Positions 1-64,000 of a DNA stretch of 64,000 nt are shown here, in pieces. Under the pieces are notes generated by a model, which saw only the letters and a list, made by a program, of their open reading frames with translations, ran no database searches and was not told where the DNA came from. How positions within the stretch are numbered: position 1 is the stretch's first letter; each line of letters starts with the position of its first letter. The position numbers were made by a program, and so were the translations under genes. The stretch covers positions 124,001 to 188,000 of the forward strand of contig NZ_SPNJ01000001.1 of assembly GCF_004563925.1 (NCBI RefSeq), in the 5' to 3' direction. Origin of the DNA: Herbaspirillum sp. 3R11. Lineage in GTDB: Bacteria > Pseudomonadota > Gammaproteobacteria > Burkholderiales > Burkholderiaceae_D.

Positions 1-853
1 GCATCAGGAACACCGGAATCGCGCCGGTCATGATGATCGAGTGCAGGATCGACTTGTGGCAGTTGCGGTCCACGACGACGATGTCGCCCGGAGCGACGGT
101 CGAGTGCCAGACCATCTTGTTGGAGGTCGAGGTGCCGTTGGTGACGAAGTAGCAGTGATCGGCGTTGAAGATGCGCGCGGCATTGCGTTCCGAATCGGCG
201 ACCGGGCCGGTGTGGTCGAGCAACTGGCCGAGTTCTTCGACGGCATTGCAGACGTCGGCGCGCAGCATGTTTTCACCGAAGAATTGGTGGAACATCTGGC
301 CGATCGGCGACTTCAGGAAGGCGACGCCGCCCGAGTGGCCGGGGCAGTGCCACGAATACGAACCGTCCTGCGCGTAGTGCACCAGCGCGCGGAAGAACGG
401 CGGCGCCAGGCCGTCGAGGTAGGACTTGGCTTCGCGGATGATGTGGCGCGCCACGAACTCCGGCGTGTCTTCGAACATGTGGATGAAGCCGTGCAGTTCG
501 CGCAGGATGTCGTTGGGGATATCGCGCGAGGTGCGGGTTTCACCGTACAGATAAATCGGGATGTCGGCGTTCTTGTGGCGAATTTCGCCGACGAAGGCGC
601 GCAGCGATTTCAGCGCGAAGTCGGTTTCCTCGGACGAGCCGGCGCCGAATTCTTCATCGTCGATCGACAGGATGAAGGCGGAGGCGCGCGATTGCTGCTG
701 GGCAAACTGCGACAGGTCGCCGTAGCTGGTCACGCCTAGCACTTCCATGCCTTCTTCCTTGATGGCGTCTGCGAGGGCGCGGATGCCCAGGCCGGAAGTG
801 TTTTCAGAGCGGAAATCTTCGTCGATGATGACGATGGGGAAACGGAATTTCAT
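1..853 (-). CDS. Orn/Lys/Arg decarboxylase (fold-I PLP), N-terminal part; runs off the window
   Basis: The gene starts at an ATG at 853 (minus strand) with GGAGA five bases upstream, and continues beyond base 1, so only the first 284 residues are visible. Residues 1 to about 130 resemble the receiver-like wing domain of large basic amino acid decarboxylases. The PLP-binding large domain follows, with the family segments HCPGHSGGVAF and VDRNCHKSILHS. The PLP lysine itself should lie further downstream, outside the window. The family decarboxylates arginine, lysine or ornithine to a diamine or agmatine in the cytoplasm. The substrate cannot be decided from this part. No partner transporter gene is visible on the visible side. 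Confidence 0.85.
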   Translation of the reverse strand, partial: MKFRFPIVIIDEDFRSENTSGLGIRALADAIKEEGMEVLGVTSYGDLSQFAQQQSRASAFILSIDDEEFGAGSSEETDFALKSLRAFVGEIRHKNADIPIYLYGETRTSRDIPNDILRELHGFIHMFEDTPEFVARHIIREAKSYLDGLAPPFFRALVHYAQDGSYSWHCPGHSGGVAFLKSPIGQMFHQFFGENMLRADVCNAVEELGQLLDHTGPVADSERNAARIFNADHCYFVTNGTSTSNKMVWHSTVAPGDIVVVDRNCHKSILHSIIMTGAIPVFLM

Positions 854-1221
854 AGGTTCTCCAGGAGAACGCATGTGAGATCAGGGGTATGCGTTCAGTT
901 CAGTTAACACTTGGACTGCGCCTGGGCGAAAAGCTTACGCGCTCGGACGGTTGCTTTTTGGTAGGGGCAAACCGGTCAAAACAATGTCGCTGCAAGTGGA
1001 AAGGCAGGATCGGAATGTTCCGGATCCGGTGCGCTTCCAGCCTGGCAGAACCTTCGTGGACCTGTTGCTCGTGCTGGCGTTCCGGATCGCGGCGACGGTG
1101 CAGCGGAGGCAGGTTTTAAAAAGAAGCCGAATTTTCGCAGATATCGCCAAACGATGGGGCGAAAAATCCGCGCGTTCTTGTTGAAAATCAGGGAAAAACA
1201 ACAAAAAGGCCCGCAGGCCTT
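854..1221. other. Intergenic region upstream of the decarboxylase gene
   Basis: About 370 bases without a convincing gene. It must hold the decarboxylase promoter, reading leftward, and at its right edge it holds the folA terminator. Short open frames here lack ribosome binding sites and protein-like composition. I see no clear operator or riboswitch. Confidence 0.5.
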
Positions 1222-1222
1222 T
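1203..1222 (-). terminator. Rho-independent terminator of folA, overlapping its stop codon
   Basis: AAAGGCC (1205-1211) and GGCCTTT (1216-1222) form a perfect 7-bp stem with a 4-base loop. On the minus strand it is followed by a T-rich run. The stem includes a base of the folA TGA codon (1222-1224), so translation ends essentially inside the terminator. Confidence 0.75.
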
Positions 1223-1749
1223 CAGCGTCTTTCGTATGTCACAAATGCGTAATTAAATCCCTGAGCAAATCCTTGCGCAGATTCCTGTGTTTCAGCACGG
1301 TGGGTTTCACGCGCCGTCTCGCGCCACACTCCGGCGTCGATGGCCGGAAAGAAGGCGTCGCAGTCGAAGGCCTTGTCGATTTCGGTCACGATCAGGCGCG
1401 TCGCCAGCGGCAGCGATTCGGCGTAGATCTGGGCGCCGCCGATGATGAAGGCGTCGGCGCCAGCCACCAGCGCCGCAGCTTCTTGCAAGGATGACACTGT
1501 TTCGACTCCCGCGTGCGACCAGTCGCGGTTGCGCGTGATGACGATATTACGGCGATTCGGCAAAGGGCGTCCGATCGAGTCGAAAGTCTTGCGTCCCATG
1601 ATGATGGGATGGCCTGAGGTGGTGCGCTTGAAATGCGCGAGGTCTTCCGGCAGATGCCAGGGCAGGGTATTGTTGATGCCGATGCCGTTCTGGCTGTCGG
1701 TGGCGACGATGACGCACAGTGCGCCTGAGGCGGAAGGTGTAGGTGACAT
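1222..1749 (-). CDS. folA: Dihydrofolate reductase
   Basis: This 175-residue protein reduces dihydrofolate to tetrahydrofolate with NADPH in the cytoplasm and so sustains thymidylate and one-carbon metabolism. Recognisable family features are GIGINNTLPWHLPEDL near residues 22-37, with the substrate-binding acid at D36, then IIMGRKTFDSIGRPLP and the later IIGGAQIY segment. The length is slightly above the usual 160-170 because of a short N-terminal extension (SPTPSASGA), so the true start could be a few codons later. The gene stands alone, with a terminator at its stop codon. thyA, its metabolic partner, is encoded 13 kb away on the same strand. Confidence 0.95.
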   Translation of the reverse strand: MSPTPSASGALCVIVATDSQNGIGINNTLPWHLPEDLAHFKRTTSGHPIIMGRKTFDSIGRPLPNRRNIVITRNRDWSHAGVETVSSLQEAAALVAGADAFIIGGAQIYAESLPLATRLIVTEIDKAFDCDAFFPAIDAGVWRETARETHRAETQESAQGFAQGFNYAFVTYERR

Positions 1750-2132
1750 GCCGATACTTGTGTAGGATTGCCGAATTCCGGCGCGCCTGATGGACTTGCG
1801 TCGCCGGTGAGCGCGTCATATTACAGGACAGTCCGACCCCGATGGAACTTTATGGGGCGCAGCTGTCCTTATAGAGGTATCCCCGGTAGCGTCCGCAAGA
1901 ACCTGGCTAGCCTGTATCCAGTGAGTCAGCGATGGTTCTTTGCGGCAACTTCGATGCCGGCGTAGTCTGCAGCACTGTTGCGGGGGCCCGCGGGTGCGGT
2001 AGCCCGGCCAGCGCAGCAATCTTTCACGGTCTTGCCTGTTTCCCGACGAAGTGTTCGGTCAACTTGGGCAACATTGGGTAAACTACGCCAGCTTTCGAAA
2101 CTGGAAGCGCGTTATCGGACAAGAAAAACTGC
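1750..2132. other. Divergent intergenic region between folA and opgG
   Basis: About 380 bases separate the leftward folA from the rightward opgG, so both promoters should lie here. I find no open frame with a good ribosome binding site, and no clear hairpin or operator. Confidence 0.5.
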
Positions 2133-3743
2133 ATGTCAGACGGAAATCCAATGGTCTTATCTTTGTATCGGCGGGGCGCCTTGAAAGCTGCCGCCAAACT
2201 GCACCCATCCCGTCTTCTGGGCCAGGTGCTCGTGCCGGCTGCGCTGACCGCGCTGCTGGCCTTCTATGGAAACAATGCGGCGGCGTTCGACTTCAACGAC
2301 GTCGCGGTGCGCGCCAAGGCGCTGGCCGGCAAGTCGTACAAGAAGCCGGCCGACAAACTGCCCAAGGAGATCAAGGATCTCAGCTACGAGCAGGCCAATC
2401 AGTTGCATTTCAAACAAGATCGCGCCTATTGGCGTCCGGAAAAACTGCCCTTCGAGTTGTCATTCGTACATCAGGGCGGCGGTTACGTCGAGCCGGTGCG
2501 CATCAATGAAATCATCGGCGGCGGCGTGCGCGAGATCGCCTTCAATTCGGGTCTGTTCGATTACAGCCATACCCGCATCGATCCGCGCCGTGTGCGCAAC
2601 ATCGGTTTCGCCGGCTTCCGCATCCGCTATCCCGTCAATTCCACCAAGGAAAAAGACGACGTCCTGACCTTCCTCGGCGCCAGCTATTTCCGCGCCATGG
2701 GCAAGGGCCAGGGTTACGGCATTTCGGCGCGCGGCCTGGCGCTCGACACAGCGCTGTATTCGGGCGAGGAGTTTCCGCGTTTCACCGAGTTCTGGCTGGC
2801 CCGCCCGAATCCGGGCGACAAGGAGTTGACGATCTACGCGCTGCTGGATTCGCCGCGCGCCACCGGCGCCTATCGCTTCGTGCTGCGTCCCGGCGTCGAC
2901 ACCACCATCGACGTCAAGGCGCAGTTGTACCTGCGTTCCAACGTCACCAAGCTTGGTATCGCGCCGCTGACCAGCATGTTCTTCTTCGGTGAAAACCAGA
3001 ACGGACCCACCGACGACTTCCGTCCCGAGGTGCACGACTCCGACGGCCTGTCGATCCAGTCCGGCACCGGTGAATGGATCTGGCGTCCGCTGGTCAATCC
3101 GAAGCGCCTGCTGGTGACCGCGTTCAGCCTCGACAATCCACTCGGCTTCGGCCTGATGCAGCGCGACCGCCAGTTCTCCAGCTATGAAGACCTGGATTAC
3201 CATTACGAAGCGCGCCCGAGCACCTGGATCGAACCCAAGGGCAAGTGGGGCGCAGGCCGCGTCGAGCTGGTGCAGATCCCGACGCCGGACGAGACCAACG
3301 ACAACATCGTCGCGTACTGGATGCCGAACGCCATGCCCAAGCCGGGTCAGCCGTTCAACGTCGAGTACAAGATGTACTGGCAGAAGGAAAGCGAGAAAAA
3401 GCCGCCGCTGGCCTGGGTGGCGCAGACACGTCTCGGACACGGCTATCGCGCCAAGTCCGATGACAGCATCGGCATGTCGATTGACTTCGACGGCGGCGCG
3501 CTCAAGAAGCTGCCTGCCAATGCGAGGGTGGAGGGGACAGTGGAAAGTGACGGCAACGGCAAGATCGTGAGCGTGACAACACGACGCAACGACGTCACTG
3601 GCGGCTGGCGCATGGAGGTGAAATTGCGCCGCAATGAAGATAACAAGCCGGTCGAACTGCGCGGATTCCTGAGGAATGCCGCCCAGAGCGGCGCCGGCGC
3701 AACCCTGTCCGAAACGTGGAGCTACATATTACCCCCCAACTGA
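2133..3743 (+). CDS. opgG: Periplasmic glucan biosynthesis protein G
   Basis: OpgG (MdoG) acts in the periplasm with the membrane glucosyltransferase OpgH to build osmoregulated periplasmic glucans. The 536-residue product has a signal-like hydrophobic stretch at about residues 28-45 ending in NNAAA. The mature part then starts [15 protein letters not shown], a typical OpgG start, and family segments such as [20 protein letters not shown] and [15 protein letters not shown] follow. The start could also be the ATG at 2151 (MVLSLYRR), since neither site has a strong Shine-Dalgarno. The 3' end overlaps the opgH start by 28 bases, pointing to translational coupling. Confidence 0.93.
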
Positions 3744-6289
3744 GGCACGCCTCCGACGCAGCACACGAATCTCACGCGTCGCAACAGCTGGAGCGTTACC
3801 TCGATCGCCTGCCGCTGACGCCTGAACAGCGCCAGGCGTTGCTCGCCCGCGTGGGGGAGCAGGATGCCGGCGACGCCATGGGCAACTTGCACGGCCTGCT
3901 GGCAGGGGAGCAGCGCAGCTTGCACGACAATCCTGCGCAGGATTCCATCGCTGCGCGTCTCGAACTGACTTACCCGCGCGCTGCGGTCGAGGCCATGGCG
4001 CCGGCAGCACGCGTGCGGTCGGCTGAATCGCCGCGGCCCATTCCCGGTCCTGGCGACAACATCAAGGTGTCGCCGCCGCTCAATCGCCGCTCGATGGTGC
4101 CGCGCCCCTGGGGCACGCTCAATCCGCTGTCGCGCTGGGTCGAAGAAGCCACGCGCGCCTTCGAGCAACGCGCCGCCCGCCGCAAGGGCCTGCCGCCGAA
4201 GGAACCGGCCTTCGTCGAAGACACGCTCGACCTGCCCGATTCTCCCGATCCGCGCGGTTACTGGACGCATAGCGGCAACGTGCGCCGCGTGGTGCTGCTG
4301 ATCCTGATGCTGATGCAAAGCGCGCTGGCCACGTATTTCATGAGCGACGTGCTGCCTTACCACGGCGAGAAGCCGCTCGAGATGGTCATCCTCGGTTTGT
4401 TCGGCTTGCTGTTCTGCTGGGTCTCGGCCGGATTCTGGACCGCCATGACCGGCTTCCTGGTGCTCATGCGCGGCGACGATCCCTATCTGATTTCGCACGA
4501 GCAGGCCGGACCGAAATGGATCGCGCCCGATGCGCGCACCGCCATCGTCATGCCGATCTGCAACGAAGACGTGGCGCGGGTGTTCGCCGGCCTGCGCGCG
4601 ACGTATGAGTCGGTGCAGCGCAGCGGCGATCTCGACCGTTTCGATTTCTTCGTCCTCAGCGACAGCGGCGAGTCCGATATCTGCGCCGCCGAAGTGCAGG
4701 CCTGGGCCGCGCTGTGCAAGGAAGTCGACGGCTTCGGCCGCATCTTCTATCGCCATCGCCGTCGCCGCGTCAAACGCAAGAGCGGCAACATCGACGATTT
4801 TTGCCGCCGCTGGGGCGCCGACTACCGCTACATGCTGGTGCTCGACGCCGACAGCGTCATGAGCGGCCAATGCCTTTCGACGCTGGTGCGCCTGATGGAG
4901 GCGCATCCCGGCGCGGGCATCATCCAGACTGCGCCGCGCGCCGCCGGACGCGATACGCTGTATGCCCGCATCCAGCAATTCTCGACGCGCGTGTACGGAC
5001 CGCTGTTCACCGCCGGCCTGCATTACTGGCAACTCGGCGAATCGCATTACTGGGGCCACAACGCCATCATCCGGCTGGTGCCGTTCATGAAGCATTGCGC
5101 GCTGGCGCCGTTGCCGGGCGACGGCAACCTGTCCGGCCCGATCCTGTCGCATGACTTCGTCGAAGCCTCGTTGATGCGTCGCGCCGGCTGGTCGGTGTGG
5201 ATCGCCTATGACCTCGACGGCAGCTACGAAGAAATGCCGCCGGCGCTGCTCGACGAACTCGGCCGCGACCGCCGCTGGTGCCAGGGCAACCTGATGAACT
5301 TCCGCCTGTTCCTGGCGCGCGGCATGCACGTGGTGCATCGCGCAGTGTTCGTCACCGGCGTCATGGCCTATCTGTCGGCGCCGCTGTGGGCCTTGTTCCT
5401 GGCGTTGTCGACGGTGCTACTGGCGACGCACACGCTGATCGATCCGCAATACTTCGTCGAGCCGCGCCAGCTGTTCCCGATCTGGCCCGAATGGCATCCC
5501 GAAAAAGCCCTGGCGCTGGTCTCGGCCACCGCCACCATTCTGTTCCTGCCGAAGATCCTCAGCGTGCTGCTGATCATCGTCAAGGGCGCGAAAGGCTACG
5601 GCGGCGCATTGCGCGTGACGTTGAGCATGCTGATCGAATTGCTGTTCTCGATGATGCTGGCGCCGGTGCGCATGCTGTTCCACACGCGCTTCGTGCTGGG
5701 CGCTTTCCTCGGCTGGGCGCTGAGCTGGAAGTCGCCGCCGCGCGCCGACAACGAAACGGGTTGGGGCCAGGCGGTGCGTCGCCATGGCGTGCACTCGGTG
5801 TTGGGTGTGGCCTGGGGCGCATTGGTGTACTGGCTCAATCCGTCCTTCATCTGGTGGCTGATGCCGATCGCCGGTTCACTGATGTTCTCGGTGCCGCTGT
5901 CGGTGCTGTCGAGCCGTGTTTCGTTCGGCCGCCTGTTCCGTCGCCTTCAATTGTTTGTGATTCCGGAAGAGGTCGATGCGCCGCGCGAATTGCGCGACAC
6001 CGTGACCCATCTCAATGCCACCGCGCCGCTGCCCGGTTTCGTCGACGCCGTGGTTGATCCGGCCGTCAACGCACTGGTCTGCGCCGGCGCGCACGGTCAT
6101 CCGCGCATGCCCGATCTCAGTCGCGCTGCCGGCGACTCGCTGGTGCTGCAAGCGCTGCGCCGCGGTCCCGCGGTGCTGACCGAGAAGCAAAAACATGCCT
6201 TGCTCGACGATCCGCGCCTGCTGTCGGCGTTGCACTATGCCGTGTGGAGCCAGCCGACGCGGCACTCTTCCTGGCTGGCATCGGCATGA
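3716..6289 (+). CDS. opgH: Glucan biosynthesis glucosyltransferase H
   Basis: OpgH is the inner-membrane family 2 glucosyltransferase that polymerises UDP-glucose into the beta-1,2 backbone of periplasmic glucans and passes it to the periplasm. The 857 residues show a hydrophilic N-terminus and TM segments near residues 195-245. The catalytic domain has DAD (about D377/D379), SHDF (about D480) and RRWCQGN (about 518-524), the D-D-D-QxxRW-type signature. Further TM segments follow to about residue 750. The chosen start is a GTG at 3716 inside opgG. No good ribosome binding site precedes it, so the first residues are uncertain, and a start further downstream is possible. Confidence 0.93.
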
Positions 6290-6300
6290 GGAGGGATCCC

Positions 6301-7551
6301 GTGGACAATCTCGACGACATGACTGCCGAAGATCGCCATCTGGGCGACCCGATCGAATCGGCCGCTGCCGAGCGCCGCCGCACGTTGGCGCGACGCGGTT
6401 GGAGTGCGCTGGCCCTGGTGCTGGTGATCGCCGCCGGCGTCGCCGGCTGGTACAGCTTCCGCCAGCGCCATCCGCAAGCGGTGCCGGTGCGACTGGAAAC
6501 AGTGATCGCTGAGCGCGCCGACATCGAACAGGTGGTCAACGCCACCGGCAACGTCGCCGTGCAGAGTTACGTCGACGTCGGCACCAAGGTCTCCGGACAG
6601 ATTTCCGATGTGTACGTCGGCATCGGCGAAACCGTCAAGGAAGGCAAGTTGCTGGTGACGGTCTCGCCGGTGGTGCAGGCCGGCCGCGCTGAAAACAACC
6701 GCGCCCAGATGGCGCGCCTGAAGGCGGAACTGGCCGGACAGAACGCCCAGCTCGATTTCGCTCAGCTGCAATTCCAGCGCCAGACCCAGCTCAAGGCCGA
6801 GAACGCCACACGCGAAGAAACCTACGAATCGAGCCGCATGGGCATGTACTCGGCGGCCGCCAAGGTGGACGCCATCAACGCCCAGATCCAGCAGCTCGAC
6901 GCCGCCATGAAGGAAGACGAAGCGATCCAGAAGCAGACCCGCATCGTGGCTCCCATCGGCGGCACCGTGGTGGCCTTGTCTGCACGCGTCGGCCAGACCC
7001 TGTCGGCCAACCAGGATGTGCTCATGCGCATCGCCGACCTGAGCAAGATGAGCGTGCAGGCGCGCGTCGCGGAAGAAGATGTGACGCGCCTCACCAAGGG
7101 CATGACCGCCTACTTCACCACGCCCGGTTATCCCGGCAAACGCTGGGCCGGCAAGTTGCGCCAGATCATGCTGTTGCCTGCGGATGACAGCGGTCGTCAG
7201 GGCAAGAAGGCCTTCTACACGGTGTTGTTCGACGTCGCCAATCCGAGCCGCGAGCTGATGGCCGGCATGACTGCGGATGTCTTCTTCGTGCTGGAAAAGG
7301 CCGAACGCGCCGTCACCATTCCGGCCTCGCTGGTGGTCAAGCCGAACAACAAGGGCATGCAAAAACTCAAGGTCCTGCACGCTGACGGCAAGCTGGAAAC
7401 GCGCGACGTGCGCATCGGCTTGCGCAACGCCGACAAGGCACAGGTGCTGACCGGCCTGGCCGAGGGCGAGCAGGTGTTGTTGCCGGCGTCGTCGGCAACA
7501 GCAGTGGAGCCACCGCAGCCAGCACAGCAACAGCGCGGCAACGCCGGCTGA
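6301..7551 (+). CDS. Efflux periplasmic adaptor subunit (MacA/HlyD-type MFP)
   Basis: Membrane fusion proteins link an inner-membrane pump to an outer-membrane channel. This 416-residue protein has one N-terminal TM helix (about residues 30-50). A split lipoyl domain follows (VQSYVDVGTKVSGQI), then a coiled-coil hairpin at about residues 125-215 rich in A, Q, K and E, then the second lipoyl half (APIGGTVVALSARVGQ) and a beta-barrel. The GTG at 6301 is chosen because GAGGAGG lies six bases upstream, right over the opgH stop. An ATG at 6286 is possible but has no ribosome binding site. It resembles MacA more than RND adaptors, but no MacB-like pump gene follows, only the outer-membrane channel. 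Confidence 0.85.
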   Translation: MDNLDDMTAEDRHLGDPIESAAAERRRTLARRGWSALALVLVIAAGVAGWYSFRQRHPQAVPVRLETVIAERADIEQVVNATGNVAVQSYVDVGTKVSGQISDVYVGIGETVKEGKLLVTVSPVVQAGRAENNRAQMARLKAELAGQNAQLDFAQLQFQRQTQLKAENATREETYESSRMGMYSAAAKVDAINAQIQQLDAAMKEDEAIQKQTRIVAPIGGTVVALSARVGQTLSANQDVLMRIADLSKMSVQARVAEEDVTRLTKGMTAYFTTPGYPGKRWAGKLRQIMLLPADDSGRQGKKAFYTVLFDVANPSRELMAGMTADVFFVLEKAERAVTIPASLVVKPNNKGMQKLKVLHADGKLETRDVRIGLRNADKAQVLTGLAEGEQVLLPASSATAVEPPQPAQQQRGNAG

Positions 7552-7567
7552 TGACAGGTATCCGTTC

Positions 7568-9016
7568 ATGATCTTGCCTCTTTCGTTTCCTTCGATGAAA
7601 CCCGCCGCCCTCGCTGCGCTGGCGTTGCTGTTGGCCGGCTGCGCCGCGACCCAGGTCGACGTCGAACCGGTGCAGAAGGTCGATGTGCCCAAACAGTGGG
7701 GGGATGGTTCAGGCGCCAACGGCAAGGACGGCGCCGTGCAGCTGGTGCTCGACACCGACTGGTGGAAGCAGTTCGGCAGCGCCGAGCTGAGCAGCCTCGT
7801 CAACGAAGGCCAGCAGAACAATTTTGAAATCGCCGCCGCCATGTCGCGCGTGCGCCAGGCCGAGGCCAATGCGCGCATCGCCGGCGCGCCCTTGTTGCCC
7901 GACGCCGACATCGCCAGCAGCGCCAACCGCGCTTTGCCTTTGAGCGGAGGCAGTCCGACCACCTCCGCCAGCGGCATGCTGGAGATCAATTACGAAGTCG
8001 ATTTCTGGGGCAAGAACAGGGCTGGTCTGGCAGCGGCGGAAGCCTCGCTGCGCGCCAACATGTATGACCGCGAAACGGTCGCGCTGACGGTTACCAGCGG
8101 CATCGTCTCCACCTTTCTGCAAGTGCTGTCGCTGCGCGACCGTCTGCAGATTGCGCAGCAAAACGTCGCCAACGCCCAGCGCGTGCTCAAGCTGGTTGAG
8201 GCGCAAAGCCGCGCCGGCGCCGCCTCGCCGCTGGACCTTGCACGCCAGCGTTCAGCGCTCGCCAACCAGCAGGCGGCATTGCCCGACCTGATGCAGCAGG
8301 AGCGCGACGCGCAGACCGCGCTGGCGATCCTGCTGGGACGTCCGCCGCAGAATTTCAGCGTCGGTGAAAAAGGCCTGGCGACCATACAGATGCCGAAGAT
8401 CGCCGCCGGTTTGCCGTCCGAATTGCTGACACGCCGTCCCGATATCCGCCGCGCCGAAGCGCGCCTGGCGGAAGCCAACGCCAACGTCGCCGTGGCGCGC
8501 GCCGCGTTGTTCCCGAGCATCCGCCTGACCGGTTCGACCGGCGCGCAAAGCAATGCCTTGCTGTCGCTGTTCGACGGTCCCAATTTGCTGGCGAACCTGG
8601 GCGCCTCGCTGACGGCGCCGATCTTCGATGCGGGCCGCCTGAGCAGCCGCCGCGATCTCGCCATCGCGCAGAAGCAGGAGCTGGTGCAGGTGTATCGTTC
8701 GGCGGTGGTAAGTGCCTTGTCGGAGGTGGAGAAATCGCTCGGCGCCATCCGCAGCCTGGAAGAGCGCTATCGCCTCAAGAACCAGGAAGTCGACCAGGCC
8801 CGCTTTGCATTTGAATTGTCGGAGATTCGCTATCGCAGCGGCGCCGAAGATCTGATGGTGGTGCTCGACACGCAGCGCATCCTGTCGGAAGCGCAAAACC
8901 AGCTGGGGCAGATCAAGCTGCAACGATTGCAGGCGACAGTCTCGCTCTACAAGGCGTTGGGTGGGGGATGGAAAGACGGTGCGCAATACGGTAATGCGGG
9001 CAATGCGCCGTCATAG
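7568..9016 (+). CDS. Outer-membrane efflux lipoprotein, NodT/OprM type
   Basis: TolC-like channels of this type form the outer-membrane exit duct of tripartite efflux systems. The 482-residue product has a lipoprotein signal with lipobox LAGC (Cys about 25). It also has the two internally repeated helical/beta modules of the family, including PDADIASSANRALPLSG, a conserved LLTRRPDIRRAEARL segment and the C-terminal SEIRYRSGAEDLMVVLDTQR. It lies 16 bases after the adaptor gene, so the two are surely co-transcribed. An in-frame ATG at 7595 is an alternative start. A terminator follows at 9032. Confidence 0.9.
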   Translation: MILPLSFPSMKPAALAALALLLAGCAATQVDVEPVQKVDVPKQWGDGSGANGKDGAVQLVLDTDWWKQFGSAELSSLVNEGQQNNFEIAAAMSRVRQAEANARIAGAPLLPDADIASSANRALPLSGGSPTTSASGMLEINYEVDFWGKNRAGLAAAEASLRANMYDRETVALTVTSGIVSTFLQVLSLRDRLQIAQQNVANAQRVLKLVEAQSRAGAASPLDLARQRSALANQQAALPDLMQQERDAQTALAILLGRPPQNFSVGEKGLATIQMPKIAAGLPSELLTRRPDIRRAEARLAEANANVAVARAALFPSIRLTGSTGAQSNALLSLFDGPNLLANLGASLTAPIFDAGRLSSRRDLAIAQKQELVQVYRSAVVSALSEVEKSLGAIRSLEERYRLKNQEVDQARFAFELSEIRYRSGAEDLMVVLDTQRILSEAQNQLGQIKLQRLQATVSLYKALGGGWKDGAQYGNAGNAPS

Positions 9017-9031
9017 TGGCGCAACCCTGAA

Positions 9032-9056
9032 TGCTCCGGTCAGGGAGCACTTTTCT
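9032..9056 (+). terminator. Terminator after the NodT-type gene
   Basis: TGCTCC (9032-9037) and GGAGCA (9044-9049) form a 6-bp stem, followed by CTTTTCT on the plus strand, 15 bases after the stop codon. It closes the opgG-opgH-adaptor-channel run. It also separates that run from the minus-strand small gene ending at 9069. Confidence 0.65.
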
Positions 9057-9068
9057 ACATGGTAATTC

Positions 9069-9302
9069 TCAGAACAGGATTGCCGTCGTCGCCGGTCCTA
9101 CTTCTATGTCCTGCATACCGCGCTGAGGCAGGGCATCCTTGCTGCTGTCGTTCAAGGCCAATGGATAGAACAAACCAAAACCGGCCATCGCCACGGCGAT
9201 ACATGCCGACAATGAGGCCCATGGCGTCTCCGCAGGTAACAGCGACGTCAGCAAGACAAGGCCGCTGGTGATCAGCGCTACTTTTTTTCCGGACCATTGC
9301 AT
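9069..9302 (-). CDS. Small two-helix membrane protein, unknown
   Basis: I do not recognise this 77-residue protein, but it looks real. AGGAG stands seven bases before the ATG at 9302. The product has two likely TM segments, about residues 8-23 (VALITSGLVLLTSLLP) and 28-50 (WASLSACIAVAMAGFG), separated by a short loop. A polar tail of about 25 residues follows. It is oriented opposite to its neighbours, in a gap of about 530 bases. It could be an inner-membrane accessory peptide. No function can be given. Confidence 0.55.
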   Translation of the reverse strand: MQWSGKKVALITSGLVLLTSLLPAETPWASLSACIAVAMAGFGLFYPLALNDSSKDALPQRGMQDIEVGPATTAILF

Positions 9303-9545
9303 GAGTGGCTCCTGTGTCGGTTGTTGCGGGTGTTAGCGCAAAGCAGCATACGAGCAACAACTATAGGCGGCGAAGGCGGCAAAGGGAAATAACAATTACG
9401 TCTTAGCTTAGATGCAATGAACCCGTCCGGCAGGCTTACCGCCGTTGTTCATCGTTTCAAAATTGCAAAGCAGGTGCGCATGCACCATGTTGATCCACGG
9501 TCTTTTGCGACGCAATAATGCAAGCACTGACAACAAGGAGCAACC

Positions 9546-10658
9546 ATGGGATTCAATCGCCGCACCTTTCTCAAGCATGCCGCTGCAAGCGCCGTGCCAG
9601 TTTCACTGATGGGCCAGTCGTTGCCGGCGTTTTCTGCGCCGGCAGCGTCGGCCGCCGCGCCGCTCAAAGTCGGCGTGGTGCATGTTTCCGCCATTGGCGA
9701 TTATGGCTGGGCCAAGCAGCATGATCTGGCGCGCCAGGCAATTGATGCGGCTTTCCCGGGCCGGGCGCAGACCATGGCGATTACCAATATCTTCAATCCG
9801 CTCGACGCTGAACGCGTGTTCCGTGATCTCGCCGGGCAGGGACATCAGTTGATTTTCGGCACCAGTTTCTCTCACATGACGCCGATCATGAAGGTGGCGC
9901 GTGAATTTCCCAATGTGCGCTTCGAACACTGCTCCGGCTTGCACACGCTGAGTAACTTGTCGACCTTCGAGGCGCGCTATTATGAGGGTTCCTATCTCGC
10001 CGGCATCGCCGCCGCCTCGGTCAGCAAGACCAAGGTCATCGGCTTCATCGGCGGTTTTCCGATTCCCGACCTGATTGCTACCGCCAACGCGTTCCTGCTC
10101 GGCGCACGTTCGGTCGATCCGCAAATCGTCTGCAAGGTGGTCTGGCTCAATACCTGGATTGATCCTTCCAGAGAGCGCGAAGCTGCGGCCTCCTTGCTGG
10201 CGTCGCAGGTCGACGTGCTGCTGTCGACTTCGGGCGACATCACCGGCGTCAAAGTGGCGGAAGAAAAGGGCGTCTGGAGCGTCGGCTACGCCAGCGACTT
10301 CCGCAAGTTTGCGCCGAAAGGGCAACTGACCTCGTTCACCCTCGACTGGTCGGGCGTCTACGTCGACGCCGCGCGACGTGTGCTGGACAACAACTGGGTT
10401 GCCACTGATCGATGGGACGGCGTACAGGCGCGCATCGTCAAGATGGCGCCTTACAACCCGGCGATTCCCGCCGCCGGCATGGAGCGCCTGCGCGCTTATG
10501 AAGCGCGTCTGGCGGCCGGCACGGTGCGTCCGTTCACCGGGCCGGTGAAGGACACCAGCGGCAGGCAGCGGCTCGCCGCCGGCGCCGTACTGGCCGACGC
10601 CGACATCCGTAAGATGGACTGGTATGTCGAAGGCATACTTGGTGCTTTCACCAGCTGA
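9546..10658 (+). CDS. BMP/PnrA-family ABC substrate-binding protein (nucleoside-type), Tat signal
   Basis: BMP-family proteins are periplasmic receptors of ABC importers, and the characterised ones bind purine or other nucleosides. The 370-residue product has a twin-arginine signal (NRRTFLK, arginines 5-6) and Ala-rich cleavage region. Family blocks are KVGVVHVSAIGDYGWAKQHD, GTSFSHMTPIMKVAREFP, ARYYEGSYLAGIAAA, DPSREREAAASLL and TSGDITGVKVAEEKGVWSVGY. AAGGAG precedes the ATG by five bases. No permease or ATPase gene is nearby, so either it works with a transporter encoded elsewhere or it is a sensor. It leads an operon with the Rieske, oxygenase and GST genes (gap 38 bases), suggesting the binding protein and the oxygenase share a substrate. 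Confidence 0.85.
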   Translation: MGFNRRTFLKHAAASAVPVSLMGQSLPAFSAPAASAAAPLKVGVVHVSAIGDYGWAKQHDLARQAIDAAFPGRAQTMAITNIFNPLDAERVFRDLAGQGHQLIFGTSFSHMTPIMKVAREFPNVRFEHCSGLHTLSNLSTFEARYYEGSYLAGIAAASVSKTKVIGFIGGFPIPDLIATANAFLLGARSVDPQIVCKVVWLNTWIDPSREREAAASLLASQVDVLLSTSGDITGVKVAEEKGVWSVGYASDFRKFAPKGQLTSFTLDWSGVYVDAARRVLDNNWVATDRWDGVQARIVKMAPYNPAIPAAGMERLRAYEARLAAGTVRPFTGPVKDTSGRQRLAAGAVLADADIRKMDWYVEGILGAFTS

Positions 10659-10696
10659 TCCTTCTCATTGATGATTCAAATTCTAGGGAGCACTGC

Positions 10697-11380
10697 ATGG
10701 CAGTTTCACAAGCACTCGCCCTGAGCAATGCGGTGGAGTGCAATCAGGTCATCCTGGCGCGTGCACCGGAACTGGAAATGGCGCTCTGGCGCGATTCCAC
10801 CGGAGCGCTGCACGCCAACCAGAACCGTTGCCCGCACCGCGGCATGCGCCTGCATTTCGGCTTTGTCCGCGACGATCGCCTCAATTGCCTCTATCACGGC
10901 TGGTCCTACGACAATCAGGGCCACTGCAAATACATCCCGGCGCATCCGTCCCACACGCCATCCAACATGATCTTCCTGCAGACGCATGGGGTGCAGGAAG
11001 CGCATGGCGTCATCTGGAAAGGACTGCCGCCTGCCATGCCTGAGCGTGTCGCGGCAATGCGAAGCACGCCGGTGCGTTCGGTCTATGTCGCTGCCGCACT
11101 GGAGCAGGTGCGCTCCGCCATGTCGGTCGCGCTGTTTTCCGATGCTGATGGTTTGCAGCATGCCGGTATTGACGACAACGCCGGCTATTGGCTGCCTGCC
11201 GACGACTACGCGGCCCAACGCGGTTGTCTGTACGCCTTGCAGGACGCCGGAGAAGGAAACACCGGCATCCATCTCGCTGCGCTGACGCGGGCCGATGCGG
11301 CGGCGCCTTCCGCTTGGTTGCTGGCGCTGTCTGCGCAGCTGCAAGCGGTGCAATTGGATCTGGAAGGAACCGCACCATGA
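10697..11380 (+). CDS. Stand-alone Rieske [2Fe-2S] protein
   Basis: This 227-residue protein carries a complete Rieske site: Cys45-Pro-His47 in NRCPHRGMRLHFG and Cys64-Leu-Tyr-His67 in NCLYHGWSY, the pattern of ring-hydroxylating and N-demethylating oxygenases. After the Rieske fold (about residues 10-115) there is no mononuclear-iron motif. The remaining 110 residues are an unrecognised domain. GGGAGC lies six bases before the ATG. The stop overlaps the next start (ATGA), so the protein is made together with the Rieske-less oxygenase. I infer that it supplies electrons in trans to that enzyme. A ferredoxin reductase would still be needed and none is in the window. Confidence 0.8.
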   Translation: MAVSQALALSNAVECNQVILARAPELEMALWRDSTGALHANQNRCPHRGMRLHFGFVRDDRLNCLYHGWSYDNQGHCKYIPAHPSHTPSNMIFLQTHGVQEAHGVIWKGLPPAMPERVAAMRSTPVRSVYVAAALEQVRSAMSVALFSDADGLQHAGIDDNAGYWLPADDYAAQRGCLYALQDAGEGNTGIHLAALTRADAAAPSAWLLALSAQLQAVQLDLEGTAP

Positions 11381-12261
11381 CCAAAACCATCGACCCGATC
11401 GCCCTGCGCGAATGGATCGTCATCGGCGCGATCACCGATGTGCAGCAAGGCGTTCCCTATTGCACGCGGGTCCTCGGGCAAGAAATCGTCTGTCTGCGCA
11501 ACGGCGATTCGTTCGAGGTCCGGGAAGCCGGTAGCGATCGGCAGCCGCAGCGTCAGGTGCAGGTGCGCACGCGCTACGGCCACGTCTGGATCTGTTTTGC
11601 CGATTCGCCAAGGCCGATGATCGACATCACGGAATTCGACGATCCCCGACGCCGCATGATCACCTGGGGCGGCGTCTACGTCCGCACGTCTGCGCAGCGC
11701 CTGGTCGAAAACTTCCTCGACATGGGCCACTTCCCCTTTGTGCACACCGGTATTCTCGGCGCCGAACCCGTGACGGAAATCCGTGAATACAAAGTCGAAG
11801 TGCGGGCGGAAGACGCCGAAGTCTGGGCCACCGAGTGCATGTTCTACCAGCCCAAGGCATCGACGGCAGCCGATACCGGACGCGATACCGCCTACATCTA
11901 TCGCACCTCGGGTCCGTTCGTCGTGGTGCTTTACAAGACGGCGGAAGCCGAGGGTGAGTTCGACAATATCGGCATGCTGGTGCAGCCGCTGGATGAAGAG
12001 CATTGCCGCGTATTCGGTTACACCCTGCTGCTGGAAGCGGATACCACCGACACGGAGGCGCTGCATTTTCAGCAGACCGTGTTCCTCCAGGATCGCCTGA
12101 TCCTGGAGCAGCAGACGCCGCGCCGCATTCCGCTCTACGAGAAAAATGAAATCCCGGCCCGCGCTGATGCAGCCAGCATCGGCTACCGACGCTGGTTGCG
12201 CGCGGTAGGGATGCAGTTCGGCGTGTTGCCGCAGCAAGCGAAGGAAGGATCGCCGCCATGA
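11377..12261 (+). CDS. Rieske-type oxygenase catalytic subunit lacking its own Rieske cluster (NdmC-like)
   Basis: The 294-residue protein keeps the mononuclear iron centre of Rieske oxygenases: Asp115-x2-His118-x4-His123 in NFLDMGHFPFVHTG, and the C-terminal QDRLILEQQ with the probable third ligand Asp239. Its N-terminal 85 residues resemble a Rieske fold (WIVIGAI, VRTRYGHVWICF) but contain no CxH or CxxH cluster ligands. NdmC of the caffeine degradation pathway, which N-demethylates 7-methylxanthine, is known to have this condition and takes electrons from a Rieske domain on another chain. Length is close to NdmC (about 280). The start overlaps the upstream stop as ATGA, and the stop overlaps the GST start the same way. 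The substrate is inferred only: a purine or related N-methyl compound is plausible given the BMP receptor. Confidence 0.8.
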   Translation: MTKTIDPIALREWIVIGAITDVQQGVPYCTRVLGQEIVCLRNGDSFEVREAGSDRQPQRQVQVRTRYGHVWICFADSPRPMIDITEFDDPRRRMITWGGVYVRTSAQRLVENFLDMGHFPFVHTGILGAEPVTEIREYKVEVRAEDAEVWATECMFYQPKASTAADTGRDTAYIYRTSGPFVVVLYKTAEAEGEFDNIGMLVQPLDEEHCRVFGYTLLLEADTTDTEALHFQQTVFLQDRLILEQQTPRRIPLYEKNEIPARADAASIGYRRWLRAVGMQFGVLPQQAKEGSPP

Positions 12262-12887
12262 AGCTTTACGATTATGAAATCTCCGGCAGCTGCTACAAGG
12301 TGCGCTTGCTATTGTCGATGCTGAACTTGCCGTACGAGAAAGTGGCTGTCGATTTCTACCCCGGCAAGGCGCATCGCCGTCCGGAATTCTTGCGCATCAA
12401 TCCGCTTGGCCAGATCCCGGTGCTGGCCGATGAGGATGTGGTTCTGCGCGATGCACAGGCCATCCTGCTCTATCTGGCCGCGCGTTACGACACGGGCGCG
12501 ACCTGGTATCCCGCCGATCCGGCGACGCAAGGGCGCATCGCCATGTGGCTGGCGTTTGCCGGCGGCGAGCTGATGCAGATATCGGCGGTGCGCCTGCATG
12601 ACATGCTGATGGGCTATGAAGTGATCGATGCCGAGGCCGCGCGCAGCGCTGCATGCAAGGCGCTGGCCGTGCTTGACCAGCATCTGGCGGAGTGCGAAAT
12701 GCGCGGCCGGCAATGGATCGCGGCTGCACATCCGACCATTGCCGACATCGCCTGTTTCGCGTATCCGGCGCTATGCCATGACGGCGGCATCGACCGTTCC
12801 GCGTATCACAACGTCAATCGCTGGCTGCGCCGGGTGCGGGCTTTGCCGGGATTCATTGTGATGCCGGGGATACCGGCTTACGCCTGA
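12258..12887 (+). CDS. Glutathione S-transferase-like protein (NdmE-like position)
   Basis: The 209-residue product has the two GST parts. Residues 1-80 form a thioredoxin-like domain with NPLGQIPVLAD and RDAQAILLYLAARYD (the glutathione gamma-Glu site D-A/S). An all-helical domain follows with HPTIADIACFAY. Translation is coupled to the oxygenase gene by ATGA. In the methylxanthine N7-demethylase, the GST homologue NdmE (about 210 residues) is a structural partner that holds NdmC and NdmD together, not a conjugating enzyme. The same gene order and size here suggest the same role, as inference. Ordinary glutathione conjugation or dehalogenation remains possible. The gene ends three bases from the convergent LysR gene. 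Confidence 0.8.
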   Translation: MKLYDYEISGSCYKVRLLLSMLNLPYEKVAVDFYPGKAHRRPEFLRINPLGQIPVLADEDVVLRDAQAILLYLAARYDTGATWYPADPATQGRIAMWLAFAGGELMQISAVRLHDMLMGYEVIDAEAARSAACKALAVLDQHLAECEMRGRQWIAAAHPTIADIACFAYPALCHDGGIDRSAYHNVNRWLRRVRALPGFIVMPGIPAYA

Positions 12888-12890
12888 TTT

Positions 12891-13952
12891 TTAGTCTGAT
12901 CTTTGCAAGGAGGCCCCGACCGTTGCCGCGGCCGACGCTTTTGCCGCAACAGCGGGTACCTTGGAGGCGCCGCCGCTGAGCTGGGTCTTGCGGCCGAGCA
13001 CGACATACATCATGAAGGTCTCGGTGCCGGAAAAGTTGTCGGCCATCAGCTTGACGAAGGCCTTGAGCTTTTCCGAGGCGTGACGCTGCTTTTGATAGAC
13101 GCAATAGACCGGCAGGGTTTCTGACGCCCACTCCGGCAGTACCGGTGCCAGCACGCCGGCATCGACTTCCACGCGTGTGAAAAAGTCGGGCAGGTAAGAA
13201 ATACCGTAGCCATCAATGCAGAACGTCTTGTCCACCCAATAGTCGTTGCTTACCACCGTGCAGCCTGGAGCAACTTCCGCGCATTCTTGCCCACGATAGA
13301 AGCGCCATTTACCGTCGATCAGTTCATCGCTGCGCACATTGGTGCGATGGGCCGACAGATCGCCGGGATGCTGCGGTACACCGTGTTGTTTGAGGTAGGC
13401 CGGACTCGCATAAAGGCGGCAATGAAAGGAGCCGATACGCTTGGCGATCAGGTTGGGATGATCGGGTGGCGTGGTGCAGATGAAGCAATCGGCTTCATCG
13501 GGAAACACCGGATTCGGTTTGTCTTCCACGATGCGCAGATGACAGCGCACATTCGGATAGAGCGACATGTAGCGCTCGACCGCAGGCGCGACAAAGGTGG
13601 TGCTGAAATAATTGGTGGTCATCAGGTGTAGTTCGCCGCTGATGCCCTGGCTCAGATTCTGGACGTCGATCAGCACCGTTTCCAGATCGGTCTGCATGTT
13701 GCGCATCAGGCGTGAGCCACGTTCGTAAAGCAGGCGTCCCGCTTCCGTCAGCGTTGCTTTGCGCGACGTGCGGATGAATAGTTGTTGACCAAGCAAGTCT
13801 TCCAGCCGCGCCATCTGTCGGCTTAGCGTCGCCTTGGAAATCCCGCTCTCTTCTTCCGCTTGCGACAAGGTGCCGCAGCGTGCCACGAGGACGAAATTTT
13901 CTACCAGACGCAGGTCGATACCTAGTTCGCTGTATTTTTCGATTGCTCCCAT
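12891..13952 (-). CDS. LysR-family transcriptional regulator
   Basis: A 353-residue LTTR starting at the ATG at 13952 (MGAIEKYSELGIDLRL). A longer form from 14003 is less likely. The winged helix (about residues 14-75, FVLVARCGTLSQAEEESGISKA) leads into the periplasmic-binding-like effector domain. About 40 Ala/Ser-rich residues at the C-terminus are unusual. It converges on the Rieske/GST operon with only three bases between stop codons, so it is a candidate regulator of that operon, although LTTRs are more often divergent from their targets. No terminator is visible between the two. Confidence 0.85.
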   Translation of the reverse strand: MGAIEKYSELGIDLRLVENFVLVARCGTLSQAEEESGISKATLSRQMARLEDLLGQQLFIRTSRKATLTEAGRLLYERGSRLMRNMQTDLETVLIDVQNLSQGISGELHLMTTNYFSTTFVAPAVERYMSLYPNVRCHLRIVEDKPNPVFPDEADCFICTTPPDHPNLIAKRIGSFHCRLYASPAYLKQHGVPQHPGDLSAHRTNVRSDELIDGKWRFYRGQECAEVAPGCTVVSNDYWVDKTFCIDGYGISYLPDFFTRVEVDAGVLAPVLPEWASETLPVYCVYQKQRHASEKLKAFVKLMADNFSGTETFMMYVVLGRKTQLSGGASKVPAVAAKASAAATVGASLQRSD

Positions 13953-14035
13953 ACGCCTCGCCCTTGGTGGTGTGGATCGCCGGAATTGGCATTTGCAAAG
14001 CAAGCAAGATCCGTGCGCATCATGCGTATGCCGCC

Positions 14036-14067
14036 AACAAAAACGCCCGCAGGTGTGCGGGCGTTTT
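14036..14067 (-). terminator. Terminator of aqpZ
   Basis: An 11-bp perfect stem, AAACGCCCGCA (14041-14051) with TGCGGGCGTTT (14056-14066). On the minus strand a T-rich run follows. It lies about 20 bases after the aqpZ stop and also works as a boundary for the promoter region of the LysR gene. Confidence 0.8.
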
Positions 14068-14084
14068 GACGGTGCGGTCGATGT

Positions 14085-14783
14085 TTATTGTTCTTCCGTC
14101 ATGAAGGGATAGACCGCTCCGGCAATCACCGCACCGACGATCGGCGCCAGCCAGAACAGCCACAGCTGCTCCAGGGCCCAGCCGCCGACGAACAAGGCCG
14201 GGCCGGTAGAGCGGGCCGGATTCACCGAGGTGTTGGTCACCGGGATGGAGATCAGATGGATCAGCGTCAGCGCAAGACCGATGGCGATGGGCGCAAATCC
14301 CGCCGCCGCACGTTTGTCGGTGGCGCCGAGAATCACCAGCAGGAAGAAGAAGGTCAGCACTGCTTCAATGATCAGCGCCGCTCCCAGCGAGTACAAACCG
14401 GGAGAATGCGCGTCGTAGCCGTTGGCGGCAAAACCGCTGGCCACCAGGTCGAAGCCCGGCTTGCCGCTGGCGATGCAGGCCAGCACGGCGCTGGCGATGA
14501 TTGCACCGGCAAGTTGCGCCGCGATGTAGGGTGCGATGTCGCGTACCGGGAAGCGGCGCGCGCTGGCGAGACCGATGGTCACGGCCGGATTGAAGTGCCC
14601 GCCGGAGATATGTCCGAGCGCATAGGCGCCCGTCAATACGGTCAGCCCGAACGCCAGCGAGACGCCGGCAAAGCCGATGCCGAGACCGGGAAAACCGGCT
14701 GCCAGCACGGCGCTGCCGGTGCCGCCGAAGACCAGCCAGAACGTGCCGATGAGTTCAGCCGCGAGTTTTTTGGAGAGATGCAT
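14085..14783 (-). CDS. aqpZ: Aquaporin Z (water channel)
   Basis: A 232-residue inner-membrane channel of the MIP family with six TM helices and two half-helices. NPA motifs are at residues 65-67 (GGHFNPAVT) and 188-190 ([12 protein letters not shown]). The selectivity-filter residues of water-specific aquaporins are present: Phe45, His176, Thr185 and Arg191. It is therefore predicted to conduct water and not glycerol. The start at 14783 ([10 protein letters not shown]) is chosen because it matches known AqpZ starts. A longer frame reaches 14843. A single-gene unit with its own terminator. Confidence 0.95.
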
Positions 14784-14977
14784 TGTTTGCCCTTTTTCGA
14801 TTGATTGGATGTCGCATTGCCGGGCGCGCCGGCAATGGAGCAAGAGCTTAGGGCGGCGTGATGCAAATCGAAGAGACTAGGAGGAGAAAACGGTAAAACT
14901 CAAAAAGGCGACGGCGACTTGTTTGAATTTATTGGAAGGGATGGCTGCAAAGCAGCAGATGCACGTTGTGCAAAAAC

Positions 14978-15004
14978 AAAAACGCCTGCGATTGCAGGCG
15001 TTTT
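14978..15004 (-). terminator. Terminator of thyA
   Basis: AAAACGCCTGC (14979-14989) and GCAGGCGTTTT (14994-15004) form an 11-bp perfect stem with a GATT loop. On the minus strand it is followed by TG and a run of five T. It starts about 20 bases after the thyA stop codon. Confidence 0.85.
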
Positions 15005-15025
15005 CATGTGCGGATAAAGCTGGGG

Positions 15026-15820
15026 TCAGACTGCTACGGGCGCCTTGATATGGGCCTGCGCTTCGTAGCCGGTAATCTCGAAATCATCGAATTGGTAATC
15101 GAAGATGGACTCCGGCTTGCGCTTGATGACCAGCTTCGGCAACGGGCCCGGCGTGCGCGCGAGCTGTTCCTGCACCTGTTCCATGTGATTGGAATACAGA
15201 TGGCAATCGCCGCCGGTCCAGACGAAGTCGCCGACCTCGAGCCCGGTCTGCTGCGCGACCATGTGGGTCAGCAACGCGTAGGAGGCGATGTTGAATGGCA
15301 CGCCGAGGAAGATATCGGCGCTGCGCTGGTACAGCTGGCAGGACAGCTTGCCGTCGGCCACGTAGAACTGGAAGAAGGCATGGCAGGGTGGCAACTTCAT
15401 CTGCGGGATGTCGGCCACGTTCCATGCCGACACGATCAGGCGGCGCGAGTCTGGATTGTTCTTGATCTGGCTGACGACCTGCGCGATCTGGTCGATGTGC
15501 TCGCCGTTGGGGGCTGGCCAGGAGCGCCATTGGTAGCCGTAGATCGGTCCGAGGTTGCCTTCCGGATCGGCCCATTCGTCCCAGATCTTGACGCCGTTGT
15601 CTTTCAGATAAGCAATGTTGGTCGAGCCGGCCAGGAACCAGATCAGTTCATGCACGATGGACTTGATGTGCAGCTTCTTGGTGGTCAGCAGGGGAAAGCC
15701 TTCCTGCAGATTGAAGCGCATCTGGTGGCCGAAGACGGAGCGCGTGCCGGTGCCGGTGCGGTCGGTTTTTTCGGTGCCATGTTCGTAGACGTGGCGCATG
15801 AAATCGAGGTATTGGCGCAT
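15026..15820 (-). CDS. thyA: Thymidylate synthase
   Basis: ThyA methylates dUMP to dTMP using methylene-tetrahydrofolate. The protein has 264 residues, the same length as the E. coli enzyme. The catalytic Cys146 lies in [14 protein letters not shown]. Other signatures are [16 protein letters not shown] near the start, [10 protein letters not shown] (phosphate-binding arginines) and GDCHLYSNH. No strong Shine-Dalgarno precedes the ATG at 15820. The gene is monocistronic, and its upstream side faces the repeat region at 15.9-16.5 kb. Confidence 0.97.
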
Positions 15821-15947
15821 GGGATTTGGTGCTGATGGAATGAGGGGGATTGTAACTTATTTGGGGGAGGGGGCAGGGTTTGGGCGGGGCTCGGGGCTTG
15901 TCGGTTGTTCCGACTGGCCTGCTGGTCGTTGATGAATGTTTTTCTTT

Positions 15948-16212
15948 CTTCGGACGACCTTGCCGGGGGTAGCCCGGCGGCTACTCACTTTCTTTGCTTC
16001 GCCAAAGAAAGTAAGCAAAGAAAGGCGACCGCGATTCGCCGCCCCGCTACGCGGGGTACCCGTTGATGCCACGCACAAATCGGGAAGGGAAACAAACTCG
16101 CTACGCTCAGACAAGTTTCCCTTCTTTATCCGATTTGAGCACGTCACCAACGGCGACTCATAAGCGGAATTCTTTTTTCGGCTCGCTTCGCATTGCCTTG
16201 GGTGGCTCGCCT
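15948..16212 (+). repeat. Structured intergenic repeat, copy A (plus orientation)
   Basis: A sequence of about 265 bases that recurs at 21967-22240 (nearly identical) and, inverted and more diverged, at 16300-16540. It folds into modules: GCCGGG/CCCGGC, a perfect 10-bp hairpin ACTTTCTTTG/CAAAGAAAGT (15987-15996, 16003-16012), and a large hairpin. In the large hairpin 16060-16083 pairs with 16130-16153, and GAAGGGAAAC (16084-16093) pairs with GTTTCCCTTC (16115-16124). Short open frames through it are carried by the repeat and are not genes. Similar repeats are common between genes of Burkholderiales. Function unknown. Confidence 0.85.
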
Positions 16213-16299
16213 TCGGCATCGTGATTATCATTCTTGGTTTTATTGGTGGCGGAGGACTGCGACCATCGCTCCATCTCCGTCCCCTGGCGATGCGAAGCG

Positions 16300-16540
16300 A
16301 GCCAGTCTGGAAGTCCGCTTGCGAGTAGCCGGTGGCGGCAGGTGCAAATCGGATAAAGAGGGGAAACTTGTCTGAGCGCAGCGAGTTTGTTTCCCCTCCC
16401 GATTTGTGCCTGCCGACGCCGGGAACCCCCGCAGGGGGCTACGAACCAGCGGTCGCTTCTTTTGCTTACTTTTCTTGGCGAGACAAGAAAAGTGAGTAGC
16501 CGCCGGGCTACCCCCGGCAGGGTAGTCCGAAGAACAAACA
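16300..16540 (-). repeat. Structured intergenic repeat, copy B (inverted, diverged)
   Basis: Read on the minus strand this has the same module order as copy A. It has a 10-bp hairpin ACTTTTCTTG/CAAGAAAAGT and a large hairpin in which 16329-16352 pairs with 16399-16422 and 16358-16367 with 16389-16398. Differences from copy A are often paired changes that keep the stems. With copy A it makes an inverted pair around a spacer of about 90 bases, between thyA and the cytochrome c gene. The whole 15821-16602 gap holds no other recognisable gene. Confidence 0.8.
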
Positions 16541-16602
16541 ATAGAAGCTATCCAAAAACGGAAGTCGGAACAACTGTCACAGAAGAAGATCAAGCGTCAC
16601 GC

Positions 16603-17928
16603 TCACTTCTCCACACCCTTCCTCACAGCCGCCACCTGCTCAGCACTAACCGCCCCAGCATGGTTACCCCAATTCCCGCGAATAAAGCTGACCACCTCCG
16701 CCACCTCCTGATCACTCAAGCGCCACCCAAACCCCGGCATCCCCATCGGCGAAGGATCAGACTTGGTGGAAGGCATCGCGCTACCCGCCAGCACCACATG
16801 AATCAGCGACGTCGGATCCGCCACATTGACCACCGCATTCTTGCCCAGCGCCGGGAAAGCCTTCATCGCCCCGGTGCCGTCCGAGCGATGGCAGGCGTTG
16901 CAGTTGTTGAGATACACCAGCGCACCGGCGGTCTGCAGCTTGCCCGAACGCAGCTCCAGCGTGGCCGGCTGATCCGCGCCGGCGGCATTGGATGCTGCTG
17001 TCGCTACCGGCGTCTTGGCGGTGCCGTCGGCCGGCTTCTTGCCCGGCAGGCTGCTCAGGTATTCGCCGATGGCCAGCAGGTCGGCGTCGCTGAGGTGCTG
17101 CGTGCTGTCGTTGATGACCTGGCTCATTGCGCCGAAGGCCGCACCGTCGGTGGTGCGGCCGGTGCGCAGGTAGGAGGCGATCTGTTCCTTGTTCCAGCGG
17201 CCCAGGCCGTCCTTGTCGTTGCGCAGGCTGGGCGCGTGCCAGTTGTCCAGCGTATAGCCGGACAGGAAGCCGTCATCACTGCCGTCCAATGATTTCTCCT
17301 GGCCGAAACGACCGTGCGGCGTATGGCAGGCGCCGCAATGGCCGAGGGTCTGCACCAGGTAGGCGCCGCGATTCCAGCTGATGCTTTGAGTCGAGTCGGC
17401 CTTGAACGGCTTGCTTTCGAAGAACAGCATGTTCCATCCCGCCATCAGGATGCGCATGTTGAACGGGAACGGCAACGCCGTCTTCGGATTGTCCTGCTGC
17501 ACCGGCTTCACGCCCTGCATGAAGTAGGCGTACAGCGCCGAGACGTCTTCGTCGCTGAGCTTGGTGAACGAGGTGTAAGGCATTGCCGGATACAGGCGCA
17601 CACCGTTGCGACCCTTGCCCTTGCGCAGCGCCGAGGCGAAATCGTCGTAGCTGTAGTCGCCGATGCCGGTCTGCTTGTCCGGCGTGATGTTGGTCGAATA
17701 GATGGTGCCGAACGGCGTGTTCATCGCCAGGCCGCCGCTGAACGGCGCCTTGCCCTTGACCGTGTGGCAGGCCATGCAGTCGCCGGCGCGGGCCAGGTAT
17801 TCACCGCGCTGAATCTGCTGCGGTTGCGGACTGGACGGCGTCGGATTGACGGTCTGCGCCGCGACCATGCCGGCAAGGCTCAGCGTTGCCGTCGCCAGCA
17901 ACGCCTGCGTGAAGAGACGGGCGCTCAT
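16603..17928 (-). CDS. Triheme cytochrome c subunit of a gluconate-type membrane dehydrogenase
   Basis: A 441-residue exported cytochrome with three CxxCH haem sites: CMACH (51-55), CGACH (in LGHCGACHTPHG) and CNACH (in LNNCNACHRSD). It has an N-terminal signal (LFTQALLATATLSLAGMVAAQ). In gluconate, 2-ketogluconate, sorbitol and related dehydrogenases this subunit takes electrons from the flavoprotein and passes them to ubiquinone at the outer face of the inner membrane. The start at 17928 overlaps the flavoprotein stop as ATGA. A longer upstream frame exists but would bury the signal peptide. It is the last gene of the three-gene operon. Confidence 0.92.
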   Translation of the reverse strand: MSARLFTQALLATATLSLAGMVAAQTVNPTPSSPQPQQIQRGEYLARAGDCMACHTVKGKAPFSGGLAMNTPFGTIYSTNITPDKQTGIGDYSYDDFASALRKGKGRNGVRLYPAMPYTSFTKLSDEDVSALYAYFMQGVKPVQQDNPKTALPFPFNMRILMAGWNMLFFESKPFKADSTQSISWNRGAYLVQTLGHCGACHTPHGRFGQEKSLDGSDDGFLSGYTLDNWHAPSLRNDKDGLGRWNKEQIASYLRTGRTTDGAAFGAMSQVINDSTQHLSDADLLAIGEYLSSLPGKKPADGTAKTPVATAASNAAGADQPATLELRSGKLQTAGALVYLNNCNACHRSDGTGAMKAFPALGKNAVVNVADPTSLIHVVLAGSAMPSTKSDPSPMGMPGFGWRLSDQEVAEVVSFIRGNWGNHAGAVSAEQVAAVRKGVEK

Positions 17929-19703
17929 GCTTGCACCAGCGGGCCGGGATTTTTCAGATAGCGCTCGCGGATCGCGGTCGCCGACCAGTAGGCCAGCGCG
18001 CCGACCATGCCGGTCGGGTTGTAGGCCCAGTTCTGCGGGAAGGCGCTGGCGCCCATGATGAACAGGTTGTGCACGTCCCACGATTGCAGGTATTTGTTGA
18101 TCACGCTGTTGTCGGGGCGATCACCGCAGATGGCGCCGCCAGTGGTGTGGGTGGTTTGGTAGGGGCGCACGTCGTAGTGTTCGCCGGACTTGCCGGCGCT
18201 GGCGTGCATGAGCTTCGGCTTCATCGCCTTGGCGACGTCGACCACGCGATCGGTGACGTACTGGGTCATGCGGATTTCGTTTTCCTTCCAGTCGAACGTC
18301 ATGCGCAGCAGCGGCAGGCCCCAGGCGTCGCGATACGTCGGATCGAGGTCGAGGTAGTTGTCGCGATTGGCCATGACCGATCCTTCCGAACCGATATTGA
18401 ACGAGTGCAGGTAATTGTCCTTGAGCGCCTTCTTCCAGCCGCTGCCCCATTTAGGCGTGTCTGGCGGCACGATGGATTGCCCGATCGGACGGCCGCCCGT
18501 GACCATCGCGCTGATGTACGCGCCGCCGACGAAACCGTGCGGACCATGGTCGAAATTGTCGCCGTTGAAATCGTCGAGCACCTGGCCGCCGGCGCCGGCT
18601 CCCGCGAACGGATTGATCGCCACGTCCTTGTCGAAGAAGAGCGATACCGAACTGTTCTTCTGATACGCGTAATTCTTGCCGACCACGCCTTCGCCGGTCT
18701 TCGGATTGTAGGGTTTGCCGATGCCCGACAGCAGCAGCAGGCGTACGTTGTGCATCTGGTAGGCGCACAGGATCACCAGGTCGGCCGGCTGTTCGACCGA
18801 GCGTCCCTGTGCATCGATGTAGGTGACGCCGGTGGTGGTCTTGCCGTCGCTGGCAAGATTGATCTTGGTGACGTAGGACTTGTCGCGCAACTCGAAATTT
18901 GGCTTCTTCAGCAGCGCCGGCAGGATACAGGTTTGCGGCGACGCCTTCGAATACATGTAGCAGCCGAAGCGCTCGCAATAGCCGCAATAATTGCACGGAC
19001 CAAGTTGCATGCCGTAGGGATTCTGGTAGGCCTGCGACGCATTGGCGGCGGGAATCGGGAAGGGATGATAACCAACTTCGCGTGCGGCTTTTTCAAACAG
19101 CGTGGCGGGCGCGTTGTTCTTCAGCGGCGGCAGCGGATAGTCGCGCTTGCGCGGTGCTTCGAAGACATTGCCGCCCTCGATGATCTTGCCGTCGATATTG
19201 CCGGCCTTGCCCGACACGCCGGCGACGTATTCGAAGCGATCGTAGAACGGTTCCAGTTCGGCATAGGTCATCGGCCAGTCCTGGATCGTCATGTCGACCG
19301 GGATGAAATGCTTGCCGTAGCGCTGCTCGTAATGGCTGCGGATCTGCAGCTCGGCATCGTAGGCGCGCCAGGTGACGCCGTTCCAGTGCACGCCGGCGCC
19401 GCCGACGCCGTTGCCGAGCAGGAAGGAGCCGAGCTGGCGATACGGCAGCGCGTCTTCATCGGGCGAGTGGCGCACCGTGACGGTTTCCTTGCTGAGGTTT
19501 TGCATCAGCTTGTAGCGCTGCGCATAGGTGAGTTCGTCGGCGATCTTGGGGTAGGCGAAGTCGGGATTGGTGTCGCGGTTTTCGCCGCGCTCCAGGCCGA
19601 CCACGGTGAGGCCGGCTTCGGTCATTTCCATGCCCATGATGGAACCGCTCCAGCCCATGCCGACCAGGACGACGTCTACTTTCGGTTTGGTGATGTCTGC
19701 CAT
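17925..19703 (-). CDS. GMC-family flavoprotein, large subunit of gluconate 2-dehydrogenase-type complex
   Basis: This 592-residue FAD enzyme has the dinucleotide-binding GMGWSGS (residues 15-21) and the GNGVGGAGVHWNG segment. The catalytic His/Asn region lies near the C-terminus (YQTTHTTGGAICG and NWAYNPTGM). The Cys cluster GPCNYCGYCERFGC fits the [3Fe-4S] site described in this subfamily (for example fructose dehydrogenase). It oxidises a sugar acid or polyol in the periplasm. It has no signal of its own and is probably exported with the Tat-signal gamma subunit encoded upstream. Whether the substrate is gluconate, 2-ketogluconate or a polyol cannot be read from the sequence. Confidence 0.9.
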   Translation of the reverse strand: MADITKPKVDVVLVGMGWSGSIMGMEMTEAGLTVVGLERGENRDTNPDFAYPKIADELTYAQRYKLMQNLSKETVTVRHSPDEDALPYRQLGSFLLGNGVGGAGVHWNGVTWRAYDAELQIRSHYEQRYGKHFIPVDMTIQDWPMTYAELEPFYDRFEYVAGVSGKAGNIDGKIIEGGNVFEAPRKRDYPLPPLKNNAPATLFEKAAREVGYHPFPIPAANASQAYQNPYGMQLGPCNYCGYCERFGCYMYSKASPQTCILPALLKKPNFELRDKSYVTKINLASDGKTTTGVTYIDAQGRSVEQPADLVILCAYQMHNVRLLLLSGIGKPYNPKTGEGVVGKNYAYQKNSSVSLFFDKDVAINPFAGAGAGGQVLDDFNGDNFDHGPHGFVGGAYISAMVTGGRPIGQSIVPPDTPKWGSGWKKALKDNYLHSFNIGSEGSVMANRDNYLDLDPTYRDAWGLPLLRMTFDWKENEIRMTQYVTDRVVDVAKAMKPKLMHASAGKSGEHYDVRPYQTTHTTGGAICGDRPDNSVINKYLQSWDVHNLFIMGASAFPQNWAYNPTGMVGALAYWSATAIRERYLKNPGPLVQA

Positions 19704-19729
19704 GCTGTTCTTCCTTGTTCTTGTTGTGG

Positions 19730-19746
19730 GTGAGGCGTTGCCTCAC
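19730..19746 (-). other. Intercistronic hairpin between the gamma and flavoprotein genes
   Basis: GTGAGGC and GCCTCAC form a perfect 7-bp stem with a 3-base loop, 27 bases upstream of the flavoprotein start. No T-run follows, so it may tune stability or translation of the operon mRNA and not end it. Confidence 0.5.
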
Positions 19747-19766
19747 TCAGTTCCTTGACTTGCTTT

Positions 19767-19797
19767 AGCTGCATCAGCTGCATCAGCTGCATCAGCT
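19767..19797. repeat. 9-bp tandem repeat at the gamma-subunit stop codon
   Basis: AGCTGCATC occurs three times in tandem plus four more bases. On the minus strand the gamma-subunit stop codon (TGA, 19794-19792) is inside the repeat. Slippage here would change the distance to the next gene. Confidence 0.8.
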
Positions 19798-20529
19798 ACG
19801 CTTGCCTATGCTCACCGGACCATACGGATAGACCTTGTCGGCCGGACCGACGAAGTCAAGGAAGTCCGCGCGCGCGCCCGGGAAGCCAATCATCTTCCAG
19901 CTGGCCATGCCCTTGTTGCCGCCGTGGATCGGATCCGACAGGTAGCCTTCCTTGGTGTTCTGCAGCAGGAAGGTGAAGAACCACTGCGCCGACACCTGCT
20001 CGAATTTCAGCGTGCCGCCGTCCATGTCCTTGAACAGTTGTTCCTGCTCGGCCGGGGCTAGTTGCGCGAAGGTCTTGCCGCTGAAATTCTTGCGGCAGTG
20101 TTCGTTGAGTGCGGCGATGCCGGCGCGGTACAGTTCGCGCGGCGGCATGCTGGCCTGGTAGCCGAACAGCGCCGGCGCGTCGCCCTTGAACGGTCCCTGC
20201 ATGTACCAGTTGGAGGCGTGGCCGAAGCCTGACTCCATCTGGCCGTCGATGAAGGCGGCCACGTTCAGTTCAAGCGCACCCGGACCTTCCGGATCGGCGG
20301 GGATCAGGCGGTCGACGGCAGCCTTGAGGAAGGTCCATTCATCGGCATTGAAGTAGCGCGGCTGGTAGTCGGCGCCCGCAACGGCAACGTCGGCGGTTTG
20401 CGCCGCCGACGGCAACAGCGCGGCGGTAGTCAGTGCAGATGCGGCCGGAACGATGGCGATGGTCTTGAAGAGGAATCCGCGGCGTGAAGCTACGCCGGGT
20501 TCGCTGGGAGGCGGGTTATCTTTTTTCAT
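19792..20529 (-). CDS. Gamma (small) subunit of gluconate 2-dehydrogenase-type complex, Tat signal
   Basis: A 245-residue protein with a twin-arginine signal (ASRRGFLFK) and Ala-rich cleavage region. The gluconate 2-dehydrogenase subunit 3 domain follows (EWTFLKAAVDRLIPADPEGPGALEL, then DPIHGGNKGMASWKMIGFPG). It binds the GMC flavoprotein and is thought to carry it, folded, through the Tat system. AGGTG stands before the ATG. First gene of the operon (gap 88 bases to the flavoprotein gene). Confidence 0.92.
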   Translation of the reverse strand: MKKDNPPPSEPGVASRRGFLFKTIAIVPAASALTTAALLPSAAQTADVAVAGADYQPRYFNADEWTFLKAAVDRLIPADPEGPGALELNVAAFIDGQMESGFGHASNWYMQGPFKGDAPALFGYQASMPPRELYRAGIAALNEHCRKNFSGKTFAQLAPAEQEQLFKDMDGGTLKFEQVSAQWFFTFLLQNTKEGYLSDPIHGGNKGMASWKMIGFPGARADFLDFVGPADKVYPYGPVSIGKRS

Positions 20530-20630
20530 TGTTCACCTGGGCTGGTTAGCACGCGGCGCGGCACGGACTGCGACTGGCTGTTCGTGTGCTTGCGGACCTG
20601 CTGCGCCGTTTACCTGGGGTCGGCTGAAGC

Positions 20631-20656
20631 AAAGGGCTTCGGCCTTTTTGTTTTTT
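20631..20656 (+). terminator. Terminator-like hairpin on the plus strand, with no plus-strand gene before it
   Basis: AAAGGGC (20631-20637), loop TTCG, GCCTTTT (20642-20648), one G-U pair, then TTGTTTTTTG. This is a textbook Rho-independent terminator reading rightward, yet the genes on both sides read leftward. It may end a short antisense or small RNA starting in or upstream of 20530-20630. Confidence 0.55.
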
Positions 20657-20884
20657 GCTGAAGATTCGACCGGGGCGGTCGCAATGATGTTCCGCAGGCA
20701 AGCGTGCCGCCGTCAGACTCGCTTTCACAAGCTGACAGCGAGCCGGACGCAGAACCGGTGAATTGGTGGGGAAATGACGTCATCTGAAACCATCTTCTTC
20801 GATTGAAAAAGAAAGCTGACGAAAAAAGAAAACTAAAAAAAACGGCGCTCACAAAATCGTGAAGCGCCGCGGGAGATAAAAAGT

Positions 20885-20913
20885 AAAGCTGCTCCTACGT
20901 GGCCTGTAGGAGC
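20885..20913 (-). terminator. Probable terminator of the BKACE operon
   Basis: GCTCCTAC (20891-20898) and GTAGGAGC (20906-20913) form a perfect 8-bp stem. On the minus strand it is followed by AGCTTTACTTTTTA. It lies about 50 bases after the BKACE stop. Confidence 0.6.
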
Positions 20914-20961
20914 GTTCTGAAAAGACGTGTAGGCGAGGTGGTGGGTGTCCGAGCGTCTCGC

Positions 20962-21894
20962 TCAGAAGCCGACGTTGTCGCCGCCCTTGAGCTTGAGCAT
21001 CTGGCGTGCGTCGTCCGGGGTCGCCACTTCCAGCGACAGCGCTTCGATCACGGTGCGGATGCGTTTGACTTGCGCGGCGTTGCTTTGCGCCAGCTTGCCC
21101 GGACCGTCCCACAACGAATCTTCCAGGCCGACGCGGGTATGGCCGCCCATCGCCGCCGACATCGTGGCGATCGGAATCTGGCCGCGGCCGGCGCCCAGCA
21201 CCGACCAGTAGTAGTCGTCGCCGAACAGGCGGTCGGCCGTGCGCTTCATGTGCATCACGTCTTCGACATCGTTGCCGATGCCGCCGCGCAGGCCGAACAC
21301 TGACTGGATCAGGAACGGCGGCTTGATCAGGCCACGGTCGATGAAGTGGGCGGCGGTGTAGAGGTGGCCGATGTCATAGCACTCGATCTCGAAGCGCGTC
21401 TGGTTGGCGCTGCACGATTCGAGGATGTAGGCGATGTCCTTGAAGGTGTTGCGGAAGATGCGGTCGTCGGATTCGGCGAGGTAGGGCTTTTCCCAGTCGT
21501 ACTTGAAGTCCTTGAAACGGTCGAGCATTTCGTACAGGCCGAAATTCATCGAGCCCATGTTGAGGGAGGCGACTTCCGGCTTGAGTTGCAGCGCCGGTTG
21601 CAGGCGTTCTTCCACGCCCATTGTGGGGGCGCCGCCGGTGGTGAGGTTGATGACGACGTTGGATTTGGCTTTGATTTGCGGGAGGAATTTGCGGAATTCT
21701 TCCGGGTCTTGCGTGGGCTTGCCGTTTTGCGGGTCGCGGGCGTGGAGGTGGACGATGGCGGCGCCGGCTTCTGCTGCTCCCAATGCTGCGTCACGGATTT
21801 CGTCCGGCGTGATGGGCAGGTGGGGGGACATGGAGGGCGTGTGGATCGCGCCGGTTACGGCGCAGGTGATGATGACTTTTTTGGGTTTGCTCAT
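20962..21894 (-). CDS. BKACE enzyme (beta-keto acid cleavage; DUF849 family)
   Basis: The 310-residue product belongs to the beta-keto acid cleavage enzymes, zinc-dependent TIM barrels that react a beta-keto acid with acetyl-CoA to give acetoacetate and a new CoA ester. Marks of the family are VIITCAVTGAIHTPSMSPHL near the start, the metal-binding HLHARDP, and QSVFGLRGGIGNDVEDVMHM. AGGAGA precedes the ATG by five bases. The gene lies last in an operon with two dehydrogenases and a HAAT-type importer. Members cleave 3-keto-5-aminohexanoate, dehydrocarnitine or other beta-keto acids. A neighbouring HPVNPPY-type dehydrogenase is reminiscent of the carnitine pair CdhA/CdhC, but the substrate here is not proven. 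Confidence 0.88.
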   Translation of the reverse strand: MSKPKKVIITCAVTGAIHTPSMSPHLPITPDEIRDAALGAAEAGAAIVHLHARDPQNGKPTQDPEEFRKFLPQIKAKSNVVINLTTGGAPTMGVEERLQPALQLKPEVASLNMGSMNFGLYEMLDRFKDFKYDWEKPYLAESDDRIFRNTFKDIAYILESCSANQTRFEIECYDIGHLYTAAHFIDRGLIKPPFLIQSVFGLRGGIGNDVEDVMHMKRTADRLFGDDYYWSVLGAGRGQIPIATMSAAMGGHTRVGLEDSLWDGPGKLAQSNAAQVKRIRTVIEALSLEVATPDDARQMLKLKGGDNVGF

Positions 21895-21966
21895 TTGGTT
21901 CTCCTGGTGATTGTTGGTTTGAGTTCGTTTGGTTCGAGTTCGTTTTTTTGTAGCTAATTCTGTTTT

Positions 21967-22240
21967 TTCTTCGGACTACCGGGGTTGCCGGGGGCGGCCC
22001 GGCAGCCGCTCACTTTCTTTGCTTCGCCAAAGAAAGTAAGCAAAGAAAGGCGACCGCGATTCGCCGCCCCTTCGGGGTACCCGTTGGTGCCGCACTCAAA
22101 TCGGGAAGGGAAACAAACTCGCTACGCTCAGACAAGTTTCCCTTCTTTATCCGATTTGAGCACGTCACCAACGGCGACTCATAAGCGGAATTCTTTTTTT
22201 CGGCTCGCTTCGCATTGCCTTGGGCTCGCCTGCGGCCTCG
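21967..22240 (+). repeat. Structured intergenic repeat, copy C (plus orientation), inside an operon
   Basis: Nearly identical to copy A at 15948. It has the hairpin ACTTTCTTTG/CAAAGAAAGT (22012-22021, 22028-22037) and the large hairpin with arms 22081-22104 and 22151-22174. It fills most of the gap (21895-22248) between two minus-strand genes of the same operon, ending about 10 bases from the upstream gene's stop. It is therefore transcribed, as the complement, in the operon mRNA if the operon is continuous. Confidence 0.85.
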
Positions 22241-22248
22241 CTATGTTT

Positions 22249-23181
22249 TTACGTTGCTTGCTTCCGCTTATGCGCCACCAAGCCCATCAAGCGGTTGTCA
22301 CGCCAGCGCGAGCGTTCTTCCAGTTGATCGGCTTTGAGTACGGTGCGCCGTTCGTCCTCGATCTGCTTCAGCGTCGCTGCATCCCATTCGTTCGGCAACT
22401 GTGTCTTCGCCACGTCGCGATAGGTGTGGCCGTAGCGCTTGGCGTAGTCGATCACGCCTTCGGGGGCGTTGAGGTCGATGGTTTCGAACGGGCCCATGAA
22501 GGACCAGCGCAGGCCGAGGCCGTCCTTCAATACCTTGTCGAGGTCTTCGGAGGAGGCGTAACCGTTTTCGTACAGGTTCAGCGCTTCGTTGAGCACCGCG
22601 CCCTGGATGCGGTTGAGCAGGAAGCCGGTGATTTCTTTTTTCAACAACACCGGCGACTGGCCGGCGCGGGTGTAGATGTCGTGGGCGCGCTTGACGGTTT
22701 CTTCCGAGGTCCATGGCGCCGGGGCGAGTTCGACCAGCGGCACCAGATAAGGTGGATTGACCGGATGGGCGACCAGGATGCGGTGGCGGCCGGGGAGGTG
22801 TTCGGAGAACTCCGAGGTCGGGATCCATGACGTCGAGCTGGTGAGGATGGTGTCGGGCGCGGCCAGTTTGTCCATCTCGGCGAAAATTTGGCGTTTGACT
22901 TCGACGGTTTCCTTGACGTTCTCTTGCACCAGCGCTGCGCCCTTGAGCGCTTCGGCCAGGGTGCTTACCGGCTTGATGCGGGCCAGCACCACCTCGGGCG
23001 TTTCCGTGATCAGGCCGTGTTTGGCGAGGTCGCTGATGTTGTCGTGCAGGAGCTTGGTGCAGGCGCTGAGCGCTTCGGGAACGGCGTCGTAGATGGCGAC
23101 GCTGCAGCCGGCGCGGGCGAAGACGATGGCCCAGGCGCGGCCGATCAGGCCGGCGCCGATGACGGCGATTTTTTCATTCAT
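22249..23181 (-). CDS. 3-hydroxyacyl-CoA dehydrogenase-family enzyme (lambda-crystallin / carnitine dehydrogenase type)
   Basis: A 310-residue NAD-dependent dehydrogenase with the Rossmann start KIAVIGAGLIGRAWAIVFARAG and the signature VAHPVNPPYLVPLVEL found in L-gulonate and L-carnitine dehydrogenases of this family. It should oxidise a beta-hydroxy acid to a beta-keto acid, the kind of product BKACE enzymes cleave. The ATG at 23181 is chosen over a longer frame to 23235 because GAGGAGA stands five bases upstream. The gene is separated from the BKACE gene by repeat copy C. L-carnitine dehydrogenase is one possible identity, but the importer is not of the carnitine type. Confidence 0.82.
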   Translation of the reverse strand: MNEKIAVIGAGLIGRAWAIVFARAGCSVAIYDAVPEALSACTKLLHDNISDLAKHGLITETPEVVLARIKPVSTLAEALKGAALVQENVKETVEVKRQIFAEMDKLAAPDTILTSSTSWIPTSEFSEHLPGRHRILVAHPVNPPYLVPLVELAPAPWTSEETVKRAHDIYTRAGQSPVLLKKEITGFLLNRIQGAVLNEALNLYENGYASSEDLDKVLKDGLGLRWSFMGPFETIDLNAPEGVIDYAKRYGHTYRDVAKTQLPNEWDAATLKQIEDERRTVLKADQLEERSRWRDNRLMGLVAHKRKQAT

Positions 23182-23215
23182 GGTGTCTCCTCGAATGGAT
23201 ACCAGATCAATGTGA

Positions 23216-23998
23216 TTAGCCGAGATGCTCGACATTACCGCAGACCGACAAACTCTGCCCGCTGATGGCGGAACCGGCCGGTGAGCAGATGTAGATGATC
23301 TGGTTGGCGATGTCTTGCGCGGTGACCATCTTGCGCATTGAGACCTTGGACAGCAGGCGCTCGCGCATTTCTTCGTGGCCGATGTTGTAGGACGCTGCCT
23401 TGGCAGCGATCACGCGCTCCTGGCGCTCACCTGCGACGATGCCGGGCAGGATGGCGTTGACGCGGATGTTGGATGGGCCGAGCTCCATCGCCCAGCTTTC
23501 GGTCAGGCCGATGACGCCGAACTTGGAGGCGGAGTAGGGCGTGCGCAGCGGGAAGCCGAGGCGGCCGGCCGCCGATGAGATGTTGACGATGGAGCCGCCG
23601 CCGGCTTTTTTCAGCAGTGGCACCGCGCGACGCGTACACAGGAAAGGGCCGGTCAGGTTGACGGCGATGGTCTGGTCCCAGGCCGACAATTCGGTCTCTT
23701 CGACCTTGGCGGTCGGACCGGCGATGCCTGCGTTGTTGACCAGTACGTCGAGCGTACCCCAGCGTTGCGCCAGCTCGGCGAACATGGCGTCGACCTGTGC
23801 TTCGTTGGCGACGTCGGTCTTGCTGTAGCTGACCGGCGCGTCGGCGAACTGCTTGCGCGCGCTGTTGAGGAAGTCGTCGCTGACGTCGCAGATGTGGACA
23901 TGCGCGCCGGCTTCGACGAAGGAGGCGGTGATGGCCAGGCCGATGCCTTGGGCGCCTGCGGTGACGACGACGCGTTGATCTTTCATACTGGTGTTCAT
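23216..23998 (-). CDS. SDR-family oxidoreductase
   Basis: A 260-residue short-chain dehydrogenase with the cofactor motif TAGAQGIG, NNAG, the catalytic serine in NISSAAG and the YSASK tetrad. It is predicted to act on a secondary alcohol or ketone with NAD(P). AAGGA precedes the ATG at 23998. It lies 31 bases after the fused transporter gene and 34 bases before the HADH-type gene, so it belongs to the operon. A possible job is oxidation of the opposite enantiomer of the beta-hydroxy acid handled by its neighbour, as inference. Confidence 0.82.
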   Translation of the reverse strand: MNTSMKDQRVVVTAGAQGIGLAITASFVEAGAHVHICDVSDDFLNSARKQFADAPVSYSKTDVANEAQVDAMFAELAQRWGTLDVLVNNAGIAGPTAKVEETELSAWDQTIAVNLTGPFLCTRRAVPLLKKAGGGSIVNISSAAGRLGFPLRTPYSASKFGVIGLTESWAMELGPSNIRVNAILPGIVAGERQERVIAAKAASYNIGHEEMRERLLSKVSMRKMVTAQDIANQIIYICSPAGSAISGQSLSVCGNVEHLG

Positions 23999-24029
23999 GT
24001 TGGTCCTTGTTACTTTAAGAAATGAGAAA

Positions 24030-26564
24030 TTACAGCCAGAGAATTTGTTTGCGATAGGTCAGGTCGGTCAACAGCGGTTCGGCCGGGCCGGTGTGGAACA
24101 CCGCACCGCGTTCCAGCGCGAACACGCGGTCGGCCAGCGCCAGCACCAGGTCGAGGTTGTGCTCAACGATGACGATGGAGACTTCCTTGCGCAACTGATC
24201 GAAGACGGTGAACAGCTCCTGCACCACGGCCGGCGCGAGACCTTCAAACGGTTCGTCCAGCAACAGCAGCCTGACGTTGCCCGACAAGGCGCGCGCCACT
24301 GCCACCATTTGCTGCTCGCCGCCGGAGAGGAAGTCGGCCGGCGTATGCAGGCGTTCTTTCAGGCGCGGGAAGTAATGCAGGATTTTTTCTTCGCTCCAGG
24401 CGATGCCGTTGGAACTGTCGGTCTTGCGCGCCAGACGTCCCAGCGACAGGTTTTCCGCCACGGTCATGCCGGCGAACAGTCCGCGTCCCTGCGGTACGTA
24501 GCCGATACCGAGGCGCGCAATGTCGGGCGCACTGAGGCCGGCGATATCCTTGCCGTTGTAGCGGATGGCGCCCGAGGCAGGCTTGAGCAGACCGGTAAGC
24601 GCTTTCAACAGCGTCGACTTGCCGGCGCCGTTGCGGCCGAGCAGGGCGACGATCTCGCCTTCGCGCACTTCCAGCGTGGCGTCGTTGAGGATGTGGCTCT
24701 TGCCGTAGAAAGCATTGACCTTGTCGAAGGCCAGCAACTGCGGACGTTCCTGCGCATCGCCGGCGACGCGTCCGGTGACCGGCGGCGTGCCGGTACCGGT
24801 GTAGATCTCTTGCACGCGCTGGTCGGCGCGCGCTTCGTCCGGCGTGCCCGACATCAGCACGCTGCCCTGGTTCATCACCGTGACCTGTTGCGAGAAGCCG
24901 AGTACGCGGTCAATGTCATGCTCGACGATCAGCACCGGGATATTCTCGGCGATGATCTTCACGAGGCGCGACACGCGTTCGCGCTCGGCGGCAGCGAGGC
25001 CGGCCAATGGTTCGTCCATCAGCAGCACGTGCGGTTTCGATCCCAGCGCGATGCCCAGATCGACCAGCCGTTGGCCGCCGTAGGACAGCGCGCCGCCTTC
25101 GATCTGGTCGATGCCCTTGAGCCCGAGGAAGCGCATCAGCTCATCGGTTTCGGCGTGGATCTCGGGATAGCTGTCGATGTCCTTCCACATGTTGAAGCGC
25201 GAAGCATGGCGCGCCTGCAGCGACAGCCGCAGGTTTTCGTAGATGCTCAGGCCCTTGAACAGGTTGGTGATCTGGAACGAGCGCGCGAGGCCGCGCTGGC
25301 AGATCTGCCCCGGCGTCAGGCCCTGGATTTCTTCGCCGTTCAGTTTTACCGTGCCGCGGTTGGGCACGAACATGCCGGAGATCAGGTTGAAGGTCGTGGT
25401 CTTGCCGGCACCGTTGGGACCGATCAGCGCGTGGATTTCGCCGGCGTGCAGATTGATCTGCGCGCTCTTGACCGCCTGGATGCCGCCGAAGCGGATGTCG
25501 ACGTCCTTGACCTCCAGCACCAGTCCTTCTTGCGATGGCGGCTGCAAGAAAGCCGGCAGCGGTAAACCATCGACGATCTGGCGCTGGCTCATCGCCGCGC
25601 CAACTTCGGCTGGCGGGCGCAGGCGATTCTTGATCAGCTGCCAGATGCCGACCAGGCCGGTCGGCGAGAACAGGATGAAGCCGACGAAGGCGAGGCCGAA
25701 CCACAGCAGCCAGTTCTCGGTCCAGATCGACAGGCATTCACGGAACAGGATGTAGAACAGCGCGCCCAATGCAGGACCGAGGAAACTGCGCATGCCGCCG
25801 ATCACCACCATCGCCAGCAACTCGCCGGAGAACGCGACCGAGGTCGGCTCGGCCGAGGCGAAGCGGTGGTGGAAGGCCAGCAACGCTCCCGCGAGGCCGG
25901 TCACGCTGGCCGACACGATGAACATGATCAGCTTGTAGACGATGGTGCTGTAACCCTGGAAACGCGCGCGCTGCTCGTTCTCGCGGATCGCCACGATGGT
26001 GTGGCCGAACGGCGAGCGGATCACGCGTTGCAGCACGTACAGCACGATCAGCGCAATCACGCTGACGAAGACCAGGAAAGGAATCGACTGATCCAGATCG
26101 ATACCGGCCACCACCGGGCGCACCACATTGCCAAGTCCCGATTCGCCGCCGGTGAAATCAGTCCAGCGGAAGGCGATCGCAAACGTCAGCGCCGACAAGG
26201 CCAGCGTCAGCAGCGAGAAGTACACGCCGCGCCGGCGCAGGATCAGGAAGCCGACGATCGCCGCCGACACCGCGATGAAGGCGATCGTGAACAGCATCGG
26301 CGCCACGATCTGGCCGGGGAACCAATATTTCTGCGACAGCGCCGCCGCATAGGCGCCGACGCCGAACCAGGCGCCATGGCCGAACGAGGTCAGGCCGGTG
26401 TAGCCGACCAGCAGGTTCAGACCCATCGCCGCGATGGCGTAGATGACGACGTCGGTGGAGGACGACATGGTCAGGCCCAGCAGTTGCAGCAGGATGGGAA
26501 CGATGACCAGCGCCAGCGCGCCGATCCATAAAGTCTGATATTTGTTGTACATGTCCGCTCTCAT
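24030..26564 (-). CDS. Fused HAAT ABC importer: LivM-type permease + LivG-type ATPase + LivF-type ATPase
   Basis: This single 844-residue frame joins three parts that are usually separate proteins. Residues 1 to about 315 are a LivM-like permease (GLNLLVGYTGLTSFGHGAWFG). About 345-600 is a LivG-like ATPase with Walker A GPNGAGKTT (about 381), signature LSYGGQ and Walker B VLLMDEP (about 514). About 610-844 is a LivF-like ATPase with Walker A GRNGAGKST (about 641), LSGGEQQ (about 745) and LLLLDEP. All ATPase motifs look intact. The first ATG overlaps the livH stop (ATGA). With the other permease and the binding protein it makes an importer for an amino acid or carboxylic acid. LivM-LivG fusions are known, and a triple fusion is less usual. 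Confidence 0.92.
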   Translation of the reverse strand: MRADMYNKYQTLWIGALALVIVPILLQLLGLTMSSSTDVVIYAIAAMGLNLLVGYTGLTSFGHGAWFGVGAYAAALSQKYWFPGQIVAPMLFTIAFIAVSAAIVGFLILRRRGVYFSLLTLALSALTFAIAFRWTDFTGGESGLGNVVRPVVAGIDLDQSIPFLVFVSVIALIVLYVLQRVIRSPFGHTIVAIRENEQRARFQGYSTIVYKLIMFIVSASVTGLAGALLAFHHRFASAEPTSVAFSGELLAMVVIGGMRSFLGPALGALFYILFRECLSIWTENWLLWFGLAFVGFILFSPTGLVGIWQLIKNRLRPPAEVGAAMSQRQIVDGLPLPAFLQPPSQEGLVLEVKDVDIRFGGIQAVKSAQINLHAGEIHALIGPNGAGKTTTFNLISGMFVPNRGTVKLNGEEIQGLTPGQICQRGLARSFQITNLFKGLSIYENLRLSLQARHASRFNMWKDIDSYPEIHAETDELMRFLGLKGIDQIEGGALSYGGQRLVDLGIALGSKPHVLLMDEPLAGLAAAERERVSRLVKIIAENIPVLIVEHDIDRVLGFSQQVTVMNQGSVLMSGTPDEARADQRVQEIYTGTGTPPVTGRVAGDAQERPQLLAFDKVNAFYGKSHILNDATLEVREGEIVALLGRNGAGKSTLLKALTGLLKPASGAIRYNGKDIAGLSAPDIARLGIGYVPQGRGLFAGMTVAENLSLGRLARKTDSSNGIAWSEEKILHYFPRLKERLHTPADFLSGGEQQMVAVARALSGNVRLLLLDEPFEGLAPAVVQELFTVFDQLRKEVSIVIVEHNLDLVLALADRVFALERGAVFHTGPAEPLLTDLTYRKQILWL

Positions 26565-27436
26565 TCAAAACGTTCGATGCGCTCGCCGAGCAGGCCGCGC
26601 GGACGGAAGATCAGGACCAGCAGCATCAGCAGATACATCGACGCTTCACCGGCCGGCGCATAGAACTGGATCGTGATGCCGCGCACCACGCCTACCAGCA
26701 GCGCCGCCAGCACCACGCCCCAGAAGCTGCCGAGTCCGCCGATCACCACCACCACGAATGCGGCGGTCATGATTTCCGCGCCCATGGCCGGATGCACGCC
26801 GGAGATCGGCGCGAACAGCACGCCGGCCAGCGCCGCCAGACCGACGCCGAGCATCACGATGGCGGTCATGTAGGGCTGCAGCTTGATGCCGAGCACCGCG
26901 ACCATGTCGGGCTTCTGTACGCCGGCGCGCACCACGCGGCCGAAGGAAGTCTTGTTGAGCAATATCCAGATCAGCGTCAGCGCGACGATGACCGCCGCCA
27001 GCATCAGCAGGCGGTATTTGGAATACATGAAATCACCGACCATGATCTGGCCCTTGAGCGCCGGCGGGATCGATGCCGGCAGCGGCGAAGCGCCCCAGAA
27101 AATGCGGATCACCTGTTCCGCCACCATCGCCAGCCCGAAGGTCAGCAACAGGCCGAGAATCGGATCGGCCGAATAGAAGCGGCGCAGCAGGAAGCGCTCG
27201 AACAGGATGCCGATCAGCGCCACCAGCAGGGGCGAGATGATCAGGGCGCCGGTGAAGCCGAGGTACTTGGTGATCTCCACCGCGAGGTAGGCGCCGATGG
27301 CATAGAAGGCGCCGTGCGCCAGATTGACCACGCCGCCGAGGCTGAAAATCAGCGACAGCCCGAGCGCGATCAGCAGGTAGTACCCGCCGACCAACAGGCC
27401 GTTGAGGATTTGTTCCAACAGGAAAACGATTTGCAT
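26561..27436 (-). CDS. LivH-type ABC permease
   Basis: A 291-residue inner-membrane protein with about eight TM helices and the family blocks LLIALGLSLIFSLGGVVNLAHG and GLGSFWGVVLAALLVGVVRG. It pairs with the LivM part of the fused protein to form the import channel. The stop overlaps the next start by four bases. A hairpin stands between it and the binding-protein gene. Confidence 0.92.
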   Translation of the reverse strand: MQIVFLLEQILNGLLVGGYYLLIALGLSLIFSLGGVVNLAHGAFYAIGAYLAVEITKYLGFTGALIISPLLVALIGILFERFLLRRFYSADPILGLLLTFGLAMVAEQVIRIFWGASPLPASIPPALKGQIMVGDFMYSKYRLLMLAAVIVALTLIWILLNKTSFGRVVRAGVQKPDMVAVLGIKLQPYMTAIVMLGVGLAALAGVLFAPISGVHPAMGAEIMTAAFVVVVIGGLGSFWGVVLAALLVGVVRGITIQFYAPAGEASMYLLMLLVLIFRPRGLLGERIERFE

Positions 27437-27486
27437 TGCTGCTCCGGAGGGGAGTACGGGAAAAAGCGAGTGAGGTCCAAACCACC

Positions 27487-27520
27487 CGTCTTCGTTCCGG
27501 CTTGTACCGGAGCGAAGACG
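27487..27520 (-). other. Long intercistronic hairpin between binding-protein and LivH genes
   Basis: 27487-27500 and 27507-27520 form a 14-bp stem (one G-U) with a 6-base loop. No T-run follows on the minus strand. Such structures after binding-protein genes commonly protect the upstream mRNA so that the receptor is made in excess. Confidence 0.65.
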
Positions 27521-27535
27521 ATGGGTTAGCTAGAC

Positions 27536-28798
27536 TCAGGTGAACGTGCAGGCGTTCTCTTGCATGGTCGGCGCGAGGATTTCCAGCGACTCATTCGGTC
27601 CCGGCACCGACGAGCCGAGCAGCATGAAGTCCCATTTGTCCTTGATCTGCGCCTTCGGCTTCGGCGTGACGGTGTACATCTCCTGCAGCAACTGGTGATC
27701 CCAGGCGCGGTAGACGCCTTTACGCGCTTTCAGCACGTCGACTTGCGCGCCTTTTTCGAAGTAGTCGATCAGCTTGGCGGTGTCGAGCGTCTTGGTTTCG
27801 GTGATCGCCTGCACGATGGAGCGGAAGGCAACGTATTCGCCCCACGCCTGATTCTCGGGCGGCTTGCCGTATTTTTTCATGAAGGCGGCGACGAAGGCCT
27901 TGGCCGACGGCGCATTGACGTCGTGGTGCCAGGTGGTCGGCCAGGTGCCGGCGAAGCTGTCGGCGCCCGCGCCCCATGCGACCGCCGTGTCGAAGCCGAA
28001 ACCGGCAATCGGGAACGGCAGGCCGAACTCCGAGTATTGCTTGATGAAGTTGGTGATCTGGTTGCCGGCCAGGTTGGAGATGACCAGGTCCGGTTTGGCC
28101 TGGCGGATCTTCAGCAGGTAAGGGCTGAAGTCGGTGGCGTCGGTCGGCACGAGCTCGTCATTGGCAATCGTGCCGCCGTTGGCCGAGACGAAGGATTTGG
28201 CGGCGCGCAGCAGATCGTGGCCGAAGGCGTAATCAGCCGACAATGCGTACAGCTTCTTGCCCTTGATCAGGTTGTCGCGCAGCAGCGAGCGGCCACAGGC
28301 CTTGACGTAGGTCGAGTTGGCGGCCTCGATGTGGAACATGTATTTGTTGCAGCTCTTGCCGCGCAGTTCGTCGGAGTTGCAGCCGGTGTTCATGAACAGC
28401 TTCTTGTTGCGTTGCGCGACTTGCGCGATGCCCAGCGCCGAGGCGGAGGAGATTTCACCGATCAGCACGGCGGCGCCGTCGCGTTCCAGCAGGCGTTGCG
28501 CCTTGGAGGAGGCGGTCGGCGGATTGACCGAGTCTTCCGAAATCAGGGTGAGTTGGCGACCGAGCAGGCCGCCGGCCTTGTTCTGTTCTTCCACCGCCAG
28601 CGTGATGCTCATGACGGCGTATTCGCCCAGCGGGCCGAGGAAGCCGGTGCGCGGGGTCAGGTGACCGATGATGATTTTGTCCGACTGCGCCTTGACGATG
28701 GCGGGGAAGCCCATCGCCGAGGTGGCTGCGACGGCGGCGCCGGCTTTCAGTACGGTGCGACGGCCGGGCGACAGGATCTTGCTGTTGTCTTGTTCCAT
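27536..28798 (-). CDS. HAAT-family ABC substrate-binding protein, Tat signal
   Basis: A 420-residue periplasmic receptor with a twin-arginine signal (SPGRRTVLKAGAAVAA), then KIIIGHLTPRTGFLGPLGEY, typical of the Leu/Ile/Val-type receptor fold (Peripla_BP_6). AGGAGG precedes the ATG at a good distance. First gene of the six-gene operon (receptor, LivH, fused LivM-G-F, SDR, HADH-type, BKACE). The ligand is unknown. The downstream enzymes suggest a beta-hydroxy or beta-keto carboxylic acid. Confidence 0.9.
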   Translation of the reverse strand: MEQDNSKILSPGRRTVLKAGAAVAATSAMGFPAIVKAQSDKIIIGHLTPRTGFLGPLGEYAVMSITLAVEEQNKAGGLLGRQLTLISEDSVNPPTASSKAQRLLERDGAAVLIGEISSASALGIAQVAQRNKKLFMNTGCNSDELRGKSCNKYMFHIEAANSTYVKACGRSLLRDNLIKGKKLYALSADYAFGHDLLRAAKSFVSANGGTIANDELVPTDATDFSPYLLKIRQAKPDLVISNLAGNQITNFIKQYSEFGLPFPIAGFGFDTAVAWGAGADSFAGTWPTTWHHDVNAPSAKAFVAAFMKKYGKPPENQAWGEYVAFRSIVQAITETKTLDTAKLIDYFEKGAQVDVLKARKGVYRAWDHQLLQEMYTVTPKPKAQIKDKWDFMLLGSSVPGPNESLEILAPTMQENACTFT

Positions 28799-29232
28799 GG
28801 TGCATACCTCCTAAGGGTCCGGCGCGAGCCGGGTGTCTCGATGAAAAGCCGGTAACGGCAGCGGACTGCCGGCACGACTTGTTTTCTTATGGAGTGCCGT
28901 TTGCAATCAAGACAAGACTGAAAACGAAGCGCCGCAGCCATCTGGCTGGTCCGCCTCCGTCTCGTGATTTTTGCAACAGCCTCTTTTTTATGTCAGTTAT
29001 TTGACATGTGATCAAATGTATTCGATAGAATTGGGGTGTGTCAATCGGCGATGCAGCATGGTTGGACAAGTTTGCGGTGCCGGACGCCACCGGGAAAAGC
29101 TGCGTTCCGACAGGGTGTCAAACCACTGTAAACGCGCTGCGGTGCTGCATTGGAAGAGAAGAGCGGAACAAGGCGACTGCTATAATCCGCGGCAATTTTG
29201 AATAACAGACGCATTTCATCGGCACGGATGAA
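28799..29232. promoter_or_regulatory. Divergent control region with a palindromic operator and overlapping promoters
   Basis: ATTTGA (28999-29004) and TCAAAT (29012-29017) form a 6-bp dyad with a 7-base spacer, like sites of FCD-type GntR proteins. On the plus strand a consensus -35 box TTGACA (29001-29006) lies within it, with GATAGA (29024-29029) 17 bases on. This could drive the gntR gene. On the minus strand TTGATC, a 17-base spacer and CATAAA could drive the importer operon. One bound repressor would block both. The rest of the 434-base gap shows no gene. Confidence 0.6.
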
Positions 29233-29964
29233 ATGGTTTCAAGTGAGAAGCCGGGGACCATGGAACACACGATACTTGCGGACCTTTCGCAGATACGCAA
29301 AATCAGCCACACCACGCTGTCGCAGCGCGTATATGAAGATGTGCGCGAGCTGCTGCTGGCAGGGCAAGTCCGCCCCGGTCAGAAGCTGACGCTGAAAAGC
29401 CTGTCGGAGGCGCTCGGCACCAGCCAGATGCCGGTGCGGGAAGCGATCCGCCAGTTGTCGGCGGAAGGCGCGCTGGAAATTCTGCCCAACCGCGCCGTGC
29501 GCGTGCCGCTGATGACCAAGGACAAATTCCGCGAACTGCTCAAGATCCGGCTGGCGCTGGAAGGGCTGGCGGTCGAGCACGCGGCGCTGAACATTTCAGC
29601 CGAAGGCCTGCAAGCCGTGGCCGACCTGCACGACACCCTGTGCATCGAAATGCATCGCAAGAAGCCCGATGTCGACCTGATCATCCGCCTCAACAAGCAA
29701 TTGCACTTTGCCGCCTATGAAGGATCCGGCATGGCGACGCTGGTCGGCCTGATCGAGAGCCTGTGGCTGCAAGTCGGCCCGGTCATCAACCTCGACCTGC
29801 GCGCCGGTTCACGCCGCCTGTCGGAAGCGCCGGCGCTGGTGCATCACGCCGCGCTGCTCAAGGGCTTGCAGGACAAATCCCCGGAGCAGGCGCGCGCCGG
29901 CTTGTCGGGCGACCTGCTTAGCGCTGCGCAGATGATCCTGGCCGGCGACGGTTTGCCGGATTAG
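29233..29964 (+). CDS. GntR-family regulator, FCD type
   Basis: A 243-residue regulator with the GntR winged helix (about residues 28-95: SQRVYEDVRELLLAG, LSEALGTSQMPVREAIRQLSAEGALE). An all-helical FCD effector domain follows (LEGLAVEHAALN, NKQLHFAAYEGSG, HHAALLKGLQ). It is divergent from the importer/BKACE operon and very likely controls it and itself through the dyad at 28999-29017. An ATG at 29260 is an alternative start, and neither site has a strong Shine-Dalgarno. Confidence 0.9.
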   Translation: MVSSEKPGTMEHTILADLSQIRKISHTTLSQRVYEDVRELLLAGQVRPGQKLTLKSLSEALGTSQMPVREAIRQLSAEGALEILPNRAVRVPLMTKDKFRELLKIRLALEGLAVEHAALNISAEGLQAVADLHDTLCIEMHRKKPDVDLIIRLNKQLHFAAYEGSGMATLVGLIESLWLQVGPVINLDLRAGSRRLSEAPALVHHAALLKGLQDKSPEQARAGLSGDLLSAAQMILAGDGLPD

Positions 29965-30139
29965 GGCCTGCAAACAGGCTCGCCACCACCAGACTGAGCA
30001 GCGGTATCGCTGCGGCCAGCATCTCCAGGATGCCGGCGCTCTGTTCTATCATTTCCAACCGCACTTTGTAGTGCGTTGCGAACGCCATCAGCAGTAACAA
30101 AAACACGGCGGACAATCCCGCCATCAATCGAAGTCGCAT
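29918..30139 (-). CDS. Small membrane protein, unknown
   Basis: A 73-residue frame starting at 30139 (MRLRLMAGLSAVFLLL), with GGGAG about eight bases upstream. There are two likely TM segments (about residues 5-20 and 34-54), then a basic tail (NPANRRRPGSSAQR). The 3' end overlaps the last 47 bases of gntR on the opposite strand. I do not recognise it. The good ribosome binding site and hydrophobic pattern favour a real gene. Confidence 0.5.
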   Translation of the reverse strand: MRLRLMAGLSAVFLLLLMAFATHYKVRLEMIEQSAGILEMLAAAIPLLSLVVASLFAGPNPANRRRPGSSAQR

Positions 30140-30343
30140 GCTGTTCTCCCTGGGATGAGTGAAGGATGAATGGTGAAAATGGTGGATGGATTCCGCGGCG
30201 CGGAGTCCTGTCATGGATATCGACTGCGGCGTGCAAGACTTGCGCGATTTCCGCGTAAAGAAAGGTAAGTTTGCGTGGGCGCGAATACGGATAAAATGCG
30301 GGCAGCCGATTGTCTACGCCTGCCTTTCAATCAAAGGGATTTC

Positions 30344-31576
30344 ATGTCCGTTTCGTACGTTTCGCATTTCAATTCCAGCAAGGTGCTGGTTTCCGCTTTG
30401 CTGTGGTGCGCTTGCCAGTTCGCCGGGGCCCAGAACCTCGCTCCCGCGCCGGTCGCACCGCTGACCTTTGCGCCGCTTGAACCGACCCTGACGTCTTACC
30501 TGGTCCAGTACAAATTGCCGGCGCTGGCCGCCGCCGTGGTGCAGGACGGCCGCATCATCGCCGCCGGCGCGGTCGGTACGCGCAAGGTCGGCTCCGGCAT
30601 CGCGGTGACGGTCAATGACCGTTTCCACATCGGTTCCGACACCAAGGCTTTCACCGCCACGCTGGCCGGCATCCTGGTCGATCGCGGTACGATGGCGTGG
30701 ACCACCACGCTGGGCGAAGCTTTCCCCGAACTGGCGCCGAAAATGGACCCGGACTTCCGCCGCATCACCATCAGCCAGCTGCTGTCGCATACCTCGGGCA
30801 TTCCGGCCGACAACGCCGAGTTCCTCGAACTGCTGGCCAAGTCGATGTTTGAAGAGGGCAATCTTGACGACCTGCGCTATTGGACTTTGCAGCAATGGAT
30901 GAGCAAGCCGCTGCCGGCGCAGCCGGGGCAACCAGGTCAACGCTTTGCCTATTCCAACCTGGGTTACACGATCGCCGGCGCGATGATCGAGCGGGTGGCG
31001 CGCAAGAGCTGGGAAGAGCTGATCAACGAATGGATCTTCGATCCGATGGAACTCAAGAGCGCCGGCCTCGGTTCGCAGGCGACACTGGGTCGGGTCGATG
31101 CCGCGCTGGGTCACGTGCTGGTCGGCGAAGACATCGCCAAGCCCTTCATGGCCGGTCCCGGCGACGACAATCCGCAACTGATCGCACCGGCCGGCGGCGC
31201 CAATATGTCGGTGCTCGATTTTGCGCGCTGGGCCGGCTGGAACGCCGGCGAAGGCAAGCGCGGTCCGGCGCTGCTCAAGCCTGAAACGCTGAAGTTGCTG
31301 CACACGCCGGTGATCGACATGCCGCACGTGCAGAATCCTGAGCCAGGCACGCCGACCGACGGCAAGTACGGGCTCGGCTGGGTGACCGCGAAGATGGACT
31401 GGGCACCGCAGCCGCTGGTGTTCCACGGCGGCTCCAACCAGAAGAACCTGGCGCACATCTGGCTCAGTCCGGACAAGGATTTTGCCATCGTGGTGGTGAC
31501 CAACATCGCCAGCCAGGGCGCCAACGACGCCTTGTTTGCGGTGGCGGAAAAACTGTATCGCCAGTTCGCGCCGTGA
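30344..31576 (+). CDS. Serine beta-lactamase-like hydrolase (class C / EstB type), exported
   Basis: A 410-residue protein with an N-terminal signal (VLVSALLWCACQFAGAQ). It has the three marks of the beta-lactamase/transpeptidase-like fold: S-x-x-K in HIGSDTKAF, Y-x-N in YSNLGY, and HGGS near the C-terminus. Such proteins are periplasmic esterases, D-aminopeptidases or carboxypeptidases more often than true beta-lactamases. The start at 30344 has AAAGGG five bases upstream and gives a clean signal peptide. A longer frame begins at 30275. A weak promoter (TTGCGT near 30271, TAAAAT at 30292) may precede it. Confidence 0.85.
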   Translation: MSVSYVSHFNSSKVLVSALLWCACQFAGAQNLAPAPVAPLTFAPLEPTLTSYLVQYKLPALAAAVVQDGRIIAAGAVGTRKVGSGIAVTVNDRFHIGSDTKAFTATLAGILVDRGTMAWTTTLGEAFPELAPKMDPDFRRITISQLLSHTSGIPADNAEFLELLAKSMFEEGNLDDLRYWTLQQWMSKPLPAQPGQPGQRFAYSNLGYTIAGAMIERVARKSWEELINEWIFDPMELKSAGLGSQATLGRVDAALGHVLVGEDIAKPFMAGPGDDNPQLIAPAGGANMSVLDFARWAGWNAGEGKRGPALLKPETLKLLHTPVIDMPHVQNPEPGTPTDGKYGLGWVTAKMDWAPQPLVFHGGSNQKNLAHIWLSPDKDFAIVVVTNIASQGANDALFAVAEKLYRQFAP

Positions 31577-31594
31577 AAGAGGGGACGCGCGTGT

Positions 31595-31603
31595 TGATAC
31601 AAT
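31595..31603 (+). promoter_or_regulatory. Extended -10 promoter element for the DedA gene
   Basis: TGATACAAT fits an extended -10 box (TGn-TACAAT) about 40 bases upstream of the DedA start, in a short gap after the hydrolase gene. No good -35 box is seen, as is common with extended -10 promoters. Confidence 0.4.
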
Positions 31604-31644
31604 GCGCGTTCGTTCTGACTTATTCATCAACCTAGCGGGTGCTC

Positions 31645-32289
31645 ATGGATTTTCTTTTGTTCCTGGTCGATTTCATCGTCCATATTGATCGTCATCTGGC
31701 CGAACTGGCCGCGTCTTACGGACCGTGGCTGTTCCTGATCCTGTTCCTGATCATCTTCGCCGAAACCGGCCTGGTGGTGACGCCCATCCTGCCGGGCGAC
31801 TCGCTGCTGTTCGTGACCGGCGCGATTGCCGCGACTGGCGCATTCGACATCCATCTGATGGTGCTGACGCTGATCGTTGCGGCGATCCTCGGCGACAGCG
31901 TCAACTACCAGATCGGCAAGGCCATCGGCCTGAAGGTGTTCGACAATCCCAATTCACGCATCTTCAAGCGCGAGTATCTCGACAAGACGCACGCCTTCTA
32001 CGAACGCCACGGCGGCAAGACTGTGATCATCGCGCGCTTCGCGCCCATCGTGCGCACCTTCGCGCCGTTCGTGGCCGGCGTCGGCGCGATGACGTACACG
32101 CGCTTCTTCGCGTACAACGTGATCGGCGGCATTTTGTGGGTGGCCAGCTTCGGCTATGCCGGCTACTTCTTCGGCAACCTGCCGGTGGTGAAGCAGAACC
32201 TCAGCCTGCTGATCGTGGCGATCGTCGTGTTGTCGATCCTGCCGGGCGTGATCGGCTATCTGCGCCAGCGCATGAAATCGTCACGCTGA
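31645..32289 (+). CDS. DedA-family membrane protein
   Basis: A 214-residue inner-membrane protein with about five hydrophobic segments and the family motifs [32 protein letters not shown] and [19 protein letters not shown]. DedA proteins are linked to undecaprenyl-phosphate or phospholipid flipping and membrane homeostasis. The start may also be the GTG at 31639. Ribosome binding site weak. A strong terminator follows. Confidence 0.92.
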
Positions 32290-32310
32290 GTTCCGTAGCC
32301 GATAAAGTGA

Positions 32311-32341
32311 AAAGCCGTTCAGTGATGAACGGCTTTTTTTT
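32311..32341 (+). terminator. Terminator after the DedA gene
   Basis: AAAGCCGTTC (32311-32320) and GAACGGCTTT (32327-32336) form a 10-bp perfect stem followed by five T. The reverse reading also has a T-rich side, so it may serve the convergent asparaginase-like gene ending at 32379. Confidence 0.9.
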
Positions 32342-32378
32342 GTCCTGCCATTTCACGACGGATTTCACTGCTTCCGGA

Positions 32379-33449
32379 TCAATACTTCCACAAGATGTCC
32401 TGCAAGGTCTGGCGGTCGTTGGTTCTGGTCAGGGCCAGCGCCATCAGGATGCGCGCCTTTTGCGGGTTCTGGTCGCCCGTGACCAGCCAGTCGAAGCGAT
32501 CGTCCGGCTGCTCGCCGTCGCGGATCACCACGCCGTTTCCGGTGCGCGACGCGCGCACCACGTGGATGCCCTTGCTGCGGATGTCCTGCAATACCGGGAT
32601 GATCTGCTCGGCGACGCTGCCGTTGCCGGTGCCATTGTGGATGATGGCTTTGGCGCCGGCGTTAACCAGCGCCTCATAGGCGACCGGGCTGACGTTGCCG
32701 TAGTTGTAGACGATGTCGACGCGCGGCAGCGTGGTCAGCTTGTCGATGTCGAACTCGCTGGCGACGGTATGCGGACGCGTCGACTGGCGATAAAACAGCA
32801 CCTTGCCCTCGATGATCAGCCCCAGCGGGCCATAGGTTGAACGCAGGGTCTCCAGCTTGACCGTATTGCTCATGGTGACGTCGCGGGCGGAATAGATTTC
32901 GTCATTCATGGACACCAGCGTACCTTTGCCGATGGCTTCCTTGCTGGCTGCAACGGCGATCGCATCGTGAAGGTTTGCCGCACCATCGGAGCCCAGCTGG
33001 GTGCTGGCGCGCATGGCGCCGACCAGCACCACGGGCTTGGTGCTCTTCAGCGTCAGGTTGAGGAAGTAGGCGGTTTCTTCCATGGTGTCGACGCCATGGG
33101 TGATGATGATGCCGTCCACATCGGATTTCTTGAGCAATTCGGACACGCGCTTGCCCAGCTTGATGAGCCGCTCGTCAGTGAAATTCTCACTGGGAACCTG
33201 AAAAATCTGCTCCCCTGTAACCCGGGCTATTTTCTGGATTTCCGGTACGGCGGCGAGCATCCTGTCGACAGGCACCACGGCGGCCTGGAAGGCCGGGGAA
33301 CGAATGCTCGAGGTATTGGCGCCGGCGATGGTGCCGCCGGTAGCGAGGACGACAATATTGGGCTTCTCCTGGGCCTGCGCGCAGAGACAGAACGAAGCAA
33401 GAAAAAGAAGCAGGGATCCGGCGAAATGTTTCGGTTGCAGGTGCAGCAT
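32379..33449 (-). CDS. Type II asparaginase-like protein with catalytic residues replaced (probable pseudoenzyme)
   Basis: A 356-residue exported protein (signal LLLFLASFCLCAQAQ) of the L-asparaginase/glutaminase type II family. It is colinear with the neighbour at 33788-34858, without gaps over at least the first 200 residues. Family residues kept are the nucleophile Thr40 (TGGTIAG), Ser87 and Asp121. However, the second catalytic Thr is Val120 (HGVDTMEET instead of HGTDT), the catalytic Lys is Met193 (RDVTMSN instead of DVTKTN), and the loop Tyr is Phe54. I checked these codons on the DNA (GTC, ATG, TTC). In the E. coli enzyme the matching Thr89 and Lys162 are needed for turnover. It is therefore predicted inactive or altered as an asparaginase. 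AGGAGA precedes the ATG. Confidence 0.88.
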   Translation of the reverse strand: MLHLQPKHFAGSLLLFLASFCLCAQAQEKPNIVVLATGGTIAGANTSSIRSPAFQAAVVPVDRMLAAVPEIQKIARVTGEQIFQVPSENFTDERLIKLGKRVSELLKKSDVDGIIITHGVDTMEETAYFLNLTLKSTKPVVLVGAMRASTQLGSDGAANLHDAIAVAASKEAIGKGTLVSMNDEIYSARDVTMSNTVKLETLRSTYGPLGLIIEGKVLFYRQSTRPHTVASEFDIDKLTTLPRVDIVYNYGNVSPVAYEALVNAGAKAIIHNGTGNGSVAEQIIPVLQDIRSKGIHVVRASRTGNGVVIRDGEQPDDRFDWLVTGDQNPQKARILMALALTRTNDRQTLQDILWKY

Positions 33450-33787
33450 GGCGTCTCCTTGGTGTTGAACGAAGAAAGAAGCGGGGGACGGTCTGGATCG
33501 GCCCGGGGGGGGCGCGCGATGGCCACTGCAGGCCTGCCGTTGGTAATGTCAGCGACGAACTTTTTCCATGGTGCGACCTGGATTGTCTTTTTGATAAGTC
33601 GAACAGAGCCGGGAAAATGGAAGAATTCCAGCTATCGAGAGCAAATGTGCAGTTCCGACACACAATAAAAAACGCCCGATGAAAGTCATCGGGCGTTCTT
33701 CAGATTTCTTCGGATACCTGATCCGGTAGTGATGCAGCATCAGCAGCAGAAGAATAAGAAGCCGCCGCTGCCGCAGCTAAGCCGGCA
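33450..33787. other. Gap between the two asparaginase paralogs
   Basis: About 340 bases. It holds the promoter of the left paralog, reading leftward, and the terminator of the right paralog. No additional gene with a ribosome binding site is seen. Confidence 0.5.
33664..33697 (-). terminator. Terminator of the right asparaginase gene
   Basis: AACGCCCGATGA (33671-33682) and TCATCGGGCGTT (33686-33697) form a 12-bp perfect stem with a 3-base loop. On the minus strand a run of T follows. It lies about 90 bases after the stop and shows that the two paralogs are separate transcripts. Confidence 0.88.
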
Positions 33788-34990
<1,203 letters not shown>

Positions 34991-34992
34991 CT

Positions 34993-35007
34993 ATGCTTTT
35001 AAAGCAT
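34993..35007. other. Short perfect palindrome in the asparaginase upstream region
   Basis: ATGCTTT-T-AAAGCAT lies about 135 bases upstream of the asparaginase start and 64 bases after the GGDEF stop. It could be an operator or part of a weak terminator. No T-run follows. Confidence 0.35.
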
Positions 35008-35070
35008 GAGTTTTGAAAGATTATGCGAGGCGTGCATAAGCTTTTGAAAAGCAAAAAATACGCTAATTAT

Positions 35071-36111
35071 TTAGAAGAATTCGACGATATCGTTGGTCGA
35101 AATTTCGTTGCTGAGGACGCCCGAAGTGACCAGTTCATCGTAGTAGCAGATGCGGTTGCGACCGTTTTTCTTGGCGTGGTACAGAGCCTGATCGGCATGA
35201 CCCAGGATCACCACCGGCGTTTCCTGCGAAATGCCGACGAAGCCGAGGCTCACGGTGACCTTGCCGACCTGCGGGAAATCGTAGTCCTGCACGTGCTGGC
35301 GGAAGCGGCCGAAGATCTTGCTGGCGTCGGCCAGCGTGGTCGAGCGCAGCAGGATCACGAACTCTTCGCCGCCGAAGCGGAAGATGCGGTCGTGCGAGCG
35401 GAACGAGGTGCGCAGGATATTGGCGACCAGGATCAGCACTTCATCTCCGTACAGGTGGCCGAACTGATCGTTGACCTGCTTGAAGTGATCAATGTCGACC
35501 ACGGCCAGCCAGTGCGCCTTGGTCTCGCCGCCGTTGCGACGCTCGTTGTTGTCGAGCGAATGCGCTTCATGCGGCGCCAGCGCGAAGGCGTGGCGCGAGA
35601 ATTGTTCGTCGAAGGTCTTGCGATTGAACAGGCCGGTCAGCGCATCGCGCTCGCTGTAATCAAGCAGGCTCTGGTAATTGCAGTAGATGCCGAAGATGCC
35701 GTCGATCAGTTCCAGCGTGGCGGTGTCGTAGGCATGCGGATTGCGGATCTCGAGACAGGTGTTGACCTTGCCGTGCAGCCATACCGGCAGCCACAGCACG
35801 TGCCAGCCGTCGGCGGCGATTTCGTAGTGTTCGTTCTTGTGCTCGCGGATGCACTCGACGATGGCCGGAAAGCTGCTCAGCAGTTCCTTGGGATCGTCTT
35901 CGGTGTGTTCGGCGATGGTGCTCAGATGTCCCTCGTTGAGGTACATCTTTTCTTGCACGAACATCTCTTCGCGCAGCGAAAAGATGTCGAGCACGCGAAT
36001 TTGTTTGACCTTGGTCAGTTCATACAGGCCAGTGATTACTGCGCCGGCGAGGCGCGAGTTTTCACGCTGGGCTGTGATATCTACCAGGTTCTTTAGAAGC
36101 TGTTTCATCAT
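35071..36111 (-). CDS. Diguanylate cyclase (GGDEF) with N-terminal sensory region
   Basis: A 346-residue cytoplasmic protein. Residues 1-150 are a GAF-like sensory region without TM helices. The GGDEF domain (about 155-325) has an intact active site GGEEF (247-251), metal-site Asp in VVDIDHF, and a product-inhibition site RSHD (238-241) five residues before it. It should therefore make cyclic di-GMP from GTP and be feedback inhibited. The start is either of two adjacent ATG codons (36111 or 36108). Single-gene unit. Confidence 0.92.
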   Translation of the reverse strand: MMKQLLKNLVDITAQRENSRLAGAVITGLYELTKVKQIRVLDIFSLREEMFVQEKMYLNEGHLSTIAEHTEDDPKELLSSFPAIVECIREHKNEHYEIAADGWHVLWLPVWLHGKVNTCLEIRNPHAYDTATLELIDGIFGIYCNYQSLLDYSERDALTGLFNRKTFDEQFSRHAFALAPHEAHSLDNNERRNGGETKAHWLAVVDIDHFKQVNDQFGHLYGDEVLILVANILRTSFRSHDRIFRFGGEEFVILLRSTTLADASKIFGRFRQHVQDYDFPQVGKVTVSLGFVGISQETPVVILGHADQALYHAKKNGRNRICYYDELVTSGVLSNEISTNDIVEFF

Positions 36112-36662
36112 CCGGATGTCGACTCCTGCTTGAGCACATTATTCTATGTTTAGTGGGTACTCTAAGAACCTGCATGCGCTTGCGCCGCGTTTTGTACGCG
36201 ATCGTCGCCGGCAGGTTTTGATAGGCTTTACCATTCATAGAATGCATAAGAACTTACGCAAGAATCACGCCATGAATCAAGCCATGAAGCAGGGGATTTT
36301 ACACGCTGCTCAGAGGAACAGCTATTGAGTTAACGCAAAATCAAAAGGAAAAATTCGCTTTCATTTCCGAGTGGAAATTTTCGCGTGATTTTATGCGCAA
36401 TGTCCGCACTATATTGGCGTGGCGCGATGCGGAGCGTGTCGTCCTGCGATGGATCCGGCAGTGATTTTTTTCTCAATCCCGCATTGATTGCTCAGCTGCG
36501 CGCCGTCGCGGTGCAAACTATTTACGGTATGCACGACGGACGCTTCGTTCCCGCTCACCGGGAATGTTGCAGCAGGGGAAAACAGAAAGCGGAAGAGCAG
36601 GGAAGAAAGGGACGCGATGCGGCGCAAGCTGTTCGCATTGCGCCGCTGCAAAGCGGAGAAAA
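36112..36662. other. Intergenic region, no gene recognised
   Basis: About 550 bases between the leftward cyclase gene and the 3' end of the leftward LpxO-like gene. Part is AT-rich (36250-36400), unlike the surroundings, and should carry the cyclase promoter. A 19-codon frame near 36271 has no ribosome binding site. I see no tRNA, repeat or strong hairpin. Confidence 0.5.
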
Positions 36663-37562
36663 TTACAGGTAAATGATGGCCAGCGCGACAACGATGATCA
36701 GGCCGAACTTGGTGGCGCGATAGGCGTTGCGATTCCAGTTCTTGAACTTGCGGCGGTACTGGCCGGCGATCCAGACAAAGCGGAACAGCTTGTTGATGCG
36801 GCCGGTCTGGTCGCCGGTCTCGTTGGGCGAGCTGGCGGCGGTCATCATGGTCTTGCCGAGCCACTTGTTGATGGCCTGGGCCCATTGATAACGCAACGGG
36901 CGTTCGACGTCGCAGAACAGGATGATACGGTTCGTCTCGGCGCCGTTCTGCGCCCAATGGATGAAGGTCTCGTCGAACACCACGCTCTTGCCGTCGCGCC
37001 AGCTGTAACGCTGGCCGTCGACTTCGATGAAGCAGCGGTCGTCGTTGGGCGTGACCAGGCCGAGGTGATAGCGCAGCGAACCGGCGTAGGGATCGCGGTG
37101 AGGATTGAGCGTGCCGCCCGGCGCCAGTTCGGCAAACATCGCCGCCTTGACGCAAGGGATCTGACGCAGGATTTCAACGGTCTTGGGGCAGAACTGTTCG
37201 GCCGACGGATGGCTGGCGTCGTACCACTTCAGGTAAAAGCGTTTCCAGCCGGCCTTGAAGAAGGAATTGAAGCCGGCGTCGTCGTTCTTTTCGGCGGCCT
37301 TGATCTTGGAGATGTTCTGCAGGCTGACGGCTTCGGCCCGGATGGTTTCCCAGTTGTCGTCGAGCAGGTGCAGGTTCTGGAAGCCACTGACTCCCGGATA
37401 CGGCACCGCCGGTACGCGCGAGAAGGCATACATGAACAGATTGATCGGCGCCATGATCGAGGAGTGGTCGAAGAATTGCCGTAGGAACGGCAGTCTCACC
37501 TTTCCGCGGAAATGGATGAACAGGATGGAAAACAGATAAATGCCGACAACGACCCACTTCAT
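36663..37562 (-). CDS. LpxO-like aspartyl/asparaginyl beta-hydroxylase family protein
   Basis: A 299-residue membrane-associated Fe(II)/2-oxoglutarate dioxygenase. It has TM helices at both ends (residues 2-18 and about 280-298) and a central double-stranded beta-helix domain. The domain has the iron motif His-x-Asp (NPHRDPYAG) and a distal His (FDETFIHWAQN). LpxO 2-hydroxylates a secondary acyl chain of lipid A, and the length and topology match that enzyme. GAGGA precedes the ATG. Single gene. Another substrate cannot be excluded. Confidence 0.85.
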   Translation of the reverse strand: MKWVVVGIYLFSILFIHFRGKVRLPFLRQFFDHSSIMAPINLFMYAFSRVPAVPYPGVSGFQNLHLLDDNWETIRAEAVSLQNISKIKAAEKNDDAGFNSFFKAGWKRFYLKWYDASHPSAEQFCPKTVEILRQIPCVKAAMFAELAPGGTLNPHRDPYAGSLRYHLGLVTPNDDRCFIEVDGQRYSWRDGKSVVFDETFIHWAQNGAETNRIILFCDVERPLRYQWAQAINKWLGKTMMTAASSPNETGDQTGRINKLFRFVWIAGQYRRKFKNWNRNAYRATKFGLIIVVALAIIYL

Positions 37563-37870
37563 TGCAATGTCCTCATGACGATGGCTGCAGCGGCGGCCAT
37601 CTCGTATAGATACGCAGTAGATAGGCGCTCGATGCGCGATATCAATGCGGTAAGAGTTTGATCTGGAAATCGGGCGGATGCGCCACGATGGATGAGGCTG
37701 ATTCTACACCAAGCGGTTTGAGGCAGCTTTGAGGGAGATCAGTGAAGAAAGGTAAAAAATGCCGACCGGGCCTGAAAAGGAGAACAGGCCGGGTCGACAA
37801 GGAGGGGCAAAACGGTATTCGGCGACCGGCAGGGCGTGCCTGCCGCCGAGATGTTTCGGATTACTCCGGA
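37563..37870. other. Intergenic region between lpxO-like gene and dadA
   Basis: About 300 bases with no gene. The right part carries the dadA terminator (37754-37795). The left part must hold the promoter of the LpxO-like gene. Confidence 0.5.
37754..37795 (-). terminator. Terminator of dadA
   Basis: 37764-37774 and 37785-37795 form an 11-bp stem with one mismatch (GACCGGGCCTG with CAGGCCGGGTC). On the minus strand it is followed by GGCATTTTTTACC. It lies 75 bases after the dadA stop. Confidence 0.75.
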
Positions 37871-39178
37871 TTACGCAGGTTGAGTGGAAAGCTTGCCCGG
37901 CGCCTTGCGTGGCAGGCCGGTGAAGCCGAAGTCGATCTCGGGTTGACGGCCGGCAATGATTTCGGCGATCGCGCGGCCCGAGCCGCAACCCATGGTCCAG
38001 CCCAGCGTGCCGTGACCGGTGTTGAGGTACAGGTTGTTGAACTTGGTCTTGCCGACATACGGAATGTTTGACGGCGTCAGCGGGCGCAGGCCGGTCCAGT
38101 AGACCGGGTTGTCGTAATCGCAACCATCCGGGAACAGTTCACGGGTGCGGCGCGTGATGGCGTCGCAGCGGGTGGTGTTCAGTTCGCGGGTGTAGCCGTT
38201 CAGTTCGCAGGTGCCGGCCACGCGCAGGCGGTCGCCAAGGCGCGACACCACCAGCTTGTAACCGTCGTCGGTCAGCGAGACGGTCGGCGCGGCGTCCGGA
38301 TTGGTGACCTTGTAGGTCGCCGAATAGCCCTTGCCCGGATACAGCAGCAGGTTGATGCCCAATGGACGCAGCAGCGGCTCCGAGAAGCTGCCCATGGCGA
38401 CCACGAAGGCGTCGGCGCGCAGTACCTTGTGGCGGCCTGCGCCGTCGATGACTTCAACGCCGGTGATCTTGGCGGCGGCGCCGGTGCCTTCGGTCAGCAG
38501 GCGCGTGATGGTGGTGTTGAACTGGAAGTCGACGCCGGCGTCTTCCGCCTTTTGCGCCAGGCCGGTAGTGAGCTTGTAGACGTCGCCCGATTCATCGGAG
38601 GCGGTGAAGTCGCCGCCGACGATCTTGTCGCGGATGCTGGCCAGGGCCGGTTCGATCTTGATCACTTCATCGGCGCTGATCGAGTCGCGCTGGCAACCGA
38701 GGTCGCGCATCAGCTTGGCGGCCGGCAGCGACAGTTCGAATTCCTTTTCTTCAGTATAGAAGTGCAGGATGCCCTTGTTCAGGTGGTCGTACTGGATACC
38801 GGTTTCGGCGCGCAAGGCCACCAGCGTCTGGCGGCTGTATTCGCACAGCGCAACGATCTGGCGGATGTTGGCGTCGGTGCGCGCAGGCGTACATTCGCGC
38901 AGGAAGCTGACGGCCCATTTCCATTGCAGCCATTCGGGACGGAAGCGATACAGCAGCGGGGCGTCTTCCTTGCCCAGCCATTTCAGGACCTTGAGCGGAG
39001 CGGAGGGATTGGCCCATGGTTCGGCGTGCGAGACTGAAATCTGGCAACCATTGGCGAAACTGGTTTCCTGGGCGGCGCCAGGTTGTCGGTCGATGACGGT
39101 GACGTCGTGACCTTCACGCTTCAAGAACCACGCGGACGCGGTGCCGATGATGCCTGCTCCCAATACGATGACTTTCAT
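37871..39178 (-). CDS. dadA: D-amino acid dehydrogenase, small-subunit type
   Basis: A 435-residue FAD enzyme that oxidatively deaminates D-amino acids (D-alanine best) and passes electrons to the membrane. It has the FAD motif VLGAGIIGTASAWFLKREGHDV at the start, and ANGCQISVSHAEPWANP and HGTLGWTMGCGSGRAIAEI, both typical of DadA. GGAGA stands six bases before the ATG at 39178. No racemase gene is adjacent. The upstream side (39182-39358) is AT-rich and probably holds the promoter. Confidence 0.92.
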   Translation of the reverse strand: MKVIVLGAGIIGTASAWFLKREGHDVTVIDRQPGAAQETSFANGCQISVSHAEPWANPSAPLKVLKWLGKEDAPLLYRFRPEWLQWKWAVSFLRECTPARTDANIRQIVALCEYSRQTLVALRAETGIQYDHLNKGILHFYTEEKEFELSLPAAKLMRDLGCQRDSISADEVIKIEPALASIRDKIVGGDFTASDESGDVYKLTTGLAQKAEDAGVDFQFNTTITRLLTEGTGAAAKITGVEVIDGAGRHKVLRADAFVVAMGSFSEPLLRPLGINLLLYPGKGYSATYKVTNPDAAPTVSLTDDGYKLVVSRLGDRLRVAGTCELNGYTRELNTTRCDAITRRTRELFPDGCDYDNPVYWTGLRPLTPSNIPYVGKTKFNNLYLNTGHGTLGWTMGCGSGRAIAEIIAGRQPEIDFGFTGLPRKAPGKLSTQPA

Positions 39179-39358
39179 CACATTCTCCTTGTTCGATGAT
39201 AGAACCTGCCCAAATCGCCCCGACTGGCACAGGTCTTTAATGGTGAAATTGTAAGAAGTAATCGGTTTTTTAGGTAAGCAATCAGCGTGCCTGTATTTCT
39301 ATTTTTTAATGAATAGGCAGTGAAGGTGTTTGAAAAACAAAATATTTTTGTTTAAAAC

Positions 39359-39871
39359 TTAATATTTTGCATTTTCGAATTTTGCCATTTCCTCCGCCAG
39401 CGCCTGCGTCACGGTTTCGGCCAGCGCCTGTTCCAGGCTGGCGCGCACGCGGGTCTTGAGGATGTCAGCCATGTTGTCGAGGATGACCGCGAGGTGATCC
39501 TGCAGATGCTGGTGCAGCACGCTGTCGACCTGGCCCAGCAGCGTCTGCATGACGTTCTCCTGGATGTCCTGGCGAATCTGGCGCAACTGTTCGGCGCTGG
39601 GTTCCGGCGCAACGGCCGGTGGCGGCAGCGGCGTGCTGACCGAAACGGACACGGGCGCAGCGTCGTAAGTGGGCTGGTACTGCGGCTGGAAGGCCTGGAT
39701 CGGCTCCGGCTGGAAATGCTGCTGATAGTCGGGTTGGTACTGCGGCTGATTGTGTTGCGGTTGGTTGTCATCCCACTGCAGCGCTTGCGGCGCCTGGTGT
39801 TCCGGCGCATTTGGCTGAGCGATGACCTCGGTCAGGAGCGGGATGCTGTTGTCGGCGGACGATTGGCTCAT
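39359..39871 (-). CDS. Gln/Pro-rich protein with helical C-terminus, unknown
   Basis: I cannot assign this 170-residue protein. Residues 30-70 are low complexity, rich in Gln, Pro, Tyr and His with repeated QPQ/QPEP/QPQYQP units. Residues about 95-165 look like long amphipathic helices (LRQIRQDIQENVMQTLLGQ, LEQALAETVTQALAEEM) suited to coiled-coil pairing. The gene starts four bases after the holC stop, so they are co-transcribed. No signal or TM segment. A role tied to the DNA polymerase chi subunit is only a guess from position. Confidence 0.75.
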   Translation of the reverse strand: MSQSSADNSIPLLTEVIAQPNAPEHQAPQALQWDDNQPQHNQPQYQPDYQQHFQPEPIQAFQPQYQPTYDAAPVSVSVSTPLPPPAVAPEPSAEQLRQIRQDIQENVMQTLLGQVDSVLHQHLQDHLAVILDNMADILKTRVRASLEQALAETVTQALAEEMAKFENAKY

Positions 39872-39875
39872 GATC

Positions 39876-40295
39876 TCAGTCGGCGACGAAGTGGCTGAGG
39901 GGATAACCGCGCTCTTTATAGAAGCGGTAACGATCGCGGCCGGCGGCCTTGTCGGCTTCGTCCGAGGAAATGATCTCGAACATGCGCTCGAAGCGGGCGA
40001 AATGTTCCGGGGTATTGCCCGACAGGTTGATCAGCACGTGATGGTGCGGCAGCTCAACGGCTTCGCTGTCGGTCAGGATCACCGGCGTCTGCGCCGCCAG
40101 CGGATCGCCGGCATGCACGTGGGGGATGAAATCCTGTTCCGAGAACGACCACAGCAACTGATCGAGCTGGGTCAGTTCGTTGCGATCGCGGCCGAGCAGC
40201 ACGATCTTGCACTGCGCGGCGCGCGCCTTGCGCACCAGGCGGCAGGCGTAGGCGATTTTATTGGGGACGTTACTGTGGAAATCGATGCGGGTCAT
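39876..40295 (-). CDS. holC: DNA polymerase III chi subunit
   Basis: A 139-residue member of the chi family, which links the clamp-loader complex (through psi) to single-strand binding protein. Recognisable features are MTRIDFHSNVPNKIAYACRL at the start, QLDQLLWSFSEQDFIPHV and the C-terminal RFYKERGYPLSH. The usual neighbour pepA is absent. A Gln-rich gene follows and prlC lies upstream behind a terminator. Confidence 0.9.
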   Translation of the reverse strand: MTRIDFHSNVPNKIAYACRLVRKARAAQCKIVLLGRDRNELTQLDQLLWSFSEQDFIPHVHAGDPLAAQTPVILTDSEAVELPHHHVLINLSGNTPEHFARFERMFEIISSDEADKAAGRDRYRFYKERGYPLSHFVAD

Positions 40296-40324
40296 GGACG
40301 AAGTATAGACATATCCCAGAATAA

Positions 40325-40358
40325 CGAAAACCCGCGAAGCGAACTTCGCGGGTTTTCG
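40325..40358 (-). terminator. Terminator of the folD-prlC operon
   Basis: A 15-bp perfect stem (40325-40339 with 40344-40358) around a CGAA loop, the most stable simple hairpin in the window. It sits 35 bases after the prlC stop and directly upstream of holC. On the minus strand TTTTCGTTATT closes it. Confidence 0.88.
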
Positions 40359-40392
40359 GGCGGTACGAAACTAATTTATCTACGTTGCCATG

Positions 40393-42501
<2,109 letters not shown>

Positions 42502-42506
42502 GGGAC

Positions 42507-43352
42507 TCAGGTTCTTTCAGCAGCTTCAATGGTGTTGACCAGCAACATGGTGATGGTCATCGGACCCACGCCGCCGGGCACGGGGGTGATGTAACCTGCG
42601 ACTTCCTTGGCATTGGCGAAATCCACATCGCCGCACAACTTGCCGTTATCGTCGCGGTTCATGCCGACATCAATAACGACTGCGCCGGGTTTGACCATGT
42701 CGGCGGTGACGATGTTGCGCTTGCCGGTGGCCACCACCAGAATGTCTGCCTGGCGGGTATGGTGGCCCAGATCGCGGGTCTTTGAATTACAGATAGTGAC
42801 GGTAGCCCCGGCTTGCAAGAGCAACATGGCCTGCGGCTTGCCGACGATGTTGGAGGCACCGACCACCACGGCATTGGCGCCGCGCACCGGATAATCGATG
42901 GATTCCAGCATCTTCATGACGCCGTAAGGCGTGCACGGGCGGAACAGCGGCTGGCCGGTCATCAGCAGGCCGGCATTGCTGACGTGGAAACCGTCGACGT
43001 CCTTTTCGGCGGCAATCGCTTCGATTACCTTATGGGCGTCGATATGTGCCGGCAGCGGCAATTGCACCAGGATGCCGTTGATCTTCGGGTCCTTGTTCAG
43101 GGCGTCAATGCGCGCCAGTAACTCGGCTTCGGTCAGGGCGGCGTCGTATTTTTCCAGCACCGAGTGCAGGCCGTTGTCTTCACAGGCCTTGACCTTGTTG
43201 CGGACGTAGACCTGCGAAGCCGGGCTGTCGCCCACCAGGATCACGGCCAGGCCGGCCTGTTTGCCCTTGGCGGTGAGGGCGGCGGCGCGTTTGGCGACGT
43301 CGGCGCGCAGTTGTTGGGAGAGCAGGTTACCGTCGATGAGTTGTGCTGGCAT
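42507..43352 (-). CDS. folD: Bifunctional methylene-tetrahydrofolate dehydrogenase / cyclohydrolase
   Basis: A 281-residue enzyme interconverting methylene-, methenyl- and formyl-tetrahydrofolate with NADP. Signatures are [20 protein letters not shown] (catalytic Tyr and Lys), [31 protein letters not shown] and the C-terminal [16 protein letters not shown]. The start at 43352 ([15 protein letters not shown]) matches family starts, and a frame extending to 43514 does not look protein-like. Confidence 0.96.
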
Positions 43353-43547
43353 GGTGGCTGGGGCTGAAAAAGAGGGAAAATAAAGCGTCATTATAAGGGG
43401 CCTTGCCTTCGGCGGTCGCGGAGCCGTGGACGGACGGGATGCGAGTCGTCGGCCCGATTTCGACACCGGGGCGTCGGACGACGCTGATTTTAATTTTCGG
43501 TTATGCTCCGCCAACCAATCGAATTGAGTGACATCTGAGGACCTTGC

Positions 43548-45152
43548 ATGACCGATCTGCTGACCCGCCGCCTAGCCCTTTTTGCCAGCCCGGAAAATCG
43601 CGCGTTGCTCAGTCGTGGCTTGCGTGGCGTGGAGCGGGAAACCTTGCGGGTGACCACCAACGGACAGCTGGCGACCACGCCGCATCCGGCCGTGCTGGGC
43701 TCGGCGCTGACCAACGAACAGATCACCACCGACTATTCGGAATCCCTGCTGGAATTCATCACGCCGGCCAAACCAGACATCGCCGAGGCGCTCCAACGCC
43801 TCGATGAAATCCACCGCTTCGTGCACGCCAATCTGAACGGCGAACTGCTGTGGAACGAGTCCATGCCCTGTGTGCTGCCGCCCGAAGAAGACATCCCCAT
43901 CGCCTGGTACGGCACCTCGCACATCGGCACATTGAAACACGTCTACCGGCGCGGCCTGGCGCTGCGCTACGGCAAGACCATGCAATGCATCGCCGGCATC
44001 CACTACAACTTCTCGCTCAGCGAAGACGTCTGGACCCTGTTGCGCGAGCTGGACGATCGCGAGCAGAACGTCGAGCCATCGTTCTCGGCGCGCGATTACC
44101 AATCAGAGAGTTATATTGCGCTGATCCGCAATTTCCGCCGCTACAGCTGGCTGCTGATGTATCTGTTCGGCGCTTCGCCGGCGCTGGCGACGAATTTCCT
44201 GCGCGGCCGTCCGCACAAGCTGGAGACGCTCAGCGACGACACGCTCTACCTGCCGTACGCCACCAGCTTGCGCATGAGCGACCTCGGCTACCAGAGCAAC
44301 GCCCAGGCCAACATCACGCCGCACTACAACAACCTGCACAGCTATATCCGGAGCCTGTCGCAAGCCGTCAGCCAGCCGTATCCCGCGTACGAAGAACTGG
44401 GCACCAAGCGCGACGGCGAGTGGATCCAGATCAACACCAATATCCTGCAGATCGAAAACGAGTTCTACTCGGCAATCCGTCCCAAGCGCGTCATCTACAG
44501 CGGCGAACGGCCGGTGCAGGCGCTGGCGGCGCGCGGCGTGCAATACGTCGAAGTGCGTTGCATGGACATCGACCCGTTCGAGCCGCTCGGGGTGAGCCTG
44601 AAGGCGTCGCGCTTCCTCGACGTGTTCCTGCATTTCATCGCGTTTGAAGAGAGCTCGCTGACCTCCGACGAGAGCGGCGCCGAAAGCCGCTGCAATTTCT
44701 CGCGCGTGGTCAAGGAAGGCCGTCGTCCCGGTTTGCAGCTGGAACAGGAAGGCAAAGAGGTTGGCTTGCAGGACTGGGGCCTGTCGCTGCTGGAGCGTAT
44801 GCAGCCGATCGCCGATTTGCTGGACGCCCAGGCCGGCGGTTCCGAGCATGCAGAGGCGCTGCAGGCGCAGCGCGAGAAGTTGCGCGATGTCGAGCTGACG
44901 CCGTCGGCGCGCGTGCTGCGCGAAGTGCGCGCGGCCGGCAACTCCTTCGCCGCCTTTGCGCTGAACCAGAGCAAGGAGCAGGCCGCGCAATTCCTGGCGC
45001 GCCCGCTGAGCGCAGAGCAAACCGCAGAATTCGTCGCCACCGCCAACACGTCGATCGAAGATCAACAATCGATCGAGCGCACCCAGGTCGGCGATTTCGA
45101 TACCTTCGTGGCCGCCTATCGCGCCAGCACGCTGGGTAATATCAGCGTCTGA
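43548..45152 (+). CDS. gshA: Glutamate-cysteine ligase
   Basis: A 534-residue ATP-dependent ligase, the first step of glutathione synthesis, of the gammaproteobacterial-type GshA family. Marks are [16 protein letters not shown] near residue 27, [26 protein letters not shown]-like [12 protein letters not shown], and [22 protein letters not shown] lies seven bases before the ATG. The gene converges on the aminotransferase gene with a gap of 28 bases and no clear terminator. Confidence 0.96.
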
Positions 45153-45180
45153 GCGTGGGTTGCTACCGCACCCGCCCGGG

Positions 45181-46389
45181 TCAGGTCCTCAATTTGTCAT
45201 GCGCCGTCTTCAGGCGCGCCACTCCGGTCCTGATTTCCTCCGGCGAGGCGGTGGCGAACGACAGTCGCAGCCGCGCCGGATCGGCGCCGCCGGCATAGAA
45301 CGCGCTGCCCGGCACATACATCACATTCTCAAGAACTGCTCGCTGCAATAGCGCATTGGCTTCCGTGCCATCGCGCCAGCGTGCCCACACGAACATGCCG
45401 CCTTGCGGGACCGTGACTTCCAGCGTGTCGCCGAAACATTCCTGCAAGGCTGCCAGCATGGTCTCGCAACGCTCCTTGTAGGTCGCAATGATGGTCGGCA
45501 AATGCCGCGCGAGGCAGCCGTCGTGCAGATAGCGCGCGGCGGCGAGCTGCATCCATGGCGCCGTGCACAGGTCGCCGGTTTGCTTGGCGATGACGGCGCG
45601 CCGCAGGATTTCGGCAGGGCCGCTCATCCAGCCGATGCGCAGGCCGGGTGCGACGATTTTCGACAGACTCGACAGATACACCAGCCAGTCGGCGCCGCCC
45701 GGCACATCGGCGGCGATTTCCAGCAGCAGCGGCTGCGGCGCACCGGCGAAGCGCAATTCACCGTAAGGGTCGTCTTCAATCACCAGCATCTGATAGCGCA
45801 CCGCCAGTTCCAGCAGATGGCGGCGGCGTGACGCCGGCAGGGTCGCGCCGGTCGGATTGGCGAAGGTCGGCACCACGTACAGCAGCTTGGGACGGGCGCC
45901 GGCCAGCAGCATTTTTTCCAGCGCCTGGGTATCCATGCCGTCGTCGTCGCTGGGGACTTCCAGCATCTCGGCATTGGCCAGCCGCAGCGCCTGTATCGCC
46001 GCTGGATAAGCCGGTCGTTCGATGGCTACGCAATCGCCCGGGCCAACCAGCACGCGCAGCAACAACTCGAAGGCTTGCTGCGAACCGGTCGTGACCAGCA
46101 GGTTCTCCACCGAGGCCTTGCCGCCGGTGCGTTCCTGCGTGAGTGCGCGCAGCGCTGCGGTCAGCGCCGGCACGCCTTCGGTCGCGCCGTATTGCAGGCA
46201 GGCCGTCGGTGACTCGCGCAACACGGCGGCGCCGCTGTGCGCCAGCGCTTCGGCGTCGAACAGCGCCGGCGACGGGTAGCCGCCGGCAAACGAGATCATG
46301 CCCTGCTGCTGGGTGTACTTGAACAGCTCGCGAATAGGGGAACCCTGCGGCGTCTGAAACGCGGGGTTAAAACGATAGGCTGGTTTCAT
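45181..46389 (-). CDS. Fold-I PLP aminotransferase (2-aminoadipate / MocR-type aminotransferase group)
   Basis: A 402-residue class I/II aminotransferase. The PLP lysine lies in SSLSKIVAPGLRIGW, with PTFANPTGATLP and IEDDPYGELRF upstream. The N-terminal ISFAGGYPSPALFD is shared with the LysN-like 2-aminoadipate and aromatic aminotransferases. Being the last gene of the 12-gene block that holds an ALDH7 enzyme and HglS, its likely job is 2-aminoadipate to 2-oxoadipate, as inference. The ATG at 46389 lacks a good Shine-Dalgarno. A frame reaching 46446 exists. An imperfect hairpin (46423-46458) precedes it. Confidence 0.85.
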   Translation of the reverse strand: MKPAYRFNPAFQTPQGSPIRELFKYTQQQGMISFAGGYPSPALFDAEALAHSGAAVLRESPTACLQYGATEGVPALTAALRALTQERTGGKASVENLLVTTGSQQAFELLLRVLVGPGDCVAIERPAYPAAIQALRLANAEMLEVPSDDDGMDTQALEKMLLAGARPKLLYVVPTFANPTGATLPASRRRHLLELAVRYQMLVIEDDPYGELRFAGAPQPLLLEIAADVPGGADWLVYLSSLSKIVAPGLRIGWMSGPAEILRRAVIAKQTGDLCTAPWMQLAAARYLHDGCLARHLPTIIATYKERCETMLAALQECFGDTLEVTVPQGGMFVWARWRDGTEANALLQRAVLENVMYVPGSAFYAGGADPARLRLSFATASPEEIRTGVARLKTAHDKLRT

Positions 46390-46522
46390 GGCGTGTGCAG
46401 GTGTGCAGAATGCGGAAGGAGAGGAAGCCGGCGGGCATGGAGCCATGCCGCCGGTTCCTGATAAATCCTGAAAAAGACTTCAGTCGTGTGTGCCGGACCG
46501 AGATCCGGCGCACCTAACCCAA

Positions 46523-47572
46523 TTACTGCTCAACCATGCGGTTCCAGCGGTTGTTCCACTCGGTGCGTTTTTCGTTGACCGAGTCCCAGTCGATGGTGTT
46601 CATGTTCTTGGTCAGGACTTCGGTCTTGCCGCCGAGTTTGGCCTGCGCCGCTTCGGTCAGCTTGACGTTGCGGTTGACCGGGATCGACGCGGCCATTTCC
46701 ATGCCCTTGGTTTGCGCCGGCACGCTCAGCAGATACTCGATCAGCTTTTGCGACAGGTCAGGCTCGCTGTTGTTCTTGAGCGCACAGGCGCCGACCATCA
46801 GCAGCACGCCGCCTTCTTTCGGCGTGACGAACTCGGCCGGGATGCCCTTGGCCTTGAGGTTGGCGATGGCAGTCACGGTCAGCGGGAAGATCGCGGCTTC
46901 GTTGGTCTGGATCATTTCCGAAATCTTGGCCGAGCTCGACAGATATTCGAGCACGTTGGGGCCGACCGAGGTAGGCCATTTCTTGAAGCCCGGCTCGACG
47001 TTCTTGTCGGTGCCGCCGACCAGGCGGTTGTACATCATGAAGCCATACAGGCCGAAGGTGCTGCTGGAGATGGATTGGAATACCACCTTCTGTTTGTACT
47101 TCGGATCGGCGAAATCCAGCCACGAGGTCGGCGCAGGCCAGCCCTTTTCAGCAAACATCTTCTTGTTGTAGCCGATGCCGACCACGCCCATGTCGACCGC
47201 CACGGCCTGATCGTTGGCCAGGCGGGCGAACGGATAGAGGTCCTTGAGCACGGGGGTGTCGCGCACTTTTTCGCACAGGCCCATGTTGACTGCGCGGTAC
47301 ATCACGCCGTCATCGAGGAACACCACGTGCATTTGCGGCTTGTCTTTTTGCGCCTGCATCTTGGCGATGATGTCGGACGAGGTGCCGGGCACGACCACCA
47401 CCTTGACGTTATTGGCTTTCTCGAAATCGGGGAAGATGCCGGTGGTGTAATTCTTTTCCATGGTGCCGCCGTTCATGCCGACGTACAGGGTTTTGGTCTG
47501 GGCCTGGGCAGACGACCACACGCCGAGGACGGCGGTCAGCATACAGGTCAGCGTCAGATATTTCATGTTCAT
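46523..47572 (-). CDS. ABC substrate-binding protein, spermidine/putrescine (PotD) type
   Basis: A 349-residue exported receptor with signal LTLTCMLTAVLGVWSSAQAQ, then KTLYVGMNGGTMEKNYTTGIFPDFEK, a pattern of the Fe/opine/polyamine receptor group. It belongs with the two permeases and ATPase in the same block. The gap before it holds a terminator-like hairpin (47602-47624), which may set its level apart from the enzymes. Ligand unknown. Pipecolate, lysine-derived opines or polyamines are candidates from context. Confidence 0.87.
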   Translation of the reverse strand: MNMKYLTLTCMLTAVLGVWSSAQAQTKTLYVGMNGGTMEKNYTTGIFPDFEKANNVKVVVVPGTSSDIIAKMQAQKDKPQMHVVFLDDGVMYRAVNMGLCEKVRDTPVLKDLYPFARLANDQAVAVDMGVVGIGYNKKMFAEKGWPAPTSWLDFADPKYKQKVVFQSISSSTFGLYGFMMYNRLVGGTDKNVEPGFKKWPTSVGPNVLEYLSSSAKISEMIQTNEAAIFPLTVTAIANLKAKGIPAEFVTPKEGGVLLMVGACALKNNSEPDLSQKLIEYLLSVPAQTKGMEMAASIPVNRNVKLTEAAQAKLGGKTEVLTKNMNTIDWDSVNEKRTEWNNRWNRMVEQ

Positions 47573-47591
47573 TTGTGGATCTCCTTGGCGG

Positions 47592-47624
47592 TAAAAACGA
47601 CCCCCGGAACCTTGGGCGCCGGGG
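47592..47624 (-). terminator. Terminator-like hairpin upstream of the binding-protein gene
   Basis: CCCCGG (47602-47607) and CCGGGG (47619-47624) form a 6-bp stem. On the minus strand GTCG and five T follow. It lies between the DAO-type gene and the binding-protein gene, so it may partly stop or slow transcription there. Confidence 0.45.
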
Positions 47625-47650
47625 AATTCAAACTTTTCAACTTGAAACGG

Positions 47651-48820
47651 TTAAACCCTTGATTCTTCTTTTGATGGCTGTTGAACTGCAAATCGCTTGA
47701 TTGAAAATGCGTCAATCGGGGTGCTGCTTTCTCCTTTGGTGACCAGTTCGGCGAGCACTTCGCCGACGGCCGGGGCGAGCTGGAAACCCGCCCCCGAAAA
47801 ACCGAATGCATGCAACAGGCCGGGCGTGGTGGCGCTCGGGCCGATGACCGGCTGGTGATCTGGCGTCTCGCCTTCGACGCCGCTCCAGGTACGGATCACC
47901 AGCGCGTTGCGTAGCGCCGGGACCATCTCCGTCAGCGCAGCCAGCGCCTTGAAGCTGGAGCTTGCACGCGGCCGCGTGGCATCCAGCGCCAGGTTGCCGA
48001 TGCCGCGACCGCCGCCGAGCACGACGTTGCCGCGCTCGACCTGGCGTGCATAAAACGCGCCGCCGACCACGCCCAGGCTCAGGTTCATCAGCGGCGGCAG
48101 CGGTTCGGTCACGCACATGTTGGGATAGATCGCCTGTTCGGAGACGGTGTCGCCGAAATGTTCGGCGATCTCCTTGCCCCAGGCGCCGCTGCAATTGAGC
48201 AGGAAGCGGCTGCGCACGCGCTCGCCGCGGCTGTTGATCAGTACGAAATAATTGCCGTCGAAACTGCATTCCCGGACGGCGCTCTGTTGCAGCAGTCGTG
48301 CGCCGGCCTGTTCGGCGGCGCGCGCAAAAGCGGCGGCGATCAGGCGCGGATTGGCGTGACCGTCTTCGGCGCACAGCGATGCGCCATAAGCCTGCTTGCC
48401 GATCCACGGATAGCGCCGCCGCAGGGCCTCGGCTTCGAGCAATTCGAGTTCCAGTCCGTAAGCGGCCGCCATCTCGCGATAGGCGATCAGCTCTTGCATG
48501 TCGGCGTCGCTGCGCGCCAGTTTCAGATGGCCGGAGGCGATGTATTCGCCGTCGCTGCCGATGGTTTGTTCTAGTCGCCGCCAGATCGCATGCGCGCGCT
48601 GCGACAGCGGCAACTGGCAGGCGGCGCGACCCTGGCGGCGCACGCCGCCGTAGTTCACGCCGCTGGCCTGCGCCCCGCACCAGCCTTGTTCGAGCACGAC
48701 TACCGAGCGTTGCTGGCGGCGCAATTCCAGCGCCGCCGAGGTGCCCATGAGGCCGCCGCCGATGATGGCGACGTCGGTGTCGATGATGCTGTTGACCTGC
48801 TTGTCGGCTGGCTTGCTCAT
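47651..48820 (-). CDS. DAO-family FAD oxidoreductase, beta-type subunit of a heterotrimeric amine dehydrogenase
   Basis: A 389-residue FAD enzyme with VAIIGGGLMGTSAALELRRQ near residue 17, then VNYGGVRRQGR (the loop near the flavin), and the C-terminal FGFSGAGFQLAPAVGEVLAEL. It resembles the substrate-oxidising subunit of opine, hydrogen cyanide synthase (HcnC) and D-hydroxyproline/proline dehydrogenase complexes, and also L-pipecolate oxidase AmaA. It is coupled to the upstream FAD subunit by ATGA (48817-48820), which in turn is coupled to a 2Fe-2S subunit. Predicted reaction: oxidation of a cyclic or secondary amine to an imine. Confidence 0.87.
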   Translation of the reverse strand: MSKPADKQVNSIIDTDVAIIGGGLMGTSAALELRRQQRSVVVLEQGWCGAQASGVNYGGVRRQGRAACQLPLSQRAHAIWRRLEQTIGSDGEYIASGHLKLARSDADMQELIAYREMAAAYGLELELLEAEALRRRYPWIGKQAYGASLCAEDGHANPRLIAAAFARAAEQAGARLLQQSAVRECSFDGNYFVLINSRGERVRSRFLLNCSGAWGKEIAEHFGDTVSEQAIYPNMCVTEPLPPLMNLSLGVVGGAFYARQVERGNVVLGGGRGIGNLALDATRPRASSSFKALAALTEMVPALRNALVIRTWSGVEGETPDHQPVIGPSATTPGLLHAFGFSGAGFQLAPAVGEVLAELVTKGESSTPIDAFSIKRFAVQQPSKEESRV

Positions 48821-50238
48821 GTCTGTTCTTCCGCAGCCAGCGCGGCGCTGACCGGTATCGGCTTGACCGGGGCCTGCACGCGCAGGCGGCCCGCTTCGGC
48901 GACGCTGACGCCGGTGGCGTGGGCCAGAATTTCTGCTGCAGCCGCGCCGCACATGCGGCCCTGGCAGCGGCCCATGCCAACACGCGTCATCGCCTTGAGG
49001 CGATTGATTTCAACGGTGCCTTCCTGCTGCACGCTGCGGCGCAATTGTCCGGCGGTGATTTCTTCGCAGCGGCAGATCACCAGATCGTCGGCGCAGTCGC
49101 GCGCCCAGTGCACGGCGGTGGGGAAGGCCGTCTCCAGTCCCTGGCGGAATTGCAGGTTGCTGCGCAGGGTTTGCGCAAGCCGCCTGCTCTCTTGTTCCGC
49201 TGCTGTTTTGGCGGCGGCGTTCGCCGGCAGGCCAAGGTCTTGCAGCAATGCCAGTGCGGCGGCGCGTCCGCTCAGTTCGGCGGCGTCGGCGCCGGCGATG
49301 CCGCTGCCGTCGCCGGCCAGATACACGCCGGGCACGCTGCTGCGGCCGGCGTCATCGCGTTGCGGCAGCCATTGCTGGTTGAGTTCATCGAAGACGAAAT
49401 GGCAACCGGCCAATTCGGCGAGCTGGGTTTCCGAACGCAGGCCGAAGCCGGTCGCCAGCGCATCGCAGGCGATCTCGGTGGTCTTGCCGCCGCGCGTCCA
49501 GCGCAGGCTTTGGATGGCTTGCTTGCCATCGGCGGCGATCTGTTCGACGCCGTCCAGGAGCGGGATTCCTTTGACGCGCAGCCATCCCATGAAATACAGA
49601 CCTTTGGCGAACGTAACCGGCTGGCGCAGCAGCGCCGGCAGTGCGCGCAGCTTGCCGCCGAAGCGCGCGGTATCGAGTACGGCGACCACATTGGCGCCGG
49701 CCTTGGTGTATTGATAGGCCAGCAAATACAGCAGCGGACCGGAGCCGGCGATGACGACGCGACCGTCGAGCACGCAGCCCTGCGCCTTGAGCGCGACCTG
49801 CGCTGCGCCCAGCGTGTACACACCGGGCAGCGTCCAGCCGGGGAAGGGCATGACGCGGTCGAGCGCGCCGGTGCACAGGATCAGGTGCGAGTAAGCTTGT
49901 TCGGCATGGCGTTGCGCGTGCAGCAGGTCGAGTTGTCCGGGATGGCCAGGCATGCAGTTCCATACCAGTGTGTCGGGACGGTAATCGATCTTTGCGCGCA
50001 GTTGTTCGAAGCTGTTGTGCAGCGCTTCGGCCTTGGCGGCTTCGAAGCCGTAGAGTTCTTTCTTCGAGCGTACAAAACCCGGCGGCGGCTGGCGGTAAAT
50101 CTGGCCGCCGGCGCGCCGGTTTTCGTCGATGACGATCGGACGCAGGCCGGCTTCCACCAGCGTCTGCGCCGCGCGCACGCCGGCCGGTCCGGCGCCGATG
50201 ATGACAATGTTCGGGGAGGTCGGGGCGGCGGCGTTCAT
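48817..50238 (-). CDS. FAD/NAD(P)-type oxidoreductase subunit with C-terminal [2Fe-2S] domain (HcnB/OoxA type)
   Basis: A 473-residue subunit. Its N-terminal FAD domain starts IVIIGAGPAGVRAAQTLVEAG, and a second dinucleotide fold has VVIAGSGPLLYLLAYQYTKAG. The C-terminus has a BFD-like 2Fe-2S domain with Cys in ICRCEEIT and GRCQGRMCG. It passes electrons from the DAO-type subunit and acts in a heterotrimer with the small ferredoxin-like protein encoded just before it. Both ends overlap neighbours by ATGA, so the three subunits are made together. Confidence 0.88.
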   Translation of the reverse strand: MNAAAPTSPNIVIIGAGPAGVRAAQTLVEAGLRPIVIDENRRAGGQIYRQPPPGFVRSKKELYGFEAAKAEALHNSFEQLRAKIDYRPDTLVWNCMPGHPGQLDLLHAQRHAEQAYSHLILCTGALDRVMPFPGWTLPGVYTLGAAQVALKAQGCVLDGRVVIAGSGPLLYLLAYQYTKAGANVVAVLDTARFGGKLRALPALLRQPVTFAKGLYFMGWLRVKGIPLLDGVEQIAADGKQAIQSLRWTRGGKTTEIACDALATGFGLRSETQLAELAGCHFVFDELNQQWLPQRDDAGRSSVPGVYLAGDGSGIAGADAAELSGRAAALALLQDLGLPANAAAKTAAEQESRRLAQTLRSNLQFRQGLETAFPTAVHWARDCADDLVICRCEEITAGQLRRSVQQEGTVEINRLKAMTRVGMGRCQGRMCGAAAAEILAHATGVSVAEAGRLRVQAPVKPIPVSAALAAEEQT

Positions 50239-50540
50239 GCGGTGTCTCCTGCGACCGTCGGAACCGTGCCGCTGAGCAGGCGCATGCCTTCCGCAATCTC
50301 GGTGGTGCACGCACGCACGGCGCCGCCGTCTTCACTGCGCATCCAGCAATCCTGGCAGCAGCCGATCAGGCAAAATCCGGCGCGCGGCGCACCGCTGAAT
50401 TCGCTGCGGCGCAACTGATCGGCCTGCGTCAATACCGCCGTCAGTACGCTGTCGCCGGCGCGCGCGCTGAGCGGCTTGCCGTCGAGCCAGAACGAAACGC
50501 TCTTGCGTTCCTGTTCGGCCACGCGCCTGAGCAGGCTCAT
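50235..50540 (-). CDS. Small [2Fe-2S] subunit of the amine dehydrogenase (HcnA type)
   Basis: A 101-residue ferredoxin-like protein. Cys57, Cys62, Cys65 and Cys78 fit C-x4-C-x2-C-x12-C. Its length and fold match HcnA and the gamma subunit of opine or hydroxyproline dehydrogenases. The start overlaps the permease stop (ATGA at 50537-50540) and the stop overlaps the next start, so import and oxidation genes are tightly coupled. Confidence 0.87.
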   Translation of the reverse strand: MSLLRRVAEQERKSVSFWLDGKPLSARAGDSVLTAVLTQADQLRRSEFSGAPRAGFCLIGCCQDCWMRSEDGGAVRACTTEIAEGMRLLSGTVPTVAGDTA

Positions 50541-51343
50541 ACACGTTCTCCGATGAGGATGCGGTCGAGACCGTACAGGCGATCAAGAATCAGCATGGCG
50601 CCGCCGGTGATCAGGATCATCAGCGCCGACACCGAGGCCATCATCGGATCGATCGATTCGGTGGCGTACATGTACATGCGTACCGGCAGCGTGACGGTGG
50701 CCGGCGTGGTGACGAAGATCGACATCGTCAGCTCGTCGAAACTGTTGATGAAGGCCAGCATCCAGCCGCCGCTCAGGCCAGGCAGGATCGCCGGCAGCGT
50801 GATGCGGCGAAACACCGTCCACGGCCCGGCGCCCAGCGACTGCGCGGCCTGTTCGCTGCTGCGGTCGATGCCCATCACCGCCGCCAGCACCATGCGCAGC
50901 ACGTAGGGCGTGATGACCACGGTATGCGCCACGACCAGCCAGAAGAACGAACCGGTAATTCCCATCACCGAAAACATGCGCATGAAGGCCACGCCCAGCA
51001 CCAGTGAAGGAATGATCAGCGGCGACAGGAACAAGCCGTTGAGCGCGTCCCGTCCGGGAAAGCGATAACGTCCCAGCGCCAGGCCGGCAGGCAGCGCGAT
51101 GCATACCGACAGCGTGGCCGACATCAGCGCCAGTTGCAGGCTGTTGTAGAAGGACTGCAAAAAGTCAGGGTGATCGAACACCGCCTTGAACCAGCGCAGG
51201 GAAGCACCATAGCCGCCGGCGAACGGCAATGACAAGGTGTCTTGCGCCGTGAAGGCGACCAGGCATACCAGCACCAGCGGCGCCAGCACGAAGGTCACCA
51301 CCAGCGTGTGAAAGAGCAGGGCAATCGGACCGTTGCTTCGCAT
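50537..51343 (-). CDS. ABC permease, PotC type
   Basis: A 268-residue inner-membrane permease with six TM helices and the EAA loop SLGAGPWTVFRRITLPAILPG. It pairs with the PotB-type permease encoded 13 bases upstream. Translation is coupled to the downstream 2Fe-2S subunit gene. Confidence 0.9.
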   Translation of the reverse strand: MRSNGPIALLFHTLVVTFVLAPLVLVCLVAFTAQDTLSLPFAGGYGASLRWFKAVFDHPDFLQSFYNSLQLALMSATLSVCIALPAGLALGRYRFPGRDALNGLFLSPLIIPSLVLGVAFMRMFSVMGITGSFFWLVVAHTVVITPYVLRMVLAAVMGIDRSSEQAAQSLGAGPWTVFRRITLPAILPGLSGGWMLAFINSFDELTMSIFVTTPATVTLPVRMYMYATESIDPMMASVSALMILITGGAMLILDRLYGLDRILIGERV

Positions 51344-51356
51344 GTTCTTGTCTCCG

Positions 51357-52232
51357 TCAGCCCAGGGTCTTGGAATAGCGGCGTTCCAGGATCCGGTTGT
51401 AAGTCATCATGATGATCAGATTGGCGACCAGCAGCACGATGGCGATCGAGGCGCCCAGCGGCCAGTTGAGCGAACCGAGGAATTCGTCGTACACGGTGGT
51501 GGCGACCATCTTCAGGCGGCGTCCGCCCAGCAGGCCGGGAATCGCGAAGGCGCTGGCGCTCAGGCCGAACACGATCAGGCTGCCCGAGAGCACACCGGGC
51601 GCGACTTGCGGCAACAGGATCCGGCGCAGCACGGTCGCTTGCGAAGCATTGAGCGACAAGGCCGCGTGTTCCACGGTCGGGTCCAGCCGTTGCAGCGCAG
51701 TCCACACCGGGATCACCATGAACGGCAGCATCACGTGCACCAGCGCCACCACGATCGCACCGGAGGTGTAGAGCATCTTCACCGGCGCCATGCCCAGGGC
51801 TTGCAGGGCGTGGTTGATGAGGCCGTCGGCGCTGAGCAGCATGCTCCAGCCGAACGCGCGCACCACCACCGACACCAGCAACGGCGCCAGGATCACGATC
51901 AGGAAGAAGGCCCGCCACTTGCGACTCATGCGGCTGAGTACATAGGCTTCCGGCGCGCCCACGATGACGCAGATCAGCGTGGTCAGTCCGGCGATCCAGA
52001 AGGTGCGCCAGAAAATGCGCAGGTAATAATCGTCGCCGAAGATCGCCAGGTAATTGTGCAGGTCATAGGTCGACTTGATGCCGACGCTGTCGTCGTAGCT
52101 GTTGAGCGCTAGCAGCGCGGTCAGCAGCAGCGGCACCAGCACCATCGTGGCGAACAGCAGCGTGGCCGGCGCCGTCAGGATATAGGGCAGCGACCGCTTC
52201 GGCTTGAGAGTGGAAGCAGCGCGGTCAGACAT
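51357..52232 (-). CDS. ABC permease, PotB type
   Basis: A 291-residue permease with six TM helices and the EAA loop SLNASQATVLRRILLPQVAPG. Its start lies eight bases inside the 3' end of the ATPase gene. With the PotC-type protein it forms the channel of a polyamine/opine-type importer. Confidence 0.9.
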   Translation of the reverse strand: MSDRAASTLKPKRSLPYILTAPATLLFATMVLVPLLLTALLALNSYDDSVGIKSTYDLHNYLAIFGDDYYLRIFWRTFWIAGLTTLICVIVGAPEAYVLSRMSRKWRAFFLIVILAPLLVSVVVRAFGWSMLLSADGLINHALQALGMAPVKMLYTSGAIVVALVHVMLPFMVIPVWTALQRLDPTVEHAALSLNASQATVLRRILLPQVAPGVLSGSLIVFGLSASAFAIPGLLGGRRLKMVATTVYDEFLGSLNWPLGASIAIVLLVANLIIMMTYNRILERRYSKTLG

Positions 52233-53301
52233 GCGCGCTCCGCGTTGATTGTGACTCGACTGCGCGCATGGCCGACGTCGGCCAGCGCAGCGACACGCGC
52301 TGGCCCGGCTGACAGGAAGTCTGGCCGTTGTTCTTCAGGATCACCAGGATGTCGCCGCAATCGGTCTCGAAGCGGTATAGCCATTGATTGCCGAGGAAGA
52401 AGCTGGAGGCGACCACGCCGCCCAATTGTTCTTCGGCTTCGGTACAGCATTCGATTTTTTCCGGACGGATGCACAGCGTGGTGCGCTCGCCGACTGCCAG
52501 TTCGGTGCCTTGCACTTCCAGCACATGATTGCCGACGCGCACGCCGGCGCTGCCGTCCCTGACCCATTCGACCGTGCCGGGCAAGAGATTGGCCTTGCCG
52601 ACGAATTGCGAGACGAAGGCATTGACCGGATTTTCGTAGGTCTCCAGCGGCTTGCCGATCTGCACCGCATGACCGGCTTCCATCACCACCACGCGGTCGC
52701 TCATGGAGAGCGCTTCGGATTGATCGTGCGTGACCATGATGGTGGTGGTGCCGACCTTGCGCTGGATTTCACGCAATTCGATCTGCATTTCTTCGCGCAG
52801 CTTGGCGTCGAGGTTGGACATCGGTTCGTCCAACAGCAGAATCGGCGGCTGGATCACCAGCGCGCGCGCCAGCGCCACGCGCTGACGCTGGCCGCCGGAC
52901 AATTCACGCGGATAGCGATGGCCGAATTTGTCGAGATGCACCAGCGCCAACGCCTGCTTGACGCGCTCGGCGCTTTCCGCTGCGCCAACCTTGCGCATCT
53001 CCAATCCGAACTTGACGTTGTCAGCCACCGTCATGTGCGGGAACAGCGCATAGCTCTGGAACACGATGCCCAGTCCGCGCCGGTTGGGCTTCTCGTTGGT
53101 GATGTCTCGACCGTTGAGCAGGATGCGTCCGGCGCTGGCTTCGACGAAGCCGGCGATCATCTGCAAGGTCGTGGTCTTGCCGCAGCCGGAGGGGCCGAGC
53201 AGCGAGACGAACTCGCCTTTTTCGACGGTCAGGTCAAGGTTCTCGACGGCGGTGAAATCGCCGTAGCGCTTGGACAGGTTTTCCAACTTGAGGAACGACA
53301 T
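52225..53301 (-). CDS. ABC importer ATPase, PotA type
   Basis: A 358-residue ATPase with Walker A GPSGCGKTT, the signature LSGGQRQRVALARAL, Walker B ILLLDEPMSNLD and the His-loop THDQSEAL. A C-terminal TOBE domain (about 280-345) is typical of Pot/opine importers. It energises the two permeases encoded after it. Confidence 0.93.
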   Translation of the reverse strand: MSFLKLENLSKRYGDFTAVENLDLTVEKGEFVSLLGPSGCGKTTTLQMIAGFVEASAGRILLNGRDITNEKPNRRGLGIVFQSYALFPHMTVADNVKFGLEMRKVGAAESAERVKQALALVHLDKFGHRYPRELSGGQRQRVALARALVIQPPILLLDEPMSNLDAKLREEMQIELREIQRKVGTTTIMVTHDQSEALSMSDRVVVMEAGHAVQIGKPLETYENPVNAFVSQFVGKANLLPGTVEWVRDGSAGVRVGNHVLEVQGTELAVGERTTLCIRPEKIECCTEAEEQLGGVVASSFFLGNQWLYRFETDCGDILVILKNNGQTSCQPGQRVSLRWPTSAMRAVESQSTRSAHV

Positions 53302-53324
53302 CGATGCATCTCCGGTGGCTATTT

Positions 53325-53348
53325 ATTGCTGTTGTTATTGCTGTTGTT
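53325..53348. repeat. 12-bp perfect tandem repeat
   Basis: ATTGCTGTTGTT occurs twice in direct succession in the gap between the ALDH and ATPase genes, about 25-45 bases upstream of the ATPase start. A change in copy number would move the ALDH 3' end away from the ATPase ribosome binding site. Confidence 0.8.
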
Positions 53349-53385
53349 TATTTCTTTCATGGCGCGGTGACGGTGAGGTCGGCGC

Positions 53386-54897
53386 TCAGTCGATGTCGAA
53401 CTTCACACCCTGCGCCAGCGGCAAGGTCTTGCTGTAGTTGATCGTGTTGGTGGCGCGGCGCATGTAGTTCTTCCAGGCGTCGGAGCCGGATTCGCGGCCG
53501 CCGCCGGTTTCCTTTTCGCCGCCGAAGGCGCCGCCGATTTCAGCGCCGCTGGTGCCGATGTTGACGTTGGCCAGGCCGCAGTCGCTGCCGACGGCGGAGA
53601 CGAAGGTTTCCGCTTCGCGCACGTCGTTGGTGAAGATCGCCGACGACAAGCCCTGTGGCACGGCGTTGTTGAGCGCGATGGCGTCGGCCAGCTCGTCGTA
53701 CTTCACGACGTACAGAATCGGCGCGAAGGTTTCGTGATGCATGATCGCGGTCTGGCCAGGCATGCACACCAGCGCCGGGCGTACATACACGCCGTCGCCG
53801 AGCACGTCGATGCGCTCGCCGCCGGTGACTTCGCCGCCTTGTCCGCGCGCTTGCTGCAGGGCGCTTTGCATGGCGTCGTAAGCGGCCTTGTCGATCAGCG
53901 GGCCGACCAGCGTATCGGCGAGCAAGGGATCGCCAACCTTGACGCTGGCGTAGATGCGCTTGATCTGCGCGACCACCTGGTCATGGATGCTGCTGTGGAC
54001 GAACAGGCGGCGCAGGCTGGTGCAGCGCTGGCCGGCGGTGCCGACGGCGGAGAAGGTGATGGCGCGCAGCGCCAGGCTCAGGTCGGCGGTAGGCGCGACG
54101 ATCATGGCATTGTTGCCGCCCAGTTCCAGCAGGCTGCGGCCGAGGCGTTCGGCGACCACGGTGGCGACCTTGCGGCCCATGCGCACGCTGCCGGTGGCGC
54201 TCACCAGCGGCACCAGCGGGGAACGCGACATCACTTCGCCGATCTCGGCGCGGCCGATCAGGATCTGGCACAGATTGGCCGGCACTACGTTCGGACGCTG
54301 GGCCGAGAAACGCTCCACCGCCTTGGCGAACAGCGCCTGTACGGCGAGAGCCACGACCGGGGTTTTTTCAGATGGCTTCCAGACGACGGCATTGCCGCAG
54401 ATCAGCGCCAGCGCAGCATTCCATGCCCACACGGCGACCGGGAAGTTGAAGGCGGTGATGACGCCGCACACGCCCAGCGGGTGCCAGGTTTCCATCATGC
54501 GGTGGCCGGGACGTTCGGAGGCGATGGTCAGACCGTGCAGTTGGCGCGACAGGCCGACGGCAAAGTCGCAAATGTCGATCATTTCCTGTACTTCGCCGAG
54601 ACCTTCGGAGAGGATCTTGCCGGCTTCCTGCGTGACCAGTTCGCCCAGCGCCTGGCGATGTTCGCGCAGCACCTCGCCGAGTACGCGCACCAGTTCGCCG
54701 CGCACCGGCGCCGGCACTTCGCGCCAGGCGAGGAAGGCGGTCTGCGCATCGGCCAGCGCGGTTTCGGCTTGCGCCGTGGTGTGCGCCTTGAGCGTAGCAA
54801 GCAGTTGCCCGTCGCGCGGCGAGCGGATGGTCAGATCGCTGCCGGTGTAGGCGGCCAGATCAAAATTCAGGGTGGCGAAGAGACGGGAAGAAGGCAT
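53386..54897 (-). CDS. ALDH7-family semialdehyde dehydrogenase (2-aminoadipate semialdehyde / piperideine-6-carboxylate type)
   Basis: A 503-residue NAD-dependent aldehyde dehydrogenase. The catalytic Cys292 is in GTAGQRCTSLRRL and the base Glu in LLELGGNNAM. The C-terminal block AFGGEKETGGGRESGSDAW is characteristic of the ALDH7 (antiquitin, AmaB, Pcd) group, which oxidises 2-aminoadipate semialdehyde, in equilibrium with piperideine-6-carboxylate, to 2-aminoadipate. This is the strongest single sign that the block handles lysine or pipecolate. AAGGA precedes the ATG at 54897. The upstream gap is long, so a promoter may lie there. Confidence 0.9.
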   Translation of the reverse strand: MPSSRLFATLNFDLAAYTGSDLTIRSPRDGQLLATLKAHTTAQAETALADAQTAFLAWREVPAPVRGELVRVLGEVLREHRQALGELVTQEAGKILSEGLGEVQEMIDICDFAVGLSRQLHGLTIASERPGHRMMETWHPLGVCGVITAFNFPVAVWAWNAALALICGNAVVWKPSEKTPVVALAVQALFAKAVERFSAQRPNVVPANLCQILIGRAEIGEVMSRSPLVPLVSATGSVRMGRKVATVVAERLGRSLLELGGNNAMIVAPTADLSLALRAITFSAVGTAGQRCTSLRRLFVHSSIHDQVVAQIKRIYASVKVGDPLLADTLVGPLIDKAAYDAMQSALQQARGQGGEVTGGERIDVLGDGVYVRPALVCMPGQTAIMHHETFAPILYVVKYDELADAIALNNAVPQGLSSAIFTNDVREAETFVSAVGSDCGLANVNIGTSGAEIGGAFGGEKETGGGRESGSDAWKNYMRRATNTINYSKTLPLAQGVKFDID

Positions 54898-55269
54898 GAA
54901 ATTCCTTTGTGGCTGAATAGGGTGCAAGAGCGGTGCAATAGCATTGCAACAGCGTTCGACGCCCGAGTATAAGGAATAAGGCGGCGTTTTTTAAAATCAA
55001 AAAATGTCACGACATCATTACATTTGCTAATGCACGAAAATGTTCTGCAAGGAGGTAGGACGGTGCGCCGCGATGGTGCGATGCATCAATTGCAATGTCG
55101 CCTGAAACGCCCAGGCACATAGGGTTGGCAGGGATTTTTGGAAAGCGGCGCAACGCGGTTGTTGGTGTTGATGCACCACTTTGATGCGTAGAGGAAATAG
55201 CATGTCGACGTGTTTCAACATGACTTTTAGTGTGTTTGAGCGTATTTCCGAAACGGAGTGGCGTCGAGG
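54898..55269. promoter_or_regulatory. Upstream region of the ALDH7-led operon with possible operator
   Basis: About 370 bases with no gene. On the minus strand TATACT (54971-54966) is a possible -10 box about 70 bases before the ALDH start. ATGTC-AC-GACAT (55004-55015) is a 5-bp dyad upstream of it, at a distance that could suit the neighbouring LysR regulator. Both assignments are tentative. Confidence 0.35.
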
Positions 55270-56154
55270 TCAGCCGGCTTGCAGTTCGCTCAGTATCCAG
55301 TCGCGGAATTTGATGACGGCGGGCTTGCTGGCGTTCTTCTCGGGATAGGCCAGGTAATACGATTGCGGGCTCTTCACCGCGAACGGGAAAGGCACGTGCA
55401 ATTGGCCTAGGCTGATCTCGGTTTCGACCATGAACTTGGGCATCAGCGCCACGCCCATGCCGGCCACCGCCGCCTGGATCACCATCGCCAGTTGTTCGAA
55501 GCGCGGTCCGGCAAGCGCGTTGGGACAGTCCACGCCGACATGGCGGAACCAATCCTGCCAGGCCTGCGGGCGGGTGGTGTGCTGCAGCAGAGTGATGTCG
55601 GCCAGGTCGCTGACCGAGGAGATGCGGTCGTTCATGGCTTTGCTGCAGACCGGCAGCACTTCTTCGCCCATCAGGCGGACCATGACGGTGTCAGGCCAGT
55701 CCGGCTCGCCGAAGTGGATCGCGGCGTCGACTTGGCGCGTGTTGAAATCGAAAGGCAGGACTTCGGTGCTCAGGTTGAGCAGCACGTCGGGATAGGCGGC
55801 AGCGAATTTGGTCAGGCGCGGGATCAGCCATTTCACGCCGAAGGTCGGCAAGATCGCCAGATTGAGCACGCTGGCCAGGCTGTTGTAGGTCATGACCTGA
55901 AAGGTCGCCATCTCGATCTGCTTGAGGATGCTCGACACCTGCGACGCGTAGTCGCGGCCCGGCTCGGTCAGGATCAGGCGGCGGTTGATGCGCTCGAACA
56001 GCTTGACGTTCAGATAGTCTTCCAGGATCGCGACCTGGCGACTCACCGCGCCCTGCGTCATGTGCAACTCGTGCGCCGCCTTGGTAAACGACAGGTGGCG
56101 CGCCGACGTGTCGAAGGCGATCAGGCAGGACGTGGACGGGATGAATCGGCGCAT
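55270..56154 (-). CDS. LysR-family regulator (GcvA-like)
   Basis: A 294-residue LTTR starting at 56154 (MRRFIPSTSCLIAFDTSARH). The winged helix is LSFTKAAHELHMTQGAVSRQVAILEDYL, followed by an effector domain with GMGVALMPKFMVE. It lies within the lysine/pipecolate block in the same direction as the catabolic genes, between the D-2-hydroxyglutarate dehydrogenase gene and the ALDH7 gene. It is the natural candidate for the control of both parts. The frame extends to 56259 without a better start. Confidence 0.88.
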   Translation of the reverse strand: MRRFIPSTSCLIAFDTSARHLSFTKAAHELHMTQGAVSRQVAILEDYLNVKLFERINRRLILTEPGRDYASQVSSILKQIEMATFQVMTYNSLASVLNLAILPTFGVKWLIPRLTKFAAAYPDVLLNLSTEVLPFDFNTRQVDAAIHFGEPDWPDTVMVRLMGEEVLPVCSKAMNDRISSVSDLADITLLQHTTRPQAWQDWFRHVGVDCPNALAGPRFEQLAMVIQAAVAGMGVALMPKFMVETEISLGQLHVPFPFAVKSPQSYYLAYPEKNASKPAVIKFRDWILSELQAG

Positions 56155-56289
56155 GGAGCGGAATCCGCTGGAAGGATGACCCCGCACTATAGCAAAAGCG
56201 GTGCCAGCGTTGTTACCGTTGCCATGAGTATTTGTCATGTCAGAGCTTCCCTGTTTCACGCGATCGCTTGGGGCATGTTCCGGGCGTAT

Positions 56290-57696
56290 TCAGCCAAAGC
56301 GCGTATTGCCGAGCAGGTAATGCGGATCGAAAACCGGTTGCATGCGCGCCGCCAGCAGTTGCTGCGCCTGGCCCTGATAGCGATCGTAGTAATGCTGATT
56401 GAACGGCCCGATGCCATGCTCGGCGCTGAAGCTGCCGCGATAGCTGTGCACCACCAGATCGTAGAGGGCGGTGCGCAAGGCCTCGATGCGCGGCGGCGGG
56501 AAATGTTCCTGCTGCGCCGGCGCGATGGCGATGTTGAAATGCACGCCGCCGTCGCCCCAATGTCCGAAGTCATAGACGTCGGCGCCGGCAAAGTCGCGCG
56601 TGATCAGCGCCAGCGCTTCTTCGCGGAAAGCCGGCATGCGCGAGCGCGGCACCGAGATGTCGAAGGCGACCACTTTGCCTTCCTGCTTGACGCTGTCGCT
56701 GATGGCGTGGCGCAGGCGCCAGAGCGTGTCGGGCTTGTCCACTACGGCGTCGACGATGGCGTCGTCGAAGTGGCGCTCCAGCCAGCTCATGAACAACTGC
56801 TCCAGGTTGAACTGTTCGTTCGCTGCGGCCGATGAACTCAGTTCGATCAGCAGCGCATACGGCGGCACGGGGTTGAACGGCGCGACCGCTTGCGGCAGAT
56901 GGCGCTGCACCGATTCAAGCGCGTTTTGCGAGATGCCTTCAAAGGCGCTGAGGAAATCGGCGAATTCGCGTTCCGCATCCTGCAGCAGTCGCAAGGCCGC
57001 TTCCGGTGAAGACGGCACGACCAGCGCCGTGGCGCGCTGACGCGGCAAGGGATGGGCGCGTAGCACGGCTTGCGTGACGATGCCGTAGCTGCCGGCAGTG
57101 CCGATGAAGAGTTGCTTCCAGTCGGGGCCGGTATTGTTCTTGCGCAGGCGGTTGCCCAGTTCCAGCAGTTGGCCGGGCGGCTGCATCAGCAGCGCCTGCA
57201 ATCCCAGCGTGTTGTGGCGCACGTCGCCGTAGCGGATCAGGCGCGCGCCGCCGGTATTGGCGGCGAGCATGCCGCCGACCGACGGATCGGCGCCGAGGTC
57301 GATGGGGAAGCACAGGCCGTGGGGTTCCAGTGCCTGGTTCAGGTCGGACAATCGCGTGCCGGCCCAGGCCTGGATCACGCCGTCAACCGGATCGATGTCG
57401 ATGATGCCCTTGATGCGTTCCATGCTCAGCACCAACTGATGGCCGGAGGCGTCGGGAGAGGCGGCGCCGACCAGGCCGGTGTTGGCGCCTTGCGGGATGA
57501 TGCTGATCTTGTCCGCCGCGCACAGCCGCATCAGTTCGGCGGCTTCGGCGACGTCGGCCGGGCGGGCGATGCACAGCGCGGTGCCGGCGCCATAACGGGG
57601 GCCGTGCTCATACGGCGCGCGGGCGGAGGCTTCGACGATGCAGCCGTTCGGTCCCAGCAGTGCGGCGATTTGTTCCAGCGAGGACTCAGCGGACAT
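56290..57696 (-). CDS. D-2-hydroxyglutarate dehydrogenase-type FAD oxidase
   Basis: A 468-residue member of the GlcD/D-lactate dehydrogenase flavoprotein family. Its PCMH-type FAD domain has IIPQGANTGLVGAASPDASG and NTGGARLIRYGD, and the C-terminal cap has HWGDGGVHFNIAI and SAEHGIGPFN. The start overlaps the hglS stop by 11 bases. HglS makes D-2-hydroxyglutarate from 2-oxoadipate, and an enzyme of this family oxidises it to 2-oxoglutarate. The overlap makes that job likely. D-lactate or glycolate remain possible by family alone. Confidence 0.87.
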   Translation of the reverse strand: MSAESSLEQIAALLGPNGCIVEASARAPYEHGPRYGAGTALCIARPADVAEAAELMRLCAADKISIIPQGANTGLVGAASPDASGHQLVLSMERIKGIIDIDPVDGVIQAWAGTRLSDLNQALEPHGLCFPIDLGADPSVGGMLAANTGGARLIRYGDVRHNTLGLQALLMQPPGQLLELGNRLRKNNTGPDWKQLFIGTAGSYGIVTQAVLRAHPLPRQRATALVVPSSPEAALRLLQDAEREFADFLSAFEGISQNALESVQRHLPQAVAPFNPVPPYALLIELSSSAAANEQFNLEQLFMSWLERHFDDAIVDAVVDKPDTLWRLRHAISDSVKQEGKVVAFDISVPRSRMPAFREEALALITRDFAGADVYDFGHWGDGGVHFNIAIAPAQQEHFPPPRIEALRTALYDLVVHSYRGSFSAEHGIGPFNQHYYDRYQGQAQQLLAARMQPVFDPHYLLGNTRFG

Positions 57697-58756
57697 TGCC
57701 GCCGGTTCCTGTGGTGGCGTTTTCTGCCGCGCCTGTCATCTTGAAAATGCCCTGGGCGTTGCCGCTGTCGAAAGTCAGATCGAGCTTGCTGACGCCGGCG
57801 TCGTCTATATACGTGTCGCGCGAGATGAATTCGTAAAACGAACCCGGCACGCTGATGTCGACCGGGGCGCCGGCGGCATCCTTGAGCTGATAGCTGACCT
57901 TGCCGGCGCGGAAGGCGGTCTGGCGTACGCGGCCGTTGCGCGAGACTTCGACCTCGTCCTTGATCGGGCGGCCCAACTGACGCTGGAGTTCTGCCGTGGC
58001 GACGACGTTGGCGACGCGGTCGGTGGCATGGTTGAATACACTGCCTTCGGTGGAGATCCAGGCCATCTCGGCGGACTCGGCGCGCAGCGCTTCGTATTGC
58101 GGCAAGGTCGGGAGGTCGTGGTGGCGCGCAAAGCAGCCCAGCATCGCGGGCAGCAAGCGCTGTGCGGAAGTGATCGGCAGTGCGCCGTCATCGGCCAGCT
58201 TGCCGAGCAGGGCCAGCAAATCGGCTGACAGCGGATCGCGCGAGCTCGCCAGCACGGCATCGACAGTACTCTGGAATTCGGCTGAGAATTTTTCCGGGTG
58301 CAGTTCGCTCACAAAGAACTGAGCGATGTTTTCCGGATCGTCGATGTGGCTGTAGACGTGGCCGGTCATGTTGATGCGCGGCAGTGGATACAGGCCGGCC
58401 AATTGGTAGCCCAGCGGCAGGAACATGCGCGTGAACAGCGCTTCGCCGTCGGGGAAGGAACCGGCTTTGCCGCGCAGCACGGTACGCACCGCGCCATGGT
58501 CGAAACAGATTTTGGTGCCGGCGGCAGCCGCATCGGCGACGTAGTCGCGTCCGGCCGGGACTTCCTGCAGCAATTTGTCGAACAGCAGCATGTTCAGCGC
58601 CTGTGCCAGTTCCAGCCGTGTGACGCTGATCGATGCCGGACGCAGGGTCGATGCCGGGACTTCCAGCAGATCGAACAGGCGCTGGACGGCATTGTCGTTC
58701 TGATATGCCGAAGTTAACAGGAGATGCAGATTGCTGTCGCGGGCTGGGGTGGTCAT
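57686..58756 (-). CDS. hglS: DUF1338 / HglS-type 2-oxoadipate dioxygenase-decarboxylase
   Basis: A 356-residue protein of the DUF1338 family. HglS, an Fe(II) enzyme, turns 2-oxoadipate into D-2-hydroxyglutarate with O2, the key step of bacterial D-lysine catabolism. Here the two His and one Glu metal ligands fit His87 (CFDHGAVRTV), His243 (SVFNHATDRV) and Glu309 (GSFYEFISRD). The block MTGHVYSHIDDPENIAQFF is also conserved. It is shorter than the roughly 450-residue YdcJ-type members. The start is uncertain: 58756 (MTTPARDS) is taken, and 58792 or 58855 are possible. It is first in the minus-strand block. Confidence 0.85.
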   Translation of the reverse strand: MTTPARDSNLHLLLTSAYQNDNAVQRLFDLLEVPASTLRPASISVTRLELAQALNMLLFDKLLQEVPAGRDYVADAAAAGTKICFDHGAVRTVLRGKAGSFPDGEALFTRMFLPLGYQLAGLYPLPRINMTGHVYSHIDDPENIAQFFVSELHPEKFSAEFQSTVDAVLASSRDPLSADLLALLGKLADDGALPITSAQRLLPAMLGCFARHHDLPTLPQYEALRAESAEMAWISTEGSVFNHATDRVANVVATAELQRQLGRPIKDEVEVSRNGRVRQTAFRAGKVSYQLKDAAGAPVDISVPGSFYEFISRDTYIDDAGVSKLDLTFDSGNAQGIFKMTGAAENATTGTGGNVR

Positions 58757-59072
58757 GCTGGCCTTGTTTGCTTCCTTATTGGATGGAGGCATCTTAAGAC
58801 GCTCTTGGCGACTGACAAAACGATTAATACTGATGTTCGAATGCATTTTTCTCATGCAAACGGTGAAATGTCGCCCGGAGACTTTTCGACGGCTTTCGCT
58901 TCCGCCGGTCAGCGACCGGGCGCTTGCACCTTCTCGTTTTGAATAAATTCGAGGATCGCCAAATCATTTGACGATAGTTTTCCATCTTTGCTTTTGCGGC
59001 CCGGGAAGCCGGCTGAAAGCCGATTCTTTTCGCGTATATTGCGCCCGGTTCAGCTAACGGCGAGGTGCGACG
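58757..59072. other. Divergent gap between hglS and the amino acid ABC genes
   Basis: About 315 bases (less if hglS starts upstream). It should hold promoters for the leftward lysine/pipecolate block and the rightward binding-protein gene. I cannot fix either promoter. No gene or hairpin stands out. Confidence 0.4.
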
Positions 59073-59876
59073 ATGCGTGTGAAAAAGATCATTGCGGTAT
59101 GTCTTCTAGGTTGGTTCGCGGCGACAGGAGCGACGGCAGGGGCGACACCGGACCTGCTCGACAGCGTCAAGGCGCGCGGCACCTTGCGCGTGGCGCTGGA
59201 AGGGACTTACCCGCCATTCAACTTCAAGGACAAAAAGACCGGCGAGCTGGCGGGATTCGATGTCGAGTTCGCCCGTGCGTTGGCCGACCGGCTGGGCGTC
59301 AAGGTGGAATTCGTCGCCACCGAATGGGTCGGCATTCTGGCCGGCCTGCAGGTGGGCAAGTACGACGCCATCGTTTCCGAAGTCACCATGACGCCCAAGA
59401 GGGAAGCCGAGTTCGACTTCTCGCAGCCCTATACCTATTCGACGGCGCAGCTGATCCTGCGCAAGGACGACAAGTCCGAATACCGCGATTTCGCCAGCCT
59501 CAAGGGCAAGACGGTCGGCGTGGGGCAGGGCAGCAGCTATGCCGAAACCCTCAATGCCGTCGGCGGCATCAACGTCAAGACCTATGTCTCGGCGCCGCTC
59601 AACCTGCAGGACCTGGCCAACGGCCGCATCGACGCCGCCTTGAACGACCGCCTGCTGGTGCCTTACATGATGCAGGAGGCGAAATTGCCTCTGCGCGCAG
59701 CCGCGGCCATCGGCGAGGCGCAACGGCAGGGTATTCCATTCAAAAAGAACAATCCGAAATTCAAGGCCGCCGTCGATGCCGCCATCGCCGGCATGATCCG
59801 GGACGGCAGTTACGCGCGCATGTCGCGCAAATGGTTCGGACTGGATGCATCCCGTCCGCCTGCGCAAGAGCGCTGA
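59073..59876 (+). CDS. Polar amino acid ABC substrate-binding protein (SBP_bac_3)
   Basis: A 267-residue periplasmic receptor. A signal peptide (IIAVCLLGWFAATGATAGA) is followed by LRVALEGTYPPFNFKDKKTGELAGFDVEFA, typical of His/Arg/Cys-type receptors. It is followed 20 bases later by a permease gene. A frame in another phase running through it to 60574 is not the coding frame here. The ligand is unknown. It is divergent from the lysine/pipecolate block, so a link in substrate is possible but unproven. Confidence 0.9.
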   Translation: MRVKKIIAVCLLGWFAATGATAGATPDLLDSVKARGTLRVALEGTYPPFNFKDKKTGELAGFDVEFARALADRLGVKVEFVATEWVGILAGLQVGKYDAIVSEVTMTPKREAEFDFSQPYTYSTAQLILRKDDKSEYRDFASLKGKTVGVGQGSSYAETLNAVGGINVKTYVSAPLNLQDLANGRIDAALNDRLLVPYMMQEAKLPLRAAAAIGEAQRQGIPFKKNNPKFKAAVDAAIAGMIRDGSYARMSRKWFGLDASRPPAQER

Positions 59877-59896
59877 CGGCATCGCCTTCCTCACTT

Positions 59897-60574
59897 ATGC
59901 TCATGGCAGAGTTTCTATCCCTCGTCGCCGATTCCGGCAATCTTGTTCTGCTGGGGACGTTTTATACCTTGCTGTATGCCGTTCTGGGCATGCTGTTCGG
60001 CCTGCCGCTCGGCATGCTGGTGACCTTCATCCGACACGAACAGCTGCCGGTGCTGGCGGGGCTGGCGCATATATATGTCAGTTTCATGCGCAGCACGCCG
60101 CAGCTGATTCAGGCTTTCCTGGTGTATTTCGGGCTGGGCGCGGCCGGCATTGACCTGCCGCTGATCGTCATCGGGACGCTGGTGTTGACCGCCAACGCCA
60201 GCGCCTACCTGTCCGAAACCATGCGCGGCGCCATGGAGGGCGTCAGCGCAGGCCAGTGGAGCGCCGGGTATAGCCTGGGCCTGACCCGGTTCCAGACGAT
60301 CTGCAATATCATCGCGCCGCAGGCGCTGCGGCTGGCGATCCCCGGCATCAGCAATACCCTCATCAGCCTGTTCAAGGATACGTCGGTGCTGTCGGTGATT
60401 ACCGTCGCCGAATTGATGAAATACACCGGCGACATCATTTCGGTCACGTTCCGGCCCTTCACCTTCTATCTGATTGCGGCTTTCATTTATTGGGGCCTGT
60501 GCCTCTTATATGAGTACGGCATTCATCGCCGGGTCGAAGCACGTTTCAAAAAAGCCTACCAACCCGCATTTTAA
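59897..60574 (+). CDS. Polar amino acid ABC permease (HisM/GlnP type)
   Basis: A 225-residue inner-membrane permease with about five TM helices and the EAA-like loop GYSLGLTRFQTICNIIAPQALRLAIPG. The ATG at 59897 or the one at 59903 may be used. No ATPase gene follows, so the system must borrow one encoded elsewhere. Confidence 0.9.
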   Translation: MLMAEFLSLVADSGNLVLLGTFYTLLYAVLGMLFGLPLGMLVTFIRHEQLPVLAGLAHIYVSFMRSTPQLIQAFLVYFGLGAAGIDLPLIVIGTLVLTANASAYLSETMRGAMEGVSAGQWSAGYSLGLTRFQTICNIIAPQALRLAIPGISNTLISLFKDTSVLSVITVAELMKYTGDIISVTFRPFTFYLIAAFIYWGLCLLYEYGIHRRVEARFKKAYQPAF

Positions 60575-60988
60575 TCAGATTGCCGCGCCCGCATTTTGCA
60601 GGCCGGACAAGGAATTGCAAGGGATTGCTCCACCGGCGAGGCCCTGATCGGGGCGATGACAAGGTTTTCGATGCACTGCAACCAAGTCGGGATTTTCAGG
60701 TTTCACGAGAGATGTCTAAAAAACACCGGGCGGGAGAGTGAGTGTTTATGCCGCTTTGCAGCAATTTCCCATAATATGAAATCAAATATCGCTATTTGAA
60801 AATTAAAAAAGCCCTGTTAAAATGCCTCGTCCACGCGGCGCAAAGACCGTAAAGTATTGGCACAAAGAATCCAAAGAAATCGTGTTACGGCGTATTTGCA
60901 GCTTGAACAGGCGCCGTAGTGCAGCTTAACGATCGCAGCTTAGCGATCCGGCCTACCCGCCGATCCCCTTCAACTCAGGAGACGTACC
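60575..60988. promoter_or_regulatory. aceE upstream region: promoter and 14-bp direct repeats
   Basis: TTGAAA (60796-60801) and TAAAAT (60818-60823) with a 16-base spacer make a good promoter about 165 bases before aceE. Between it and the gene, GCAGCTTAACGATC (60921-60934) is repeated at once as GCAGCTTAGCGATC (60935-60948), a tandem pair in the leader that could be a regulator site. The rest (60575-60790) shows no gene. Confidence 0.55.
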
Positions 60989-63685
60989 ATGTCAGCCCAA
61001 ATCGACCAAGTCCTGGCGCAAGCCGCCAACGATCCCGATGTGATTGAAACGCAAGAGTGGCTCGACGCCCTCGAAGCCGTGATCGACGCCGAAGGCCCGG
61101 AACGCGCACATTACCTGATGGAGCGCATGGTTGATCTGGCCCGCCGCCGCGGCGCCCACATCCCGTTCTCCAGCAACACCGCTTACGTCAACACCATTCC
61201 TGCCGATCAGGGCGAACACTGCCCGGGCAACCTGGAAATCGAAGAACGCCTGCGCTCGTGGATGCGCTGGAACGCCATGGCGATGGTCGTCAAGGCCAAC
61301 CGCGTCGACGGCGACCTGGGCGGTCACTTGTCCTCGTTCGCCTCGCTGGCGAACATGCTGGGCATCGGTTTCAACCATTTCTGGCACGCCCCGACCGAAG
61401 ACCACGGCGGCGACCTGCTGTACATCCAGGGCCACTCCTCGCCAGGTATCTACGCCCGCGCGTTCCTGGAAGGCCGCCTGACCGAAGACCAACTGATCCA
61501 TTTCCGCCGCGAAGCCGACGGTCATGGTCTGTCGTCGTATCCGCATCCGAAGCTGATGCCTGAATTCTGGCAGTTCCCGACCGTGTCGATGGGCCTGGGC
61601 CCGCTGATGGCGATCTATCAGGCGCGTTTCCTGAAATACCTGCACGCACGCGGCATCGCCAAGACCGACAACCGCAAGGTCTGGGCCTTCTGCGGCGACG
61701 GTGAAATGGACGAACCGGAATCGATGGGCGCCATCGGCATGGCCGGTCGCGAAAAGCTGAACAACCTGGTCATCGTGGTCAATTGCAACCTGCAACGCCT
61801 GGACGGTCCGGTGCGCGGCAACGGCAAGATCATCCAGGAACTGGAATCCGATTTCCGCGGCGCCGGCTGGAACGTCGTCAAGGTCATCTGGGGCAGCGGC
61901 TGGGACGAGCTGCTGGCCAAGGACAAGGAAGGCATCCTGCAAAAAGTGATGATGGAAACCGTCGACGGCGAATATCAGAACTACAAGGCCAAGGATGGCG
62001 CATTCGTGCGCAAGCACTTCTTCGGCAAGCATCCGAAGCTGCTGGAAATGGTCAGCAAGATGTCCGACGACGACATCTGGCGCCTGACCCGCGGCGGCCA
62101 CGATCCGCACAAAATCTACGCCGCGTTCAAGGTTGCGCAGGACAGCAAGGATCAACCGACCGTGATCCTGGCCAAGTCGATCAAGGGCTATGGTTTCGGC
62201 AAATCCGGCGAAGCACGCAACACCGCACACAACACCAAGAAACTGGACGACGAAGCCATCAAGGCCATGCGTGACCGTTTCCAACTGCCGATCTCCGACG
62301 CCGACTTGCCGAACATCCCGTTCTTCAAGCCGTCCAACGACACCCCGGAAATGCAATACCTGCACGAGCGCCGCAAAGCGCTGGGCGGTTACCTGCCGCA
62401 GCGCCGTCCGCAAGCTGACGAAAAGCTGGTGGTGCCTGAGCTGTCGGCATTCCAGGTCATGCTGGAACCAACCGCCGAAGGCCGTGAAATCTCCACCACC
62501 GCCGCGTACTCGCGCGTGCTGACCGCGCTGCTGCGCGACAGCAGCCTGGGTCAGCGCGTGGTGCCGATCATGGTCGACGAATCGCGTACCTTCGGTATGG
62601 AAGGCCTGTTCCGCCAGATCGGTATTTTCAGCCAGGTCGGTCAGCTGTACGAACCGGTCGACAAGGACCAGGTCATGTACTACCGCGAAGACAAGGCCGG
62701 TCAGATCCTGCAGGAAGGCATTAACGAAGCGGGCGGCATGAGCTCGTGGATCGCTGCGGCGACCTCGTACTCGACCAACAACCGCATCATGATTCCGTTC
62801 TACACGTATTACTCGATGTTCGGTCTGCAACGTATCGGCGATCTGGCCTGGGCTGCCGGCGACATGCGCGCCCGCGGCTTCCTGATCGGCGGCACTGCCG
62901 GCCGCACTACGCTGAACGGCGAAGGCCTGCAGCACGAAGACGGTCACAGCCACGTGTTTGCTTCGGCGATTCCGAACTGCGTGCCTTACGATCCGACCTT
63001 CGCCCACGAAGTCGCCGTGATCATCCATGACGGCCTGCGCCGCATGGTCGGCAACCAGGAAGACGTGTTCTATTACATCACCGTGATGAACGAGAACTAC
63101 GCACACCCGGGCATCAAGGCCGGTCAGGAAGAGGGCATCCTCAAGGGCCTGTACCTGTTGAACGAAAGCAGCAAGAAGAACAAGCTGCGCGTGCAACTGC
63201 TGGGTTCGGGCACGATCCTGCGCGAAGTCATCGCCGCCGCCGATCTGCTGCGCGACGACTGGAAGGTCGACGCCGACGTCTGGTCCGCACCGTCGTTCAC
63301 GCTGCTGGCGCGCGACGGTCAGGACGTGGAACGCTGGAACATGCTGCATCCGGCCGATGCGGCAAAGAAGAGCCACTTCGAGCAATCGATGGAAGGCACC
63401 GAAGGTCCGATCGTGGTGTCGACCGATTACATGCGCACCTACGCCGAGCAAGTTCGCGCCTTCGTACCGAAGGGCCGTACTTACAAGGTGCTGGGCACCG
63501 ACGGTTACGGCCGTTCCGACACCCGCGCCAAGTTGCGCGAGTTCTTCGAAGTCGACCGTCACTACGTGACTGTGGCTGCGCTGAAGTCGCTGGCTGACGA
63601 AGGCAAGATCAAGCCTTCCGTGGTTGCCGAAGCGATCGCCAAGTACGGCATCAATCCGGAAAAACCAAATCCGGTGACGGTGTAA
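60989..63685 (+). CDS. aceE: Pyruvate dehydrogenase E1 component (homodimeric)
   Basis: An 898-residue thiamine diphosphate enzyme that decarboxylates pyruvate and acetylates the lipoyl group of E2. Marks include SSFASLANMLGIGFNHFWHAP, the ThDP/Mg motif GDGEMDEPESMG ... NCNLQRLDGPVRGN, and GISMSSWIA-like GGMSSWIAAATSYS. CAGGAG lies before the ATG. It is the single-chain E1 typical of gram-negative bacteria (length about 890). aceF follows after 141 bases containing a hairpin. Confidence 0.97.
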   Translation: MSAQIDQVLAQAANDPDVIETQEWLDALEAVIDAEGPERAHYLMERMVDLARRRGAHIPFSSNTAYVNTIPADQGEHCPGNLEIEERLRSWMRWNAMAMVVKANRVDGDLGGHLSSFASLANMLGIGFNHFWHAPTEDHGGDLLYIQGHSSPGIYARAFLEGRLTEDQLIHFRREADGHGLSSYPHPKLMPEFWQFPTVSMGLGPLMAIYQARFLKYLHARGIAKTDNRKVWAFCGDGEMDEPESMGAIGMAGREKLNNLVIVVNCNLQRLDGPVRGNGKIIQELESDFRGAGWNVVKVIWGSGWDELLAKDKEGILQKVMMETVDGEYQNYKAKDGAFVRKHFFGKHPKLLEMVSKMSDDDIWRLTRGGHDPHKIYAAFKVAQDSKDQPTVILAKSIKGYGFGKSGEARNTAHNTKKLDDEAIKAMRDRFQLPISDADLPNIPFFKPSNDTPEMQYLHERRKALGGYLPQRRPQADEKLVVPELSAFQVMLEPTAEGREISTTAAYSRVLTALLRDSSLGQRVVPIMVDESRTFGMEGLFRQIGIFSQVGQLYEPVDKDQVMYYREDKAGQILQEGINEAGGMSSWIAAATSYSTNNRIMIPFYTYYSMFGLQRIGDLAWAAGDMRARGFLIGGTAGRTTLNGEGLQHEDGHSHVFASAIPNCVPYDPTFAHEVAVIIHDGLRRMVGNQEDVFYYITVMNENYAHPGIKAGQEEGILKGLYLLNESSKKNKLRVQLLGSGTILREVIAAADLLRDDWKVDADVWSAPSFTLLARDGQDVERWNMLHPADAAKKSHFEQSMEGTEGPIVVSTDYMRTYAEQVRAFVPKGRTYKVLGTDGYGRSDTRAKLREFFEVDRHYVTVAALKSLADEGKIKPSVVAEAIAKYGINPEKPNPVTV

Positions 63686-63717
63686 TTCGCCAATTTGGCG
63701 AACTTGAAACCATCCGC

Positions 63718-63753
63718 AAGGCGGCTTGTCAGGTAATATCGGCAAGCCGCCTT
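63718..63753 (+). other. Hairpin between aceE and aceF
   Basis: AAGGCGGCTTG (63718-63728) and CAAGCCGCCTT (63743-63753) form an 11-bp perfect stem with a 14-base loop. No strong T-run follows, so a processing or stability role, or partial attenuation between the E1 and E2 genes, is more likely than full termination. Confidence 0.6.
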
Positions 63754-63826
63754 CAACATGAGTGGACATACATTCGACGCTGCATAGTTGCAACGTACCG
63801 GATCCAGAACAAACGGAGCGCAAGAG

Positions 63827-64000
63827 ATGAGTCAAATCGAAGTAAAAGTACCGGATATTGGCGACTTCAAGGAAGTCGAAGTCATTGAAGTCCTGGTCAA
63901 GGTAGGCGATACCATCAAAATCGAACAATCCCTGCTGACGGTCGAATCCGACAAGGCCAGCATGGAAATCCCATCCAGCCATGCCGGCGTGGTCAAAGAG
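63827..64000 (+). CDS. aceF: Dihydrolipoamide acetyltransferase (E2) of pyruvate dehydrogenase, N-terminal part
   Basis: The first 58 residues of E2, cut by the window end. This is the first lipoyl domain: [17 protein letters not shown] then [15 protein letters not shown], with the lipoyl-lysine at Lys43. The following parts (further lipoyl domain, E1/E3-binding and acetyltransferase domains) would lie outside. Position after aceE confirms the identity. Confidence 0.95.

What the first reader, a model, noticed from the sequence alone, without database searches (positions are those of the whole stretch)
9546..12887. Split Rieske oxygenase with GST partner and nucleoside-type receptor: an NdmC/NdmE-like system
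Four coupled genes encode a BMP (purine-nucleoside-type) receptor, a Rieske protein with C45/H47/C64/H67, an oxygenase with D115-x2-H118-x4-H123 but no Rieske ligands, and a GST homologue; the last three are joined by ATGA overlaps. Known biology: NdmC (methylxanthine N7-demethylase) lacks a Rieske cluster, receives electrons from a Rieske domain on NdmD, and needs the GST homologue NdmE to assemble. Here the Rieske domain is a separate small protein and no reductase is nearby, so the architecture differs from NdmCDE. Inference: a multi-subunit N-demethylase or hydroxylase for a purine-like compound.
Basis: partly seen in the sequence, partly recalled or inferred. Interest (0 to 1): 0.85.

Follow-up and report, generated by a model that had tools for sequence, protein, structure and literature searches.

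The report
Split oxygenase with GST scaffold partner
A soil bacterium (a Herbaspirillum) carries an enzyme, related to bacterial caffeine-degrading enzymes, that is divided into an electron-carrying half, a chemistry-doing half and a glutathione-transferase-like helper; it probably strips methyl groups from a purine-like compound, and similar divided enzymes occur in many rhizobia and their relatives.

Summary
In detail: BMP receptor, 227-aa Rieske protein (RIE), Rieske-less oxygenase (OX) and GST, joined by two ATGA overlaps. Of 80 related loci kept from a scan, 63 have a separate RIE, 11 have the Rieske domain fused to the reductase as in NdmD, 6 have neither in reach. OX falls in one group with NdmC of caffeine-degrading Paraburkholderia caffeinilytica, apart from complete oxygenases and NdmA/B, and lacks the same ~47-residue block. 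In the GST family 73 of 83 have lost the usual glutathione-site serine; 8 of 8 genomic paralogues examined keep it. New: predicted structures show RIE and OX are both whole Rieske-oxygenase folds, RIE with the cluster and no iron motif, OX the reverse. Formaldehyde dehydrogenase, purine-deaminase or xanthine-dehydrogenase-like genes adjoin in some relatives, pointing to N-demethylation of a purine. Substrate, complex and reaction are untested. The three Herbaspirillum copies have no reductase, matching ABC pump or formaldehyde gene beside them; two candidate reductases lie elsewhere in the genome. New variant of a known kind.

The parts
9546..10658 (+). BMP/PnrA-type substrate-binding protein, twin-arginine-like start (RRTFLK); no BMP-type ABC ATPase or permease beside it
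   Evidence: PF02608 156 bits; TAT model below its cut-off; best match outside Herbaspirillum L048 52%. In the whole window the ABC ATPase references match only ORFs 24030-26564 and 52225-53301, the permease references none; none in the stretches of the other two Herbaspirillum copies
10697..11380 (+). RIE: Rieske [2Fe-2S] protein, 227 aa, whole Rieske-oxygenase fold whose catalytic half is shrunken and lacks the iron motif
   Evidence: PF00355 66 bits; C45/H47/C64/H67 invariant in 40; AF2 pLDDT 91.7; residues 1-227 align to GxtA 6wnd_B 6-289, Z 20.6, rmsd 3.1, 224 aligned
11377..12261 (+). OX: mononuclear-iron oxygenase, 294 aa, NdmC-type, with the cluster-binding block of the Rieske domain missing
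   Evidence: VanA_C 74 bits; D115, H118, H123, D239 invariant; AF2 pLDDT 91.5; SxtT 6wn3_B Z 33.7, rmsd 1.8, 278 aligned; grouped with NdmC
12258..12887 (+). GST homologue, NdmE-like; Ala at the usual glutathione-site Ser
   Evidence: GST_N_3 59 bits; its best matches outside Herbaspirillum, GSTs of other such loci, are 55-61% identical (12 best listed) against 42% for the best paralogue in the genome; Ser site
12891..13946 (-). LysR-type regulator, convergent with the GST; likely regulator of the operon (start codon not settled)
   Evidence: PF00126 and PF03466; 46% to the LysR of Variovorax locus L104 and 39% to a LysR in the caffeine cluster L123, next best 27-32%; kept beside the operon in all three Herbaspirillum copies
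11377..11380 (+). ATGA stop-start overlap RIE/OX
   Evidence: sequence
12258..12261 (+). ATGA stop-start overlap OX/GST
   Evidence: sequence

Best explanation
A separated-Rieske oxygenase of the NdmC/NdmE kind. Shown by sequence and prediction: RIE has an intact cluster site and no iron motif, OX has an intact iron site and no cluster site, and both keep the whole Rieske-oxygenase fold. Inferred: in an ordinary trimeric Rieske oxygenase the cluster of one subunit feeds the iron of its neighbour; here the two roles are divided between two complementary, reciprocally degenerate subunits. A VanB-type reductase encoded elsewhere passes electrons from NADH to RIE, RIE passes them across a subunit interface (through the invariant Asp115) to the iron of OX, and OX hydroxylates an N-methyl group of a purine-like substrate, which is lost as formaldehyde. 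The GST is a structural subunit that binds RIE and OX. The BMP protein captures the substrate or a nucleoside of it, and the LysR protein regulates the operon.
For: Complementary ligand sets and whole-fold matches of both models. One group of Rieske-less oxygenases including NdmC, SH-aLRT 98, next (93) to complete oxygenases of the same bacterial family; missing block at the same place as in NdmC. RIE and GST abut or overlap within 5 bases in 23 of 63 separate-RIE loci, 20 of them with OX on the other strand. GST site: of 83 family rows, A 42, T 23, S 10, P 5, I, L, M one each; 8 of 8 paralogues examined have S. Glutathione-dependent formaldehyde dehydrogenase FrmA (71-85% identical to the caffeine-cluster one) in 7 of 80 scan loci, plus the S. 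meliloti and Komagataeibacter records; 29-62 bases from the nearest gene of the set in L048, L104, L069, L095, L114, L080 and S. meliloti. Herminiimonas L048 reads BMP-reductase-RIE-OX-GST, the order seen here with a reductase inserted. Purine genes in other loci: adenine deaminase 16 of 80, xanthine-dehydrogenase-like 7 of 80, amidohydrolase best matched by the 8-oxoguanine-deaminase-like reference 39 of 80. Published for NdmCDE: NdmC lacks a Rieske cluster, NdmE is required for solubility and activity (PMC4408171, passages), 3:3:3 complex, formaldehyde released (PMC10380055, passages).
Against: No activity, ligand or complex shown. The three Herbaspirillum copies have no reductase, FrmA, purine gene or BMP-type ABC gene beside them. 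FrmA is in only 3 of the 63 separate-RIE loci (L048, L104, L047) against 4 of 11 fused ones, so for the separate form the demethylation argument is thinner, and window OX groups (97) with the alphaproteobacterial separate-RIE set, with L048 and L104 just outside. 33 of 83 GSTs keep Ser or Thr at the site. The sequence-only test for a degenerate catalytic domain in RIE was weak (hhalign probability 38% against OX, 4% against the sister complete oxygenases, GST control 3%); the claim rests on the predicted structure. Window RIE sits on a long branch and is not placed.
Confidence: 0.6

Rival explanations
1. Same divided enzyme, but it hydroxylates a purine ring (for example at C8) rather than removing a methyl group; the deaminase in relatives then acts on the 8-oxo product.
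For: The amidohydrolase tested from one relative (L007) is nearest to 8-oxoguanine deaminase (370 bits, cut-off 532, so not an equivalog; 7ww2 and 3hpa in the PDB). Adenine-deaminase and xanthine-dehydrogenase-like genes adjoin in alphaproteobacterial loci, where FrmA is rare.
Against: FrmA lies within 62 bases of the set in seven loci of both architectures, including separate-RIE loci L048 and L104; the one member of the OX group lying in a known caffeine cluster is NdmC, an N7-demethylase.
Confidence: 0.21
2. A functioning split Rieske oxygenase for an unrelated N- or O-methylated compound, not a purine; the BMP receptor and the purine genes of relatives are incidental.
For: The best NCBIfam match of the BMP protein is a putative B6 binder, far below cut-off (42 of 400 bits). 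The nearest solved relatives of OX are saxitoxin-pathway oxygenases, then NdmA/B. No purine gene was found beside the Herbaspirillum copies.
Against: Purine genes recur within about 200 bases of the set in relatives, and the regulator is nearest to those of L104 and of the caffeine cluster.
Confidence: 0.17
3. A relic in Herbaspirillum: acquired from a fuller cluster, it has lost its reductase and pump and no longer works.
For: Present in 3 of 34 genomes of the genus at 87% or more, own genome counted; a fuller order exists in Herminiimonas.
Against: dN/dS 0.04-0.18 in all five genes in two comparisons, frames intact. The genome has two strong VanB-type reductase matches; one has matches at 96% and 93% in the other two carriers.
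Confidence: 0.07

Closest known systems
NdmCDE, 7-methylxanthine N7-demethylase (Pseudomonas putida CBB5; cluster of P. caffeinilytica CF1, L123)
   Same: Rieske-less oxygenase of one group with the same missing block, GST partner with Ala at the usual Ser (NdmE of L123 too), Rieske domain on another protein, BMP and LysR genes near
   Different: Rieske domain is a free protein, not fused to the reductase; no reductase, formaldehyde genes or NdmA/B beside it; substrate unknown
Fused NdmD-type loci of Sinorhizobium and Mesorhizobium (ndmCDE homologues there are mentioned in PMC4408171)
   Same: OX group, GST, BMP ABC transporter
   Different: Rieske-reductase fusion; two or three OX in several loci; one-carbon genes in S. 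meliloti and Ensifer
SxtT/GxtA complete Rieske oxygenases
   Same: top-ranked solved structures for both OX and RIE
   Different: cluster and iron in one chain; whether they have a GST partner was not examined
Complete Rieske oxygenases of the same bacterial family (L012-L018, L020)
   Same: next to the OX group in the tree
   Different: own Rieske ligands present

Membership tests
NdmCDE complex | oxygenase without Rieske ligands, grouped with NdmC | tested here: met
NdmCDE complex | GST-homologue subunit encoded with it | tested here: met
NdmCDE complex | Rieske domain fused to the reductase (NdmD) | tested here: not met
   RIE is a free 227-aa protein; the genome's reductase matches lie outside the window
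NdmCDE complex | 3:3:3 complex, GST needed for solubility | not testable with these tools
   published for NdmCDE (PMC10380055, passages)
NdmCDE complex | N7-demethylation of 7-methylxanthine | not testable with these tools
   needs an assay
NdmCDE complex | formaldehyde-oxidising genes beside it, as in the caffeine cluster (context, not required) | tested here: not met
   none beside the three Herbaspirillum copies; FrmA elsewhere in the genome at 87%
Complete (canonical) Rieske oxygenase alpha subunit | Rieske cluster and mononuclear iron in one chain | tested here: not met
Active glutathione transferase | Ser of the (E/D)S glutathione-binding motif | tested here: not met
   Ala in the window GST; that this Ser binds glutathione is recalled, and binding was not tested
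PnrA-type receptor with ABC transporter | BMP domain | tested here: met
   PF02608
PnrA-type receptor with ABC transporter | BMP-type ABC ATPase and permeases encoded beside it | tested here: not met
   three other BMP proteins exist in the genome, their partners not examined
HpxD-type Rieske purine hydroxylase (recalled) | homology and hypoxanthine oxidation | not tested
   no HpxD sequence was brought in

The most novel reading that the evidence does not exclude
The separate RIE-OX-GST set is the older and more widespread form of the enzyme, made when a complete Rieske oxygenase was duplicated and the copies lost opposite halves of the electron path; the GST gave up glutathione to become the clamp; NdmD arose later by one fusion of RIE with a reductase. 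In soil and plant bacteria the set salvages methylated nucleobases (for example 7-methylguanine deaminated to 7-methylxanthine, then demethylated to xanthine), with the caffeine pathway a specialised offshoot.
Probability: 0.35. Interest if true: 0.82.

Novelty: new variant of a known kind. Interest (0 to 1): 0.62.

Why it matters
NdmCDE has been called 'very unique', with its Rieske domain moved to the reductase and a GST needed for activity (PMC4408171, passages), and its structure was still unsolved in 2026 (PMC13237722, part 1 of 2 of the text). This operon gives a simpler version for solving how an electron crosses between two separate proteins that together replace one oxygenase, and what a GST does there. 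It also gives many uncharacterised operons of rhizobia and relatives, whose oxygenase is annotated as 'aromatic ring-hydroxylating dioxygenase subunit alpha' in plasmid records, a testable hypothesis of methylated-purine breakdown.

Tried and rejected
Rejected: a complete oxygenase broken by frameshift (each half has its own full fold, ligand set and purifying selection). Rejected: OX as a member of a complete-oxygenase pathway. Weak: hhalign for a degenerate catalytic domain in RIE gave 38% probability against OX and 4% against the sister complete oxygenases; the matching part of NdmD-type proteins gave 66% and 2%; GST, amidohydrolase and BMP controls 0-3%. Inconclusive: place of window RIE in a 66-row Rieske tree of 129 columns. 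Descent of the Herbaspirillum operon from a Herminiimonas-like cluster by loss of the reductase was considered: gene order fits and the BMP is nearest to it, but window OX groups with the alphaproteobacterial set, not with L048, so it is not shown. The genome's two strong VanB-type reductases were tested as dedicated partners: the C9 one has matches at 77% or more in 17 of the 31 genomes of the genus without the operon, so it is not dedicated; the C7 one is 86% in carrier G104 but at best 43% in carrier G110.

A first GST control took wrong reading frames and was replaced by in-frame matches (where both strands were printed; the eight in-frame rows are counted). Eight of the 11 other GST-like matches were used; L132, L133 and L134 were left out. 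A looser clustering put a xanthine-dehydrogenase-like family in 12 loci; the direct search gave 7 of 80, which is used.

Dropped rows: in the oxygenase tree OX fragments under 250 aa, the duplicate L011 and about half of the separate-RIE loci without reductase were left out (96 rows kept). Of the 55 'separate RIE, no reductase' loci, 10 are on stretches under 18 kb, so a reductase further off is not excluded, and two (L075, L085) are probably truncated fused proteins by their place in the tree. Gene labels in the loci rest on best BLAST matches to my reference set. The GST family of 83 and the RIE and OX sets hold near-duplicates (for example L011 and L048 are one contig).

Paper searches showed no title or abstract start describing the separate-Rieske architecture; several lists were capped (20 of 2,323, 8 of 307, 6 of 409, 10 of 22, 10 of 15), I opened passages of four papers and part 1 of a fifth, and the library lacks the 2013 NdmCDE paper and most subscription journals.
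Full report
What is there. The window is G000:C1:124001-188000 of a 5.2-Mb genome; an 87% identical OX with the same neighbours is in Herbaspirillum rhizosphaerae (L043), so the genus is probably Herbaspirillum. The four genes and their two ATGA overlaps are as reported, with a LysR gene converging on the GST. The same five-gene unit, BMP-RIE-OX-GST with LysR opposite, is in 3 of 34 genomes of the genus at 87% or more (own genome, G104, G110), in one of them (G110) among other flanking genes. All five genes are under purifying selection (dN/dS 0.04-0.18, two comparisons).

How common. By homology and ligand motifs, 55 of 80 have a separate RIE and no VanB-type reductase within the stretch held (10 of these stretches are under 18 kb), 8 of 80 have a separate RIE and a separate reductase, 11 of 80 have the Rieske domain fused to the reductase as in NdmD, and 6 of 80 have none in reach. 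A GST is present in 54 of 55, 8 of 8 and 11 of 11, and in 1 of the 6. RIE and GST overlap or abut within 5 bases in 23 of 63 separate-RIE loci, in 20 of which OX is on the other strand, which would fit a direct RIE-GST partnership. The Herminiimonas locus L048 reads BMP-reductase-RIE-OX-GST-FrmA, the order seen here plus a reductase and FrmA; but window OX does not group with it (below).

Relation to NdmC. The caffeine plasmid of P. caffeinilytica CF1 (L123; its 174-kb plasmid is named as the site of caffeine-degradation genes in PMC10380055, passages) supplied anchors that I assign by order and domain to NdmA/B, NdmC, NdmD and NdmE. In a 96-row tree all 72 sampled OX and this NdmC form one group (SH-aLRT 98), next to eight complete oxygenases of the window's own family (93); NdmA/B-like proteins are elsewhere (99) (quick search, no bootstrap, NdmC on a long branch and not placed within the group). 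Window OX lies in a 41-row separate-RIE set (97) that is otherwise alphaproteobacterial; Herminiimonas and Variovorax OX lie just outside it (87). OX and NdmC lack the same block of about 47 residues that carries the cluster ligands in the complete sister enzymes. Fused and separate OX fall mainly in different parts of the group. In the Rieske tree the fused domains form one set (98, which also holds L075 and L085, probably truncated) together with the separate RIE of Herminiimonas and Variovorax (92), so a single fusion is likely but not shown, and window RIE is unplaced.

Reciprocal halves. AlphaFold2 models are confident (RIE pLDDT 91.7, pTM 0.88; OX 91.5, 0.90). RIE, only 227 residues long, aligns over its whole length to complete Rieske oxygenases including the catalytic domain: GxtA 6wnd_B Z 20.6, rmsd 3.1, 224 aligned; NdmA 6icn_A Z 19.5, rmsd 3.3, 224 aligned. 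OX aligns to SxtT 6wn3_B Z 33.7, rmsd 1.8, 278 aligned, and NdmA 6icn_A Z 26.9, rmsd 2.7, 266 aligned. None of 62 RIE has the two-histidine motif; none of 99 OX has the Rieske motif (the second partly by construction of the label). The simplest reading (inference) is duplication of a complete oxygenase with loss of the iron site in one copy and of the cluster in the other. Sequence profiles alone support the degenerate domain only weakly.

The GST. The window GST's best matches outside Herbaspirillum are GSTs of other such loci at 55-61% identity (12 best listed), against 42% for its best paralogue in the genome. At the place of the usual glutathione-binding Ser (role recalled) the family of 83 has Ala 42, Thr 23, Ser 10, Pro 5, Ile, Leu and Met one each, while 8 of 8 in-frame paralogues examined (of 11 matches) have Ser. 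Thr could still serve, so 50 of 83 have clearly lost the hydroxyl. This fits a structural subunit, as proposed for NdmE.

Chemistry. FrmA, glutathione-dependent formaldehyde dehydrogenase, lies 29-62 bases from the set in L048, L104, L069, L095, L114, L080 and S. meliloti pSymA, and 566 and 1218 bases away in Komagataeibacter L008 and Paracoccus L047: 7 of the 80 scan loci, being 4 of 11 fused and 3 of 63 separate-RIE loci. S. meliloti and Ensifer add GcvT, MetF-like, PurU and GlyA genes. An adenine-deaminase gene adjoins in 16 of 80 loci, all separate-RIE, and a xanthine-dehydrogenase-like gene in 7 of 80, one of which (L101) has no RIE in reach; an amidohydrolase best matched by the 8-oxoguanine-deaminase-like reference is in 39 of 80 stretches. 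Together, oxidative N-demethylation of purines is the best guess and ring hydroxylation the main rival. For Herbaspirillum this is carried over from relatives, since none of these genes is beside the operon.

Electron source. With the S. meliloti Rieske-reductase as query the window genome has two strong reductase matches at 41% identity, on C9 and C7, and weaker ones. The C9 one is matched in both other carriers (96, 93%) and at 77% or more in 17 of 31 non-carriers; the C7 one is 86% in G104 and at best 43% in G110. A shared reductase is therefore likely, the C9 one first. A review says that reductases of such systems are moderately promiscuous (PMC12445004, passages).

Literature. Homologues of ndmCDE in 18 further organisms, predominantly Sinorhizobium and Mesorhizobium, were noted without known function (PMC4408171, passages). 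I found no account of the separate-Rieske arrangement, the reciprocal folds or the lost GST serine in the listings of eight searches (several capped) of a library that lacks most subscription journals, so prior description is not excluded. Hence 'new variant of a known kind'.

Noticed in passing
L030:23882-40001 and L006:148-16876 (S. meliloti 1021 pSymA): One cluster holds three Rieske-less oxygenase paralogues, an NdmD-like Rieske-reductase fusion, a BMP ABC transporter and GcvT, MetF-like, PurU, aspartate-glyoxylate aminotransferase-like, hydroxyacid dehydrogenase and GlyA genes, with FrmA downstream: a probable one-carbon-harvesting demethylation pathway on a symbiosis plasmid.
   Followed up: partly
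L008:2935-9486 (Komagataeibacter nataicola from kombucha); also L044, L047: Two split sets lie side by side with a reductase and NdmA/B-like complete oxygenases; the small Rieske protein of the first set has Gly in place of its second Cys ligand, so even the Rieske half may have become structural there.
   Followed up: partly
L007:6905-7189, L009:15240-15545 and 39 of 63 separate-RIE scan loci: A small acylphosphatase-like gene (PF00708 barely over its cut-off in L007) lies in the stretch, within 300 bases of RIE in 36 of 63, and in no fused locus; its role is unexplained.
   Followed up: no
L138 (G116:C272:7247-7939): Another Herbaspirillum has an oxygenase at 32% identity to OX with a stop codon in the matched stretch, next to a VanB-type reductase (G116:C272:6310-7227).
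   Followed up: no
L123:2971-3945 and L142:5485-6555: A gene annotated as 2-oxoglutarate/iron oxygenase lies in the caffeine cluster of P. caffeinilytica; an ORF that looks like one by eye (not tested) lies near the complete oxygenase and C7 reductase of the window genome.
   Followed up: no
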